From assembly GCF_964355755.1 (NCBI RefSeq), contig NC_092674.1, forward strand, positions 16,063,001 through 16,127,000: a stretch of 64,000 nucleotides of DNA. The letters are read 5' to 3'. The notes under the pieces are model-generated. The model had not been told where the DNA came from. It did not search any database and was given only the letters and a program-made list of their open reading frames with translations. Origin of the DNA: Antedon mediterranea (lineage: Eukaryota > Echinodermata > Crinoidea > Comatulida > Antedonidae). This document shows, in pieces, positions 1-64,000 of this stretch (within the stretch, counting starts at the first letter, position 1; each line of letters starts with the position of its first letter). The position numbers and the translations under genes were made by a program.

Positions 1-449
1 AACAGGTTTTTATATAGCATAGTTTATTATAATATAATACCCATTATAAATAATGGAACTATCCAACATTTAATAGTAAACGTAATTAATCAGTAGTTCC
101 ATTCAATGGCAAGCTTTTCTCAAAAGTATTTTTATCCCATGCTATCTCCATAGATATGTGACACCATCCTGTAAAATGTGCCATCTCTAAATTGCTCTTC
201 CCAATAGTAAAAGTCATGTTTTAGCTTTTGAAATACATTTTAAAAAGAATCAGCAGTCTTTGTGTTGATAAAGAGAACTAACATAAAAGAATAACTATGG
301 TACATATATTATTTAGGAGACACAGGCTGAGCATATTTGTGTTGCTGTAAGACATATTTAATGTTTTGTAATAATCGTATTCATAATTGAATTATTGCAC
401 ATCATATTTCTTCATCATTTGTTAAATCATCTGACAAGCATACATTTAA

Positions 450-627
450 TACTAGACATGCAGATGATTATGTAATTGTAACCAAAGCTTTCACAATAAA
501 CCTTAAATGTAATTCTGTTTTATATACTGGTCCCAAACTTTGGAATTCTCTCTCATTTGAACTAAAAAACAAACCATCCATTGCTAATTTTAAATATAAC
601 CTCAAGAAATCTCTGGTCTGTACATAG
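450..627 (+). pseudogene. LINE ORF2 C-terminal fragment
   Basis: The + strand reads a short stretch with the GPKLWNSLSFELKNKPSI pattern followed by FKYNLKKSL and a stop. This resembles the extreme C-terminus of CR1/L2-like non-LTR retrotransposon ORF2 proteins. No RT domain is present upstream in the window, so this is a 5'-truncated, dead copy. It lies in the intron before the exon at 1301. Family assignment is by recognition only. Confidence 0.6.
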
Positions 628-1300
628 GGTAAGTAATTGCCTGACATGCACCATCTCATTTGTTTAGCCTATGTATTTTATAAATAATGTATCGACTACA
701 TTTTCATTATATTGTTATTGTTATAATAATATGTGCCATGATTTTACATATTTCCATATGCATATTTGCTTTTTATCCCATAGGCCTATCCGAATACTAC
801 TCTGTTTATATATTTATTAATTATTTTTTTTTAACTTGTGTTTTTTTCTATTTCTTTTTATCACATATTTATAATTATAATAATAATAATAATAATGTAT
901 GTATAATAATGTTTGAAATGGGGTTCTTAACTTATTTGACCTCCATCTACACACATGTTTCTTTTAATCTAATTTATAATTAATCTATGTTTTATTAGAA
1001 TGAACAACTGTATTATTTGTTGTGTGTGGAAAATGTAATAAACAAACAATAATCATGGAATGGAAGTATATTTTCATGAGCTAAAAGGTTCAACAAGTAT
1101 ACCATGGAAAAATAGTTAACTCATATCTTCATGGTATACTGAAGCTAGCCTTCCATTCTGACCCAGCTAGGGGATTTTTTTTTTCAAATACTGTGCTATC
1201 AGATAAATGAGAATTAGTTTTATTCCACTCACTCTGTAATAATTTGAGATATGACATTTTTTACATTAATTTTAATTTTAACTATTAACTATTTCCAAAG

Positions 1301-1697
1301 GCAACAGATACACTTGAACCCATATTAAAGATGTTAAAACAAAGTGACAAGGACCATCAGCTAATACAAGTCCTCTCACAAGAAAGAAAACTACTCAAAT
1401 GTGCAATGTATGTAATGTTTTTGTTTTCTATACAATTGTAATAAGACTGAATGTAGTTTAGACCTGGTTTAGAAGTCATTGGAATTTATTGTATCATCAT
1501 ACAGTAGCCCCCAATATATCTATGTTGTATATTTGCAAGAACTTTCCAAGTACTGTATTTGTTAAATTTATCAACCAAATTTTAGAGACAATAAGTATAA
1601 TCTTATAAAATACACATGAAATATGTATTTACTGTAATTTTTTTTTCACAGGGCTCAACAGTCTCATGATATACGGAATGATGAACACTTAATTTAA
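1301..1697 (+). CDS. 3' coding exons of an unidentified gene (exons 1301-1407 and 1652-1697)
   Basis: Two exons share one open frame. The first follows a TTTCCAAAG acceptor and ends at 1407 before GTATGT. The second follows a pyrimidine tract and CACAG at 1650-1651 and ends with TAA at 1695-1697. The first exon starts on a codon boundary (phase 0) and the intron is phase 2. The encoded C-terminal 50 residues or so are charged and leucine-spaced (ILKMLKQSDKDHQLIQVL, then SQERKLLKCAM and a tail ending DEHLI), so a helical or coiled-coil end is likely. I do not recognise the family. Upstream exons lie left of the window. An AATAAA overlaps the stop codon, which supports this as the true gene end. 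Confidence 0.68.
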
Positions 1698-1701
1698 TAA
1701 A
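1696..1701 (+). terminator. poly(A) signal AATAAA overlapping the stop codon
   Basis: AATAAA begins on the second base of the TAA stop of the preceding gene. If used, the 3'UTR would be only about 15-30 nt. A second AATAAA at 1716-1721 could serve instead. Confidence 0.5.
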
Positions 1702-1789
1702 GATGAAGAAGTGATAAATAAAGAAAGCATCAATTATTTTTAAATTTTCCAATCAAAGCAAAAGCTAATATTAGTTAATTATACACAAT

Positions 1790-3160
1790 AGTTCTCTACA
1801 ACTTGATCTTGCTGTTGACATAATTGAGGCTACTGTTAAAGATCTTGTCCCTGTTTTCAAACCAAGAGAAAACTCCCACCCTGTTTGATAATGAACTTTA
1901 TGTTGCACTGAAATCTAAAGAATCATATTTTAGAGAAAATAGGTTAAATAGTGAAAATGTTTGATTTGCTAGGTCAAACGACTTTGTAGATTTAAGTATC
2001 GTACCTATGTTAATTCTTTATGTTGTAACTTAAGTCTTAATCCGAAACATTTTTGGTCATGGATCCTTAGGAACTACAATTTTATAATCTGTCAGCTTAC
2101 ACTGTAAAAGACAAAGCAAACTTACTTAATACATTTTTTTATTCTGTTTTTAGCCCTGATAATAACGATTTAGATCTGATAATAACGATTTAGATCTTCC
2201 TAATCTTCTTGATTAGCCCATTGTTTATCTAAACTTGAGTTTAATCAGGAGGTTATAGAAAAATACATTTATGAAATTGATTCTCATAAGGCCTCGGGTA
2301 ATGACGGTCTGAGTAATATTGTTTTGTCTTTAGCTGCCAAACCACTTTCTTTTCCTTATAAAATTTTATTTGAAAGATGTATTTCTGAAAAACGTTTTCC
2401 GATAAAATGGAAGCAAGCCAACGTGTGCCCTATCTTTAAAGCTGGTTCTAAATCTGATGTACGCAATTATAGACCGGTTTCGTTGTTGCCTACTATTTCT
2501 AAAGTCTTTGAAAAAATTGCACATCATCACAATTTTATTCATATATCACCAGTTATTAGTGACCATCAACACGGATTTTAATGCAAAGGGTCAATGAGAA
2601 GTTGTATATACAGATATTGCAAAAGCCTTTGTCAGGGTGTCCCATAAGTTTCTCTTGTTCAAACTTAAATCATTTTATTTTTTACAAATTATTTATCGGA
2701 CAGGTGTCAAAGAGTCACTTTTGATGGTAACACTTCTGAATGGCTTTCAGTTTTATCTGACATACTTTTTTTGATTTTTTTTTTTTGTTCCTCGTCATTC
2801 TAATGTTTTGATGATATTAAATTATTTAAATTTAATTAATTAATTTAATGATATGTTGTTGTTACAAGAAAACATTGACAGACTCATTCACTGGTCAATG
2901 CCTCTATCTTTCTTTTACTCTTAAGAAAAAAACCACCTATTTTGACTTTAATATGAATAATATTTTACTTGAAAGAGTCTCTGTTCACAAAGACCTCGGG
3001 TATTTTTTTTAGATAGTTTGTTACATTTTTGTAAACATATTGATTTTATCTCTGAATGACTTCTTCTTTCTCTTGCTCAGTCTTCTATGTTACAAAGTGT
3101 GCAAAATAAGTTTTGTCCATTTTACACGCGTAAATTTGGTTTTATTAGTAAAGACGTTCT
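1790..3160 (+). pseudogene. Degenerate LINE ORF2 (linker and reverse transcriptase)
   Basis: Several frames on the + strand carry pieces of a non-LTR retrotransposon ORF2. A pre-RT linker (LKSKESYFRENRLNSENV, then a piece like NPKHFWSW) precedes an RT segment at 2324-2581 with NYRPVSLLPTISKVFEKI and DHQHGF. A late piece near 2995 reads like KDLGYFF. Frameshifts and stops separate the pieces, and the catalytic YADD region is not recognisable. A 20-bp direct repeat (2157-2196) sits in the linker. The element is dead and lies just downstream of the preceding gene. Confidence 0.75.
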
Positions 3161-3626
3161 CATTAATTGAGATTCAAGACCGCGAATATTTACACATTTT
3201 TACGTGATCGTTAATGGTTTCTTGGTTCTTTCGAGCGTTGCTGGGACAGATGGACATGAAGTTTTGCGAAGCCGGGCCCGCATGAAAATTGAACAAATTA
3301 CGGGGTTTTGATGCTTCAACCCAGACTGTTTTCGCTGATATCTTCATCTAGGCTACACTAAAGACAAACATTAAATTTAATTGTTTTTATATTATAATTT
3401 ACTTTTATTTACACTTGTTATTTTGAAATATCAGACTTTAAAATAGTACAAAAAAAAAGTGAAAAACATCGTCGCGTTTTAAAAATTCAGGAATTGTCAG
3501 CGCGTACATATTTTTTTTTACCATCTATGATGACGTAATTTATTAACTATTATGATCGGTCAGTTTTAACAATCGTAACGTCAAGTTAAACTCAGTTCAT
3601 CTTCAACAACACAGAATTGAAATTGA
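3161..3626. other. No feature seen
   Basis: AT-rich sequence between the LINE remnant and the first local duplication. No ORF, repeat or RNA gene was recognised. Confidence 0.5.
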
Positions 3627-3902
3627 ATTCTATTTAATAATTTAAGAAATAATTATTTATTATCGATTATTGTTTGGTTTAACAATCAGTAGGGAACATT
3701 TTGGGTAACTTAACTATATAATAGTCTGAACTGAAATGAATGAATGAGTCCTAGACTAAACTATAGTACTGTAAATATTCCGGGGTAAAGGCGTTACTCC
3801 CTAAGGCCATGTGACCTACATACCCAACCCAATATTCAAGTAAACAAACATTTTAATTGGCCAGCTACCGACAAACATTTCTTCATCTATACACATTTCA
3901 TT
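3627..3902 (+). repeat. Local segmental duplication, copy A
   Basis: This stretch is nearly identical to 5978-6178. Shared landmarks are ATTATTTATTATCGATTATT, a CTAGACTAAACTATAGTACT tract, CCGGGGTAAAGGCGTTACTC and ACCGACAAACATTTCTTCAT. Copy A carries about 60 bp (around 3805-3865) that copy B lacks. Confidence 0.85.
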
Positions 3903-3992
3903 TCATTTAATTATGGTATTGATCAGTGGCTATAGAGGCGTAAAAACCCTCGGTCAATATCATGTAAAATGCACTGTGGAAGGGTCATTATT

Positions 3993-4078
3993 AAGACTGC
4001 AAAATTGGGCTTATCAACAAATAAATACTTTCGTTCAAAATGTAAAATCAAGGCTGAAAAATTGGGCTTATCAATAAC
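3993..4078 (+). repeat. 57-bp tandem repeat, two partial units
   Basis: Units contain AATTGGGCTTATCAACAAAT and a TACTTTCGTTCAAAATGTAA segment. The same unit recurs at 4676-4905. The upstream flank (about 3930-3968, GGTCAATATCATGTAAAATG) also recurs at 4617-4638, so a larger block was duplicated. Confidence 0.8.
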
Positions 4079-4244
4079 AAACATTTTATTATTAGACGCG
4101 ATAACATCAAGGATAATCAGTATAATTATTAATATAGCCACTGTTACTAGTTTTATTCTACATGCTAAAGTAAATAAAAATCCACTAGAAAACAAACAAG
4201 TCTGAATGTTATGCTTATTAGCCATGTTATGTTTGTTACTGTAG

Positions 4245-4282
4245 GCAGGGAAGAGTTAAATTGTAATTTAACTCTTCCCTGC
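4245..4282. repeat. Near-perfect palindrome (18-bp arms)
   Basis: GCAGGGAAGAGTTAAATT and its reverse complement meet around a 1-2-nt centre. It could form a hairpin or cruciform, or be a very short MITE relic. Confidence 0.8.
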
Positions 4283-4675
4283 TGTAGGCCTATGATTGTT
4301 TGCAATGTCCACATATTATTTCCGTGGGCATATCCATAGTGTATCACTCACAAAAAAGACGTGTGAGGTTCTTTCTTTAGATTTTGAAGAATGATTTGTG
4401 TTACAGATTGACACATGAGTCAAATGCTCAAGATATCGGCTAACGCCATGGGACCCTTGGCTTATCAATGAATAATAAATACAGTACTACTTTTGTTCAA
4501 TTGAAATCGGAATCTGACCGTTTCATTAAATTGGGTGTGATATTAGGCCTAAACATATAATAATTTATTAAAAAGGTACAATAAAAACAAATGCATCAGA
4601 GGCGTAAAGAACCCACGGTCAATATCATGTAAAATGTATATGGTATAAGCACTGTGGAAGGGGTCATTATTATTA

Positions 4676-4905
4676 AACTGGAAATTCGGCTTATCAACAA
4701 ATAAATACTTTCGTTTAAATTGTAAAATAAGACTGCAAAATTGGGCTTATCAACAAATAAATACTTTCGTTCAAAATGTAAAATAAGACTGCACAATTGG
4801 GCTTATCAACAAATAAAATACTTTTTTTTTCAAAATGTAAAATTGAGACTGGAAAATTGGGCTTATAAACAAATAAATACTTTTTTTCAAAATGTAAGAA
4901 AACAT
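4676..4905 (+). repeat. 57-bp tandem repeat, four units
   Basis: Four consecutive imperfect units, each with a GGCTTATCAACAAATAAATA-type core followed by a T-rich run and AAAATGTAA. Divergence rises toward the 3' end, where T-runs expand. Confidence 0.85.
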
Positions 4906-4925
4906 TTTTTTAAATATAATCCTTA

Positions 4926-5075
4926 AGCTCTGTCTATACTATCAAACTAAATATGATGTGCCCATATTATATAGACATGACGATGTCCACTACGATATTC
5001 GGGCATATCACTACCATATTTGGGCACATCACACTTTTTTTGTTAAACTAGTTGGGACAGTGTAGACACAGAACT
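4926..5075. mobile_element. MITE-like inverted repeat element of about 150 bp
   Basis: The left end AGCTCTGTCTATACTATCAA and the reverse complement of the right end (AGTTCTGTGTCTACACTGTC) are imperfect inverted repeats. Both arms continue to a shared GATGTGCCCA. Length and symmetry fit a MITE. No clear target duplication was fixed, so the superfamily is not assigned. Confidence 0.6.
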
Positions 5076-5977
5076 ATGTGATCGAAACATAAGTCGGAAT
5101 TGGACTGACGCGATTGATTTAATTGGGTATTTTTATTAATGTAATGATTCATTAAAAACTATAATACCGATACGCGTTTGGTATTGATCAATGGTGCAAA
5201 AAACCCTGAGAAATAATGGTATAACGCGATTTGGTGATAGCTTAGCAATAATACAACCCATATACTATTATTATAAATACCTATTACAAATCCATTCATA
5301 TAACTTTTCATCGCGAACCGAAAATGTATAAATGTTATTCTACAGACAGTAATTATATATTCAAAAGCCATATTATTATTATTATCAATACCTAAATGCG
5401 ATAGTAATAACCACATAAACATAAATTATTCCCAATACAAGTTTGTGCGTTTAATTCTAGAAAGAAACGACTGTGCTGACAGGCCAATGACATAAATCAC
5501 AAGTAAAGTCCCAATTGTTCACTTGTGTTTTGATTGGCCGACCTATTATATTAGATTAATGAAGACTGTCCAGTCAAACAGTTACGCGGCGTTTTTTGTA
5601 AGAAATATTTCTTGTTTATGTTAATTTGTACAGCCTTTTCCGGTGCATAATAATATATATATATTACAAAAGTGGGGTCGGACCGGCACACCACCAGTTC
5701 TGTTGATATTTTTTTATTCTCTTGCTTGTTTCCATCATATGGTTTTGTCTATAATATCTAAATGTTGTCTTGTTATTTGTTGATTTTTGACTTGTACATT
5801 ATATTATATTTTATGTCTTTCAACCCTGTTGGTGATGATGAAATAAAAATTTGGAAAAAAAACTAAATGCTTTGGTATACGTTTTAAAGAAATTTTTTTT
5901 ACAAAAAACACTGCTTGACGTTTTGATGTAACAATTTTAATGTTCTTTCTTCATTAAATTAGGCTTTTTTATTGATA
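5076..5977. other. Mostly featureless; possible retroposon tail near 5680-5870
   Basis: Apart from a stretch beginning GTGGGGTCGGACCGGCACAC and ending in an AATAAA plus A-rich run near 5840-5865, no feature was recognised. That stretch resembles the 3' end of a non-LTR element or a retroposed transcript. No coding region is attached to it. Confidence 0.35.
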
Positions 5978-6178
5978 TTCTATTTAATAATTTAAGAAAT
6001 AATTATTTATTATCGATTATTTTTTGGTTTAACAATCAGTAGTGAACATTTTGGGTAACTTAACTATAGTCTGAAATGAATGAATGAGTCCTAGACTAAA
6101 CTATAGTACTGTACATATTCCGGGGTAAAGGCGTTACTCCCTAAGTACCGACAAACATTTCTTCATCTATACACATTT
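5978..6178 (+). repeat. Local segmental duplication, copy B
   Basis: Second copy of 3627-3902 in direct orientation, lacking the 60-bp internal segment found in copy A. The copies lie 2.35 kb apart. Confidence 0.85.
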
Positions 6179-7764
6179 CCCAAAAATATTTACCATATTA
6201 TATTTACAATATATACCAAAAGGGAAACATTGTTAATGAACAGGTCTTTACTAATGTATGCATACATCTCATAGACTCTCATCTCACAGACATGCTTTGG
6301 CGTGTGCGCATGCCCATTTTCCCTCTCCGTCACTTCAGAGAGTGCAAAACGACCAATATCTGGATTGAAGTTGCATATTACGACTTATATCTCTTTACTG
6401 TCTTCCTAGACCAGAAATATGCAGCTTTAAATATCTATCCTAGTTTGTAGTCCTAGTTTGGACGCCAACCATTTGTGACATTCTTGTTCATATAATTCTT
6501 CAAGAGGCAACAGAATGTTCATTTCAGTGGTTGAATCTTGTGACCATTGTGTGGATGGCATGAATATTGACAAATTTACAATTGACAATGATTTCATCAT
6601 TTACGATCTGGAGAAAAAAGCACAAGGTAGTCTGTCGGTGCTTGCTAGATTATAATAATATCAACTTCTACTATGGCCATTGTGGGCCTCCATACAAAAT
6701 CTGGCATTCTGATTGGCTACAAGTTTATCCATTCCAATGTGATGCCAAGTGGCAAGTATTTGCCTGCTGATAAAACAATTGTTAATTGCAAACAATTATG
6801 TTATTACATATATATTGATTTACTGTATTAATACACTTTGTTTACATTCATTTACGTTTCTGCCGGGTTCCCCCCGCTGCGTATAGACGTGGGGTACCAA
6901 ATTCACAGACGACATAAATTTTATCCGCTGCAATAAGCCTGCCAGCCCCCCCCCCCCCTGTACGGAGGGCCTAAAAATAGGGATAGCATAAATGAGTGAG
7001 ATACCACCTAATATCACCATTAAATGCTCATTGACATCCTCATACCAAATTTACAAATGACAGACATTTAATCCACTGCAATAAGCCGCCTAAAAATGTA
7101 ACCTCATACCCACATAGTCAGATATTGCTACTTATAGTAGGTCATCTAACCAAATGTCTCTGGGCTGCCTGTCTATAACTTTAACTTCAAAAAAACTTTT
7201 TAAAATAATATTTTACAAATTATAATCAAAAGTATAGAGACCCATAGTGACAATGTACAAATCAAATGATGAGAAATGAACATTTATATTATTTGTTAAC
7301 CACCAGGATTGTCACTTATTTAGGTTTGTTTATTTCACAGAATTTACTTCCGAAACTACATGACTAGATTTTAATTGTGAACGTAGCTTACATTTCAATA
7401 CTTACAATGGACTGATCAACATGCATTATATACCAGTCCGTTACATCAGAAAGTTTACGATGTCCACAAAGAAGAGGAAACATTGAAGCTAGATGTGTAT
7501 ACGTAGTATTTTTACATAATGTAGACTGCTGTAAACAACTGAAAGCTTTACCACTTCCATTAGACTATGGCGACACCAGAAGCATTCATAAAAAGCTGGA
7601 CAGGTTAAGAAAACATCAGATCACAAAGACAGAAAATTGCAGCAACAACTGTATTTTTTTGCATAGAAGATACCATACCAAAAGCTTCATGAATACTCAA
7701 AGGTATCACTAACAAAAACAGAAAGAGATCGAGAGTGAAAGGTATAGCATTTGGGGTACAACGT
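6179..7764. other. No gene seen; poly-C tract near 6945-6958
   Basis: Only short random-looking ORFs on both strands. A homopolymer C run of about 13 occurs near 6947. No exon, RNA gene or mobile element was recognised. Confidence 0.5.
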
Positions 7765-8030
7765 TAATAAAAATGTTTATTAGTAGATCAACTTGCGCAA
7801 TTGGGTATAAGCATCACCTACAAACGAATCCTTCAGAATGTGGAATCTCTAAAAAACTCACTCGATGTGTAGGTAGTTCAAGACAGATAATCGTGTGCCC
7901 ATCTAGTAGAGTTGGAGCATTAGACAATTTGAACTACAATCTTTCCTCTACCACATCGAAAGGATTATTTCATGGGACCAAAATTAGCATAGTCCAACAG
8001 CTGAGAACCCATAAATACGCAGTGGTGGGA
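7765..8030 (+). pseudogene. Degenerate copy of a repeated uncharacterised protein family
   Basis: The frames switch between pieces reading LLVDQLAQLGISITYKRILQ and DNLNYNLSSTTSKGLFHGTK. From memory these resemble a family common in echinoderm and cnidarian genomes with a DN.DhN..(T)LDG..TFHGMG pattern and unknown function. Here it is broken by frameshifts and stops. The identification is tentative; it could be other retroelement debris. Confidence 0.35.
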
Positions 8031-8154
8031 TAAGGACGGTGAAGTACAAGTACTCGTTCTACCCAGCTGGGAAACGAAATTATAACAACAGGAATCAGCG
8101 TCCTCTAAAATGGTATATAAAAAAAATGGTCCGTCAAATTTCCGAGACGGATGA

Positions 8155-8475
8155 CACCCATCTTAATTTTCTCCAGCCTGGTCTATATCGTCCTACACCT
8201 GCCGGACTCATAATTTCCAAATGTGCTCCCGCCGTCGGACCCATTATTACCGGGCGCATGCCCTGGCGATTTGTTTGTAATGTTCAGCTAAATTCGACGT
8301 TTTGTATGTATTATTTCATTGGCAATTATGTTGCCAGGACCCCACATTTTAAAGCTTAAGCTTCCAGTGGGGTACCCCTTTTTCTCATTTATTATCTATT
8401 ATTTTTAGAAAATGTTAACTGTATTTTGTTTTTATTTGAGAAATAAAAATTATTGATTGATTGATTGATTGATTA
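8155..8475 (+). mobile_element. 3' end of a non-LTR element with an (ATTG)n tail
   Basis: A stretch with a purine-rich GTGGGGTACCCC segment, AAATAAAAAT and a terminal ATTGATTG microsatellite (about 8452-8475) resembles the 3'UTR and simple-repeat tail of CR1/L2-like LINEs. No ORF2 is preserved upstream. Confidence 0.5.
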
Positions 8476-8539
8476 TTTCTTTTGTAAATCCAGGAGGCGA
8501 ATTTGAATCATATATACTTTTTTTATTCAGAGACTAGGG

Positions 8540-8902
8540 TCACACGGTCCTCGAAGTTAATGGGTGGGTGCAACTCGGAAGAAATGAATCCAGATTATCT
8601 TCACCATGGGTCCAGATCATGAATATGTCGTCAATGTATCTAAACCAAACAAGTGGTTTATTAGGTTGGAGGGACAGAAAATTAGCCTCAAATTGTCCCA
8701 TAAATAAATTTGCGAAAGATGGCGCCATTTTTGTGCCCATCACTGTGTCATTAATTTGGAGGTAATAATCATTGCAAAAAATACAATTGTTGTTGGTAAA
8801 AATCAACATTACCAGTTCTCGTAAATGAGCTTTAGTAGGCGTTTTGCAAAATAGGTGTTCCCGAGCATTCTGACGATCTATATTAATTTTAAAATTTAGC
8901 AT
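8540..8902 (-). pseudogene. Penelope-like element RT fragment
   Basis: A 120-residue open stretch carries YYLQINDTVMGTKMAPSFAN, LFMGQFE and WFRYIDDIFMIW. The GTKMAP..AN and (R)YIDDIF patterns are typical of Penelope-like RTs rather than LINE or LTR enzymes. Only the middle of the RT domain is present, ending at a stop, so the copy is dead. On the - strand it lies downstream of a PLE endonuclease piece (9615-10460), which is the reverse of the normal RT-then-endonuclease order. Confidence 0.8.
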
Positions 8903-8915
8903 ATTTTCACCATTT

Positions 8916-9610
8916 TAACTTACACGTGCGTAGCCTGTCACTTCTGACGTGCTCGTATAACGTAATTTCGAGTTGAAAAGTGAATCAAATATGATAATAT
9001 TACTAAAGAAAAATTGTAAAACAGAAATTGGACAAAAAGAGTGCGTATTAACGTTTAACGAGCAGTGCGCGTGCAAAAATCTGCGCACTTATGGCAATTT
9101 TTTAAACGCTTAAAATTGCCTGAAATGTACTCTAATTTCATCGAAAATAAATTTTGACAATTTTAAGCGCGCGTACGCATGCGTTATATGTGTTACGCAC
9201 GTAATTTTATTGCCATAAGATGGAATATGACCTGAAATTTATGAGTACCAAATTTTATTTAAATGTGATTCATGCTTGTAAAGATATGATTACAAACGTT
9301 ATTTCGTTAAATCGTGCGTAGACCGCGTAATTTTTGATTACGCACCGTGAAAACATAACCACATCGATTCCTGGCCATAAGGAATATACTCTGAAAAATT
9401 GACTTAGCTAGATGAAACTGATATCATATTAAGACAAGGTCATATACAAGTTAGTGTTTACCGACCAACCGACCGACCGACCAACACATAGTGAGGTGTA
9501 GGGTCGCGTTGCACGCGACTAAAAACAGCTTAAATGGTGGTTAGTATTGAAACTTAAATTTAGGTAGTCAGATCAGTAGAGTAATTTTACCGATCTGAGA
9601 GTATGTTCCT
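8916..9610 (+). repeat. Dispersed repeat of about 690 bp, copy A
   Basis: Shares extended similarity with 60534-61216. Landmarks are ACACGTGCGTAGCCTGTCAC, a GCGCGTACGCATGCGTTA segment, a (CCGA)n stretch near 9460-9482, and an end reading CACGCGACTAAAAACAGCTT followed by TAAATGGTGGTTA. In both places it adjoins PLE sequence, so it may be a PLE terminal region or an insertion common to that PLE family. Confidence 0.8.
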
Positions 9611-9614
9611 AATG

Positions 9615-10460
9615 TTAAGTCCAAATGGTTTTGTGGTTTTAAGTAGTAATTCCCAATGGTTTTCTTTGTCTTTGCGAGTTTTGTCGCTCAATTTGACATC
9701 GTGGTCTAATTGCAATAACTCGGAAATTTGCAATCGAGTGACCAGTTGAATTAAAATGTTCGGCTACAGGTTGATAGCTGATCTGTGTTGTGTTATTCTC
9801 ATACGGAGCGTGTTTTTTGTTCCCCGACATACTGTTTACCACAAATATTACAGTATATGAGATAAATGACGTTTTTGGTTAGACAATTAATTTTGTCGTA
9901 TCCGAAAAATGCGGCCGGTTCGGTTTATTCTTAAATTTTTCAGTAGAGTCAACCAATGAATAGTTTTACAAGATTTGCCGCAAAGGTGACTGCCCAAATT
10001 CTGGCTGTCATGAGAGTTAATTTTACTCTTAAATTTGGATCTTACTAATATATCACATAGGTTTTGAGGTCTGTTGAACCCACAATGTGAAAACGCCCAC
10101 AAATGTGAAAACGTATGTGGGCGCTGTTTTCACATTTGGGGGTGATGCGTTTTCACATTTGTGGTTGTTTTCATGTTTGTGGGTGATTAGTTTTCACATT
10201 TGTGGTTGTTTTGACAGTTGTGGGCGTTTTCACATTTGTGGGTTTAACTAGGTCTACGAAATGCAATAATGGGTGGTTCCGGAAAAACAGTCCTGAGACG
10301 TTTTGTGGACTGTAGAATGGGCAGATGTTTCTCAATAATAATCCGTAATGGAGGCAACATAGGGTTGTGACCAATGACACTCTGGTCGAATTTGGCTGAC
10401 GTGGTTTGTACGTCAGTGTCGGACATCAAGGAATATCTTTTGCTTTTTTTTATAGCAGTT
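9615..10460 (-). pseudogene. Penelope-like element RT end, linker and GIY-YIG endonuclease
   Basis: Reading down the - strand: a piece with NPMLPPLRIIIEKHLPILQS and FPEPPIIAFRRP (10244-10429) matches the conserved post-RT linker of PLEs. After a tandem-repeat insertion come QNLCDILVRSKF and CGKSCKTIHW (9887-10102). A GIY-YIG core in a third frame (VIYLIYCNICGKQYVGEQ, around 9840-9895) and a VAEHFNSTGHSIANFRVIAI piece (9639-9842) follow. Frame changes and the insertion show it is non-functional. Confidence 0.8.
10078..10245 (+). repeat. Minisatellite inserted in PLE linker
   Basis: About seven imperfect repeats of a 16-24-bp unit built on TTTTCACATTTGTGGG, with the first unit inverted. The array splits the PLE coding sequence exactly between FRRP and QNLCD, so it arose or inserted after the PLE. 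Confidence 0.85.
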
Positions 10461-12416
10461 TCAATGTATTCCTTCTTGTAATTTCTATTCCGTAGATAAC
10501 TATATTATATAGAAGTCGTTTTAGATTTATTTATTTATTTATTTAACAACATATTTAGGCCTATACAGAATTATACACAATCAAGTAGAAATATACATGG
10601 TTTACATTGTATTCTGTCGACAAAAACGGATACAAATTTAAATACTTATAACAATTACAATTAATAATAACAACAAAAAATATAAACTGGAAGTTACGGT
10701 AAATGTTATAAAAAGATGAGAGAGTTATAGACTATACAATAGAATATACAATTTGTTAGCATTACTCTGTAATGTGATATATATGATTTAACATACATAA
10801 TGTTCAGTTTATTAGTAGTATGAAATATGTGTTACAATAATATTAAAGAGGATACAAAAACAGAATATTACGAAGAAAAAAAAGATAGAAGATGTAACAA
10901 AAATTGAATTGAAAAAAAATGAATGAATAAAGATGGCGCTTAACCACGAAAGATAAAAAATAAGATAAGCCTAATATCAAATTGAATGAAGTTAAGTTAA
11001 AATAGAATACCGCCAGTATTGGTATGCAACAAAATCTGTGTAGTGTAAATGTGACATTTTCTTTTCTTTTTACTGTTGTGTGTTTTTGTTATGGGTTGTG
11101 ATCTCTGGGCAATCAATTCAAATTGCGCAGAAAATTTCGAACAGCGCATGATAATTTTCAGTGTTTGATAAATTAAAGCTTATATAGGCTAAAATCTGTA
11201 TAATTTATTTTTAACAATACAGGTAAAAGAGTCAAATGTTAAAATTGGGCAAAGATTTCTTTGCGCCGTGCGCCATTTCAAATTACACAATGTTAATAAC
11301 AACAACTAATAATAATACTAATACTAATACTACAGTACTACTAATAATAATTTAAAAAATAATCATTTGCATAATTTAATTGTACTAGTTTCTCTCATGC
11401 GTTATGATATTCACAGCTTTTTGTATTCGCGCCATTGTGCAGCTGCTGTGTGCATTTACAATTTGTCAACAGAGGGCATACCATTTATAAGATGATAATG
11501 ATGTTCTTTCTGGCGTGTGTACTGTGATTTGTGACTCATGATTTAATTATCGAACCGAGAGTTGTATCATGAAGGTGTTTATTCAACGGCGACAAATACC
11601 ATAAAAGAAGGTCTACAATCTAAGAAACAGTGTATTATTTCTGTTGGCCGTTACAGAAAAAATAAGGTGATAAGTATTTATAGGAATTAACTTCCACAGT
11701 GCTAATGACGTATGTGCACCAACACCTATGGCCAGGATAAAATAAAGGTAATGTATACTAAAATCAGTCGTCATAACCATCTCGTCATTTATTAATGTAT
11801 TAATAATGTTTATTACCCATTAGGCCTAACTAGTATGTGTATACAAACATAAAAACATGGGAGACTTATCGACATGACACTCAACTCAAACAAAACCTGA
11901 CATTTTACTTACTTAATATTAATAATAGTATTATAAAATTACCATAAATGACGGTAATTGTGTACGACGCCGATCTGTAGGCACTACTTTAAAAACAAAC
12001 ATATTTTGCGTGATTAGATTATTTATAAATCAAACGTAGGTCAAACAACTATCGATAAATATTTGTGTACATTATATCTTGCTGTATGTGTAGATAGACC
12101 TATACCATAAATACAATTTGATTAGGCCTACATACTCGTTTTATGTTCTTTGTTGTTTTGTTTATACTAAAACTAAAACCTGCTCAGATTTATTCACGGT
12201 GTTGATAATTGACACGGCGTAGATATTATGGTAATTTAAGATCGTGCATTATGGATAGAGTATTATTATTATTATATATTCCTACATTATTATAATACGC
12301 TTATCATTAAATTGAGCTTTGTACGCTCGAAAAATAGGCCTCATTTTGCATAGGATACGATAGGCCTACCGTGCAGTATAATCTGAATGATTAAATCTGG
12401 AAAGATCCGAAGTAAA

Positions 12417-12440
12417 GAGGGCGGATGGGGGAGGGGGAGG
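12417..12440 (+). other. Potential G-quadruplex tract
   Basis: Four runs of three or more G with very short spacers (GGGCGGATGGGGGAGGGGG then AGGG). It stands out from the AT-rich surroundings. Function is unknown. Confidence 0.55.
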
Positions 12441-13659
12441 GTTGTTATAAATTATTATTATTCAAGTCTCAATTACCTGCACAATTCTAGCGATAAGTCT
12501 TTCACCTGAATTATTTATTCATTTGTTGCTTTAGTCACCGGTAAATGATTGTTGTTATAAGCATATTCACTATAGACACAGTCTAGATACTGGTTGGTTT
12601 TAGAAGATTGTTTACATAAACAATTTCACACACCATTTTCTATAAAAACACGTTCTTTTGTTGATAGAATACGATAGGCCTGCTGATTTCACGCACCATA
12701 ATATAATATCAATGGCTATTAATTAACGTGCAGCTGCTAAGATCGCAACACGTGCGCAGTTGTTGTTGTTCTGCTAATCAAAACGTACAAATGGAAATTA
12801 ATAGTTAGGCAGAGCAGTAGGTCTACATAATATCTAATGTTGAAAGCCTGGCGAAGGTTTCAATAATTATGAGTTTTATAGGATTAGGTAGGTAGGCCTA
12901 ATCCGTAGATGTTAACCCGACCACCACATCAAAATAAAAAAACCACGAATGTTATACAGTAACCACTACCCAACTGTCATTAATTACCAACTTAACCACT
13001 AACGTAGTAAACTTCATTCATAATACAACCACACGTAGGCCTAATGACAGTTTTAAATTATTGTTTTGTATATTTTTTCATCATTTATGGCGGACTGTCC
13101 GCTCGTACATTCATTTCTTGAATACACTTGGACAAAGGTTCTATATATGTATCATGATAGTTTTACTTTAAACTTTGCCTTCATGTTGTCACCTGCCTGA
13201 TGTCCCTTTATCCGCCATATATATTTGTCTTAACATTCAAGTATGTTTAATGTAAAACTTTAGTAAGTAATTTGAGCAATTACACAATTTGGAAACTTAG
13301 AACAGCGATTTTAATAACCAACATTTTCAAACCAGCACAAAAGAATCAATATATAGGCCTATAATGTAACTTTAATTTCGGGCCTGTTTCTGCTGAGAGG
13401 CTAGAAAATTCGATCATATTGCGAATACGTTAATTTACTTGTTAGGAGAAATGGGACAATTTTGAATTGATTATGGTGTAAATATGAGTTCTATAATTTC
13501 TGATGTCTTTGGCTGCAAGGTTATGACCACGTGGATGCCAATTTGTTGATGAAAACAAACAGAAATGCAATTAGGAAGAGCGATATATTTACATATATCC
13601 AGTACCGTATGATTTGATATATTTCCCCCTGAAAAAAATAATTTGTTAAAATGTTTTGT

Positions 13660-13990
13660 TGAATATGCAATTCTAATCACATTATATTAGTTATGCCTAT
13701 TCACTTTGACCAAAAATTAGATGGAAAACAAATATTTAGGCCTACCTATAAAAATAGTAATTTAAAGCAAAAAAAAAAAAGGAAAAATTGGGCTGCCAGC
13801 CAATGGTTTTTTCGGTTGAATTTAACCGTTTATTTGGTTTTTTTTATAAGTGAAAACAATTATTTTCGTTTTTTTTTTCTTTGAAAGTGATTAACTTTAT
13901 TAAAACTACAAAATGGCCGCCTGTTCATAGTCTGATTGTATTAATCTTTATTTTTCATGTTTTGGGGTACAATGCATCTGTCAAAAAAAC
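13660..13990 (+). repeat. Dispersed repeat, copy 1 of 3
   Basis: Similar to 54165-54430 on the same strand and in part to 52930-53085 inverted. Shared landmarks are CACTTTGACCAAAAA, AATTTAAAGCAAAAAAA, a TATTAATCTT segment and ACAATRCATCT. The sequence is non-coding and of unknown class. Confidence 0.7.
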
Positions 13991-16225
13991 ACTGAATTTT
14001 TCATTCGCCTTTTTGCTCCCTCAAAAAAAAATCTAGGTCGTTATGTGAATCAGCAATTTAGCGGACGAGAACTAAATAATATTGGCTAGCATCAAGTACC
14101 TACACTTATCGGATTAGTTATAGAGCTGTACAAATTGACTTCATCACACTGTCTGTCAGGTATGTATAAATTCTGGATCATGATTTATTAATACCACATA
14201 TAAAATGCAATAACCGATAATATTCTGGAAGAGACCACATTATGTGCATGTTTATAACGATTGCACTCAGGCTTCTTTGTAATTTACAGTTCACGATTGG
14301 CTGTTGTCAGTTTGCCAATTTACCGGTGCCTACTCCATATAATTATAGCATAATATTATCAACAGCAATCCGATATACTGCCACAGCTCTGTTTCCGTGT
14401 ATTCATACGGTTCCGAGCTTTTTGTATATAATTTAATCTCCAGTACGTATTATTTCTTACAAGTAACAATGGATAAACATAAAGGTAAGGAACTTTATAA
14501 TATCTGTCGAAGTATATTAGATTCGTCAGGTGGGCCTCGCCTCAAAAGTAAATCCTGATTACAATACAAGTTAGACTATCAAAAAATTGGTGGCGACCAT
14601 ACTGTCATGTTGGGAAATACGTGAAAGTGTAAGTATTTGACTGGGCCTATCCCCCACCCTATGTGCAAGTAACTTAAAATAATAAATGGCATAATTCTGT
14701 AGATAAAAAATGTTCAGTTAATATTTTGTATAGTATTCAAATTTCAAATTATCGTAATTTTGAATTATAAAATAATAGTAAGTACCGTATAAATAAACTT
14801 GGCAATGATAGAATTATGGACACTGAAATAATTATAAAAGCTGCCTTCCCAATTCACGAACAGATAAGAACGGAACACACCCATCATTTCTAGCAGATAT
14901 CTGTTTAAAACCGGCTTATTATTCTGAGAAATTAAAAATTGTAAACAAAAGTGTAATAATCTAGAAGGAAATGGGTATGAGTTGCAATAAAGGAGTCGGC
15001 CTGTAGGCCAATGGTACATATAACCATTTAACCATTATCATTTTCATAACATAGTATGAAAATGCACATGCAGTACATTATAGGCTAACTAAACACGAAT
15101 GATTTGCAATTTCATTTCATTTCATAGTAACTTTTTAAAAAAGGGATAATAAACGCAGCTGGTGAACGCAGAGAATATTCTTTGCTAACAAATAAAAGCA
15201 AAACTAACTAAGTTATAAACAGAGTCTGTGTCGGTGTGTGGTTCTTACTAATATTTCTTGTCGACTCGAGCTACTGTTTTATTAGGGAGAATTGATATCA
15301 AAACAAATATCATGAAATCCATATGGCATATTGAATACAGCTTAACATTTGTACTATTTTAATTTCACTTGCAGACCTAGTCTAACAAGACCCGGATCCC
15401 CATTTAAACCTTGGAAACTTATAGCCCCACCATATATTATAATTAACATGAATTACAGTCGGAATTCAGTGCATTTTAACACTTAATTTTTCTACTGGAT
15501 TCATAAAAGCCAAACAACATGACAACCCTTAATTTTTATTATTATTCTTTGAGAAGCCAAACTTTATTTATTCTGTGCTCCCTAGCGCCTATACTAGTTC
15601 TAACGCGTCTACGTAAAAATGAATAGACAACATACTAATTTCGGTAATAGACCTTTTCTAGCAAAATGTTCATGAATATAAATAACTTGCTCATACAGTC
15701 ATATCGAAACACACTCAAGAACGATGTAATGTCCGGTGAAATAAATCTAGGCCTACTACTAAATCAGTATTGGTTAAAGCGTTCAAATTGTCCTTAAGTA
15801 TCGTTTCCGTTGTATAGTTTTGTTCCTTCCTTAAATTATACCCACGCCTGGCATACCACACGATTGTTTTCAAGATTCTATATGAGCTGTCAAACTATTT
15901 ATATTTTTCCTGTTTAATACATTGGTGGACTAAGATATCGTTATTCAGTGTTCTAAAAGGTAAATTTATTCAAATTCATTTTAGACGGCCCTTAATGTGA
16001 ATAACGTTTAATAATTATCAATACTAAAGGGTGAGCTCGCTCCCCCTCTAGGAAGTGTAGACGATGGTTCTCGGAATGATAATGTTCTCCTTGCACGTTT
16101 TCTGTCGGTTACCATTATTGAAAATGCTTGACATTCGTAAAACTAAACTACTTTGTTTCACAGTGTTTTAGTAAATTAATAACATTTTAAAGTATAGTGT
16201 TTATTGTTTGGTAGGGCCCTATGGG

Positions 16226-16273
16226 AAGGCGGAGTTCATTTGAGGGAGGTGCTTATTCGAGGGATATATGTTA
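16226..16273 (+). repeat. 48-bp direct repeat, copy 1
   Basis: Begins AAGGCGGAGTTCATTTGAGG and ends GGGATATATGTTA. It is repeated without visible change at 16543-16590. A related GAGGCGTTTATTC segment lies between the copies near 16501. Confidence 0.9.
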
Positions 16274-16542
16274 AATTTTCTACTTTTAATAATATGGTAA
16301 CATTTATAATCAAATGAAATCCTCTAATAGATATGAAAAGTGGTAAAAAGGAATAACAAATGCTTTGTAAATTGTAGATAACGGTGCGATGAATTCTACT
16401 ACAAATAGTATAATTGTGTTATTATAAATGTGGATGGACGTTTATTAGATAGTTGGGTTGGGGGGTGGGGGACTATTATTCAAAGTGATGTTTTATTGGA
16501 GAGGCGTTTATTCAAATAAATACCATCCTAATAATTATTAAT

Positions 16543-16590
16543 AAGGCGGAGTTCATTTGAGGGAGGTGCTTATTCGAGGGATATATGTTA
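16543..16590 (+). repeat. 48-bp direct repeat, copy 2
   Basis: Second copy of 16226-16273, 317 bp downstream. Confidence 0.9.
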
Positions 16591-17397
16591 TTGTGCTCGC
16601 CTATGTCAGAATTAACCATAATTTATATATAGATCAGATCGTCAATCGCACAGCAAAGACGGTAATCTTCTCCGGCACAATTTAATAAACAGATCTTTTA
16701 AACAAATATGAAGCATGCAATGTAATTTTAGTAAGTAATGTTTTATAGTGTGCAATGGTATACTTAATTTGTTGACGGAATTCATAATGTATACGATAGT
16801 CAGAGAAGCTTATAACAGTAAAAAATAGAGATTACTTTGTTGATAATAGCTCTCTGACACCATGGTAATCAGCACTACTTCTCGTAGGCCTACTCTTCAA
16901 CACATATCACATTTATGCTCCTTCATAATGATACATCCTGTAAGCCTGACTTGAATTTTAGAGTTTGCCATAGCGGTTTTTGTAATCTCACAAATGTATT
17001 TACCCTTGCCGTTTTACAAATCACATACCACTGTACGGTTTAGAGTTTTGTCCTTTTAATACAATGTGCAGGCCTACAGTGTTATTTTAGTGTTCTTATT
17101 ATGTCTTACATGGCCTAAGGTACGTTACGTAACGAAACAGGACGACGCGTGATCGATCTGTTACTAGTGTACATTTTGATTTATACATGCCTAAAGTTTG
17201 ATTCACAGTAGGAAGAAACAACGTCAGTAAGAAAATGTACCAGCGAAAGATCATTCGAGCTATCCCTTTCATTCACTTTCTTCATCTTTCAAGCTCACCG
17301 ATAATTCTTTGGAAATGAAACTCAATATAAAATTAACAATAAATCTCTAATTTATTTTTAGAAAAGAAAAACCTTCCGAAGATTAATAAACTTCATC

Positions 17398-19224
17398 ATG
17401 GAGTCAACAAGCGAGTCTTCGGCTGCTGAGGACACAGGAGCCCCTTATTCTCTATTATCAGTTGCATCAGAGTACCCATCAGATATATCTAATTCGCTTC
17501 AAGAATCGTCACCTGAATCGGTAGCATCACTTGATTCACCTAGGTCTTCTTGGCGATCAGCAAACCCAACAAACCGCCTTCTAATGCCTTCATCTTGCCT
17601 CGGCGAGGATTTTATCAATATTGACCATGCCGATAAGGTATTGGAAATGTTTCGAATTTGTAAAAATGAACAAAGGGGAACAGATTTAATTATAAAAATA
17701 AATTCGTTTGAAGTTCACTGCCACAGAGTGGTCTTATCCTCGGTCAGTAGCTACTTTTTTGATATTTTAACTTGTTCAACACAAAAGGTACGCAACGAAT
17801 ACATAGAACTAAGTGGCATTGACCCAGAAGTTCTGTTTTCATTGATTGATTACGCGTATACTGCAGAGTTAACACTACCTAAAAAGAAAATACAAGCACT
17901 TTATGAAGCCGCAAATATATTGCAATTTAGTTCAGTTGTCGACGCCTGTCGCAAACATCTTGGACGATATCGTAAACGTTCAACATCACGATCTCGCACA
18001 GTATCGTCAGAAACTACGAGAGGCAGAGCGCGAACACCTGAAGGTAGAAGATTGCTTGAAAAGAAAGATTTGTCTGTTCATCATGGAGTAGAATCACAAT
18101 TAAAGAAACGATCTGCATCCGCAAGCCGACTTAATAGTCTTTCTCATCCGAAACAGGACATAACAGTCCCTAAAATAAACGATAAGCCAAAGAGATGGTC
18201 TTCTAATACAAAACTTTATGATTCGTCACAACAAAACATTTGTAATCAGTTGAAAGGAAATCAACGAACATCTTCACATTCACGATTAAATTATTCATCG
18301 AATTCAGGCGTCAACACAAACAATATTAGACGTAATTCATTGAAGCCAAGGGACAAATTTCGTCGGAGAGACGGGATGTCAGTTGCGGCGAAATCTGCAC
18401 AAGTTCGAGATAAAAAATATGTGAATTCTGTCGTGAATTCAGATCGTGAACTAACAGAAAACACACCAACAATGGTAGACGCATCATCTCAAACGGAAAC
18501 TAAATGTAAATGTGGAGATTCGCCAAGAACAGTTTCACCGGGTAGTTTTGATTCTGGATTTCGCTCTGATAGTGCATTAAGTGTTGCTAGTTTGCCAAGA
18601 GAAAACGTCAATACGGTACAATACAAATCACACACTGCTGAAAGTGATTCCGATGATAATGTATTTGAAAATAACAATAAGGTCAAAACTAATAAAAATC
18701 CAAAGATATGTGTGAGTTCTAGCGATAAAGAAGGGGAGACCTTTGTCGGTCATCATCGACGTATATTTCAAAGTAACGCAATAGCGGAGGAATTTTCGTT
18801 TTCTGATCCAAATCATGCTAGAAAATTGCTCCGAGGCCTAAATCGACTTCGAAACGAAGAGTTATTCACAGAAGTCATGGTACGGTTCAGTTCAACAAAA
18901 CTCATGTGTCATCGGATTATGCTAGAATCTTTCAGTCCTTTTTTTGCTAAACTATTTGAACCGGAAAAGTATGGGGCTGGCATTTTGGAAGTAAATATTC
19001 CGAAACTTAAACCAGACATTTTTCGAAAACTTCTTACGTTTTTATATACGGGTAAAATAAACTTAGTTGCAAGGGATTGTGTGAATGTATTTAAGGTATC
19101 TAAGAAATTTGGATTGGAAGATGTGTGTGACGCTTGCCGTATGTTTGTTTTCCCAGATGGACGAATAACAAAAAGCAGAGAAAATTTATTAACTTCCAGT
19201 ATGGAATCATTGTTAATTAGGTAA
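17398..19224 (+). CDS. Double BTB/POZ-domain protein
   Basis: A 608-residue open frame without introns. BTB domain 1 spans about residues 77-192 (DLIIKINSFEVHCHRVVLSS, then SYFFDIL, FSLIDYAYTAEL and a final AANILQF..VVDACRKHL). BTB domain 2 spans about 474-587 (LFTEVMVRFSSTKLMCHRIM, LESFSPFFAKLF, FRKLLTFLYTGKINL, then FGLEDVCDACRMF). Both keep the core D/E-V and H-R/H-K..L features and the LYTG-type helix. Between them is a polar Ser/Arg-rich linker (RKRSTSRSRT from about 193) with several arginine/serine clusters. No kelch, BACK or zinc-finger domain is visible. BTB proteins commonly dimerise and serve as CUL3 adaptors or scaffolds; the role here is unknown. A 3' splice-like TTTTATTTTTAG ends at 17361, so a 5'UTR exon is likely. 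The stop overlaps a plausible donor (TTAG|GTAACT at 19217-19224), so a longer spliced form cannot be excluded. Confidence 0.9.
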   Translation: MESTSESSAAEDTGAPYSLLSVASEYPSDISNSLQESSPESVASLDSPRSSWRSANPTNRLLMPSSCLGEDFINIDHADKVLEMFRICKNEQRGTDLIIKINSFEVHCHRVVLSSVSSYFFDILTCSTQKVRNEYIELSGIDPEVLFSLIDYAYTAELTLPKKKIQALYEAANILQFSSVVDACRKHLGRYRKRSTSRSRTVSSETTRGRARTPEGRRLLEKKDLSVHHGVESQLKKRSASASRLNSLSHPKQDITVPKINDKPKRWSSNTKLYDSSQQNICNQLKGNQRTSSHSRLNYSSNSGVNTNNIRRNSLKPRDKFRRRDGMSVAAKSAQVRDKKYVNSVVNSDRELTENTPTMVDASSQTETKCKCGDSPRTVSPGSFDSGFRSDSALSVASLPRENVNTVQYKSHTAESDSDDNVFENNNKVKTNKNPKICVSSSDKEGETFVGHHRRIFQSNAIAEEFSFSDPNHARKLLRGLNRLRNEELFTEVMVRFSSTKLMCHRIMLESFSPFFAKLFEPEKYGAGILEVNIPKLKPDIFRKLLTFLYTGKINLVARDCVNVFKVSKKFGLEDVCDACRMFVFPDGRITKSRENLLTSSMESLLIR

Positions 19225-19966
19225 CTTCACGTAATATTAGTAGGCCTACATAGGTTAAATACCGATTTTGACATTGTATGAAATGGTTGAACAGAAGACA
19301 CTATACTGTAAGGCGACATTAATTTTAGTTTTAAAAAACAATTTTGCTAGCGTCGTAAGTGCCTCTTAAAGCAATACGCAGCTTACAACAGTGAGTGAGT
19401 TGAGGCAATGGATGATGAATAATCTTTATGTTAACTGACGCCACAATACAGTGACGTGATATCGTGTGCTTTATAAAGGGTAACCCTCTGGCTGCGCTGA
19501 AGGTTTGCTTTTTGGCGATGGATCAGCGCAATTTTCATCCTTTAAACAAGTGCAATATCAGGGGAATTGCAATTTTCTTAACTTAACCACTGAAAGTTGT
19601 GGACTTTTGCGTTGGTCGGGCCACAGTTTGGTCTCGGGCACAGGCAACCGTAATTTCATGCCGCATAAAAAAGTCTGCGAAATGCATGCTGCTGTAAATC
19701 TTTAATTGTTTTATCGTGCCTTTCATCTATCTCTTGACTCGGCGTCAAGGATAATATCTATTTTCAAAATACATAAGGCAGCGGCCCGAGGTATAAAAAT
19801 ATTAATCTATACAAATTTGATACAATATTAATATAGTGTTTTTGTGTTTAATCGGCCCAAAGAGGAAGAACAAATCGGCACAACAATTCTTTGGAACATA
19901 CTCAGCATAGTTTACAGTGAATATATAGATGTAGTAACTTTTATTGTGGGATTCGAACTTTTTAAC
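19225..19966. other. 3' flank of the BTB gene, no feature recognised
   Basis: Likely includes the 3'UTR. No strong AATAAA was found close to the stop. No repeat or coding signal was recognised. Confidence 0.4.
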
Positions 19967-20091
19967 AAACGCCCTCGATAGGGTACCATGTAAACGCCCT
20001 CGATAGGGTACCATGTAAACGCCCTCGATAGGGTACCATGTAAACGCCCTCGATAGGGTACCATGTAAACGCCCTCGATAGGGTACCATGT
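19967..20091 (+). repeat. Five identical 25-bp tandem repeats
   Basis: The 25-bp unit starts AAACGCCCTCGATAGGGTAC and ends CATGT. Five copies are perfect, and a sixth breaks off after AAACGC. Each contains the GGTACC palindrome. The period is not a multiple of three, so the overlapping ORF on the - strand is not a real protein repeat. Confidence 0.97.
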
Positions 20092-20224
20092 AAACGCACG
20101 AGGCTCCTCAGTTTACGCAAACCAGCTTTTTAGTTTTATTATTCTTGGTTTTGTTTGTTTGTTTGTTTGTTTTTACTGATTTTCCACACAAAATGAATAT
20201 GATAATTAGGTAACAATAAACATA

Positions 20225-20300
20225 TATATATATACAAGAAAGATGTGTGGCTGGTGGGCAAATAGGTTCAAAGAACTTTAAGGCTTACCCACCAGAAAAG
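20225..20300 (-). mobile_element. LINE 3'UTR with stem-loop
   Basis: Immediately after the RT stop on the - strand, CTGGTGGGTAAGCC and GCCCACCAGCC can pair around a loop of about 25 nt. A (TA)n tract follows. Such 3' hairpins near the end of LINE RNA often bind the RT, so this is probably the recognition end of the element below. Confidence 0.55.
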
Positions 20301-20315
20301 ATACAATAAACATTA

Positions 20316-21170
20316 TCAAGTATAACGAGTAATTAATACATAGTAAAAAATAATGTAATTGGTTTTGGATATGTTAAGAATTAATTTATTGCATTTTAAC
20401 CAGTTTGATATGTTACAAAGTTCATTGTTCATGATATTAAATAAAGTGTTAAGATTAGAATGTGAATAAAATATGTTAGTATCATCGGCAAAAAGAATAA
20501 ATTTGAGTATTCTAGAGCTGGAGGGTATGTCGTTAACGAAAATAGAAAATAAAAGTGGGCCTAAGATTGAGCCTTGGGGAACTCCACATGTAATAAGTGA
20601 GTAACTAGAAGTAAAGGAATTGACAGAGGTAAATTGGTAACGATTAGATAGATAACTTGTAATGAGTTGGAGAGGAAGGCCTCTGACTCCATAATGTCTA
20701 AGTTTATATAGAAGGATATCATGGTTAATGGTGTCAAATGCCTTTGACAAGTCAAGGAAAAGTCCAATAGTAAATTTATCATTACTTAGGGCTTTAGTTA
20801 TATTATCATAAATGTCTAATAAAGCAAGATCCGTTGAGAAGTTTTTCCTAAATCCATACTGATGTTCAAATAATATATTGTGCTTGTTAAAAAAGGACGA
20901 GAATCTAATATAAATTAAGCGCTCAAGAATTTTGGAAAAAACAAGAAGTAAGGAAATTGGTCTATAGTTACTAAAATGATGAACATCATCTTTTTTATAA
21001 ATCGGAAAACCCTTAGCAATTTTTAGTAAATCAGGGAAAATACCAGTTTGTAAACAACTATTAAAAATATGGGTAAGTGGTTTGCATATGGAGTAAGAAA
21101 TATATTTGATAATTTTGTTTGAAAAACCATCGAAACCAGGGCATTTTTTATTTTGGAGGCCATAAATCAT
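20316..21170 (-). pseudogene. LINE reverse transcriptase (3' half of a broken ORF2)
   Basis: A 284-residue frame with RT motifs in order: NYRPISLLLVFSKILERLIY, HQYGFRKNFSTDLALL, FLDLSKAFDTINHDILLYKL, TCGVPQGSILGPLLF and LFADDTN. The catalytic Asp pair is intact. The protein stops soon after NISKTNYIIF, so the RT thumb and C-terminal region are deleted. It continues ORF2 from 21173-22066 through a frameshift near 21175. The motif set fits the Jockey/CR1/L2 group; exact clade not determined. Confidence 0.9.
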
Positions 21171-21172
21171 TT

Positions 21173-22066
21173 TCAGTAACCGGGGTTAAAAAAAGAGAAT
21201 TGTTCAATGGTTGTGAAAAGAGAGGTAGTAAAATCAGTATTATTATTGATAGTTGATGTTTTAATATTGTTGACAAGTTTAGGGCCAATGTTAATAAAGT
21301 AGTCATTAAATTTAGAGGTAATTTGTTGAGGATCTAAAATTTTAGAATTGTTGTGTAAAAAATACGAGGGCAGAGGTTTTTTAGAATTTTTTCCCAGTAC
21401 ATTATTGATTGTTTGCCAAGTTTTTTGAATATCGTGTTTATAAAGATTAAATTTATCAGAAAAATATTTTTTTTTTATTATACGAAGTAAATTGGTAATT
21501 TTGTTCCTATGTTGAGTATACTTATCTCTGTCCTTATGTTTACCAGATTTAAGGTATTTTTTATATAGTTTGTTTCTGGTATCGATGGATTTTATTAGCC
21601 CATGGGTTATCCATGGCTTTGTAGTTTCTTTAAGGAGGTTACGTTTATGTCGAACAGTTTTAATACTATCATTGTAGAGGGTGCTAAATCTATCATGAAA
21701 ACTGTTATAAGCGTGGTTGGGATCATTGTCTATGTTATATATATAAGACCAATCTTCATCTAATAAACTGTTGTTTAGTGATGAGATAGAATTATTCGTC
21801 TCACATTTCAAATAAATGTATTTGGACGTAGTGTTTAAAGTTGGAGAAGATGATATGGACTTTTGAATTAAAGAAAAAACTGGGAAATGATCAGAATTAT
21901 CAGAATAAAATATGCCGGTACAAATATTGTCTGATATATTATTGGTAAAGATATTATCAATTAGAGTTGCGGTTGATCTAGTTACCCTAGTGGGTCTTGT
22001 CGTTAATGGAAAGAAGTTGGATTGAAATAGGGAGTTAATAAAATCTAATCTTGTGGAGTTAATCAT
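21173..22066 (-). pseudogene. LINE ORF2 5' part (endonuclease end and linker)
   Basis: A 297-residue frame starts inside the C-terminal end of an APE-type endonuclease (TRSTATLIDNIF, then SDHFPVF). It continues through the long basic linker typical before the RT (TRNKLYKKYLKSGKHKDRDK, YTQHRNKITNLLR, KTWQTINNVLGKN). It ends at a stop two bases from the RT frame. The element is 5' truncated, since the catalytic N-terminal part of the endonuclease is absent. Confidence 0.88.
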
Positions 22067-22079
22067 TAATCATTCATCA

Positions 22080-23400
22080 TTAATCATTTGTTACTGAATA
22101 ACCAAACTTTAATGTTAAATTTAAATTATTAATAGTTCTATTCTATGTTATATTTTGCAACAGTTAGATTGCATATTATTATTACGATGCGTTAAACTCT
22201 ATGTTGTAACAGATGTGTAAGGTTTGTTTTACCATAATACCATGTTGAAAGAAATAATATGAAGTGTACGCACGCACATTGCGTCTGCTGCTGTCATACG
22301 TACTTATACATACTTATTATAAGCGTAAGTTTAAACTTATATAAAAAGGTGTCGCTTAATGTTAACAATGTGTATTAAAATATACTTTTGTAATATATGT
22401 GAAGGTACACAGGAAAGTGAAGGTACAAATTGTATGTAGCAGTTATATACTGTAGTAATATTATAGAATACGAGTGTCATATATAGGCGCCTATACACAG
22501 ATCAATATTGAAACTCAATCTAATTAGTTCTCCTTGTTCAGTTTGTAATACAACATATTGATCACAAGTGGGGTTAATTAATATAAACATTACAATAATA
22601 TAATATAGTACAACAATAATAATACAATATTTGAGAAAACCCATTTAAGCACAAGAGAGAAAAGGCAGGAATTAGCCGCAGCATTGCTGAAATTGCAAAA
22701 GTAGTTTTATCAGCTTAGTTGAGCGCTAACAGTCAGCCTAAGCTGGTTGCTCCCTGGGGGCTGCGAAAATTGTAAGTTACAGAACAGTAAAATAAATTTT
22801 TGTTTTGGCAATATAGTATTGCTAAAAAAGCTAAAAAAAAGCAAACTTTGTTGAAAAAATTGTTACTCGATTTGACTAAAGACATAATTAAAATAGCAAT
22901 ACTACTGAAATGGCAAAAATAGCAATAGTAAAGCGAAATGTAGCTTTAATAATGACAAAAATAGCATTAGCAGCTAATAAAGTGTAGAATAGCTGATTTA
23001 AAGCAAAACATAACCACAATTGTGTTGCTCCACAAAAACCAATCAATTGGGTTTTGAAACCCGTTTTTTTTTAAATCAGAAAAACTTGGGGTTTTTTTTT
23101 ATCAGAGGGCCATTTCTAGTGCTGGAGAATAAAACCTTTTTCTTGCCATCACAAACAGGCCCAACGGGTACATTTGTGTTGATAAGAAAGCACCGAACTA
23201 AAGGACTGGATTGAAAATAGCCAAGAAGAAGGCAGTAACGGCGTTCCATAATCAGTATCCATTCGTTGTGAATTAATATCGTGTACGTGGTGTGTGTGTG
23301 TGTCGTCACACTTTACGCCATTTTGATCGATTTAAGTGTCGGTGTTTTACTCTTCATTTTGTGGTACAACCAAGAGCACTCTGCTATAATTATCAATAAG
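22080..23400. other. Intergenic sequence and probable TM9SF2 promoter region
   Basis: Contains A-rich stretches with repeated AAAATAGCA words (about 22890-22975) and a short (TG)n tract near 23291-23302. TM9SF2 transcription should start somewhere in the last few hundred bases, but no TATA box or clear initiator was identified. Confidence 0.4.
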
Positions 23401-23420
23401 AATTGCTTGATTTAAAAAAA

Positions 23421-23549
23421 ATGAAAATAAAGGTGCTGATAGTTGCTATATGGATGTTGGTGGCATTTGATAAATCCTTGATACAAGGGTTTTATTTGCC
23501 AGGCCTTGCACCGGTTGGCTTTTGTGAGAAGGAGACTCAGGAATGCAAG
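23421..23549 (+). CDS. TM9SF2: TM9SF2 exon 1
   Basis: Codes for residues 1-43 (signal peptide and [14 protein letters not shown]...). Ends AAG before GTGGGT; phase 0 intron. Confidence 0.95.
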
Positions 23550-26500
23550 GTGGGTACGGTCGGTGTGAAAAGGCTATTGTATAGGCCTAGCTAGGGCCTA
23601 TAGGCTATAGACTATAATACTGGGAATAGGTAGGAGACCTAACACTCAGTATACTAGGTCTGCATAGCTGGGCTAGGCCTACGCGCTACTATGTACCAAC
23701 AATACATTAATATTAATACTAGGCCTAGCCTAATAATAGCCTTAGCTTAGCTAGGTTTAGGGCCTAAAACTAATAGGCTAGGCCTAGCTAGTAGTAGGGG
23801 CCTGCCAGTGCATGACCATGTAGAAGATTTTCGTTGAATGAAGGGCGCTAGTTCCGTTTCGCACCTGTTATTATTTCGAGTTTTGCCTTCGACTCCAAAC
23901 TAGTTAAGTAACTTATTGTGAATACCACACCCACACCTAATAAAATTGGGCCTCATTTATAACTTAGTAGGGATCAGGTGCCGTTTTCGGCCACCTCGAC
24001 TTGTATGGACTATACCATTATAAAAATAGGGGTGGACTGTCCCATTTATTAATTGAGTGTGTTAAAATACTTTTTCTTTTGTTTTTCTTGTTGTTTCAGC
24101 AACAAAGGGAAAACAACTACGCCCTGCATGCTGTAGAATTAATTTCAGTTTTCAAGTTAATGCAGTATACTATGGCTCTTTATTTCTATATAATTTTTAC
24201 AGATTTATAGATACAGAAAGTAGGCCTATATAATTTATAAAGAAAGTTTTTATTCCAGTTACAAATAAAAAATATAATTTACCTAACGATAACACAGTAG
24301 TACATTTAATAAAGATGACAGTAGTATATTTATCACATACTGATTATTAGGTAATCAGTAAAACAAATAAACATTATAATTTTGTCAATGAATCTGTACC
24401 ATTTTGTTCCCAGAAAACACAGCGTTTGACATTGCATGTTTTTAGGTTTGGTCTTTCTAAAATGTTTTAAACAAGTTTTTAAACGTTTCTGTGTAGAAAT
24501 ACATGTTCTAATTGAACAACGTTTGCATCAAAACGTTATAATAGCGAATGCAAAACGGAGCTGATAATGTCGCCATGAAGAGGATTGATTGGTGTCTTCC
24601 AATATAGCATGGAAAACATCGGCAAGCCGTTAGCTGTAGAACGAGTCAAGCATTTGCATACTAGACAAACCAATTACTTTCCCCGCTCTACCCAGCACCT
24701 TCTCAATTCGGTCTTTATCCCCTTACATTTCCTTACTGATATTCCCAGCCCAGTATACAATATGCCCAAATAGAACATCACTGATTAGTAAAACATAAAC
24801 ATTCTATAGTACAAATATCCTACTTTACCCCAAAGAACCGAGTTTCCTCAAGCAGTACAGCCTTGTAATTAACTTCTTAACTACCATCATGTCCACCCAT
24901 TTAGCTTTAGTCAAACACTACTGCCAGATACTTATAATTGTTAACAATCTCTACTTCCTTTACTTTAATTAATGTATACTGTCAGACCAATTATGTTTTC
25001 GAAAATCAATCCTTATTTCTTTCGTTTTATTTATGTTTAATTCAAGAAAATAAAAAATATGATTTATCTACCGATAGGATTGGGCCGATTAGAATGCATT
25101 TGCCAACATTCTTTTACATATTTCACAACATTATAGAGTTTAGGTAATTTAACCGATTGTAATGTAGTATTTAGGATAGTTTAATATCGATTGTACTGTA
25201 GTATTTAGGATGTTTTAATTCCGATTGTATTGTAGTATTTAAGATTTTCTAATTTCGAATCCGATTGTACTAAAATTTAAAGTGTTTAAATCCAGATAGG
25301 AATAACATAGGCCTAGTATTTAATATGCTTTAATTTTTATTATACTGTAGTGTTTAGTTTAGTTTTTATATATAATAAGTAAGTATACCTACTTATATAG
25401 TTTTTATTTATTTATTCATAGGAATCACCTTTATATCGGTGTCACACACATTTATCAGTTAATGGTGCATCCAATTTAGGCCTACAGACAAAATTACAAA
25501 TAACATAAGCCACAAAGTTCTAAATACTAATACATAACATCAAAACAAAATGTAAACTAATTAATTAATTAGATCTGTATGAAAATACATAATACGTAAA
25601 TTGTACAATATATATAACTACAAAAATAAAAAAAGAACAACAAAAATACAGGATAGGCCTAAGAAATAAATAAAACTTACAGATACATCCTCATAGAGAT
25701 GTCTGTAGCTTGTTTACTATATTAATCAATTTGTTGAGAGAGGTAATGCTGATAACATTGTAGATCTAGTAACCCATGCTTTCATTAAATATTTTTTACA
25801 ATAAAAATCAAAGATTTTTCCTAATGTTTCATTTTCAGTGAATAAATTGTCTAGCATAAAGTGGTGTTTTAATTCCTAAGGTCCACAATTAAAATTATCC
25901 CGGTACATACTTAATTATTGTCTAACAGAGTTTAATGAAGGACATTTAAATAAAAAATGGTTTACTGTTTCTTTTTCGTTAGTACTGTACACATCTTACA
26001 TAATCCTGTGTTATGATTTGACCAGGATTGTCTACGACCCTCAAGATCTAGAGAGTTTGATCTTTCTTTAAATTTTAAATTGATACTCTTAAAATTAGTT
26101 TTATCTAACAAATATTGTTCAAGGTTTGGTTCCTTTATACATAGTATATTCTGTTAACGTTGTTTTGCATGGAATTTCGTTTTGCTTTGGGCCTTTGAAA
26201 ACCACTCGTTATGATCAACTTGTTTATTATTTTTCCTAAATGGCTTTATCCAGTTAGTAGATGGTTCTTCATTGAATTTGTCTATAAAATTTGTTTTATT
26301 TAAAATATCTTTAGTTAATATAGTAATTGTTACAAAATCTTGGCATTCCCTATAACACAGTACCTAATAATAACATGCCTTATAAAAAGTACATGCATTG
26401 CTAGTTTTTGATGTTCTGTATTGTTCCTTGTAGTTTGTACTGTAGGTTACATAACAGAACAATTGTATTGTCTTCCCATTCAATAGACACCCTTCTCTAC

Positions 26501-29500
26501 ATAAAACATAATACACCACACCCCTATCATAATAATGGTATAGTCCATATAAGTCGAGGTGGCCGAAAACGGCACCTGATCCGTTTATTTTGCTTTCCCA
26601 GGACCTAAAAAGCATTTGTCACATAATTAACCATTACTTTTTTTAGAGACAGAAATTAAAAAAGAAAAATAATGCCAAGCAAGGACTTTTTTTTTTCAAA
26701 TATGTTATTTTATCAAATTAGTGTTACAACTTACTTTAGCGGAGTATGGATTATTATGCATATTTTAGAAATATTTATGAAAATTATTATAAATGTTTAA
26801 TTTATCTTTGACTACCAAATGCAAAAAATTGCTAAATAATTCATAATAAATCTATATCTTTTCATCAGAACTTATTTCTTCTCTTCAAAATAAGACCAAA
26901 CTTGACCATTATGAATGAATGGTTTTGAAACTATTAATAAATTAGTAGACGATATGGGGCCTTCAGTAGGCCTTTCGGGAGCGGCCCCGAGAGCGTCGTC
27001 GCCGCTGTTCATTCAACCTGGAAACATCCTGAAAGCGACTTGGAATTCGCCATTCTCACGCGCGCCAGCGTTTATCGGGTGCTTATTCCGCTGTCTCAGA
27101 TGTGAGCTTGCAGGAAATTAAACGTTCAAGAAACTTATCAAACCAAAACAAGTTTGGTATCAAAATATTTGTCAAAGGTTAGGCTTCAAACTCACATTTG
27201 CGCAAAGTTTGAAACAATATTTCATGCCTATAATGGCATGCATCTGACATGTCAAGGTTCATATTACAACAAAGGTAGACAACATGGCGCGGCCCTCGTG
27301 AGGACATGGCCACGTCTTTTCTCTGGTAGAAAAATCAAATTTTTACATAGAAATATGAGGATTTAGACACTGTAACTGATAAATAATCTTTATTTACAGT
27401 ATTATATATTTATTGTATACAAGCTTCAAAATAGTGATTATTACAATTCATGAATTTAAAGGATTTATTTGTTACTTTTTCTGTGATTCTCTATCGTAAA
27501 AGTACTTATGAGGTGTGATATTCAGGATGAAGTTCCTTAACAAATTTGGAGTAGAAATAAAATACAGGTGCGAAACAGAACTAGCGCCAGTGTATATGAT
27601 CAAATCAGTACCTAGTCGTAATAATAATATTCAATAGATTTATTGTCACATAATAAGGTGTTTCTGTTTGTTGTTTGTGTAGTGTTTCTCTTTCTATAGC
27701 AGAGCCTATCCTATTTTAGCCCTGTTTGTACTGTACTGTAGCTATCCTAAAAAAGTAATGTAGGCCTAGGATACAAAAATATAATCAAAACCGTACATCA
27801 TAAATTTACACATTGAGGTTACCTATGTTAATGATACAGTAATTACACGTTTTGTGTAGGCCTACAGTATAGGGCCACTTACTGTACACATACTGTACAG
27901 TACTGTAGGCCTCGTAACAGAGGCCTACAGTACCTAGTAATCCTAACCTAATAATAATATTCAATAGATTTTATTGTCGCATAATAAATATAAAATGATT
28001 TGGTTCTTTATTACATTACAATCATTAAAACATCGATAAAACCATTAATAAAACAGATTTAAAACACAAGAATATCAAAAAGGTTAATTATCAAAATTGT
28101 TGATTTAAAGTAGAATTTATTTGATATTGTTTAAATTATGCCTTATTCTTAATTTTTTTTTTTTCAGAATCTCATTAAAATGTTTGTCAACCGTCTTGAC
28201 TCGGTGGAGAGTGTAATACCTTACGAATATGATAAGTAAGTGGTTTTTTTTTATGCTCATTCTATGTCAACCAGAACTCCTTGCTCGACTGTCAATTTTA
28301 CAAGGTTGAACTTGATTCAAGTTCAAACTTGTAATTCTAATAGTAGGTATCCCAATGAAAGCGTACAGAGGGGTATCACTTTTGAAATATTAAAAAAATT
28401 TGAATAAGTAGTATGACTTTGATGGTAAATAAATCGTGTTCACTCTTAATTAATACTTAAAAAATTTATATTGTTTGAAAGTACTTGTTTTCTATGTATA
28501 AGTGTGTTTACAATTAAAATTAATGAAGTAGTTGCCGAGAAAATGCGATTTTAAAACGGTTCTAAAATCCTGTCGAGCCGATTTCCGCGCGTTGAAAACC
28601 TCATCGGAAAATCCCCATCAGTTTTCAAAATACGATCGCACGATTACCATTGAAGCTAGCGGATTAATTTTTGTTGTATGTTATCAGTAGGTATCCCAAT
28701 GAAAGCGCACAGAGGGGTATCACTTTTGAAATATTGACGAAATTCGAAAAAGTAGTATGACTTTGATGTTAAATAAATCGTATTCAGTCTTAATTAATAC
28801 TTACAAAATTTATATTGTTTGAAAGTACTTGTTTTAATCTATGTATAAGTGTGTTTATAATTAAAATTAATGAATTAGTTGCCGAGAAAATGCGATTTTA
28901 AAACGGTTCTAAAATCCCGTCGAGCCGATTTCCGCGCGTTGAAAACCTCATCGGAAAATCCCCATCAGTTTTCAAAACACGATCGCACGATTACCATTGG
29001 AGCTAGCGGATTAATTTTTGTTGTATGTTATCAGGCTTTAAATAAGCTTTAATTTGATACGAAAATCGTCTTCTATAAATAGGTTTTTCGTAACGAAAAG
29101 TCAATTTTTGTGACAAAAATCCAATTTTGATTCACCGTTTATGGAAAAATATTTTGGTATTAAATTATAGCTAAATCTACATTGAAATCGATAAAACATA
29201 GTTTACAAACGTATTGTGCATGGTAATTGAGCGAACTACATTTTAAAATGGTGCATGAGGCGTAAATCCCGTTCAAAATTTTAAAGATCCAACCATTATA
29301 ATCCGGTTAATATTGTAGTGAGTAAAATATTGTACTCTAAAATACGCGCGTGTTTGTTGTGGCGTTTTCCGTTAAATACATTAATGCACCCTATCAGCGA
29401 ATGGTACGTTCCATATTTTGAACACTTTGTTTAGTTTTCCTCGCTCGAGTTCGACCGGCTCGACGCGAGATGTGTGACAGCAGCGATGTCGGAGATTGAC

Positions 29501-32500
29501 ATGTCCTTTTCCGTCGTAGAATATCTGGTTTTACACATTAATTTAACAACTTAAAATTGATGTAATGTGCGGAAGATTTATTATGCAAGTATACAATGCA
29601 AATGCGTTAGGTTAAAATGTACCGAGGAAATTTATTAAGCTAATTTACCAACGTTACATTTGACTCTGTATACGGCGGCCGAAAGTCATTAACTGCGACC
29701 GAAATACTTTAACGGAGCGACTACTGATCGCGAGTAAGCCGTGACTTGGCCTAAACTTTAGCTCCGTATTTGGGTGTTTCCATAAATTAAGGGGCCAGTG
29801 GGTATTTTAGTATTGGTGATAGTTAGTTTGCTGTTTACTCTAAATTGGTAATAGTTATTTAAAAAATGATTTTATCATATGATAGAACAATAATATGGGT
29901 TAATACTATTACATGTTGGAAAAAAAAAATTGCAAAAAAAAACGATTTTTAAAAAAAATATATCGTGGTGTCTAGCTCATTTTATTAAAATATGTGTGAC
30001 ATTTAAATACACTGACATATCAGAGTTTAAAAAATATACTACAGCAATAGTTATTTTGTATTTATTTATCATCACAATAGAGTACAAAGCAACGTTAAAT
30101 ATAAGCTAATTACAATTTCCCACGATTTTTTGTTTTCCACACAACGGTCCGCGACGTCCAGCATCACAACGTAACATTTCGTGTCTCACTTTGTTACGTT
30201 GTTAGTACGATCTTTATTAGTGAACAGACACAAGAAGTACCACTATAATGACGAAAATCGAATTACATTCACTACAACAGATCACTGAAATTTACCTTAC
30301 ACAATGTTCTACAAAATGGCGATTTTATTTAGTCAGTTACAGACGAAAAACTATTTTTTTAGAACATTTCGTGTCTCGTATAATCGTTACGTAGTTATTC
30401 ATAGACCATCGGTGGTGAACGCCGCGAGAGCTATTTCTGAAGTTGAAGGTCACGTGATTCAAGAAGCAGGCGAACTAAAGTCTCGGCGAAAAAATCATCG
30501 CTAGGATCCGCGCTAATTTCGAGTTACAGCGGTAGAGACTTTTCGTGTCCCTCTGTTACGTTGTTTCAACTGTTACGTTGTAAATAACTTCTACGCGCTT
30601 CATTGCATGTAAGTTTTGTGTATTTTTATTTTGTAAGTTTTTAGAATTTAGAAAATAGTGGGTTATAATGAAAAATACAAGAAAATTAAACGCCAAAACT
30701 ATCTTCGTACTCTACGTCAACATCATAGTCAAAAACTGGGTGTCGTATACACAATGAGACACGGTTACGTTGGTAGTTTGTTGATACTATATAGTTGATA
30801 TTTGTTTTAATGTGGTAGGAATGTTGTTTATCTCATAGCAGCTTCATAATGTATACCCAATGAACAGATATGTCTATAATTGATTAATATTTAACAAATT
30901 AATGAGCAAAATTGCAAAACATTTTCCACTAGGCAGGTTACAGCGTAACATCGTAGAAGATACGCCGTGTCTTGTTACGTAGTGTACTAGACCTTATACT
31001 GGTGTAGTATTTTGCAAATAATTAGCAATTAGTTACCATAAAATCTTTAAATTTTACATTATGTGTTTGCTATTTGGTTATTGCTTCTATATGACACAGA
31101 AAAATAAAAAGTTATTTAATTATTGTCACAAGAAATAGGGATAAAAGTCCATAGTTTACAACCACTTTCAGAATAAAAACAAATTCGTCGTTTTTGACTA
31201 TTCTATTTGTTACAGTAGGAAAAAAAAGAATTGTATTTGGTTCATTTCAGTTATAATAAAAAACATATTACACAAAATAATGTGTAATATTAGTACATAA
31301 TTTTGTTTATTTATTTAACGTTGCTATTCGACAAGATAAAATATGAATTAAATGTTTACTATAATATACATTTAAAATACCCTCCACTATAGTGAGCGAG
31401 TCCAAGCAACTTGGTTGTCGCGTATGCGCGCCTATCATATTTGGGCGATTTCACTTGATGTGTAGGGAATATTTAACTTGTTTCAATTACAATCTACGGA
31501 AGATATACTAAGGTTTTATAAATTTAATAATAATTAATAACTTTATTTAAATTGATAAAAACAATTACATATAATATAAACGCAAGGCTGTGGATAACAA
31601 TTTATTATGAACGAAATCAAATCAAAACAACAAAGAACAATAGGTTCTCCTAATAGTAATAGGATAGTATTACCACGTGCTTGGGCAATGAACTCTGCTC
31701 CACATTGCGATAAGTTTATTTTTAGCTGGCTCGGCGACTCCGAAGCTGAAAGGGGTGACTGGTATTTCTACAGGTCTGTACGATAATTATTAAGGGTTTT
31801 CCGAAATATCACGTGCTTGGCTAATGAGCTCTCCTCCACATTGAGATCGCGTTTATTTTTTAGCTGACTCGGCGACTCCGGCGGTATTTCTACAGCGAGA
31901 GTGTATATACTCCATGTACGATGATTATTAATAGGGTTTTCCGAAACACCACGTGCTTGGCTAATAAAATTCTCCTCCAAATTGAGATCGCGTTTATTTT
32001 TAGCTGTTCAGTTTGATGGACCTTTATTTTTTAATTTTTATTGAAAACCAACGTGATTGCTGGCTCGGCGACTCCCGGTGCTCAAATTGGGTGACTGGTA
32101 TTATTTCGGTCATGGTTCGGTGAACCTTTATTTTGTTGGCCAAAACCCACACGCTTGCTTCGTCGGCTCCCTACAAAGAGATCGCGCTTAGTTTAATGGG
32201 GAACCTTTATTTACTCTTCGTTTTAAATATATTCCATAGACTTCAACATTATAACTAGTCTACTGTTTTCCCGATGTGGTTTAAAAACAATTATAAAAGA
32301 ATGAGAAATAAAGTCAACAGACATTTTACAACATTTAAAAATAATACGTAAAAAACATTTATACCCAGTATAACTAAGACAAAATTATCAGTAACATATT
32401 AATTTTATTTTAATAATAAAATGATAATAATAAATATTTGATGAATAAAATTAATATTTTAAACTAATAATCTGAAAAGAAAGCAATAGTTTTAGTCAAA

Positions 32501-35500
32501 TCAATTTATGAGCATAACTCAAGAAAGACAAATATATACAGTGTTCATTTATTGTTTTATAATTAATAATAATAAATATTATAATCCATCAACATAAGAT
32601 AAGAAAACACTTTCTTTAGTATAGTAGGCCTAACATATTTTATAATAATAATAGATATATTTATTTTTATTTAAATTGGTATAATTTATATTAAAAATAC
32701 TTAATTAAATACTTTATATTTCTATATGATGATGAATCAAATTTAACCCAGATGGGCAAATCTAATGTTTCATTGTCATTTTTTTCATCTATACAGATCA
32801 GCAGTTTATCAACAATGTTACCGTTCCAATTGAGAACTGCATTTAACCCCAAAAATAGAGATGCCGCATCAACAAAAAGACCAACCAAAGAAACATCAGC
32901 CCACAGACGGTTCTCGAATATACAGTAATTTCAGCGTAAAAAAAAATTACATAACTGAAATTAAACTATTAAACAGGGTTACATCAGGTGGTTAAAATCA
33001 GCACTGAAACTACGAACCAACTTTATATACCATTGAGTAAACATTTTAGAAGTAATGCGCGATTTACCAAATTTTTCCCTCACGTAAATTTATATAGATT
33101 ATACGTTTTAATGATTGAACAAGAGTGTTAATGCGAAGTATATCCAAATGTATTCTCAATGATTTTACTGTAAATGACTATTAATAGTATATTTTAGCAG
33201 TTTGTTGTGTGCAGTAGTAATTACAGTTGTCACACTTTAAAAATAATGTAGTAGTTCTTGTTGACTTATTTAAGTGAACTATTTGGTGTCTCTGTTACAC
33301 GTGAAAACTTCAATTTTTTATTGCATGAATTATATTGTTTTATTGATTAAAAGATAGTATTTGATATACTATTTTTACCAGTTAATCAATTGTATGCAGT
33401 AGTAACCACATTTGTTACACTTTAAAAATGGCTGCATATCAAAACCATTTCATAAAACATTGTGACAAGTTAAAGTGAACATTTGGTGTCTCCGTTACAC
33501 GTGAAATCTTCCATTTATATTTCATGAACCATATTGTTTTATTTCCACATGGAGGTATGATCCTGATTTGACTTGTTGCTAGTAAATGTATATACTTGAG
33601 GTATATTCTGTTCATTTCTGTATTGTTTACATGTAATTTTTAAACAGCAGTGACTTTACAAATCTTTTATATAGAAATTAAGTCAACTTTAACGGCTTTG
33701 CATAATTATTTCATAAGCTATTTTTTAAATTTGAAAAGGTGTGATTTAAATAATATTTTTCTGCATTGAAGATGTTCCCAAAAGCTATTTAAAAATCCAA
33801 TTTAAACAGTTTTAGGTTATTAATAATAACTTATAAGAGGGGTAGATAATGTGATTTTGGTGTCTCCGTTACACGTGAAATTTGCTATGCATGTTGATGC
33901 TATATAATGCTGTTACATAGAGACAACAGATTTAATGTGTATTTTGCTTCTTTTTTTTAGTTCAAGTACATGATATACTATTTAGAATTGATTATTAGAC
34001 TTAGAATGTCACACTTTGAAATTCTGACCCTAATGTCACACCTTGGCCCCTTTATTTATGGAAACACCCATTTCAATTTAATAACGTACTTAATGGTTAG
34101 AAATACGAAATGAAAACATTTTTTATAATGTTACTGTATATATACTATTAGGTATCCAAATGAAGCGGATTTTCGTTATGGCGATTTTAACACGTTCGTG
34201 AAATTTCAAAAAGTGACATGTCTTTGAAGTTAAAAATATACTATTTCTTATGTAGCCATGTGAATAAAATTTATATGTCTAGAAAGATCTTGTTTAAGAT
34301 TTTATTTATATATATTTTTAATCTATGTTTATTTAATATTTTAATAGAAAACGAGAGTTAAAAAGGAGGTACAAAAGCCGGCGAGCCGAAATCCGCGCGC
34401 TAAAAATAACTTCGGAAAACACCTACCCATTTTCAAAACACGATCGCTCGGCGACCATAATAGGTGGTGGAGTAATGTTTGTTGCATGTTATCAGGCTTT
34501 CAATACTCTTTATTTTAATATGTAAATCGGTTATTATTATTATGTACATCCGCCTCAAATGTCAATTTTTCCGATAAAAATTAAATTTTTGCGTCTTTCT
34601 CATTATCAAAATCTGGGGAATTTAGTATTGAATTGAAGCTAATTTATATTTCTGTTTGATAAACTACATTGTTTTATTTGTCTTTGCGTGGTCGTCGTGC
34701 GAAGAGGCCAACAAGACCAACCACTTAAGAAAATAATCCCTATCGAAAATAAAAGTATTTACCATTTTCCTTGCAGGGGGATTCAGTTCTCAGCTTATTA
34801 CTAAAATTACCGTCGCCCAGGCAATTTGCATGGTATGCATGTATTAGCGCGTTAAATTATGATTGGATACCCCCGCAGTGGACTGTTCCATTTTCGGAAC
34901 TAGTCTTTCCTGCACACGAGGCATGGCGAAGAATGTCGCTTCTCATAGAATATTTGCTTCGAAACTTAAATTTTACCGATTTATTAAAGTATTTAATAAG
35001 TGGAGTATTTATCAAGCTACTATATAAAGCAAGTACCTTTGGAATAAATGGACCGAAGGAATTTAAGAAGCTCTAAATTTGCTATGCAGCGGCCGTAACC
35101 CATTCTATGTAGGCGGCCGAAAGGCGCTTTTGACAGGGTTGCCGTTATATGTATACGCTGTATCTTGGCCTAAACGTGATTCCGTATTTCAATTTAAAGT
35201 GCACCTTACGGTTAGAATATTTGAAAAGGAAATAAAATTAAACATATTAATATATACTATTGAAGTAATTACTTAGTTAAATTTTAAATTCGTCTGCTTT
35301 CCTCCCGATATTTCTTCGGCAGAATTTAGTGGTGTTAGGCTTTAGGCCTAGGGGTAGGCCTATATAAACTTAACTTGTAGGAGGCGCGGCCGAGTTTACG
35401 CCCGGAATGGAATCGAATGCATAATAAGCACGGGCTTAATTCTAATTTTTAGCTGTTTGAAAATCAATTAAAATAATATTTATGATTATAATTAAAAATT

Positions 35501-38500
35501 TAAATTCTAGAATTATAAAAAAAATGTATACTTACGAAAAATAATATTTAAAAAAAAGACACAATAGCCACACAGTTTTTTAACACAATATATATTTTAT
35601 TACATTTTAACATTTTTTAACAATATTTATGTTGTATTTCAGAAATACCTACCCGTCAATATAAATAATCTCACTAAAATACACATTACATTCTATGCAA
35701 TGCAAAAAAAAAGAAGTCAATTCATACACTGGTTCAAAAGTTACAAATCATTTAAAGACAGGAACTTTTTGAGCATTTTTTAGACATCTGGAAAAAATTA
35801 GCGCAAAAAGCCCTAAGACCAATTTTGGAGGGCGATATCTCAAAAAAAAATTTTGAGGACCCCCCCAAAAAAAATAGTCTTGTACAACTCTGTGGTATCT
35901 ATGGGTTTAGCAAAAATTAGAACTTTCAAGTTATTAATATAAAAGTTATAACCCTTCAAAAATGGTTCCAAATATAATTGAAAAAAATGCCATTTTTCAA
36001 CCAAAAATCATCGTTTTTTGGCAACTTCAACGGACGATAACTTTTGAATGGATAATCCGATTTCAATCATTTAAATTGCAAAAGTTTATGTTCAGTAAGT
36101 TCCTTTTGATTAACTGAAAGAAAAAGTACCATCATTAATTTGAAATTTTACATTGGGATACCTAATACTATTCAGGTAAACAATTAATTGTTTTAATTAA
36201 CATTGATTATTTTAAATTAGTTTATTTTGACCCATTGTGTGTTTGCCTTAAAAAAGCATCTTAGCCCAGCTTAGATTTGGTGTCATAATCATACGGGCGG
36301 CCCTATAATCTTGTTTTACGTATTCAAAAGTTATAATAGTATTTATGATTAAAATTATAAATATAAAGTATATTAAAATAATAATCTAATAATCATACTT
36401 ACCAAAAATTAGTGTAAAAGAAAGGAATCAGTACACACAGTTTTTAACATACTTTTTCATTTTTTTTTTTCATATACTCATCTAAAATATATTTATTAAT
36501 GAAATATAAACTATATTCTAACAAGTACAAAAAAAATTAAATGAATTAGTACAGTAGATCAAAAGTTACAGATCATTGAAAAATTGCATTTTTTTTTCCA
36601 TTTTTTTAGGGAATTCCAGCAAAAATGGGCGCTAAATGCTTTCCTACCACTTTGCGGACCAATAATTTTAAAAATAGGTTTCATTGAGGCTCCAAAAAAA
36701 ATAGAGTTGTACAACTCTGTGATATCTATAGGTTTAACAAAATTCAAAACTTTTAACTAATTATTGTAAAATTTATAACCTTTTAAAAATGCTTCCAATT
36801 TTAACTGCAAAAACCACCATTTTTAGGCAAAAAATCGTTTATTTTTTACCACTTTAAATAACCATAGCTTTAGAACGGGTAATCGGATTTCAATCATTTA
36901 AATTGCAAAATGCTAATTACAGTAGAACCTCCATTTTACGTACGGTACGGGACCGAAAGGCGTACGTAAAACAAGGGATTCGTAAAATCAAGGTTAACCT
37001 TAAATTGACCCCAAATACGTAGAGATCGTAGCTAGCTAGCCGTACTTGCCTACTTCTGTACTGTGTACAGTATGCGTCACTAGCTTAGCTAGGCCTAGGC
37101 TATTCAGGCTAGGCTAGCAGGCCTAGCAAGATGTGAGGCCTAACTAGAAAAGTACAGTATATACAGGCTGTGCGATGTTTAAATAAAGTGTAAAATATAA
37201 TTGTTTTCTATCAATAAAAACAGTCGCTGCTTTAGGGGGAATGCACGTGCGTAGCTTGTCCCACACACAGCAGAATTCCTCACACAGCCATGATTGTGGC
37301 TTTGTGTGCTTTGTTGTGTTGTTAAATTGCGCCCTCAATGTAAGAAAATGATGACGTCATCGGTTATTTTAAGCGTACGTAAAATCGAGGGAACGTAAAA
37401 TCAGGGTACGTAAAACACAGGTTCTACTGTACATTAAGTTCTTTATGGTTAACTGAAAGAAAAAGTAAAAAAAGTAATCTGAATTTTTTCATTGGGATAC
37501 CTACTAATAGCTATTACCACTTTATAATAATAAATGGGACTTATATAGTGCATTATGCAAAACCTCAATGCCCTTAACAAAAGATATAAAGAGAAAAAAA
37601 AAGAGTTAAAAGGTGAGTTTTCAGAGCAGTCTTAAAATAAGCGATTAAAGTAGGCTGATGGATAGAGATTGGTATTAAGGGCGACAAAGGCCCAAGAAAA
37701 GGAACGAAAACCGTAATGCTAAAGGATTGAATATGCGAGTAGAGACTCTGAACAAGATCGCAAAGATCTCTTAGGAATATACTGTACGGATGAATCAAAC
37801 TCGAAACAAAAACAGGCGAGGAATTATGAAGAGATTTGAAGATAAATAGCAACATTTTAAAAGTTATTCTCTGTGTAACAGGAAGGCAACAAATGTTTCT
37901 AAACACAGGACAGGTGGATATGTTCCCTAACCGGGCAGAGAGTGACTAAACGGGCACAGCTGCATTTTGAACACGCTGCAGTTTTTAAATATCCTTAGGT
38001 GGCATTTTTTTTATCGGTTGGTTTTCACATGGAGTGGATCATATTTGTGGCCCCTGCATATCAGCTCCATGCAAGGGAACTGGAAGGGTTATCCTGAATA
38101 TTAATGAAATGAATATAATGTAAAAACATTTTTGTGTTAAATATTGTTTATTAAAATTTGTATACAAACTTTTCTCCCATCCACAAAACAGTAACCTCAG
38201 TTTTCCTCTTTTAAAAAATTAGATTTGACCTATGTCAGCTATCCACAGAGTTTAGTCCAGTGGAGAATCTTGGTCAGGTTGTGTTTGGAGAACGTATTCA
38301 CTCATCCCCATATAACTTTACTTTCAAGCAAAAGCAGGATTGTTTCAATGTCTGCACCAAAAATTATGACTTAAAGATTGAGGCAGATAAGAAGAAACTG
38401 AACTTTTTGAAAAAAGGCATAATGTTAAATTATCATCAGCATTGGTGAGTGAAGGTTTCCTTGTTTTAATGTTTACTGTTTCATCAGTGCAAAAACAAAT

Positions 38501-41500
38501 TTAAATATTATATAAATAAAAAAAGATGCCAAAAGTGGAATACACTGTAAACAAATGTTGAAATAGTTTCTCTTGGTGTATTTCCATTTGCGTCCTGAAA
38601 AAAAAAAAATGTTAAATTCAAGCGACTTTTTAAAATGCAGTGGTTAACTTTTCCTAATGTTGTGCATCGGTAAATGGTGTGGAAGTTCAATTTTTAAAAG
38701 ATTTTGTTTTAACATTAATACAGGATCATCGATAATATGCCAGTTACTTGGTGTTACGAAGTTGACAATGAGCAGAACTACTGTGCCCCTGGATTTCCTC
38801 TTGGTTGTTATGTTACGAAGGATAGCAATCGTATGGATGCTTGTGTCATTGACGTATGTTTACCTTACTATCAACTTCTTAAAATAAAACAAAATTTAAT
38901 TGATTTAGTTTTCAGTTTAAAGATGTGTAAGTGTAGCTACAGTAGGTTACTGTAAGTTGTCTACAATTAAAGATCATTGACTTTTATTGAAAGTTTTTGT
39001 ATAAAATCACCTTTTTTTAGGTAAATTATGGAACTGCAAACACTTTCTATGTGTTTAATCATGTGGATATTGTTATTGGATACCACACACTAGAAGAAGA
39101 TGCACAACAGGCATCTAGACTTGTATCCGCTAAAGTCACTCCCAAAAGGTAAAAAAAGAGATTATAGGTACATTTTAACTATTTCCTTTTTACATGCAGT
39201 GAACTTTATATTTAAAGTAAAATAAACAATTATCAGGCCTCGAATTTTACCGCGGCCAGTGCCGTCGGTGCCCTCCCAGTTGGCCTCAATGCCCTCGAAA
39301 ATGAATAGGACCCACGGCCACTACTGGGCTGCCCTTTTTTTTGCGTTGGCCGCGAGTGCCCTTCCCGGGCTTTACCACAATAAAAACCACTGAATATAGA
39401 AAATAATGTCAAGAAGATTTGTTTACATGACTCGGACGAGACGCAAAACTATCGCCTGTCTTCGTTGCAAGGGAATTTTCCTAAACGCATTTATTATTTA
39501 CACAAACAGTAAACAAAACATCGAACATTGTGTAACCAAAATCATCCCGGCCGCCGTGCGTGGTAAATCATGGTATAGATAGTACATTAAAATACAGGGG
39601 TGTACACTTTTAATAATCAAGCTAAAAACGTTCCTCGATCAGAGGTTACTGAATGTATTAAAGTCGCACCACCCCACCTCAATAATCGAGCTAGCCGCCT
39701 TCGATGAAAAAAAATTACACGCACTCCTAGCTAGCCTAGCCTATCCTCCCCCGCCGCCGATCCGGTCGAACACACGCAATTCAATTCATTGGGAAAACAA
39801 TTCTATTTGACGCACACGCACCCTCTGATAAGAAATTTCACACACGACGTCGTGTACGCGAAGGATCGGATCGTTGGAAAAACAATTCCTTTTGACGTAC
39901 ACGCACCCTCTGATAAGAAAATATCATGTACGTTCCTGCATGGTGTAGTCCATTATATGTGTAAAATTAGGGGTGTTTACTTTTATTTTAGCACCAAAGT
40001 TAAACCTGCACCTCAACCCGAAGATCGTTGGAAGTATGTCATATTTATATTTTATCGCACCCACCTCAATAATCCAGCAGACAGATCATCGAAAAATCTT
40101 GTTTAACAACGTCGTACACTAAATTACCAAACGCGTTTTTACCGAACTCGAGGAAATGGTATACAGTAGTCCACAATACACGTGTGCAGAAGGCTAAACA
40201 GAGAGAGTGAAAGGGGTCGGTGTCCGTCCGTGTTTTTAATTCTTATAAATATGGATTATACTAACAAAAAAGCTTCAGAAATCGAAACTCGGAAAATAAC
40301 TATAATTTATATTCTACTACATAATGTCATTGGCTTGATTTTTACCGTGGTTAACACTCTGTGTATGAATCACGTTTTCTCCGTCGGCTGCTAGCTAAGT
40401 AAGACTGAGTAGCTTGCTGTTGTTAGGGTCTTTATAACTGTTCTGGGGTTGCTTGTTGGCTTCACATGCCTTTTTATCGCATTATTTAAAACTAAACGAA
40501 ACATTCAACACAGGACGGTAAACTATAAACGCTGAACATCGTACCTATTTATTATTTATATGGATCGTAAATACACGTAATATTTATATGAAATACAAAA
40601 AGATAAGATGTATTGTAGACAGTCCTACTACTACTACGCAATCTGATGAATAGGGGGAAATCCCCAAAACATTTTGCGGGTAGAATTTTTTTTTTTTTTT
40701 TTTTTTTAAATTCCACCCTCAACCGAAAACAAAGCTATTTTTTAATTTTGGCCTAGTTATTAAAATATTTTTTAATTTTGGCCTTGGTGCCTCTTCGATT
40801 TAAAACAAATGGCCTTGGTGCCCTCCCATTTGGCCTTGGTGCCCCTAAAATCAATGAAAACCGGAGGCCAAATGGCCTTGCCACTAAAATCCCCAAATTC
40901 GAGGCCTGCAATTATACTGTACCAAGTTCATTTGCTTTTAGTAGTAGTACAGTAGTAGTAGTAGTAAGCTTGCGTTTATATTTATAATAACCATTGTTTC
41001 ATGTTTAGTTTTAAACATCCCAAGCCTGGTGTCTGCCCTGACAAGACTGAAGTCAATGAACCAATGGCCATCAATATGAAACTAGAGGAAAATGGTGAAA
41101 AATTGTCTATTAGTTACAGTTATTCTGTAAACTTTGTGGTTAGTTTTTAATATTTTTCTTTGATTCATTATGGAATCATTTTATAAGATGAGTTTATAAA
41201 TATAATATGCTTCAAATCTGTTACATTATGTGCCATGAGAGGGAGAGGTGCATCGCTGTACTTATATTGGTTCATCTATTATTAATGTGAACTGTCAAGT
41301 AACTTAGTTTTATGATGTAATGTAAAGCTTCATTATTTATTGGTGTCAAAATAAGTTGATGGTACAGACGAACCACTACCTACCAACATGTAGAAAACAC
41401 TATTTTAATTAGAACTTTTTAAAATGAAACTGAATAAGTTGATATACTTTTAAGTTTAAATAAACAGTTCAGATCATAACCGATTTTAATTAAAGAAATA

Positions 41501-44500
41501 TACATTTTTGCATTTCACACCAAAATGAAATGGAAAATAGATCATTTTCAATTTTCATCTATATTTAAAATGTGAATTTGATGTTTTGGTCATTTTAGCT
41601 GAAATTATTACTAAACTTTGTTTTAGAATGTTTTCCTTAATATTATGTTGGGAAAATTACCTTATACAGTATTGAAAAATACTCATTTGAATTTTATCAC
41701 AGGAACAAAAGGAAATTCGTTGGGCATCTCGTTGGGATTATATCCTGGAGTCTATGCCACATAGCAATATCCAATGGTTCAGTATTATGAATTCACTAGT
41801 TATTGTACTGTTTCTATCTGGAATGGTAGCCATGATCATGCTTAGAACACTTCACAAGGATATTACACGCTACAATCAAATGGACACGGTAAGAATATTT
41901 TCTTCTTGTTTAATTTAACCAGGGATGAGATTTCTCCACGGATTTCCGTGTTTTTAAGTATTATTTTGAACCTCTAGATATTATTTCAATTCCAAAGAGT
42001 TTTTTTGAGGGTGGGGGTTTTGGCACAGACAAACGATCGTACTAATTATTTTCGCGATCTGGATTTTTAAAAAGGAATTTTTGTTTCTAGCAAACTATTG
42101 CGTTTGTTGGCGCTATTTACTGTACATTAACACGGCGATCGTTTTGTGTTTTGTAGATATTCAGTAACTGTCCTCTGTTAAAATATTTGTGTAATAAATT
42201 TCGGCCGCGGGGTGTTAATATCTTCACATTTGTTTATCTCTCAATCTTACCGCAAACATTCGTTAATAAAATCTACATTTATAGAGTTAAATGTTTCGTT
42301 TGTAATTTATTACAAAATCAATTACATTGAATCTGGGAGTGTGAAGTTTCAGGCTACTGCACTTTTGCACCACAATCTCTCAAGCTTACCCCATTTAAAA
42401 TCATTCACCCTCTGCGCGGCGGTAATGGTGAGTGACCGTGAAGTCTTATGCCCAGTTTTAGGTGCGAAACTACAGTAGTGCCAGCGGCCCCCCTGGCCCC
42501 TCAGCCTATGTGTTGGTATTTTGATCTTTTTTTTATATTCCTCTATCATCCCTGTTTAACAGTTTAAATTCTTCGATTAGCTCTGTGAAACCATTGAAAG
42601 TTTAATTTTATCAACTATCATTGTTTAGGAAGAAGCACAGGAGGAGTTTGGCTGGAAACTAGTACATGGTGATGTTTTCCGTCCTCCGCGTCGAGGCATG
42701 CTGTTATCTGTTTTTGTGGGAAGTGGAACTCAGATATTTGTAATGACTTTCATCACTTTGAGTAAGTACTGCAATCAAGGGCTGACAAATAATGGTTGCC
42801 TATGTTTTGTACTATCGTTGCGATTTGAATGTTATGTAGTATGTCTAGTACTAGGTCTAGGCCTGTTAGTATTAGGCTAGGCCTAGCCTAGGTATTTTAG
42901 CCTTGCTAGGCCTTGGATTGTTTGGTCGTTTGTTGACATAATTAACACTAAAGTATATTATAAAATCCATATAAATATACATGTAATGGTGAATGATGAA
43001 AGGTTATATATCAACTCAGCGTTGCCTCGTTGATATATAACCTTTCATCATTCACCTTATACCATTATTTGTACCATTACACTTATAAACATTCATTATT
43101 TGTATAATATTACATAAATTACAGCAATAACACAATAGTTACGGCAATTTTGAAGATACAGTACAGATAAAAAATACTACACGTTTTCCTATGAACTGGC
43201 TTCGTAGACAGAACGTACAGTAGGCTATGTTGTTGGCTTCGTAGATTACATTCTTATGTCTTATTTTTGACTGGCAGGGATCAAGTTGTAAATTACTCAA
43301 AAATATATAATATTTTTAATTGTAATCACTTCCTTCTTGAGTGTTTACCTACAGTACTCGATGCACCACCGATGAACCTCAATGAACTAAGCCAACTTTT
43401 TTTTTTCTCTTTTGTGGCGCAAACACCACTTTTATTCACATTCATATTATCTCATATTACATAAAATCGTATTATTTAACTTGTAAATGTCTTTACAGTT
43501 CATAAGTAACATTTTTACATATATGAATTCTGTATTACTCCTTTTTTCATTAATTTTCTTATATTTGGTTATACACTTGACAGGATCATCATTATCATCT
43601 ATCCCGTTTTAAAATAGTTCACACATTTTCATTTGTTTGTTTTCATTTTACAACCCGGATTATACAATATATTTATATACATGATAAAAAAAAACAATAA
43701 TAGCTCAGTACCACCAATAACCCGTATCACTGTAATTCTTTTTCGGTTAATCGTATCAAATTAGAAATTATATTATCATAATCTTATTTCTCAAAGCTAC
43801 CCATTTTTCTATACTTGTTTCTTTATTGTTATATGTTTCACATTCAATGTTATATAACATATTGCTTTTAAATGAATTCCATAAAGATTTACCCACTGGC
43901 TTATTTAGTGAAGATAACATTTTTATTCTATAAATAGTAAATGCTGCAAAAGTGTAAATATAATCTATTAGCTTATCTCCCGTTCCTAGTATTAATTGTT
44001 TAAATGATATATTATTGTGATTTAAACTTACAAAGATACTAAGCATTTTCCTCCAATATTTCTGAATAAATCTACAACTAAAAAACAAATGATTTTCATT
44101 TTCAATTTCTCCACATTTGTCACACGTTTGTGTTTCCTTAACTTTCCACTGATACAGCCGTTTGTTGGTAGGCAGTATTCTATGTAACATCTTATAATTG
44201 AATTGTGCTAGTTTCTTATCTTTCATTTTACATACTTTCCGTAACCAAAAAGTTTTCCAATCAATGTTGTTATCATTGAAGTACTCTTCCCATTTTAGTT
44301 GTGACATTGGAATAATGAAATATTCTTTCACAAACCATGAGTATATTAGTTTGGTAGTATTAATCTCATACTTGGTCCCAACTAATTCATCATTATCATC
44401 ACAATTGAAAATATCTACCTCCTTAATAATACGTTTCCATTGAATTGGTATTGCCTTAATAATGCACAAATACTCATTTAACCAGTTTGTTTTACATTGT

Positions 44501-47500
44501 AGTTTCACCAGTATTTCGTTTGATGTTAAAAAAGTGTTCTTATTAACAATGTCTTTAATACTGATAATGCCACTGTCAATCCAATGCTTGTAGAAAAGCA
44601 ATTTTTTTTTTTAGTTTAACGTAGTGGTTTCCCCACAGTTGCTCATTCATTATATCGTTATAAGTTTCAGGTTTTTTTTTAGAGATTCTGTTATAATTTA
44701 TGTAGGCTTTTATCATATTTTTGTAAAACAGTGGAATTTTATCAGAATTAACATCAATAATGTTATAACATGACATATTAAGTAAAACATTAACATCACA
44801 TATTTTTTTAATATAATACATTGGAATATTTTTCCATTTAGCACCATCATCATTCATAATTCTTTTTAACCAGCCACACATGAGTGCGTTAACATGAAGA
44901 GTAAAATCATTTTCATCAGCATTTTAATGCCTCCCATCTCAACATCACCAATTAGAGTTTTTCTTTTTATCTTTTCCCTTTTATTGTTCCAAATAAAATT
45001 ATATATTAGATTTGTAACTTGTGTATATACATATTTTGGAACATCAGTGATATTTGCAGCATATGTTAATTTAGATAGTGCAAGACTTTTCAGGATTATT
45101 ATTCTACCAAAAATTGAGAGATTTCTAGCATTCCATTGTTTTAAAGTCTTTTCTAGCTTCTAGTCTATAGGCCAACTTATAAAAATAATATAGCGTCCAG
45201 TCCATCCAGAAAAAAAGATAGTAAAAAAAATATAAATTCCAAGTAATAGTATCAGAACATTCAGTCGATCACTCCAAAAAGGCTGACAGAAGACCGTAAT
45301 TAGTAAAGACCTTGATGAAACACAATACTCTGTTGTGGTTGACCGCAATCTCTCCCTTTTAAGGATGGCTGTTCATGCTCTGACAATAAGATCATGTACT
45401 TTGATTCTGTGTCACATGTCATAATACTCTCTCTAAACTGTTCCCACACGTCTTGCATGTTTTTTTTCCACTCCAAATTCTGGTCGGGCCTCTTTCTTTT
45501 AATAATGTCGTGATAATAATTGAATATAGGCCTATGTTATATCTTAACATGGAATATATATTGCATATAATTTTTAGGTTTACTAGCCTGGGCGTCTGTG
45601 TTTTATAATTTGCTTACCCAAGGTAGGATTAAATAATGTATAGTGTAGGCCGCTGAAACTAGGCTACTGTAGGCTCGACTCTGCGTGAGCTGAGACCGGC
45701 TACGAACAATAGGCTACGTTCAGAACAATGACCTACGATCTACCTACAGTATGCGTAGGCTACGAAAGGTTGCGTAATTTCTTTCTGTACTTTAGGCCTG
45801 TTGGTCTTCTGCCCAACCAAACAAAGGGTAGTCAATTAGATTTGTTATTGGAAAGACTCCACTGTATGCTACAAATGCACTGAAATCTGATAAGAATTGA
45901 ATATTAGATAATTTGTTAATTGATAATATTTAAATAACTTTTTTTTTGTTATAGTTTTTGCATGTCTTGGCTTTTTGTCACCTGCTAATCGAGGAGCTCT
46001 TATGACCTGTGTTCTGGTTCTCTATGTGCTTTTGGGAACACCGGCTGGGTACATTTCGGCAAGAATTTACAAAAGTAAGTAATTCACACTGATGAAGGCT
46101 CCATATAGGTCGTGTTTCCACAGGAAAAAATTAACATAGAAAAATATGCTGATAATTAGGCCTAAAAAAAAAATTGTTTGTTTGCTGTCAAGTTTTTTTT
46201 TTTTTTTATGTTAATTTCTCTGTTAATTGTACGCGAATTTGAGAGTAACAAAACATACTGAATAAAACAACGAGCTCAAACATCTATTCATAATTTGTTT
46301 CACACTTTAATTCTGTTTTGGGCGCGTTAGGCCCCGTGTCTAAACTAGCCTACTACACAGTAGGTCGTTGTTAGCAGGCCTAATTAAATATTTTAGAAGT
46401 TAGTGTACCGTATATTTCGGTGTATAAGTCGCACCTGTGTATAAGACACACCCCCTAACTGAGAGTAAAATATCGGTATTTTGTATATCCTCGATGTATA
46501 AGACGGCCGCGCCCAGCCTCGACAAGAAGGGAAGTCCCCCATTCCGTCAGTTCTTTCTAACATGTTATTCATGAGTTTCGCACCCGCAACATCGAGTGCA
46601 TGACCGCACGTGTGTGTGGGCTAGCCTCGCTCGATCCTTTTATCGAGAGGCGCACGTTTTCACGGACAATCGTATTCGATTAGTATATATGTATCCTAGA
46701 AGTGTGTACGCTAGGTCTATGCTATAATCAACTGGAGAATATACTAGTCGAATACTGTACACCATGTGGTTGCCAAGAAGTGCTCGCTCGCGCTGGGGGT
46801 ACGACGGTCGTTCGTATAACTATAATACTATTCCAATCGTAAACGTTTACAATTGAAATTTTATCGGAGCGCCTAAAACAGCTCCATAATGAACAAATCT
46901 TTTCATCATATTTAGTATAAAATGACGCTAAAATGCCTTGAAAACTAGCAGGTTGCTGTTACGCTAGTACACTGTAGCTAGGCTAGGCCTACTCTTTAGT
47001 AATACTATAGGCCTACTAGGCCTTACCTTAAAAAGCCCAGGCCTAGCCAACGAGGTGGCGATATCTGTGTGTTGAGGCATTATGTTCGGTGTATAATAAG
47101 ACGCACCCTTAATTTAGAGGTTAAATTTGCGTGTCAAAAGTGCGATTATACACCGAAATATACGCTACGTTATTATTTTATTGTTTCATCCTCGCACACT
47201 CGATTTTTACACTTTTTCGGCCAAAAAAAATCATAAAAAAACTTTTTTTTTTAAAGCGCCCTCAGCGTAAAAAAAAAACTTTTTCTTATCTCCGCCCCAA
47301 ATTTTTGGCAAAATTAGGGGCGGCGGATGACAGCAAACAAACTATTTTTTTTTTAGGCCTTATTTCAAATCAAATAATAATGCGATAATTTTTAACCTAT
47401 CTGAAGGACAAATTGTTGCATTGTGATTGGCCACATGTCTGATTCTTCCACCATTTATTTCTTTATTAAAATGGACTTTCGATTTTCAAGAAATTCACAC

Positions 47501-50500
47501 ATGTTATTTAAATGTATCAAATTAACACAAGCCCATACAAATAAAAACAAAATGTATAGTATTTTGAGAAAAAACGAAATTTTAAGATACCTTGGTAAAT
47601 TAGCGAAAATTACTCACGCCATTGCAATATTCTATTTTAACGGCCGTCGGGAGACTCTATATTCACGACGTCACATATACACACGACGATATCAAGATCG
47701 TGTATGCCGCCCGATAGTCAGTGAATGATCGACGGCCTGTAAAGATATGCGAAGCGTTGACACTAATACTAATTTATTCAATATCTAATGTTGTTGAAAT
47801 ATAGGTCCCTAAAATGTACTTTGTTTGTTCTAAAACTCGAATGTAGAAGGCCTACCTCCCAAACCTTTACTAGGCCTAGGCCCCTAGCGCGGAGTCGATC
47901 CACCACCCACCCACATGCGAGGCTCTGTTTCATGCGCATCCAAGGACCAAAGCAATATCAACAACTTTCTGCTCATTGTCAGGCCAAAGTAAAATATGAA
48001 TAAAATTCGTTTTCGAACTGCCTGATTCGTGACAAATTATCATCTCGTATTACTAATTTAATTCTGCTAAACTAAAGAAACTAACACATTTTAGCAGTAT
48101 AAAAATTACGAACAATATACAAAATACACGAACGGAAAATATGGATACGCATCATTGCACACGGCGCTGTATCCCGGACAACGTTGCCAGAAAAAAACCG
48201 TTGATTTGAAGATTTTAAATCGTCTTTTACTCGATGAATAACCGTTTATACAGTAATAATTTTATCTCACAAAATTCTAAATACGTTTCTGCAAATGCAC
48301 AAGCATTTTTTAGAAAATACTCCATAGATTTTAAGAGTTAGCCAAAAAACTGCAAATTGTCCATTGGAGGGATAGGAATATATTCGCAAAGTGACGTCAC
48401 CCGCGAATTTGTTTGATTTTCAAATGGGGCTTTCCCCAAAAGGGCGAATTTATATTTTGTAACAATATACATTCTAGCAACACCTAATACTAATAGCCCC
48501 CAAAACATTCTAAAATTTTTAAAATCGAAAATCCATTTCAGGTCCATTTTAACACTTTGACTGCCAAAAGTTTTTCCAGTTAGAAATTGCCACTGCCAGC
48601 GTTTTTAGCTAATTTCAATATTTTTACTAAGCTGATTGAAACTATGTATGTGATCTGATTGATATGTAATTTAGACAGGTCTGTTGTGTAAAACTCGTTC
48701 ACTTAATTAGGGTATACATACAATAATAAAATTACACCATTATTTTTTATTCAGATAATAAACAAACATGCAAATCCACAAAATCCTTCTAAAGGCCAAT
48801 TTACACAGAAAACGCAAAAATAGAATCTATGTTATTTCTTATGACCATTTACACAGAACGCGGAGCGGACAAGCGGTTGAGCGGAAATCCGCTCAGGATC
48901 AAAACAGATTCGATTTTGTGAAAATACCGCGCGGTAATTATGGATTCTGGCCAACCAACGACATGATTGAAATGACGTCATCTATCAACAACTTTTTTTT
49001 TGCGTCCGTCGAGTGAAAGATGACAATAACTACGAGTGCCGTAGTAGGCCTAGCCTAGTTTGCAACTTCTTTTTATTCAGAAATACAAACACCTAATGTG
49101 ACTAATGTTCGTATAAGGATAGTGAAAAGAAAATACACATTTTAGTACGTTATTAGGCAACAATTCCCTCTAAAACTTAGGCCTGTGTGTGCTAGGCCTA
49201 CTGACAGTCAGTCACATCCAGGCTAGGCCAGCAGTGACTGTAACATGCATTAGCCTCGAGGCCTACACGCACCTACTTTCCACCACTCCGTTCGCGAACT
49301 CCGCGCGCTGTGTAAATGGGAAAAGCCACGCGGTTTTTCGCTTACAATTACCGCTTACCGTTACCGCTCGTCTGTGTAAATTGGCCTTAATGCTTCGGCC
49401 TAGCTATTACAACAAAAAATATTTAGAAGTATTTTTTCAATGCTATTTTACAATATTATTTATTAATAAAATTATTTAATTTTTCTTTATTTTAGCTTTT
49501 GGTGGTGAGAAATGGAAGTCAAATGTCCTTTTAACATCTTTTCTTGTACCAAGTATGGTTTTTGCTGTATTCTTTGTCATGAATCTGGTACTGTGGATCT
49601 ATGGTAGTTCAGCTGCAATTCCATTCACCACTTTAGTAGCATTGCTAGCGCTATGGTTCTGTGTTTCTACACCACTAACATTTTTTGGGGCATATTTTGG
49701 TTATAAAAACAGAGTGAGTAGAACGTAGATTTATATATTTTAGTTCGTATCACCCACCGTTAAACTCGGAAACCTAAATGTATAGTTCAGCCTTTCTGAG
49801 AATAGGAAGCTGTTATCATTTTTTATTGAAATTCTTTTGTATTGAATATATATTATTTTTTTTATTAGTAAGTTCAAAATATTGTATCATTGATGCTCTT
49901 TCCGTACTTAAATTTTCATTCGTATGTTGAATTCAAACTATTTAAATAACGGATAATAAATAACTCCGTATCTAGTGCAAGCCAATGAGCATTATGACCA
50001 ATTTCAACATTTATGTTAAAATGTGTAATTGTATCCTATCCATTCTTTCAGCCAATTGAGGTACCAGTACGAACAAATCAGATCCCACGGCAAATTCCAG
50101 AGCAGTCTTTCTACACTCGCCCATTGCCTGGCATTGTTATGGGAGGAATTTTGCCATTTGGATGTATTTTCATTCAACTATTTTTTATTCTTAATAGTAT
50201 ATGGTATGTGAATACAAAATATATTAGCCATTTAAATCTGAATATACTTTATCCAACAATAGGGAGGTTTCGCAACCTTACGAATACGATAACGAAAATG
50301 GATATGTCACACATTTGTGAAACTTTTGAGCTGATCCTCATTTCATATTCGTAAAGCGTATTCGTGTTGACGAATATCACCAGTCATATTCGTAACTACA
50401 AAACGAGTATAGTTTTTTATCTATTTTGCATTTGAATCGGGAATAATTCATGATTATAATATAATTATAGATTTATTGAAAGTAATTTACTAAAGTAATT

Positions 50501-53467
50501 TACTAAAATAATTTACTAAAATGCCAGGTCAATTTTGATAAATAGCAGTTTTGAAAGTCCTCACTCGCTTTGATGTTACGCTAGGCCTAGCCAGCCAAGC
50601 AACACATGCCTACCACTTCGCTCAATTTTACCGCAGTCATATTTTGGATATTTAGCCATGCGAAACAGATTTTTACTGGCTTCTGAAAAACGAATACGTG
50701 TGCGTGATGTATCCGTTTTCGTTATCATATTCGTAAGATTGCAAAACCTGCCTATTATCAAGTTTGGATAAACCTGATAAAGTAAATATTATTAATTTAT
50801 TGGAAATAGCTGCCAGTTAGGTTTAATAGTTTGTTACAACCAGCAACAGTTAATTTACATTTTTTAATATTACTGTATGTATATAAATACTACCTGCACA
50901 AAACATCTTTTCTACCATAATAATTTTACATTCTCAAAGTAAAATAAAGCTTTTATTGTCTTTAATACTCTAGATAAGAAGAAACCCATTGTAATTTGTG
51001 ATTAAACCTTCAAAACCCTTTGCCCTTTACAAATACTAAAGTTCCACTACAATCTCGCATCTGGCTTGGCTCATTGCGATCAAAATTTCAAGCCAGTGAT
51101 TCACACATTTGACTGGTTACTTTAAAATCCTATTAGTGAAACAGAAGGTTAGTGCACCACCTCCTGGATTGCTCATCAATTCAGGTTGATCCTGGTAGCT
51201 TGCCATAATTCTGCCTACGTGAGATTTCACCCCAGATATCAATCCATGTTGGGTCACACTAAAAAAATCAAGCCAGGTGTGAGGCTGTAGTGCGGCCATA
51301 GTATTTGTGAATACAGAATACACTGGATTCTTCCAGTTTCCTGCCAGGAAATTTCACATCAAATTAGATAAAGGGTTAATTTTGTTTTGTTGAATGTGTA
51401 TCCAAGAAAGTTAGATCTATTTTGATTTATTTTAAATTGCATTTGTGTATGAACCAATTATAAAATTGTGTTGTCCTCCTTTCAACAGGTCCCATCAGTT
51501 CTACTATATGTTTGGCTTTTTGTTTGTGGTTGCCCTTATTCTTGTCATCACTTGCTCAGAAGCAACAATACTATTGTGTTATTTTCATCTTTGTGCAGAG
51601 GTAATGTTATAATGTAACAATAGAGAGCTTTCAGTTTGTGACAACCTAGAACATACATATTGATATGTCGTTATCAAATCTGCAAATCCTGAAAAATTTT
51701 AAAATTATAATGGGAAATATAGGACATCAGATTATGTTAGCACTTCATTCCACCTCATTTGATTCTTTATATTGACTGATCTGATTAGACCTAATATAGG
51801 TAGATTTGAAATTCTTAACAACTTTAATATTTAAAATATAACAAAAAACATTCTTTCATTTTATGGTTATACACTTTGAAAGAACAACCATGCAGATGAC
51901 CAAACATATGTTTCAGATCTCAATTCATTTAAAATGAAAAATGTTTTGAATATAAATTCTTAATAACAAACTAAAAAATAAAAACTTTCTTTTTTTCATC
52001 AAGATTAAATTAAATCCAAATCACTGCATATATTATACTTTCAACTACTTTACATTTAACTTGTGAGCATTTTTGCAATAGCGTCAACACTATTGCATTT
52101 TATATTAATTTGCAGGAAATATAAAATAATTAATTAAATACGTTTTTATTTCAGGATTATCATTGGTGGTGGCGATCTTTCTTGACTAGTGGATTTACAG
52201 CCTTTTATTTTGGAATATATTGCGTACATTATTTTGTGTCAAAGCTTCAAATTGTAGGTGGTGCCAGCACTCTTCTGTACTTTGGATATACATTTATTAT
52301 GGTCCTTCTTTTCTTTTTGTTTTGTGGTAAGTAATTTTTGTGTTTTTAACATGCAAAGATTATCTATGAATAGCACAATCATGGATGGATGTCATTTAAA
52401 GTATATATATATATATATATATATCCAATCTGCAGACAGTACTGTTTCGATATTATTAGATCGCGTCAGTGCAGCTCAGGTTATATTTAATGTATTGTCC
52501 TCCAAAAACATGAAAAATTAAGATTAATTAAATCAGATAATTTATTTTATTTTATTTATTCGACTTCTCACTAACTCAGTTAGTGAAGGATCTGGACCAA
52601 CAAGTGGTAAACACCTCTAAAACGATCCAGTCCCAATTTGCACAGTGGCTGTGTGTGACAGTGGCTGTGTTTGTGTGGACTAGTACACCGGGGTAACCCC
52701 CTACTCGTCTCGAAAGATGTACTAGGTTCTTTAAAGTGCGCATGAGCTATGTGTAAACTGGACCTACGGTTTATAGTCCTTATCCGAGAAGACTCGTTCT
52801 ACCACCAGAACCATGGAGCGAGTGAGCCTCGAACCCTTGCCGATGTTATGGCTACGTAATTACGATTCCACTGTCTTAACCGCTCGGCCACTCACTAATA
52901 CTAATCAAATAATGTTTTCATTTATAAATTGACAAAATAAATGGTTCAACCACAAACCCACTGGCTGGCAGCCAATTTGGCCATTTTTTTAATTTAAATT
53001 ACATTTTTTAAAGTAAATACATTATTTTTCGATCCAATTTGTGGTCAAAGTAACTAATATGTTACATTAAAATGGCTTATTTAACAAAAATGTTATTCTT
53101 TTTAGGGGGACAATACATCTTTCAGATAACTTTAACTGTTTTTTAAAACTTTTAATACAAAACAATGATTCTTGGTAGAAGTATTGGGTTAGTTGACAAA
53201 AATTTCCGAAAGCATAATATTGTGAGTTGCCAAAATGATTTGATTTGTGGGCTATCAAATGATAGCAACATCTCTGTTTGGTTTTTTTTTTATTATTGTT
53301 TCTTATTTTATGAAAGCATAAATTTGTCTTTTGTAAATATTGTATTGTACTGTTATCAGCATTGGGAAATTATAGCAAAGGAACTTTTTTTTTTCATAGG
53401 AACTGTGGGTTTCTTTTCTTGCCTCTGGTTTGTAATGAAGATTTACAGTGTTGTTAAGGTGGATTGA
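23421..53467 (+). CDS. TM9SF2: Transmembrane 9 superfamily member 2 (nonaspanin), 14 exons
   Basis: Joining 14 exons at GT-AG sites (23421-23549, 28168-28235, 38223-38444, 38724-38853, 39021-39148, 41009-41138, 41703-41888, 42629-42761, 45955-46074, 49496-49713, 50052-50203, 51489-51600, 52155-52326, 53400-53467) gives a 1968-nt frame and 655 residues, close to the vertebrate length of about 660. Residues 1-23 are a signal peptide, followed by [12 protein letters not shown]. The lumenal domain runs to about 295, then nine membrane segments begin with [20 protein letters not shown]. Hallmarks include [58 protein letters not shown] and [12 protein letters not shown]. The C-terminal KVD fits the KxD/E COPI-binding Golgi-retention signal of this family. 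TM9SF proteins act in Golgi/endosome membranes; mammalian TM9SF2 affects glycosylation. The start ATG at 23421 was chosen because the signal peptide follows it directly. About 93% of the span is intron, much of it transposon. Confidence 0.97.
23844..23867 (+). repeat. Left arm of outer inverted repeat in intron 1
   Basis: GGCGCTAGTTCCGTTTCGCA plus CCTG. It pairs with 27565-27588 in inverse orientation with one mismatch. The arms bracket 3.7 kb and could be TIRs of a DNA transposon, but no target duplication is evident. Confidence 0.6.
23971..24045 (+). repeat. Left arm of inner inverted repeat in intron 1
   Basis: Begins GGATCAGGTGCCGTTTTCGG. It is inverted relative to 26508-26582 over about 70 bp with few mismatches. 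It is either a pair of dispersed-repeat copies or the ends of an element. Confidence 0.7.
25149..25320 (+). repeat. Imperfect tandem repeat of about 45 bp
   Basis: Three to four units carrying CCGATTGTAYTGTAGTATTT followed by AGGAT..TTTAAT. Located in TM9SF2 intron 1. Confidence 0.7.
25900..26330 (-). pseudogene. LINE ORF2 C-terminal (zinc-knuckle) fragment in intron 1
   Basis: The - strand reads [20 protein letters not shown]..., then [19 protein letters not shown] and, after a frame change, [20 protein letters not shown]. The spacing of C..C and H....C matches the C-terminal zinc-binding region of LINE ORF2 proteins. Stops interrupt it. It lies opposite to TM9SF2 transcription. Confidence 0.65.
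26508..26582 (-). repeat. Right arm of inner inverted repeat in intron 1
   Basis: Reverse-complement partner of 23971-24045. Confidence 0.7.
27565..27588 (-). repeat. Right arm of outer inverted repeat in intron 1
   Basis: Reverse-complement partner of 23844-23867, 24 bp with one mismatch. Confidence 0.6.
27606..27655 (+). repeat. Short direct repeat, copy 1
   Basis: AATAATAATATTCAATAGAT plus TTATTGTC.CATAATAA recurs at 27929-27987 with few changes, each next to CAGTACCTAGT. Confidence 0.75.
27929..27987 (+). repeat. Short direct repeat, copy 2
   Basis: Partner of 27606-27655. Confidence 0.75.
28168..28235 (+). CDS. TM9SF2: TM9SF2 exon 2
   Basis: Follows TTTTTCAG. Codes [20 protein letters not shown] and YD. 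Donor GTAAGT at 28236; phase 2 intron. Confidence 0.95.
28344..28687 (+). repeat. Left-end tandem duplication of E1, copy 1
   Basis: 344 bp, tandem and highly similar to 28688-29031. Both copies start at the TIR sequence and include GCCGAGAAAATGCGATTTTA and a CGATTTCCGCGCGTTGAAAA segment. Confidence 0.95.
28688..29031 (+). repeat. Left-end tandem duplication of E1, copy 2
   Basis: Second unit. The element body continues from this copy (GTTATCAGGCTTTAAATAAG). Confidence 0.95.
29772..34069. mobile_element. 4.3-kb nested TIR element, superfamily unknown
   Basis: Ends are 26-bp inverted repeats with one mismatch, starting GGGTGTTTCCATAAAT and ending AAGGGGCCA. ATTT flanks both sides (29768-29771 and 34070-34073). 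The related copy E2 has the uninterrupted site (ATTT once at 35186-35189, followed by CAATTTA as at 34074), which proves the boundaries. No ORF over about 70 codons, so it is non-autonomous. Subterminal direct motifs are like GGTGTCTCCGTTACACGTGA (right side: about 33284, 33485, 33859) and CGTGTCTC...GTTACG (left side: about 30179, 30544). A 4-bp duplication is compatible with Sola, Ginger or Academ types, not decided. Confidence 0.88.
31665..32215 (+). repeat. Tandem repeat of about 138 bp inside the 4.3-kb element
   Basis: Three clear units start at CACGTGCTTGG (31674, 31810, 31950), each followed by CTCCACATTGAGATCGCG-like and GGCTCGGCGACTCC-like segments. A fourth, degraded unit ends near 32215. 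Confidence 0.85.
34149..36164 (+). mobile_element. Second copy (E2) of the outer transposon family, inserted in E1
   Basis: 2016 bp. Starts TAGGTATCCAAATGA and ends CATTGGGATACCTA. ATACTAT flanks both sides (34142-34148 and 36165-36171), again a 7-bp duplication. The body is colinear with E1: left end with AAATCCGCGCGC, a CGGCCGAAAG segment near 35105, and a right end with GTACAACTCTGTGGTATCTA. The 101-codon ORF at 34771-35076 has no recognised homologue and is not conserved as an ORF in E1, so it is probably not a gene. Confidence 0.88.
36920..37429. mobile_element. pogo/Tc1-like MITE in E1
   Basis: 510 bp with TIRs starting CAGTAGAACC and a shared TTTTACGTAC about 13 bp in, flanked by TA on each side (36918-36919 and 37430-37431). 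The corresponding place in E2 (near 36083) is uninterrupted. TIR sequence and TA duplication fit the Tc1/mariner (pogo/Tigger) group. No transposase. Confidence 0.88.
37500..37985 (-). pseudogene. LINE ORF2 C-terminal fragment
   Basis: The - strand reads LQRVQNAA..., then a stop-interrupted stretch and [32 protein letters not shown] and a tail ending [10 protein letters not shown]. This matches the end of CR1/L2-like ORF2 proteins (LHWLPV..RI.FK...FK.L pattern). The boundary with E1 at 37503-37510 overlaps its 3' end. Dead copy opposite to TM9SF2. Confidence 0.78.
38223..38444 (+). CDS. TM9SF2: TM9SF2 exon 3
   Basis: Codes [22 protein letters not shown] and [12 protein letters not shown]. 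The acceptor (AAAAAATTAG) has a weak pyrimidine tract. Donor GTGAGT; phase 2 intron. Confidence 0.93.
38724..38853 (+). CDS. TM9SF2: TM9SF2 exon 4
   Basis: Codes [20 protein letters not shown], then [11 protein letters not shown] and MDACVID. Donor GTATGT; phase 0 intron. Confidence 0.95.
39021..39148 (+). CDS. TM9SF2: TM9SF2 exon 5
   Basis: Follows CTTTTTTTAG. Codes [16 protein letters not shown] and [10 protein letters not shown]. Donor GTAAAA; phase 2 intron. Confidence 0.94.
39234..40908. mobile_element. hAT-like non-autonomous element in TM9SF2 intron 5
   Basis: 1675 bp. TIRs CAGGCCTCGAATTT are exact at both ends, and CAATTAT flanks both sides (39227-39233 and 40909-40915). The CAGG start and 7-8-bp duplication suggest hAT. 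Subterminal regions carry repeats like TTGGCCTTGGTGCCC. An internal direct repeat (39788-39832 and 39873-39921) contains CACGCACCCTCTGATAAGAA. No transposase ORF. Confidence 0.87.
41009..41138 (+). CDS. TM9SF2: TM9SF2 exon 6
   Basis: Codes [20 protein letters not shown] and [10 protein letters not shown]. Donor GTTAGT is slightly weak; phase 0 intron. Confidence 0.92.
41703..41888 (+). CDS. TM9SF2: TM9SF2 exon 7
   Basis: Codes [20 protein letters not shown] and the first membrane segment. Ends YNQMDT. Donor GTAAGA; phase 0 intron. Confidence 0.96.
42629..42761 (+). CDS. TM9SF2: TM9SF2 exon 8
   Basis: Codes [20 protein letters not shown] and [14 protein letters not shown]. Donor GTAAGT; phase 1 intron. 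Confidence 0.96.
42988..43056. repeat. Perfect 28-bp inverted repeat (hairpin) in intron 8
   Basis: Arms 42988-43015 (starts GGTGAATGATGAAAGGTTAT) and 43029-43056 are exact reverse complements with a 13-nt loop. A weaker outer repeat of ATGTAATGGT lies outside. Probably a young MITE or foldback. Confidence 0.92.
43740..45180 (-). pseudogene. Tx1/L1-like LINE ORF2 C-terminal region in intron 8
   Basis: The - strand has a 277-residue frame at 43768-44601 with [37 protein letters not shown] and the zinc-knuckle [17 protein letters not shown]. It is preceded in other frames by [20 protein letters not shown] (44576-44881) and [20 protein letters not shown]-type sequence (about 45050-45150). The order and motifs fit the end of Tx1/L1 ORF2. 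The RT core is absent (5' truncation), and at least one frameshift separates the parts. It is antisense to TM9SF2. Confidence 0.85.
45955..46074 (+). CDS. TM9SF2: TM9SF2 exon 9
   Basis: Codes [20 protein letters not shown] and [15 protein letters not shown]. Donor GTAAGT; phase 1 intron. Confidence 0.96.
46409..47164. mobile_element. TIR element of 756 bp in intron 9
   Basis: The left end CGTATATTTCGGTGTATAAG (then TCGCAC) and the right end GTGCGATTATACACCGAAAT (then ATACG) are inverted repeats. Direct and inverted GTATAAGACGCACC-like words lie just inside each end. The target duplication is uncertain. No ORF; non-autonomous. Confidence 0.8.
48793..49387. mobile_element. PIF/Harbinger-type MITE in intron 9
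   Basis: 595 bp with exact 17-bp TIRs AGGCCAATTTACACAGA, flanked by TAA on both sides (48790-48792 and 49388-49390). A 3-bp TAA duplication is diagnostic for PIF/Harbinger. A second, inner inverted pair (ACCATTTACACAG near 48843; CTGTGTAAATGG near 49308) suggests a nested or duplicated end. No transposase. Confidence 0.9.
49496..49713 (+). CDS. TM9SF2: TM9SF2 exon 10
   Basis: Codes [20 protein letters not shown] and [19 protein letters not shown], ending YFGYKNR. Donor GTGAGT; phase 0 intron. A Harbinger-type MITE ends only 108 bp upstream. Confidence 0.96.
50052..50203 (+). CDS. TM9SF2: TM9SF2 exon 11
   Basis: Codes [40 protein letters not shown]. Donor GTATGT; phase 2 intron. Confidence 0.97.
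50258..50756. mobile_element. TIR MITE in intron 11
   Basis: About 40-bp imperfect inverted repeats (AATAGGGAGGTTTCGCAACC versus AATAGGCAGGTTTTGCAATC, then TTACGAATA.GATAACGAAAA). 499 bp, non-coding. Confidence 0.82.
51489..51600 (+). CDS. TM9SF2: TM9SF2 exon 12
   Basis: Codes [20 protein letters not shown] and [17 protein letters not shown]. Donor GTAATG; phase 0 intron. Confidence 0.97.
52155..52326 (+). CDS. TM9SF2: TM9SF2 exon 13
   Basis: Codes [20 protein letters not shown] and [20 protein letters not shown]. Donor GTAAGT; phase 1 intron. Confidence 0.96.
52400..52424. repeat. (TA)n microsatellite
   Basis: Uninterrupted TA dinucleotide run in TM9SF2 intron 13. Confidence 0.95.
52542..52902 (-). 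mobile_element. tRNA-derived SINE, copy 1
   Basis: The - strand starts with a class-II-tRNA-like head. It has an A-box-like TGGCCGAGCGGTTAAG, a long variable region, and a B-box-like GGGTTCGAGGC. A body follows with TCTTCTCGGATAAGGACTAT and a short A/T-rich tail. AATCAGATAAT (52531-52541) and AATCAAATAAT (52903-52913) are a likely 11-bp target duplication with one change. Inserted in TM9SF2 intron 13, antisense. Not a functional tRNA, because the anticodon arm is degenerate. Confidence 0.85.
52930..53085 (-). repeat. Dispersed repeat, copy 2 of 3 (inverted)
   Basis: Reverse complement matches 54165-54280 (TTTGACCA..AA, AATGTAATTTAAA landmarks) and 13660-13800. The following 53085-53130 resembles 54355-54425 in direct orientation (GGGGGACAATACATCTTT), so the copy is rearranged. 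Confidence 0.65.
53400..53467 (+). CDS. TM9SF2: TM9SF2 exon 14 (terminal)
   Basis: Follows a T-rich tract and CATAG. Codes [20 protein letters not shown] and VD before TGA at 53465-53467. Confidence 0.97.
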
Positions 53468-53875
53468 TTGAAAGGATCTGCAAGGTGTATTACTACCTTT
53501 GAAAAAAGAACAACAATCAACAACAGGCAAAGTAGCAGTATATAATAAAAAAAAATGTTTTTCTAATACAAATTCATTTTGTTGTTTTGTGATCAGTTTG
53601 CCCATTCAATAGGCTTTTTTATACTTAATTTTCTTTTGCTTCTTACATTGTTTGTAATGACTTTGTGATGTTTGTAAAATATGAAGGTAGAAAGTTGTAC
53701 AATTAGGACTTGCTTAAAACATTTACATCGTTATTTATTTATGACATTACAGTATTGATTGAAGATTTACATGTTTACTTTTGAGTGTTTATTAACAATA
53801 CTTAATGGCCAAATTATAAAATTGACTACTGAATGTCTTGTGTATAGAACCTTCAATAGCTGACAAATTTAATTC

Positions 53876-53881
53876 AATAAA
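53876..53881 (+). terminator. TM9SF2: Candidate poly(A) signal of TM9SF2
   Basis: AATAAA 409 nt after the stop codon, followed by T-rich sequence. An earlier AATAAA in an A-run near 53544 is an alternative. Confidence 0.55.
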
Positions 53882-54164
53882 AAATTTATTTTCGGGTTTC
53901 TTTTTCCCCCAATACCTACACAGTAGGTAGTAACAGTATTGACATTTTTGTTGGCTTCAAATATTGGAATCTCTTCTCAAACCCAAATTCACATTGTAAT
54001 AGAATAAAAAATTACACAAATTCATTTTAAAAATTAATTTTTGGTAGTGTTAACATACATTTTGTCTCTTCAATTTTGGGTTTCAAAATAGCAATATGTC
54101 AATTACGTGTTTATTATCCCTGTATAGATCACCTATTAAAGATATAAAAAAACATATTTGTTGA

Positions 54165-54430
54165 ATATGCCATTTTAATGTCGGGTAATAGTTACTCACT
54201 TTGACCAAAAACTGAATCGGAAAAAAAATGTACCTTAATTAAAAAATGTAATTTAAAGCAAAAAAATGCTTAAATTGTCTGTCGGACAATGGTTTTTGGT
54301 TAAAATTAACTGTTTCTTTTATCTTTTTTTTAAATAACTTTATTATAACTGCAAAATGACTTATTTAATATCTGATTTTATTAATCTTCATTTTTCTTGT
54401 TTTTGGGGGACAATACATCTTTAGGTACTG
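54165..54430 (+). repeat. Dispersed repeat, copy 3 of 3
   Basis: Colinear with 13660-13990: CACTTTGACCAAAAA, AATTTAAAGCAAAAAAA, GGACAATGGTTTTT, TATTAATCTTCATTTTTC. Confidence 0.7.
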
Positions 54431-54604
54431 TATTACAGAATCGGTTACTTTTTTGCAGAAATGTATCTTATGAAGGAGTTAAGCAATTTTAAATTGTTAT
54501 ATACATTCTCATTCTCACAAATTTCCTCATCTTATCGTTTCAAATTAATTAATACATTTTTAGTATATCACCGGGCGGTTTAGAATCTATTCTATGCCTG
54601 TGGT

Positions 54605-54765
54605 GTTTATATATATATATAAATCCAAAGGCAAATTACTGAAAATAATGACAATACTGTGGGTATCAGTGGCTGGATCTCAATGGAGATACAATATGAA
54701 ATAAGCAAAAACCTAAATCAAAACGATAAAGTAAAACAGCCAGAAAAAGTAGCAGAGCTTTTTAT
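54605..54765 (+). repeat. PLE-associated terminal repeat fragment
   Basis: ATCCAAAGGCAAATTACTGA, TGTGGGTATCAGTGGCTGGA and AAATCAAAACGATAAAGTAA occur in the same order as at 60023-60138. The segment ends in a TA tract where the 60-kb copy continues to CTTTCGGGCAACACTAGCCC. Confidence 0.8.
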
Positions 54766-54769
54766 ATAT

Positions 54770-55430
54770 ATATTGCTCTTCTAACTTTAGTTAATAATTA
54801 TAGGAGATATAAAAAAACACACAAGATTACCTTTCAATCTCACAGGGCTGGCAGAATTTCTTCTAGTTAAATTGTTTGAAAGCCACACTACAATGTATGA
54901 TACCACAAAATAAAGAAAGGTATACAAATCATGTTCTACTTTTGGTCAGATTACACAGTTAGTTATCTATCACCTTGTATTCCAAATTCTACAATAATGT
55001 TGCCCAAAAAAGAGGCTTTTTTAGATTATCTTTTTTATAATATATTTTAATGCTTTCATTTGGTGTTTTAGATTATTTTGGTTTAGATAGATTGAAAGGA
55101 AGATGTGACATTATGAATACATTTTAAATGGTATTTGGGACACCTATTTACATCGCTTTTGTTGTATGAATTTTCATAGTTTTTTTTATTAAAATGTACT
55201 TGATATTAAATATTTAAATTAATTAATATTATGCCTGATGGTGTTGGTTTCTTCTTTAAATCCAGATCAGTGTCTACATTTATTTGACTAATAAAATATG
55301 TTATTTACAAGAATACAGACTAGACAATCAATTTGAAGATGGTTTCTTTATTAAAATAAATCACTTGAGTGATACTGTATGACATCAATAGAACATTTTC
55401 CCCAGATTACAATATTTATTTGATGCAACC
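54770..55430. other. Intergenic, no feature recognised
   Basis: AT-rich DNA between convergent TM9SF2 and the glycosyltransferase gene. It probably contains the latter's 3'UTR end; no clear signal was chosen. Confidence 0.4.
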
Positions 55431-55552
55431 TTACCTACCATATTTAGAAAAGTTTAAGAGTTGAAATAAATGAAAGGTCTAATATATTAACTTGCTGGTC
55501 CTGGTGGTATGTCATGCATTTCCACAAATTTAGATATTTAACACTTTTCAGT

Positions 55553-57022
55553 TTATACTGTAGTATGGTTTTGCCACACCAAATCTGTAACTGGAAATGT
55601 CTTAAATACATGTACGGTTTCTGGATAACCAGTTCTGTAATCAAGTAGTTCCTCAAGACATTGTAACGTCACCGGATCAAAACTGTAATAAAATTTATTG
55701 GCAAATAAATGAGGTTGACGAGTAAGATACGGCATGTACCCAACTCCAAACACACAAAGGGCGCGCACATATTTCCCTTTGCATTTTGGGTGTCTTGGTA
55801 TATCGGCCCATTTCATAAATCGTACATTTTCATGCCAAGTACTTTTAGGATAGCCACCAGGAGTACCATTAGCTCGTTGTAGTGTAACCCAATAGTGTTC
55901 GTCTGGGCTGTAGGTATCATTCGACCATTTCAATAGATCAGTTGCTAATTGATTGTTGATAACAAAATTGACAAAACGGTGTGTAGCTGCGTAATATGCG
56001 TTTCCAAAATATATTGTAAGTCCGTGTGGAGGATTTGTTTTCTTTTTTGATGTCCTGACTAACTTTCCCTTTATTGTAGTACGGTGCTTGTATTGTGTTC
56101 TGGGTTTTATATATGATGGAGGTAATATTCCATTAATGTCGTTATGGCCATTATACATTTTAAGTTGACGAACGATTTCGAGGTTAGTTTTCAAAGGAAA
56201 ATCTTGAGCGCACAAATTCATAACGTAATGCCATGGTTCAGGTCTTCGCAAGAGATCACTCATACAGTTGATATCAGCTAACAACCTTGTATATCCAGCA
56301 TATTGTACGCTTTCAAGTTTTGAGGCAACAAAAACGTTATCAAAGCAACCAGCTAATTTATTCACGGCACTATGAAATGTCTGCGGTGACTTTGCGTCTA
56401 GATGAATGCAGTAGACGTTCTGTGAATGGAAAATAGCTCGCAGTAAACGTTCTAATTGCGCAGAATCCTTGTGAGTTGTAATAATGTAGGCTATTGGAAA
56501 ATTTGCTTCTTCCTCTGATAATGGCATATTAGGATACATGCTTTTCGTCTTATACTCGTTGCATTCTGTTACCCAATTCAAAACGTCCGCGTCATCAGGT
56601 ACTGGAAGGTTATTTTTAGAGTCCCTGTAATAGTTTAACATTTCAAATACTTCTTGTATATATAAATGTTGTCCGTTAATAATCTTTGTGCAGTTAACAT
56701 CCCAATATTTATGAAACGCTGAATTTGAAATGTGATTTAAACTGTCGCTTTTAAATTTTGCATGAGTAATGTCTGGCCAGTTATCTGGATCTCTTTCAAC
56801 AGCTGATGTGATATGCTCGGTTGTATTAACTTTCAAATATTTTTTTTGTAATTTGAAATCATGCGTTTGGAGGTTTTTGAAATAATTTATAAAATATAAC
56901 TTACGGTGTCGTTTAACACTATTTTCATAATTCGCTGATATTTGAAATGTTATTACTTGCACGACAATGAATGTTAAACTTAGAATAACTGTACAGCAGC
57001 ACATTCGGGTTCGTAATGTCAT
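55553..57022 (-). CDS. GT14 'Branch' family beta-1,6-N-acetylglucosaminyltransferase-like protein
   Basis: 489 residues from the chosen ATG at 57022. That start is favoured because a TTTCATTTTCAG acceptor ends at 57141 on this strand, which puts the more upstream Met codons in an intron. Residues about 8-28 are a single signal anchor (type II Golgi protein). The Branch domain spans about 171-452: FPIAYIITTHKDSAQLERLL, YCIHLDAKS, CFDNVFVASKLESVQYAGY, YVMNLCAQDFPLKTNLEI, and YSPDEHYWVTLQR, whose Glu (about 375) corresponds to the catalytic base of mouse C2GnT1. Then come VRALCVFGVGY and HLFANKF. Several N-glycosylation sequons (NTT, NCT, NDT, NGT, NHT). This family builds core 2/core 4 O-glycans or I-branches with UDP-GlcNAc in the Golgi. 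Closest to GCNT1/3/4 types by eye; the exact paralogue is not assigned. The coding region is one exon, as in vertebrate GCNT1. Confidence 0.92.
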   Translation of the reverse strand: MTLRTRMCCCTVILSLTFIVVQVITFQISANYENSVKRHRKLYFINYFKNLQTHDFKLQKKYLKVNTTEHITSAVERDPDNWPDITHAKFKSDSLNHISNSAFHKYWDVNCTKIINGQHLYIQEVFEMLNYYRDSKNNLPVPDDADVLNWVTECNEYKTKSMYPNMPLSEEEANFPIAYIITTHKDSAQLERLLRAIFHSQNVYCIHLDAKSPQTFHSAVNKLAGCFDNVFVASKLESVQYAGYTRLLADINCMSDLLRRPEPWHYVMNLCAQDFPLKTNLEIVRQLKMYNGHNDINGILPPSYIKPRTQYKHRTTIKGKLVRTSKKKTNPPHGLTIYFGNAYYAATHRFVNFVINNQLATDLLKWSNDTYSPDEHYWVTLQRANGTPGGYPKSTWHENVRFMKWADIPRHPKCKGKYVRALCVFGVGYMPYLTRQPHLFANKFYYSFDPVTLQCLEELLDYRTGYPETVHVFKTFPVTDLVWQNHTTV

Positions 57023-57139
57023 GTTGTTGATCGGTTCTTGTCTGCTGAATGCACTTGCTGTCCAGTGTAACACTATTTTTCTATATTTTGCAATCACACT
57101 GTATACTATTGCATTAAATTTCAATTGCAACGAAGTTAT

Positions 57140-57143
57140 CCTG
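57140..57143 (-). promoter_or_regulatory. Splice acceptor of 5'UTR exon of the GCNT-like gene
   Basis: TCATTTTCAG|GATAAC on the - strand, 120 nt upstream of the start codon. It decides the start by excluding the leucine-rich upstream Met. The 5' exon was not located. Confidence 0.6.
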
Positions 57144-57357
57144 AAAATGAAATAATAATATAATAATAATAATAATAACAATCAAAACATATTGTTGTAT
57201 TCGAATCGAGTTACTCGATGAGGTATGTTTTAACTATGGAAGTGGTTAACAACAGTTTTAAACGATACGTGTGACTGGGAGAAGGCAAATGGGGACACGA
57301 CACCCCTACTACATCATCCAACGCTACTCCTGGGCAGAAATTAAAGCCAACAGACGA

Positions 57358-57718
57358 AATGGCGATTCAAATGGCCAAGCAGCTAAGGCAGAGTCGCCGT
57401 TTACCGTATATAACAATATCGCCATGGGTCCGAGGCTGACTCGCTCCTAGTTCTGGTCTTCTCAGATAAGGACTATAAACCGTAAGTAGTCCAGTCATGG
57501 ATTAAGTGGTCCAGTGTACTATACACAGTTTACCCGTGTGTACTTTAAATAACTCAGTTCATCATTCGAGACGAGTATGGGAGTTACCCCGGTATCTGGT
57601 TCACAAAATATCCCCTGTTTCAGGGGGATTACCACCTACCGTATCTGATAGGACAGTGATTAATTTACTATTGGTAATCGTTTGCAACATGTGCTTAAAG
57701 ATAATAAAATAAATAAAT
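57358..57718 (+). mobile_element. tRNA-derived SINE, copy 2
   Basis: A tRNA-like head (AATGGCCAAGCAGCTAAGG, later GGGTCCGAGGCTGACTCGCT) is followed by a body TTCTCAGATAAGGACTATAA shared with 52542-52902, then CGAGACGAGTATGGGAGTTA and an A/T-rich end with AATAAAATAAATAAAT. The head is more diverged than in copy 1. Confidence 0.82.
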
Positions 57719-57719
57719 C

Positions 57720-59896
57720 GTCAAATGAATTGTTTTTTGACAAGAACGTCAAAACTAGAAAGTCAATTAGAATTAATCTTTTTTTTTTAACTAAGTAAAT
57801 GCTGAAAGTTTAGTATCCGAGTCTGACACAGAAACTGTGCAAGAAGCCAACAGGAGTAAAGGCACATTATTTTATATTTTATTCTAGGACGATATCGATC
57901 ATCACCCTTAACTATGGGATTCCCATTTTTTATTTTGTCATGCATTTTATCTTGGATGAAAATAATATTTACACAAGTCCAATCGAATAACGTATTGATT
58001 AGAAGAGCACGCATTTCGTGACATAGGCCTACAACGATTTATAATTGGATTTTTAACAACATTATTTTCATTAAAGACAGCATAGTAAAATGATTACCCA
58101 TTTTCTTACGACCATAGTTTTAAGTATTTGAGAATATTAATAAAATGTGGGATTAGTTATCTCTGAAAGCTTCAGAAAACTACGTTGTGGTGAACGTTAA
58201 TGTTTTCCCATCTTCAAATTCTTCCCATACCCTAAAACTATTTAACATCATTTCCTGCGTTCAAAATCGATATTTCAATAATCAGGGGTTGGAATATTCA
58301 GGGAGATGTAAAACTGAAACTCCTCCCATATGGGATGGAGTTGATAGAAACGCAAGAAGTGCTGATTCAGTTGCAGCGGCTACAAAAAGGAGTTGTAGAA
58401 TATATGCCTATTTTAGAGAAAAATCCGCGCCCACAACAGAGGCACAGGTGGATATTATGGCCCTTTTAGGTAGTTCAATTGAAATAAATAATGATAAGGA
58501 CAAAACAGCTAAAGCCTCAGATAACCAAAGCAAAAACATGAATAAAAAGGGGTAGGCAAAAACCGGTGGGTACAGATTCTGTTTGGGGATGACATGACAA
58601 AAGGTGTAAATAAAAGAGCTACGACAGACTATACGATTACGTGTGCATGTGTTGATTTACAAAAAGCCCTTCTGAAGCGAAAGGGCCGGAAACTATACGT
58701 AAATCTACCCTCCGATTATTCTAGGCTATTTTCAGGAATTTAATAAAAATGAATTGAAATGAATACAGCACTGTAGTATCCATGGCCTATCAACAAAGGT
58801 AATCTAGCCTATAAACTCTTAGGTACAATAACTCAGCATTGGTGGTTGACGTCCTTTCAAATGATATCTCCATAACTTACCTTTTTAAGAATTTACGTGA
58901 CAAAAGATACTATAGGCCTAATACCTTATAGGCTAAATAGGTTTATTTCAATTTCAAAATTCAACAGATTCCTAAAAGAAGTAAATTAATAAATGAACTT
59001 CAATGGTCGATTGCACTTAGTTCTGTTAAATCATAGAGATGGTTAAGTCATGGTTAAATACACCTACTTACTTTCAATTCTTATGCTAATATAATTTCCA
59101 CAACGTGAACAATAAAAAGCAAATACTTAACAATGACAAAGAGTTGCATCATAGAGATATTATAGTGAACTTCACTATAATATCTCTATGGTTGAATAGA
59201 TCAATGCTTCAGTAATTTTGTTTCATTAAAGGGAAATTAAAGAGGTCATAGGCCGTACTAATATATTAGTATAAATCAATCCAGCATTTTATGTCAAACA
59301 CATTGAAAACAATTTAAAAAAATGAAGCACATAGATCACAAATCACACCTCGGTCATACCTTGGGAAATTAGCTGAAATATTGAGAGTACCCATAGCACG
59401 CCAACCGCTGGTTGTACGTGAGTCTAAATGTAATTGTGCAGAACAGAGTTTACATATCTCCAGAAATACTAGGTAGATACGTTTATTTTCATTTTAGTCT
59501 CATACATTCATAAAGATAAGAATATTTAGCCTATTTCAGAAAAATCACACCTCTGTGCACATGTAAAATGTATATGAAAATCAACTGAATGAAACCATGA
59601 TGAAACATAGCATAAATTATCGTTAAAGTTAACGATAAAGTGTTTGGTTTTTTTCAACAACAAAAATATTCAGAATAGCTGTTTCTTTTTCATGAAATGC
59701 CATATTTGATCCTTTTTTCCGATCCTTATTTTGTTGGATTTAGATAACTCAAAGATCAAATTTTCTATTCTACTTTCTAAATGAGTACATTCATTAATGT
59801 TATATTTTACTAATTGTTTACTGTAATTATATTATGGAATGAGTTTAGAATCTAGTTGGGCTTTAGCCTATTTTCAATCCTAATTATTGTTCATTG
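57720..59896. other. Intergenic, mostly featureless
   Basis: The 122-codon frame at 58187-58555 lacks an ATG near its start and has no recognised motif, so it is not called. A 41-nt palindrome at 59150-59190 is the only structure noted. Confidence 0.45.
59150..59190. repeat. Perfect 41-nt palindrome
   Basis: CATAGAGATATTATAGTGAA, a central C, then its exact reverse complement. Confidence 0.95.
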
Positions 59897-60138
59897 GTTT
59901 ACTTTATCGTTTTGATTTAGCTTTTCGCTCTTTTTTTGTATCTCCTTTGAGATCCAGCCACTGATACCCACAGCATTATCATTTTGTTCAGTAATTTGCC
60001 TTTGGATTTATATATATATATATAAATCCAAAGGCAAATTACTGAACAAAATGACAATGCTGTGGGTATCAGTGGCTGGATCTCAAAGGAGATACAAAAA
60101 TAAAAAGCGAAAAGCTAAATCAAAACGATAAAGTAAAC
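59897..60138. repeat. Large palindrome of PLE terminal sequence (two arms of about 120 bp)
   Basis: Both arms run from GTTTACTTTATCGTTTTGAT through TGTATCTCCTTTGAGATCCA and CAGTAATTTGCCTTTGGATT to a central (TA)n near 60010-60022. Arms are about 97% alike. The right arm continues into PLE-type sequence and the left arm does not. Confidence 0.93.
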
Positions 60139-60152
60139 AGCCAGAAAAGTTA

Positions 60153-60186
60153 GCAGAGCTTTCGGGCAACACTAGCCCTTCATCAG
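60153..60186 (-). ncRNA. Possible hammerhead-ribozyme-like motif of a Penelope-like element
   Basis: The - strand reads CTGATGAAGGGCTAGTGTTG followed by CCCGAAAGCTCTGC. The CTGATGA and GAAA boxes flank a GGGC/GCCC stem, as in hammerhead helix II, with one extra A. A 2-bp helix III (GC TCT GC, then TA) is imaginable. Helix I is not evident. PLEs are known to carry hammerhead motifs, but activity here is doubtful. Confidence 0.35.
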
Positions 60187-60399
60187 TGCAAGTGAAGGAA
60201 TTTGGATAACGTCAGAGTATAAAGCTGGCAAGTGCTGCCTGGGTGGACAGGAATAAAAGAAATATAACAAAGGGAGCCAGGGTGGAGTCTGAATAAGAGT
60301 GGAAAACAAAGAAGGTAGCTTGGTAGAGATATAAACAATTTTGGAATGAGACTAAACAAGGCCAACAGCCATTAAGTCGCGTGCTACAATGCATAGTGA

Positions 60400-60465
60400 T
60401 ACCGGACCGACAGACAAACAGACCGACAGACAGACCGACAGACAGACGGACCGACCGACATAGTG
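60400..60465 (+). repeat. (GACA/GACC)n simple repeat
   Basis: Imperfect tetranucleotide array between GATACCGGACC and GACATAGTGAACTATA. A similar array occurs at about 61055-61103 in the same sequence context. Confidence 0.9.
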
Positions 60466-60533
60466 AACTATACTGACCGAAATTACTGAACATGTTTAAA
60501 AATGTTGAAATGTTTAAAAACATTTATATTTTT

Positions 60534-61216
60534 TTAATTTACACGTGCGTAGCCTGTCACTTTTGACGTGCTCGTATAACATAATTTCGAGTTGAAAAGT
60601 AAGTCAAGAAAACAGAAATCGGGCAAAAAGAGTGCGCAATAACATTTAACGCGCAGTGCGCGCGCAAAAATCTGCGCACTCATGGCAATTTTGTAAACGC
60701 TTAAAATTACCTGAAACGTACTCTTATTTCATCGAAAATAAATTTTGAAAATTTTAGGCGCGCGTACGCATGCGTTACATGCGCTACGCACGTAATTGTA
60801 TTGCCATATGATGATTTATGCCCTGAAATTTATGAGTACCAAATTTTATTTAATTGTGATTCATGGTTGTTAAGATATGATTACAAACGTGATTTCGTTA
60901 AATCGTGCGTAGACCGCGTAATTTTTTATTGCGCACCGTGAAATCATAACCACATCGATTCCTGGCCATAAGGAATATTCTGTGAAAAATTGATTTAGCT
61001 AGATTAAACTGATATCAAGATAAGGTCATAAAGCGATAAAACGCATAGTGATACCGGACCGACAGACAGACCGACAGACAGACAGACAGACCGACCGACC
61101 GACATAGTGAACTATAGAGTCGCTTCCACGCGACTAAAAACAGCTTAAATGGTGGTTAATATTGAAACTTAAATTTTGGTAGTCAATGGAATAATTTTAC
61201 CGATCTGGGAGTATGA
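60534..61216 (+). repeat. Dispersed repeat of about 690 bp, copy B
   Basis: Colinear with 8916-9610, ending with CACGCGACTAAAAACAGCTT and ACCGATCTGGGAGTATG. Confidence 0.85.
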
Positions 61217-61390
61217 GTATGAGTATATATATATATATATACACACTTTATTTATTCACGAGACTAATGCACAGCACAACTCGTTCAATCAAACATTGAT
61301 TGTTTTCACACAAGTTCGTGATATTACAAAATAATCAAACACCATATAAATACGAAAAACGAAAGACAAACATTTGAAGAAAAAAAATTA

Positions 61391-61489
61391 CAGCAGAATC
61401 CCTTCCAATCTGACACCTCTATTTAGGGGACACCATACCGGGTAAACGGGAACCCCTATCTAAATGTCTCTTTTATAGGGATTCTTCTG
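61391..61489. mobile_element. 99-bp MITE with TA target site
   Basis: Ends CAGCAGAATCCC and CAGAAGAATCCC (inverted), flanked by TA (61389-61390 and 61490-61491). Inner parts also pair. Tc1/mariner-type by its TA duplication. Confidence 0.7.
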
Positions 61490-61491
61490 TA

Positions 61492-62367
61492 GTACATAAT
61501 AAATGGTTTTTTGTTTTCATTTTTGATCTTAAAATGACGATGACGATGATGGGTTTTTTTACCATTCTTAAAAATTGGCGTGAGATCTTTCTTATTTTCC
61601 ACATATTTGGGAATTTACGTATTTGTGAAAGAGTTATTTATTATGTTTGTAATAATTGGGGCTATGATTAGGCAGAAATTTTAAACATGAATGGTGGTAA
61701 ATTATCATGGCCAGTGGCTTTGTTTTTGAAAGATTACTTAAGTATTTATACGTGTGATATGTTCGTATTCAAAATTATTGTCGGTGAAAGCATCGATTTC
61801 ATCATAATTTGTATCATTTATCGGCTCAAGATTTGTACCTGTATTAATTTCATCGCCATGATATTAATACAAATTGTTTAATAGTTTGATTTTCCTTTTT
61901 TGACGATATAATATATGGTTTATCTTTTCAATTACATCATCATTGAGCCAAAGAGCTGTTTAAAAAAACATAACATCTATTAATCTAGAGGAATGTTTTT
62001 CTATACGTGTTGGTTCTTCAATAATCTGTTTTAGATTAAAATTTTCACTTAATTCAATTAGCTTCTTTGTGTACAATGAGGATTGTCAGACATAACGTCA
62101 CAGTTTAAATCTCTCATCATCATCTGTGGAGTTGTAATCAAACTCAATACGAAGGAAATGGCGCCGATAATTTTGTCCGAGCTGGTGAATCGGAGACTTT
62201 TTATAATAATCGCACGTATAGAATACTATGTGTCTTAAACGGAGAGGTAGAAGGGGTGGAAGACACTGTCGCAGACCCATACGGCCAGTCATTTCTCGAC
62301 GGGTCTATCGGAGAAACAATGTACGTGGTACGAATCGAACCCTTGTCAATATTCCCCTCATTGATAC
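61492..62367. other. Sequence upstream of the LINE coding remnant
   Basis: No gene seen. The last 270 bases may be 5'UTR or ORF1-region sequence of the LINE that follows, without a recognisable motif. Confidence 0.35.
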
Positions 62368-63624
62368 TTGAATAAGTTAAACGAATCAACACAACATAAT
62401 CCTAAGCCTATTCCAACACGCATTTCGTTACCAATTCGTAGGCCCACCCCATGTACTAATTCGAAAGCAACGAACTTAACTAACATACAATTGACTGCAA
62501 TGTCTGTGTGTAATAAAACAATAACAGTGTTCGATTATATTCTAGAATTTAATGTGGATATACTCCTAATTACGGAGACATGGATTAAAAATGGCGACTC
62601 AGTAACCACCAAGGAATGTACACCTGATGGATATACATTCTTGAATGTCCCGCGCAAATCAGATCAAGATGAAGGTGGATTATTAATTATCTATAAGTCG
62701 TACCTGAAATTTGTAAGTTCACCACTTAAATCCGATTTTACTACATTTGAACATGCGTGCTTAACCGACACATTGAAGACGTATCAGTTAGTCGCAGTAT
62801 ACAGGCCCCCTCCATCGCAAAGGAATGGACTCAAAACCTGCACATTTATCAGAAGATTTTCTGCATGAAGTTTCGTGCCTGTCCGGAAATCCCATCATTA
62901 TTGGAGATATAAATGTTCATGTGGACACTCCAGATAAATGGGATACTTAGATATCTTAACCTGATCCATGACCACAACTTTATCCAACTAGTAGATGGTC
63001 CAACACAGCAATCTGGTCACACTCTAGATCATGTTATCGTGCGAAAGGATGACGGAGCTGTTTTAAATTGTGTAATATCACCTAACACTTATGGATCAGA
63101 TCACAATATGATATCGTTTCGTCTACAAGCAGGTAACCCAGAAAAATCTTAATTAACTGTAACATCGCGTTGCTTTAAATGGGTAAACATAGAGTCGCTT
63201 AAAAAGGACCTCGAAGCAGAACTTTACCCTATACTCACAACTAATGACCCCAGCACACAAGTCAAACTTTATAATAAAGGAATTCGCTGTGTATTAGACA
63301 AGCATTAAAGGATTATTATGGATCAGATCACAATATGATATCGTTTCGTCTACAAGCAGGTAACCCAGAAAAATCTTAATTAACTGTAACATCGCGTTGC
63401 TTTAAATGGGTAAACATAGAGTCGCTTAAAAAGGACCTCGAAGCAGAACTTTACCCTATACTCACAACTAATGACCCCAGCACACAAGTCAAACTTTATA
63501 ATAAAGGAATTCGCTGTGTATTAGACAAGCATTAAAGGATTATCATAAAAAAAGTTTCACAAAACCCATTGTGGTTTACCGACGATGTTAAACGCGCCAG
63601 AATTGACCGTAGGAAAGCTGAGCG
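62368..63624 (+). pseudogene. LINE ORF2 endonuclease region, interrupted
   Basis: The APE-type endonuclease reads in pieces: FNVDILLITETWIKNGDSV and DEGGLLIIYKSYLKFV and LVAVYRPPPSQ (to about 62820). After a frameshift come IIGDINVHVD, FIQLVDGPTQQSGHTLDHVI and YGSDHNMISF (to 63152). The TETW, GD.N and SDH motifs are the expected catalytic ones. The linker carries a 227-bp exact tandem duplication, then PLWFTDDVKRARIDRRKAER before an abrupt end at the Harbinger insertion. Confidence 0.85.
63089..63542 (+). repeat. 227-bp exact tandem duplication
   Basis: 63089-63315 and 63316-63542 appear identical base for base, both starting TTATGGATCAGATCACAATA. The duplication shifts the LINE frame (227 is not a multiple of three). 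Confidence 0.95.
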
Positions 63625-63627
63625 TAA

Positions 63628-64000
63628 AGCCTATTTTACACTAGACGAATTTATTCGCGCGACGCGAATTATTTCGCCGCGAAAAAGTTCGCGCGATTGT
63701 ATATTTTATTTTACACTAGCAATTCGTGATTCGATTCGCTCGGTAGTTTTCGCGCCATTAGCGGTGATTAGCGCGAAATTAAAATGGCTGCAGTGAATGT
63801 TAGACAACTTTTACTTATAAAATCACGATTATTAACTATGTTAATACTAAGGAGGAGACAACAGACACGGATGCAGCGATTTAGAAGAAGACGACGGTTT
63901 TGGGTAAGGAAGATATATGAAGAACGTGAGCAAAAGGGAGAATTCCATCTTCTCGTTCAGGAACTGAAACTGCACGATGCAGAATACTTCTTTCGGTGTT
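63628..64000 (+). mobile_element. PIF/Harbinger transposon, left end (continues beyond window)
   Basis: Starts AGCCTATTTTACACTAGACG immediately after TAA (63625-63627), the usual Harbinger target. The LINE reading frame breaks at this point. GC-rich CGCGCGA-type subterminal words follow, and a transposase ORF begins at 63784. The start resembles the TIR of the MITE at 48793 (AGGCCAATTTACACAGA). Confidence 0.75.
63784..64000 (+). CDS. Harbinger transposase (HARBI1-like), N-terminal 72 residues
   Basis: An open frame from ATG to the window edge without a stop. It has a basic stretch MQRFRRRRRFWVRKIYEERE, then QKGEFHLLVQELKLHDAEYF FR in two adjoining pieces. The RRRR(F)WVR.I...R...GEF..LV.EL...D...FF pattern is the conserved N-terminus of PIF/Harbinger transposases and vertebrate HARBI1. 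The DDE catalytic part would lie beyond 64000. A potentially intact autonomous copy. Confidence 0.85.
   Translation, partial: MAAVNVRQLLLIKSRLLTMLILRRRQQTRMQRFRRRRRFWVRKIYEEREQKGEFHLLVQELKLHDAEYFFRC

Follow-up and report, generated by a model that had tools for sequence, protein, structure and literature searches.

A nest of non-coding DNA transposons with 7-bp target duplications in a TM9SF intron of Antedon mediterranea

Several DNA transposons duplicate 7 bp of target sequence on insertion. Such duplications are described for 1360 (P superfamily, PMC3276498), Galileo (P superfamily, PMC2775673, PMC4168063), hAT7 (PMC12730594) and Kyakuja. Dada makes duplications of 6-7 bp, and the example of a query given in the Repbase paper concerns hAT families with the annotation '7-bp TSD'. 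The target published earlier for hobo, a hAT element, is 8 bp long (NTNNNNAN). Three P-type copies in the A. mediterranea genome also carry 7-bp duplications. An earlier note on this DNA took such a duplication to be rare and perhaps the mark of an undescribed family, a view that the published cases and the three P-type copies do not support.

The family described here, represented by the elements E1 and E2 in a single intron, is non-coding and about 2.0 kb long, with terminal inverted repeats (TIRs) of 14-17 bp (TAGGTATCCCAATG). It shares the 7-bp target duplication with hAT7 of Puccinia and Melampsora (PMC12730594), but hAT7 was classified in these rust fungi from a phylogeny of transposases, whereas this family is known from non-coding copies alone. 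With Drosophila 1360 it shares both the 7-bp duplication and a palindromic target with T at position 2 and A at position 6 (NTNNNAN). The host is different, however, and the superfamily of 1360 is known (PMC3276498). PMC2775673 and PMC4168063 describe Drosophila Galileo, Newton and Kepler (P superfamily) with 7-bp duplications at a GTANTAC target and, as in E1, non-autonomous copies with nested guests; they also have chimeric copies made by recombination, as is proposed for E1. In contrast to the 14-17 bp found here, the TIRs of two Newton copies measure 575-610 bp, and the outer target bases are less constrained in our family than in these three. Dada and Kyakuja differ as well: Dada targets small-RNA genes and lacks TIRs according to its authors, and Kyakuja has CA..TG ends without TIRs, while the family here has clear TIRs and dispersed targets.

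The nest in the TM9SF intron

The window, the whole 64-kb stretch of DNA that was analyzed, contains an intron of a TM9SF (EMP70) gene at 28236..38222 on the + strand (9987 bp, with donor and acceptor splice sites read from sequence). The exon 3′ of the intron matches PF02990 EMP70 in Pfam (E=1.2e-11) and is followed downstream by more EMP70 exons; a PDB sequence search with this exon gave no match. The exon on the 5′ side is presumably TM9SF-like, going by its motif. Re-reading the sequence bore out the coordinates, terminal repeats and flanking duplications first assigned to E1, E2, the 4.3-kb element (G4) and a MITE. The features, all on the + strand, are as follows.

28168..28235 (+): host-gene exon upstream of the nest, 22-residue peptide; splice donor after 28235, sites read from sequence
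28337..28343 (+): CTAATAG, left copy of the 7-bp target duplication of E1
28344..37503 (+): E1, outer non-autonomous element including its guests, with TAGGTATCCCAATG inverted ends
28344..28687 (+): leftmost 344 bp of the older element E1a, with 95.6% identity to the young left end next to it; has variants common to the independent older copies L072, L086 and L057
28681..28687 (+): TTATCAG, putative 7-bp target site for the insertion of the young E1b into E1a, its second copy presumably lost; fits NTNNNAN
28688..29771 (+): left 1084 bp of E1b, a young copy of the same family; 2/1082 substitutions relative to young copies
29768..29771 (+): ATTT, left target duplication of G4
29772..34069 (+): G4, non-coding guest of 4298 bp with a 26-bp TIR, GGGTGTTTCCATAAATTAAGGGGCCA; near-identical copies occur elsewhere
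34070..34073 (+): ATTT, right target duplication of G4
34074..34141 (+): older E1a sequence restarts; has an 11-bp stretch that L054 and L055, both young copies, lack
34142..34148 (+): ATACTAT, left target duplication of E2
34149..36164 (+): E2, 2016 bp, a second-subfamily copy of the family of E1
36165..36171 (+): ATACTAT, right target duplication of E2
36172..36919 (+): right part of E1a as far as the MITE, ending in the TA duplication at 36918-36919
36920..37429 (+): MITE, 510 bp, with ends CAGTAGAACCTCC.. / ..GGTTCTACTG and TA on both sides
37432..37503 (+): right end of E1a
37504..37510 (+): CTAATAG, right copy of the target duplication of E1

The left end of E2 has one mismatch to the TIR (TAGGTATCCAAATG), and the left part of E1b has one private 7-bp deletion. 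The nest takes up 9,174 of the 9,987 bp of the intron (92%). The four layers first described are not borne out, as the three guests follow one another inside E1 and no guest lies within another guest. The depth is two, plus one probable insertion of a same-family copy. The order of insertion had been called directly readable. That is true of E1, which preceded each guest, but not of the guests among themselves, whose mutual order is unreadable from the nesting because they lie side by side.

With its guests removed, E1 measures 2,323 bp, and 1,979 bp when the extra 344 bp at its left end is also removed. This is close to the 2,016 bp of E2, though not the same size as had been claimed; the two are nevertheless far from the same sequence, aligning at only 64.3% identity over 1,881 columns. 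E1 and E2 are most likely two subfamilies of one non-coding family of cut-and-paste DNA transposons.

The 7-bp duplication across the genome

The exact TIR 14-mer occurs 373 times genome-wide and its reversed control not at all; the family's ends are of the TAGGTATCCC type. Within the 64-kb window a search allowing up to 3 mismatches gives nine matches, which do not exceed shuffled sequence in number (mean 5.33; 10 of 100 shuffles reach nine), although four of them match exactly and a fifth differs at a single base. Of the 373 occurrences, only 2 have a base other than A in the second position beyond the 14-mer; since A also stands there in each of the four known ends, the remainder may include further classes of end that have A. 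A TIR search with one degenerate position returned the same 2, against 5 for its reversed control, and is hence uninformative.

Among 50 copies read at both ends, a sample that was not random (32 of the 37 full-length E2-type matches plus 18 others, E1 included), the 7-bp duplication is exact in 47, has a mismatch in one and is absent from two. The target is palindromic and follows NTNNNAN in 44 of the 47 exact duplications, and the 35 target sites that were tabulated are AT-rich and differ from one another. Duplications of another length in other copies, or TIR matches away from copy boundaries, would have told against the family as first proposed; the TIR does mark the boundaries, and the 7-bp length is kept.

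The left 1,080 bp of E1b recurs at 98-99% identity at 39 other places in the genome, and identity among nine copies of the E2 type is 98.8-99.8%. All such copy numbers are lower bounds. The TIR places examined were the 100 listed of the 373 exact ones, and 22 of these were judged by eye to be unpaired. Twenty were fetched, and each of them corresponds to an end of E1 or of E2, in some cases for no more than 70-240 bp. To judge from the sequences, some elements moved recently.

The repeated left end of E1

E1 is a chimera. Relative to young copies it has 2 substitutions in 1082 positions to the left of position 1084 and 36 in 855 to the right (Fisher p=2.6e-11). An 11-bp stretch in its right part has no counterpart in L054 and L055, which are young copies, but recurs in slightly altered form in L060 and E2. 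Its two left ends, 344 bp apart, were described at first as a tandem duplication, but the two halves group with different copies. The comparison covered 21 columns, the last three of which arose only because one sequence was cut at 344 instead of 347 bp. In the 18 usable columns that differ between the two left ends, 14 young copies nearly always show the state of the second. The state of the first is found in the older copies L072 (10/18), L086 (12/18) and L057 (8 of 9 covered columns; three of its columns are end gaps). Two observations count against chimerism: the older copy L077 is mixed, with 9 first-copy and 8 second-copy states, and one differing column has a third state in 13 of the 14 young copies.

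If slippage in replication or an unequal exchange had produced a simple tandem duplication, a direct repeat with no intervening sequence would be left, which is what is seen. We nonetheless reject this origin as very improbable: the left halves belong with different copies, the variants of the first half recur in independent older copies, the repeat unit starts exactly at the TIR terminus, and E1 changes lineage once more on the right. The sequence is better explained by a young copy that inserted into the older E1 at TTATCAG and was then trimmed. This junction 7-mer fits NTNNNAN, evidence tempered by a chance of about one in nine that it would do so. With a young copy at another locus as donor, gene conversion or gap repair might also place young sequence within part of an older element, and a similar mosaic would be expected. 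On its own, however, conversion leaves unaccounted for the extra 344-bp left end starting at the TIR terminus, which calls for a new junction, and we regard this reading as unlikely.

Under the nested insertion that we favor, a transposase encoded elsewhere, its type conjectural, would make a staggered cut at palindromic NTNNNAN sites and so produce the 7-bp duplications. The old element E1a would have entered the intron at CTAATAG, and the young E1b later inserted 344 bp into E1a, at TTATCAG. The two would then have been direct copies, and homologous recombination between them, or template switching, could have taken out the right part of E1b along with positions 345 to about 1090 of E1a, an interval whose left limit is only approximate. 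What is left would be a chimera that can be taken for a tandem duplication of the left end. The three guests (E2, the TA MITE and the 4.3-kb G4) would each have entered E1 separately. Taken as a whole, one family with two subfamilies, a transposase acting in trans, and a nested E1b insertion followed by recombination is in our view a probable account.

Superfamily and transposase

The family lacks coding capacity. The longest open frame per copy is 58-114 aa in 14 copies scanned, with no credible transposase match among them, and Pfam returned nothing above cut-off for four ORFs of the window. When 41 open frames from P and hAT loci were compared with these 14 copies, G4 and the MITE, no match was better than E 0.05. 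A search of a plasmid collection gave no match either and carries no weight. Long-spaced TIR pairs (4.3-8.0 kb; C1:8.39 Mb, C2:23.57 Mb, C3:16.2 Mb) proved to be family copies with inserts rather than autonomous copies. No transposase with the family's ends was found in the part of the candidates examined, and no autonomous relative among the hAT and P places and listed TIR places examined.

The most likely source of the transposase would be the hAT superfamily, with about an even chance. The family shows the hAT7-like pattern, a 7-bp duplication (47/50) with T at position 2 and A at the last-but-one base (44/47). hAT elements usually make target duplications of 8 bp, and their TIRs follow YARNG; the family's TIR begins TAGGT, which fits the first four positions and not the fifth. 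The genome has 59 places with hAT domains. No TIR within 2 mismatches was found in 20 of them (1.5 kb each side), longer stretches were read around five, and the five 3-mismatch matches in 63.8 kb of these scans are at chance level (5.33 per 64 kb in shuffles). A TIR-like 14-mer with 3 mismatches, common to three hAT loci, lies in coding sequence and was set aside.

P elements in this genome make 7-bp duplications too, as seen in the P-type L061/L062 and L068, and this tells against the hAT assignment. The family may instead belong to the P superfamily, mobilized by a P-type transposase with a 7-bp stagger as in 1360 and Galileo; we hold this to be possible but doubtful. Its duplication falls within the 7-8 bp of that superfamily, 35 P-domain places occur in the genome, and the 7-bp duplications of Galileo (GTANTAC) and 1360 (GTTNAAC/KTNBWAB) have T at 2 and A at 6. 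The three P duplications found here (CGGACAC, GTTTATA and GATACCG) do not follow NTNNNAN, however. Named P elements have TIRs of about 30 bp or more that start with CA or C. The P elements here are of this kind, with TIRs of 32-47 bp starting CATGGAGG or CTGAGACA (L061, L062, L068), and differ in this from the family TIR of 14-17 bp starting TAGG. Nine P loci out of the 35 places were read, and a TIR within 1 mismatch of TAGGTATCCCAATG occurs in none of these nine, the closest match among them being an unpaired one with 2 mismatches in L066.

MULE target duplications are longer, 8-11 bp and usually 9. Of the 36 MULE places in the genome, none lies within 5 kb of a family TIR among the 100 listed TIR places inspected by eye (C1 to C3:24.8 Mb), the nearest being 6.1 kb away. 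The clear TIRs set the family apart from Dada, and no Rfam match, as a small-RNA gene target would give, occurs in 28200-37700. It is improbable, though worth stating, that a transposase group distinct from hAT7 and P is at work, with a 7-bp stagger, NTNNNAN targeting and TAGGTATCC ends. Its autonomous member would have survived unrecognized, or been lost after it had mobilized, in bursts of recent date, two non-coding 2-kb subfamilies that have diverged deeply (64% identical). We regard the family as an unassigned, recently active, non-autonomous one, most likely hAT-like.

None of these findings overturns what is currently understood about DNA transposons. The locus illustrates cleanly how transposons can colonize another transposon within an intron, and how what looks like a tandem duplication can instead be an insertion of the same family that recombination has trimmed. 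For a family without an assigned superfamily, the 50-copy table establishes the target firmly as 7 bp long and of the form NTNNNAN. Both of the diverged non-coding lineages have amplified recently, so that there may still be an active transposase.

The nest in the TM9SF/EMP70 intron

On re-reading the sequence, the earlier coordinates and duplications of E1 and its three guests proved right.

Features of the nest and its intron (window positions)
28344-37503: E1, outer non-autonomous element; TAGGTATCCCAATG at the left end, its reverse complement at the right; CTAATAG flanks both sides
29772-34069: G4, guest in E1; duplication ATTT
34149-36164: E2, guest in E1, second subfamily of the same family; duplication ATACTAT
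36920-37429: MITE, guest in E1; duplication TA
Donor after 28235, acceptor before 38223: host intron, 9,987 bp; splice sites read from the sequence

With its flanking duplications the nest (28337-37510) makes up 9,174 bp of the 9,987-bp intron. The exon downstream of the intron has a Pfam EMP70 match (E=1.2e-11) and no match among PDB sequences, and more EMP70 exons lie further downstream on the same strand.

The guests interrupt E1 separately and none interrupts another, so the nest does not have the four layers first described. The lengths of G4 (4,298 bp, against 4,291-4,305 bp in ten relatives with ends read) and E2 (2,016 bp, against 1,972-2,036 bp in copies L002-L012) match those of their relatives, and thus neither hides a further insert. 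The earlier note held that the insertion order could be read directly; nesting does place E1 first, and nothing beyond that follows from it. G4 is 100% identical to its best matches after rounding, and E2 is 95-96% identical to its nearest copies in a genome search (97.0-97.6% on ungapped columns). These nearest-copy identities suggest, as a hint and not a direct reading, that G4 is recent and E2 older.

Elsewhere in the genome, ten full copies of G4 read at both ends are 98-100% identical, with a 26-bp TIR and 4-bp duplications; no open frame in G4 exceeds 79 aa. Judged from these copies, G4 is a recent non-autonomous burst. Its 4-bp duplication recurs in 10/10 further copies, in one of which a surrounding AT run lengthens the match to 8; the TA of the MITE likewise recurs in 10/10 further copies. 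Inside an insert carried by an E1-type copy, perfect inverted repeats of 33 bp, unrelated to G4, are separated by about 4.75 kb (L091:596-5347). A 227-bp unit near the window end forms two perfect tandem copies (63089-63542). A near-perfect palindrome with 90-nt arms (59933-60100) is related to 54608-54710.

Family copies and their 7-bp duplications

The exact TIR 14-mer of the family occurs 193 times forward and 180 times in reverse in the 354-Mb genome (reversed control 0 and 0). At up to 3 mismatches the window holds 9 matches, not above shuffles (mean 5.33); five of these are relevant, four of them exact and the fifth carrying one mismatch. Searching with E2 gave at least 41 matches, at least 37 of them full length including the window copy. 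The left 1,080 bp of E1b, the young same-family sequence starting at E1's second left end, occurs at 98-99% identity at no fewer than 39 other places. Both counts are lower bounds, as scoring covered 40 candidates.

The 7-bp length was kept when duplications were checked across genomic copies. The 50 copies read at both ends, E1 and E2 among them, comprise 32 of the 37 full-length matches of E2 type plus a further 18. Of the 50, 47 had an exact 7-bp duplication; L029 had one with a single mismatch, and L002 and L057 had none. In 38 copies examined for a longer duplication, none had flanks identical over 8 bp, and length scoring of ten other copies gave 7 bp in all. Position 2 of the target was T in 45/47, position 6 was A in 46/47, and both held in 44/47, giving the palindromic motif NTNNNAN. 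The outer flanks of L057, which is of E1 type, do not match each other, and close to the left end of this copy lies an insert of 2.3 kb; element positions 105-111 flank this insert on both sides and would be its own 7-bp duplication.

A repeat of about 1.8 kb (L089:2350-4140, C1:646949-648739; L090, C3:about 5371045-5372794) contains the E2-type left 1,143 bp and about 184 bp upstream, with a minisatellite border in L089. A flank, ATATTATTAT, is common to 7 of 20 unpaired TIRs. The repeat may represent a different mobile element into which half an E2 copy was taken up.

The suggestion that recurring 7-bp duplications could point to an undescribed family fails as a general rule, as the family shares this length with several known groups. 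hAT7 takes its name from its 7-bp duplication (PMC12730594), 1360 has one at 274 of 279 insertion sites (PMC3276498), those of Galileo are mostly 7 bp (PMC2775673, PMC4168063), Kyakuja has 7 bp and Dada 6-7 bp.

The two left ends of E1

Guest-free E1, taken from its second left end onward, was aligned with two young full-length copies, L054 and L055. To the left of position 1084, E1 shows 2 substitutions in 1,082 columns and one private 7-bp deletion, against 36 substitutions in 855 columns and numerous indels to the right (Fisher p=2.6e-11). An 11-bp stretch in the right part is missing from L054 and L055 and present, slightly different, in L060 and E2. Between the extra left end (28344-28687) and the second one, identity is 95.6%, with differences at 21 columns, three of which are a trimming artefact. 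At the 18 usable columns, 14 young copies have the second-copy state almost throughout, the exceptions being a third state at one column in 13/14 and one first-copy state in L058. The first-copy state is found in older copies (L072, 10/18; L086, 12/18; L057, 8 of the 9 columns covered), and older copy L077 is mixed (9 versus 8 columns). The substitution contrast, the 11-bp stretch and the column states together indicate that E1 is older sequence (E1a) on both outer sides with young sequence in the middle.

The first base of the repeat unit is exactly the TIR terminus. It is preceded by the 7-mer TTATCAG, which agrees with NTNNNAN; roughly one 7-mer in nine would do so by chance. Rather than the 344-bp tandem duplication proposed earlier, the simplest history would have a young copy enter the old E1 element, after which recombination between the two copies caused a deletion. 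On the right, the crossover is bounded by position 1100 (window 34089), at most 16 bp from where G4 inserted; on the left, its bound is loosely placed.

Candidate sources of the transposase

Elements of the E1/E2 family are non-coding, the longest frames in the 14 copies scanned measuring 58-114 aa, so a transposase from elsewhere must move them. Staggered cutting at the 7-bp palindromic target would explain the duplications. The hAT end rule is YARNG. Resemblance to hAT elements lies in the short TIRs, which start with TAGG, and in the target's T and A in second and last-but-one place; for the hAT element hobo, PMC3276498 quotes NTNNNNAN as an earlier published target motif. No family TIR within 2 mismatches was found at the 20 of 59 hAT places scanned (longer stretches at five of them), and five 3-mismatch matches in 63.8 kb are the chance number. 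One hAT-type gene (L096:1225-4868) has a candidate TIR, CAGGGATGTCACCA, with CACATC as its candidate 6-bp duplication, and in this resembles the published hAT6 group.

The main rival is a P-superfamily transposase. 1360 and Galileo, of that superfamily, make 7-bp duplications (PMC3276498, PMC2775673, PMC4168063), and so do the P-type transposons L061, L062 and L068 of this genome (CGGACAC, GTTTATA and GATACCG). These have long open frames; one P-type element is 5.6 kb with 47-bp TIRs and copies 99.4% identical, the other 6.3 kb with 32-bp TIRs. Their TIRs, however, are longer than that of the E1/E2 family and unlike it. None of the nine P loci read, out of 35 P places, held the family TIR within 1 mismatch; one, L066, has an unpaired 14-mer with 2 mismatches.

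The two subfamilies are 64% identical over their length, and by copy identity each has spread recently (98-99% for E1b-type copies; 98.8-99.8% among nine E2-type copies). This recent spread of both is the most interesting loose end, as it suggests that the partner transposase is still or was recently active.
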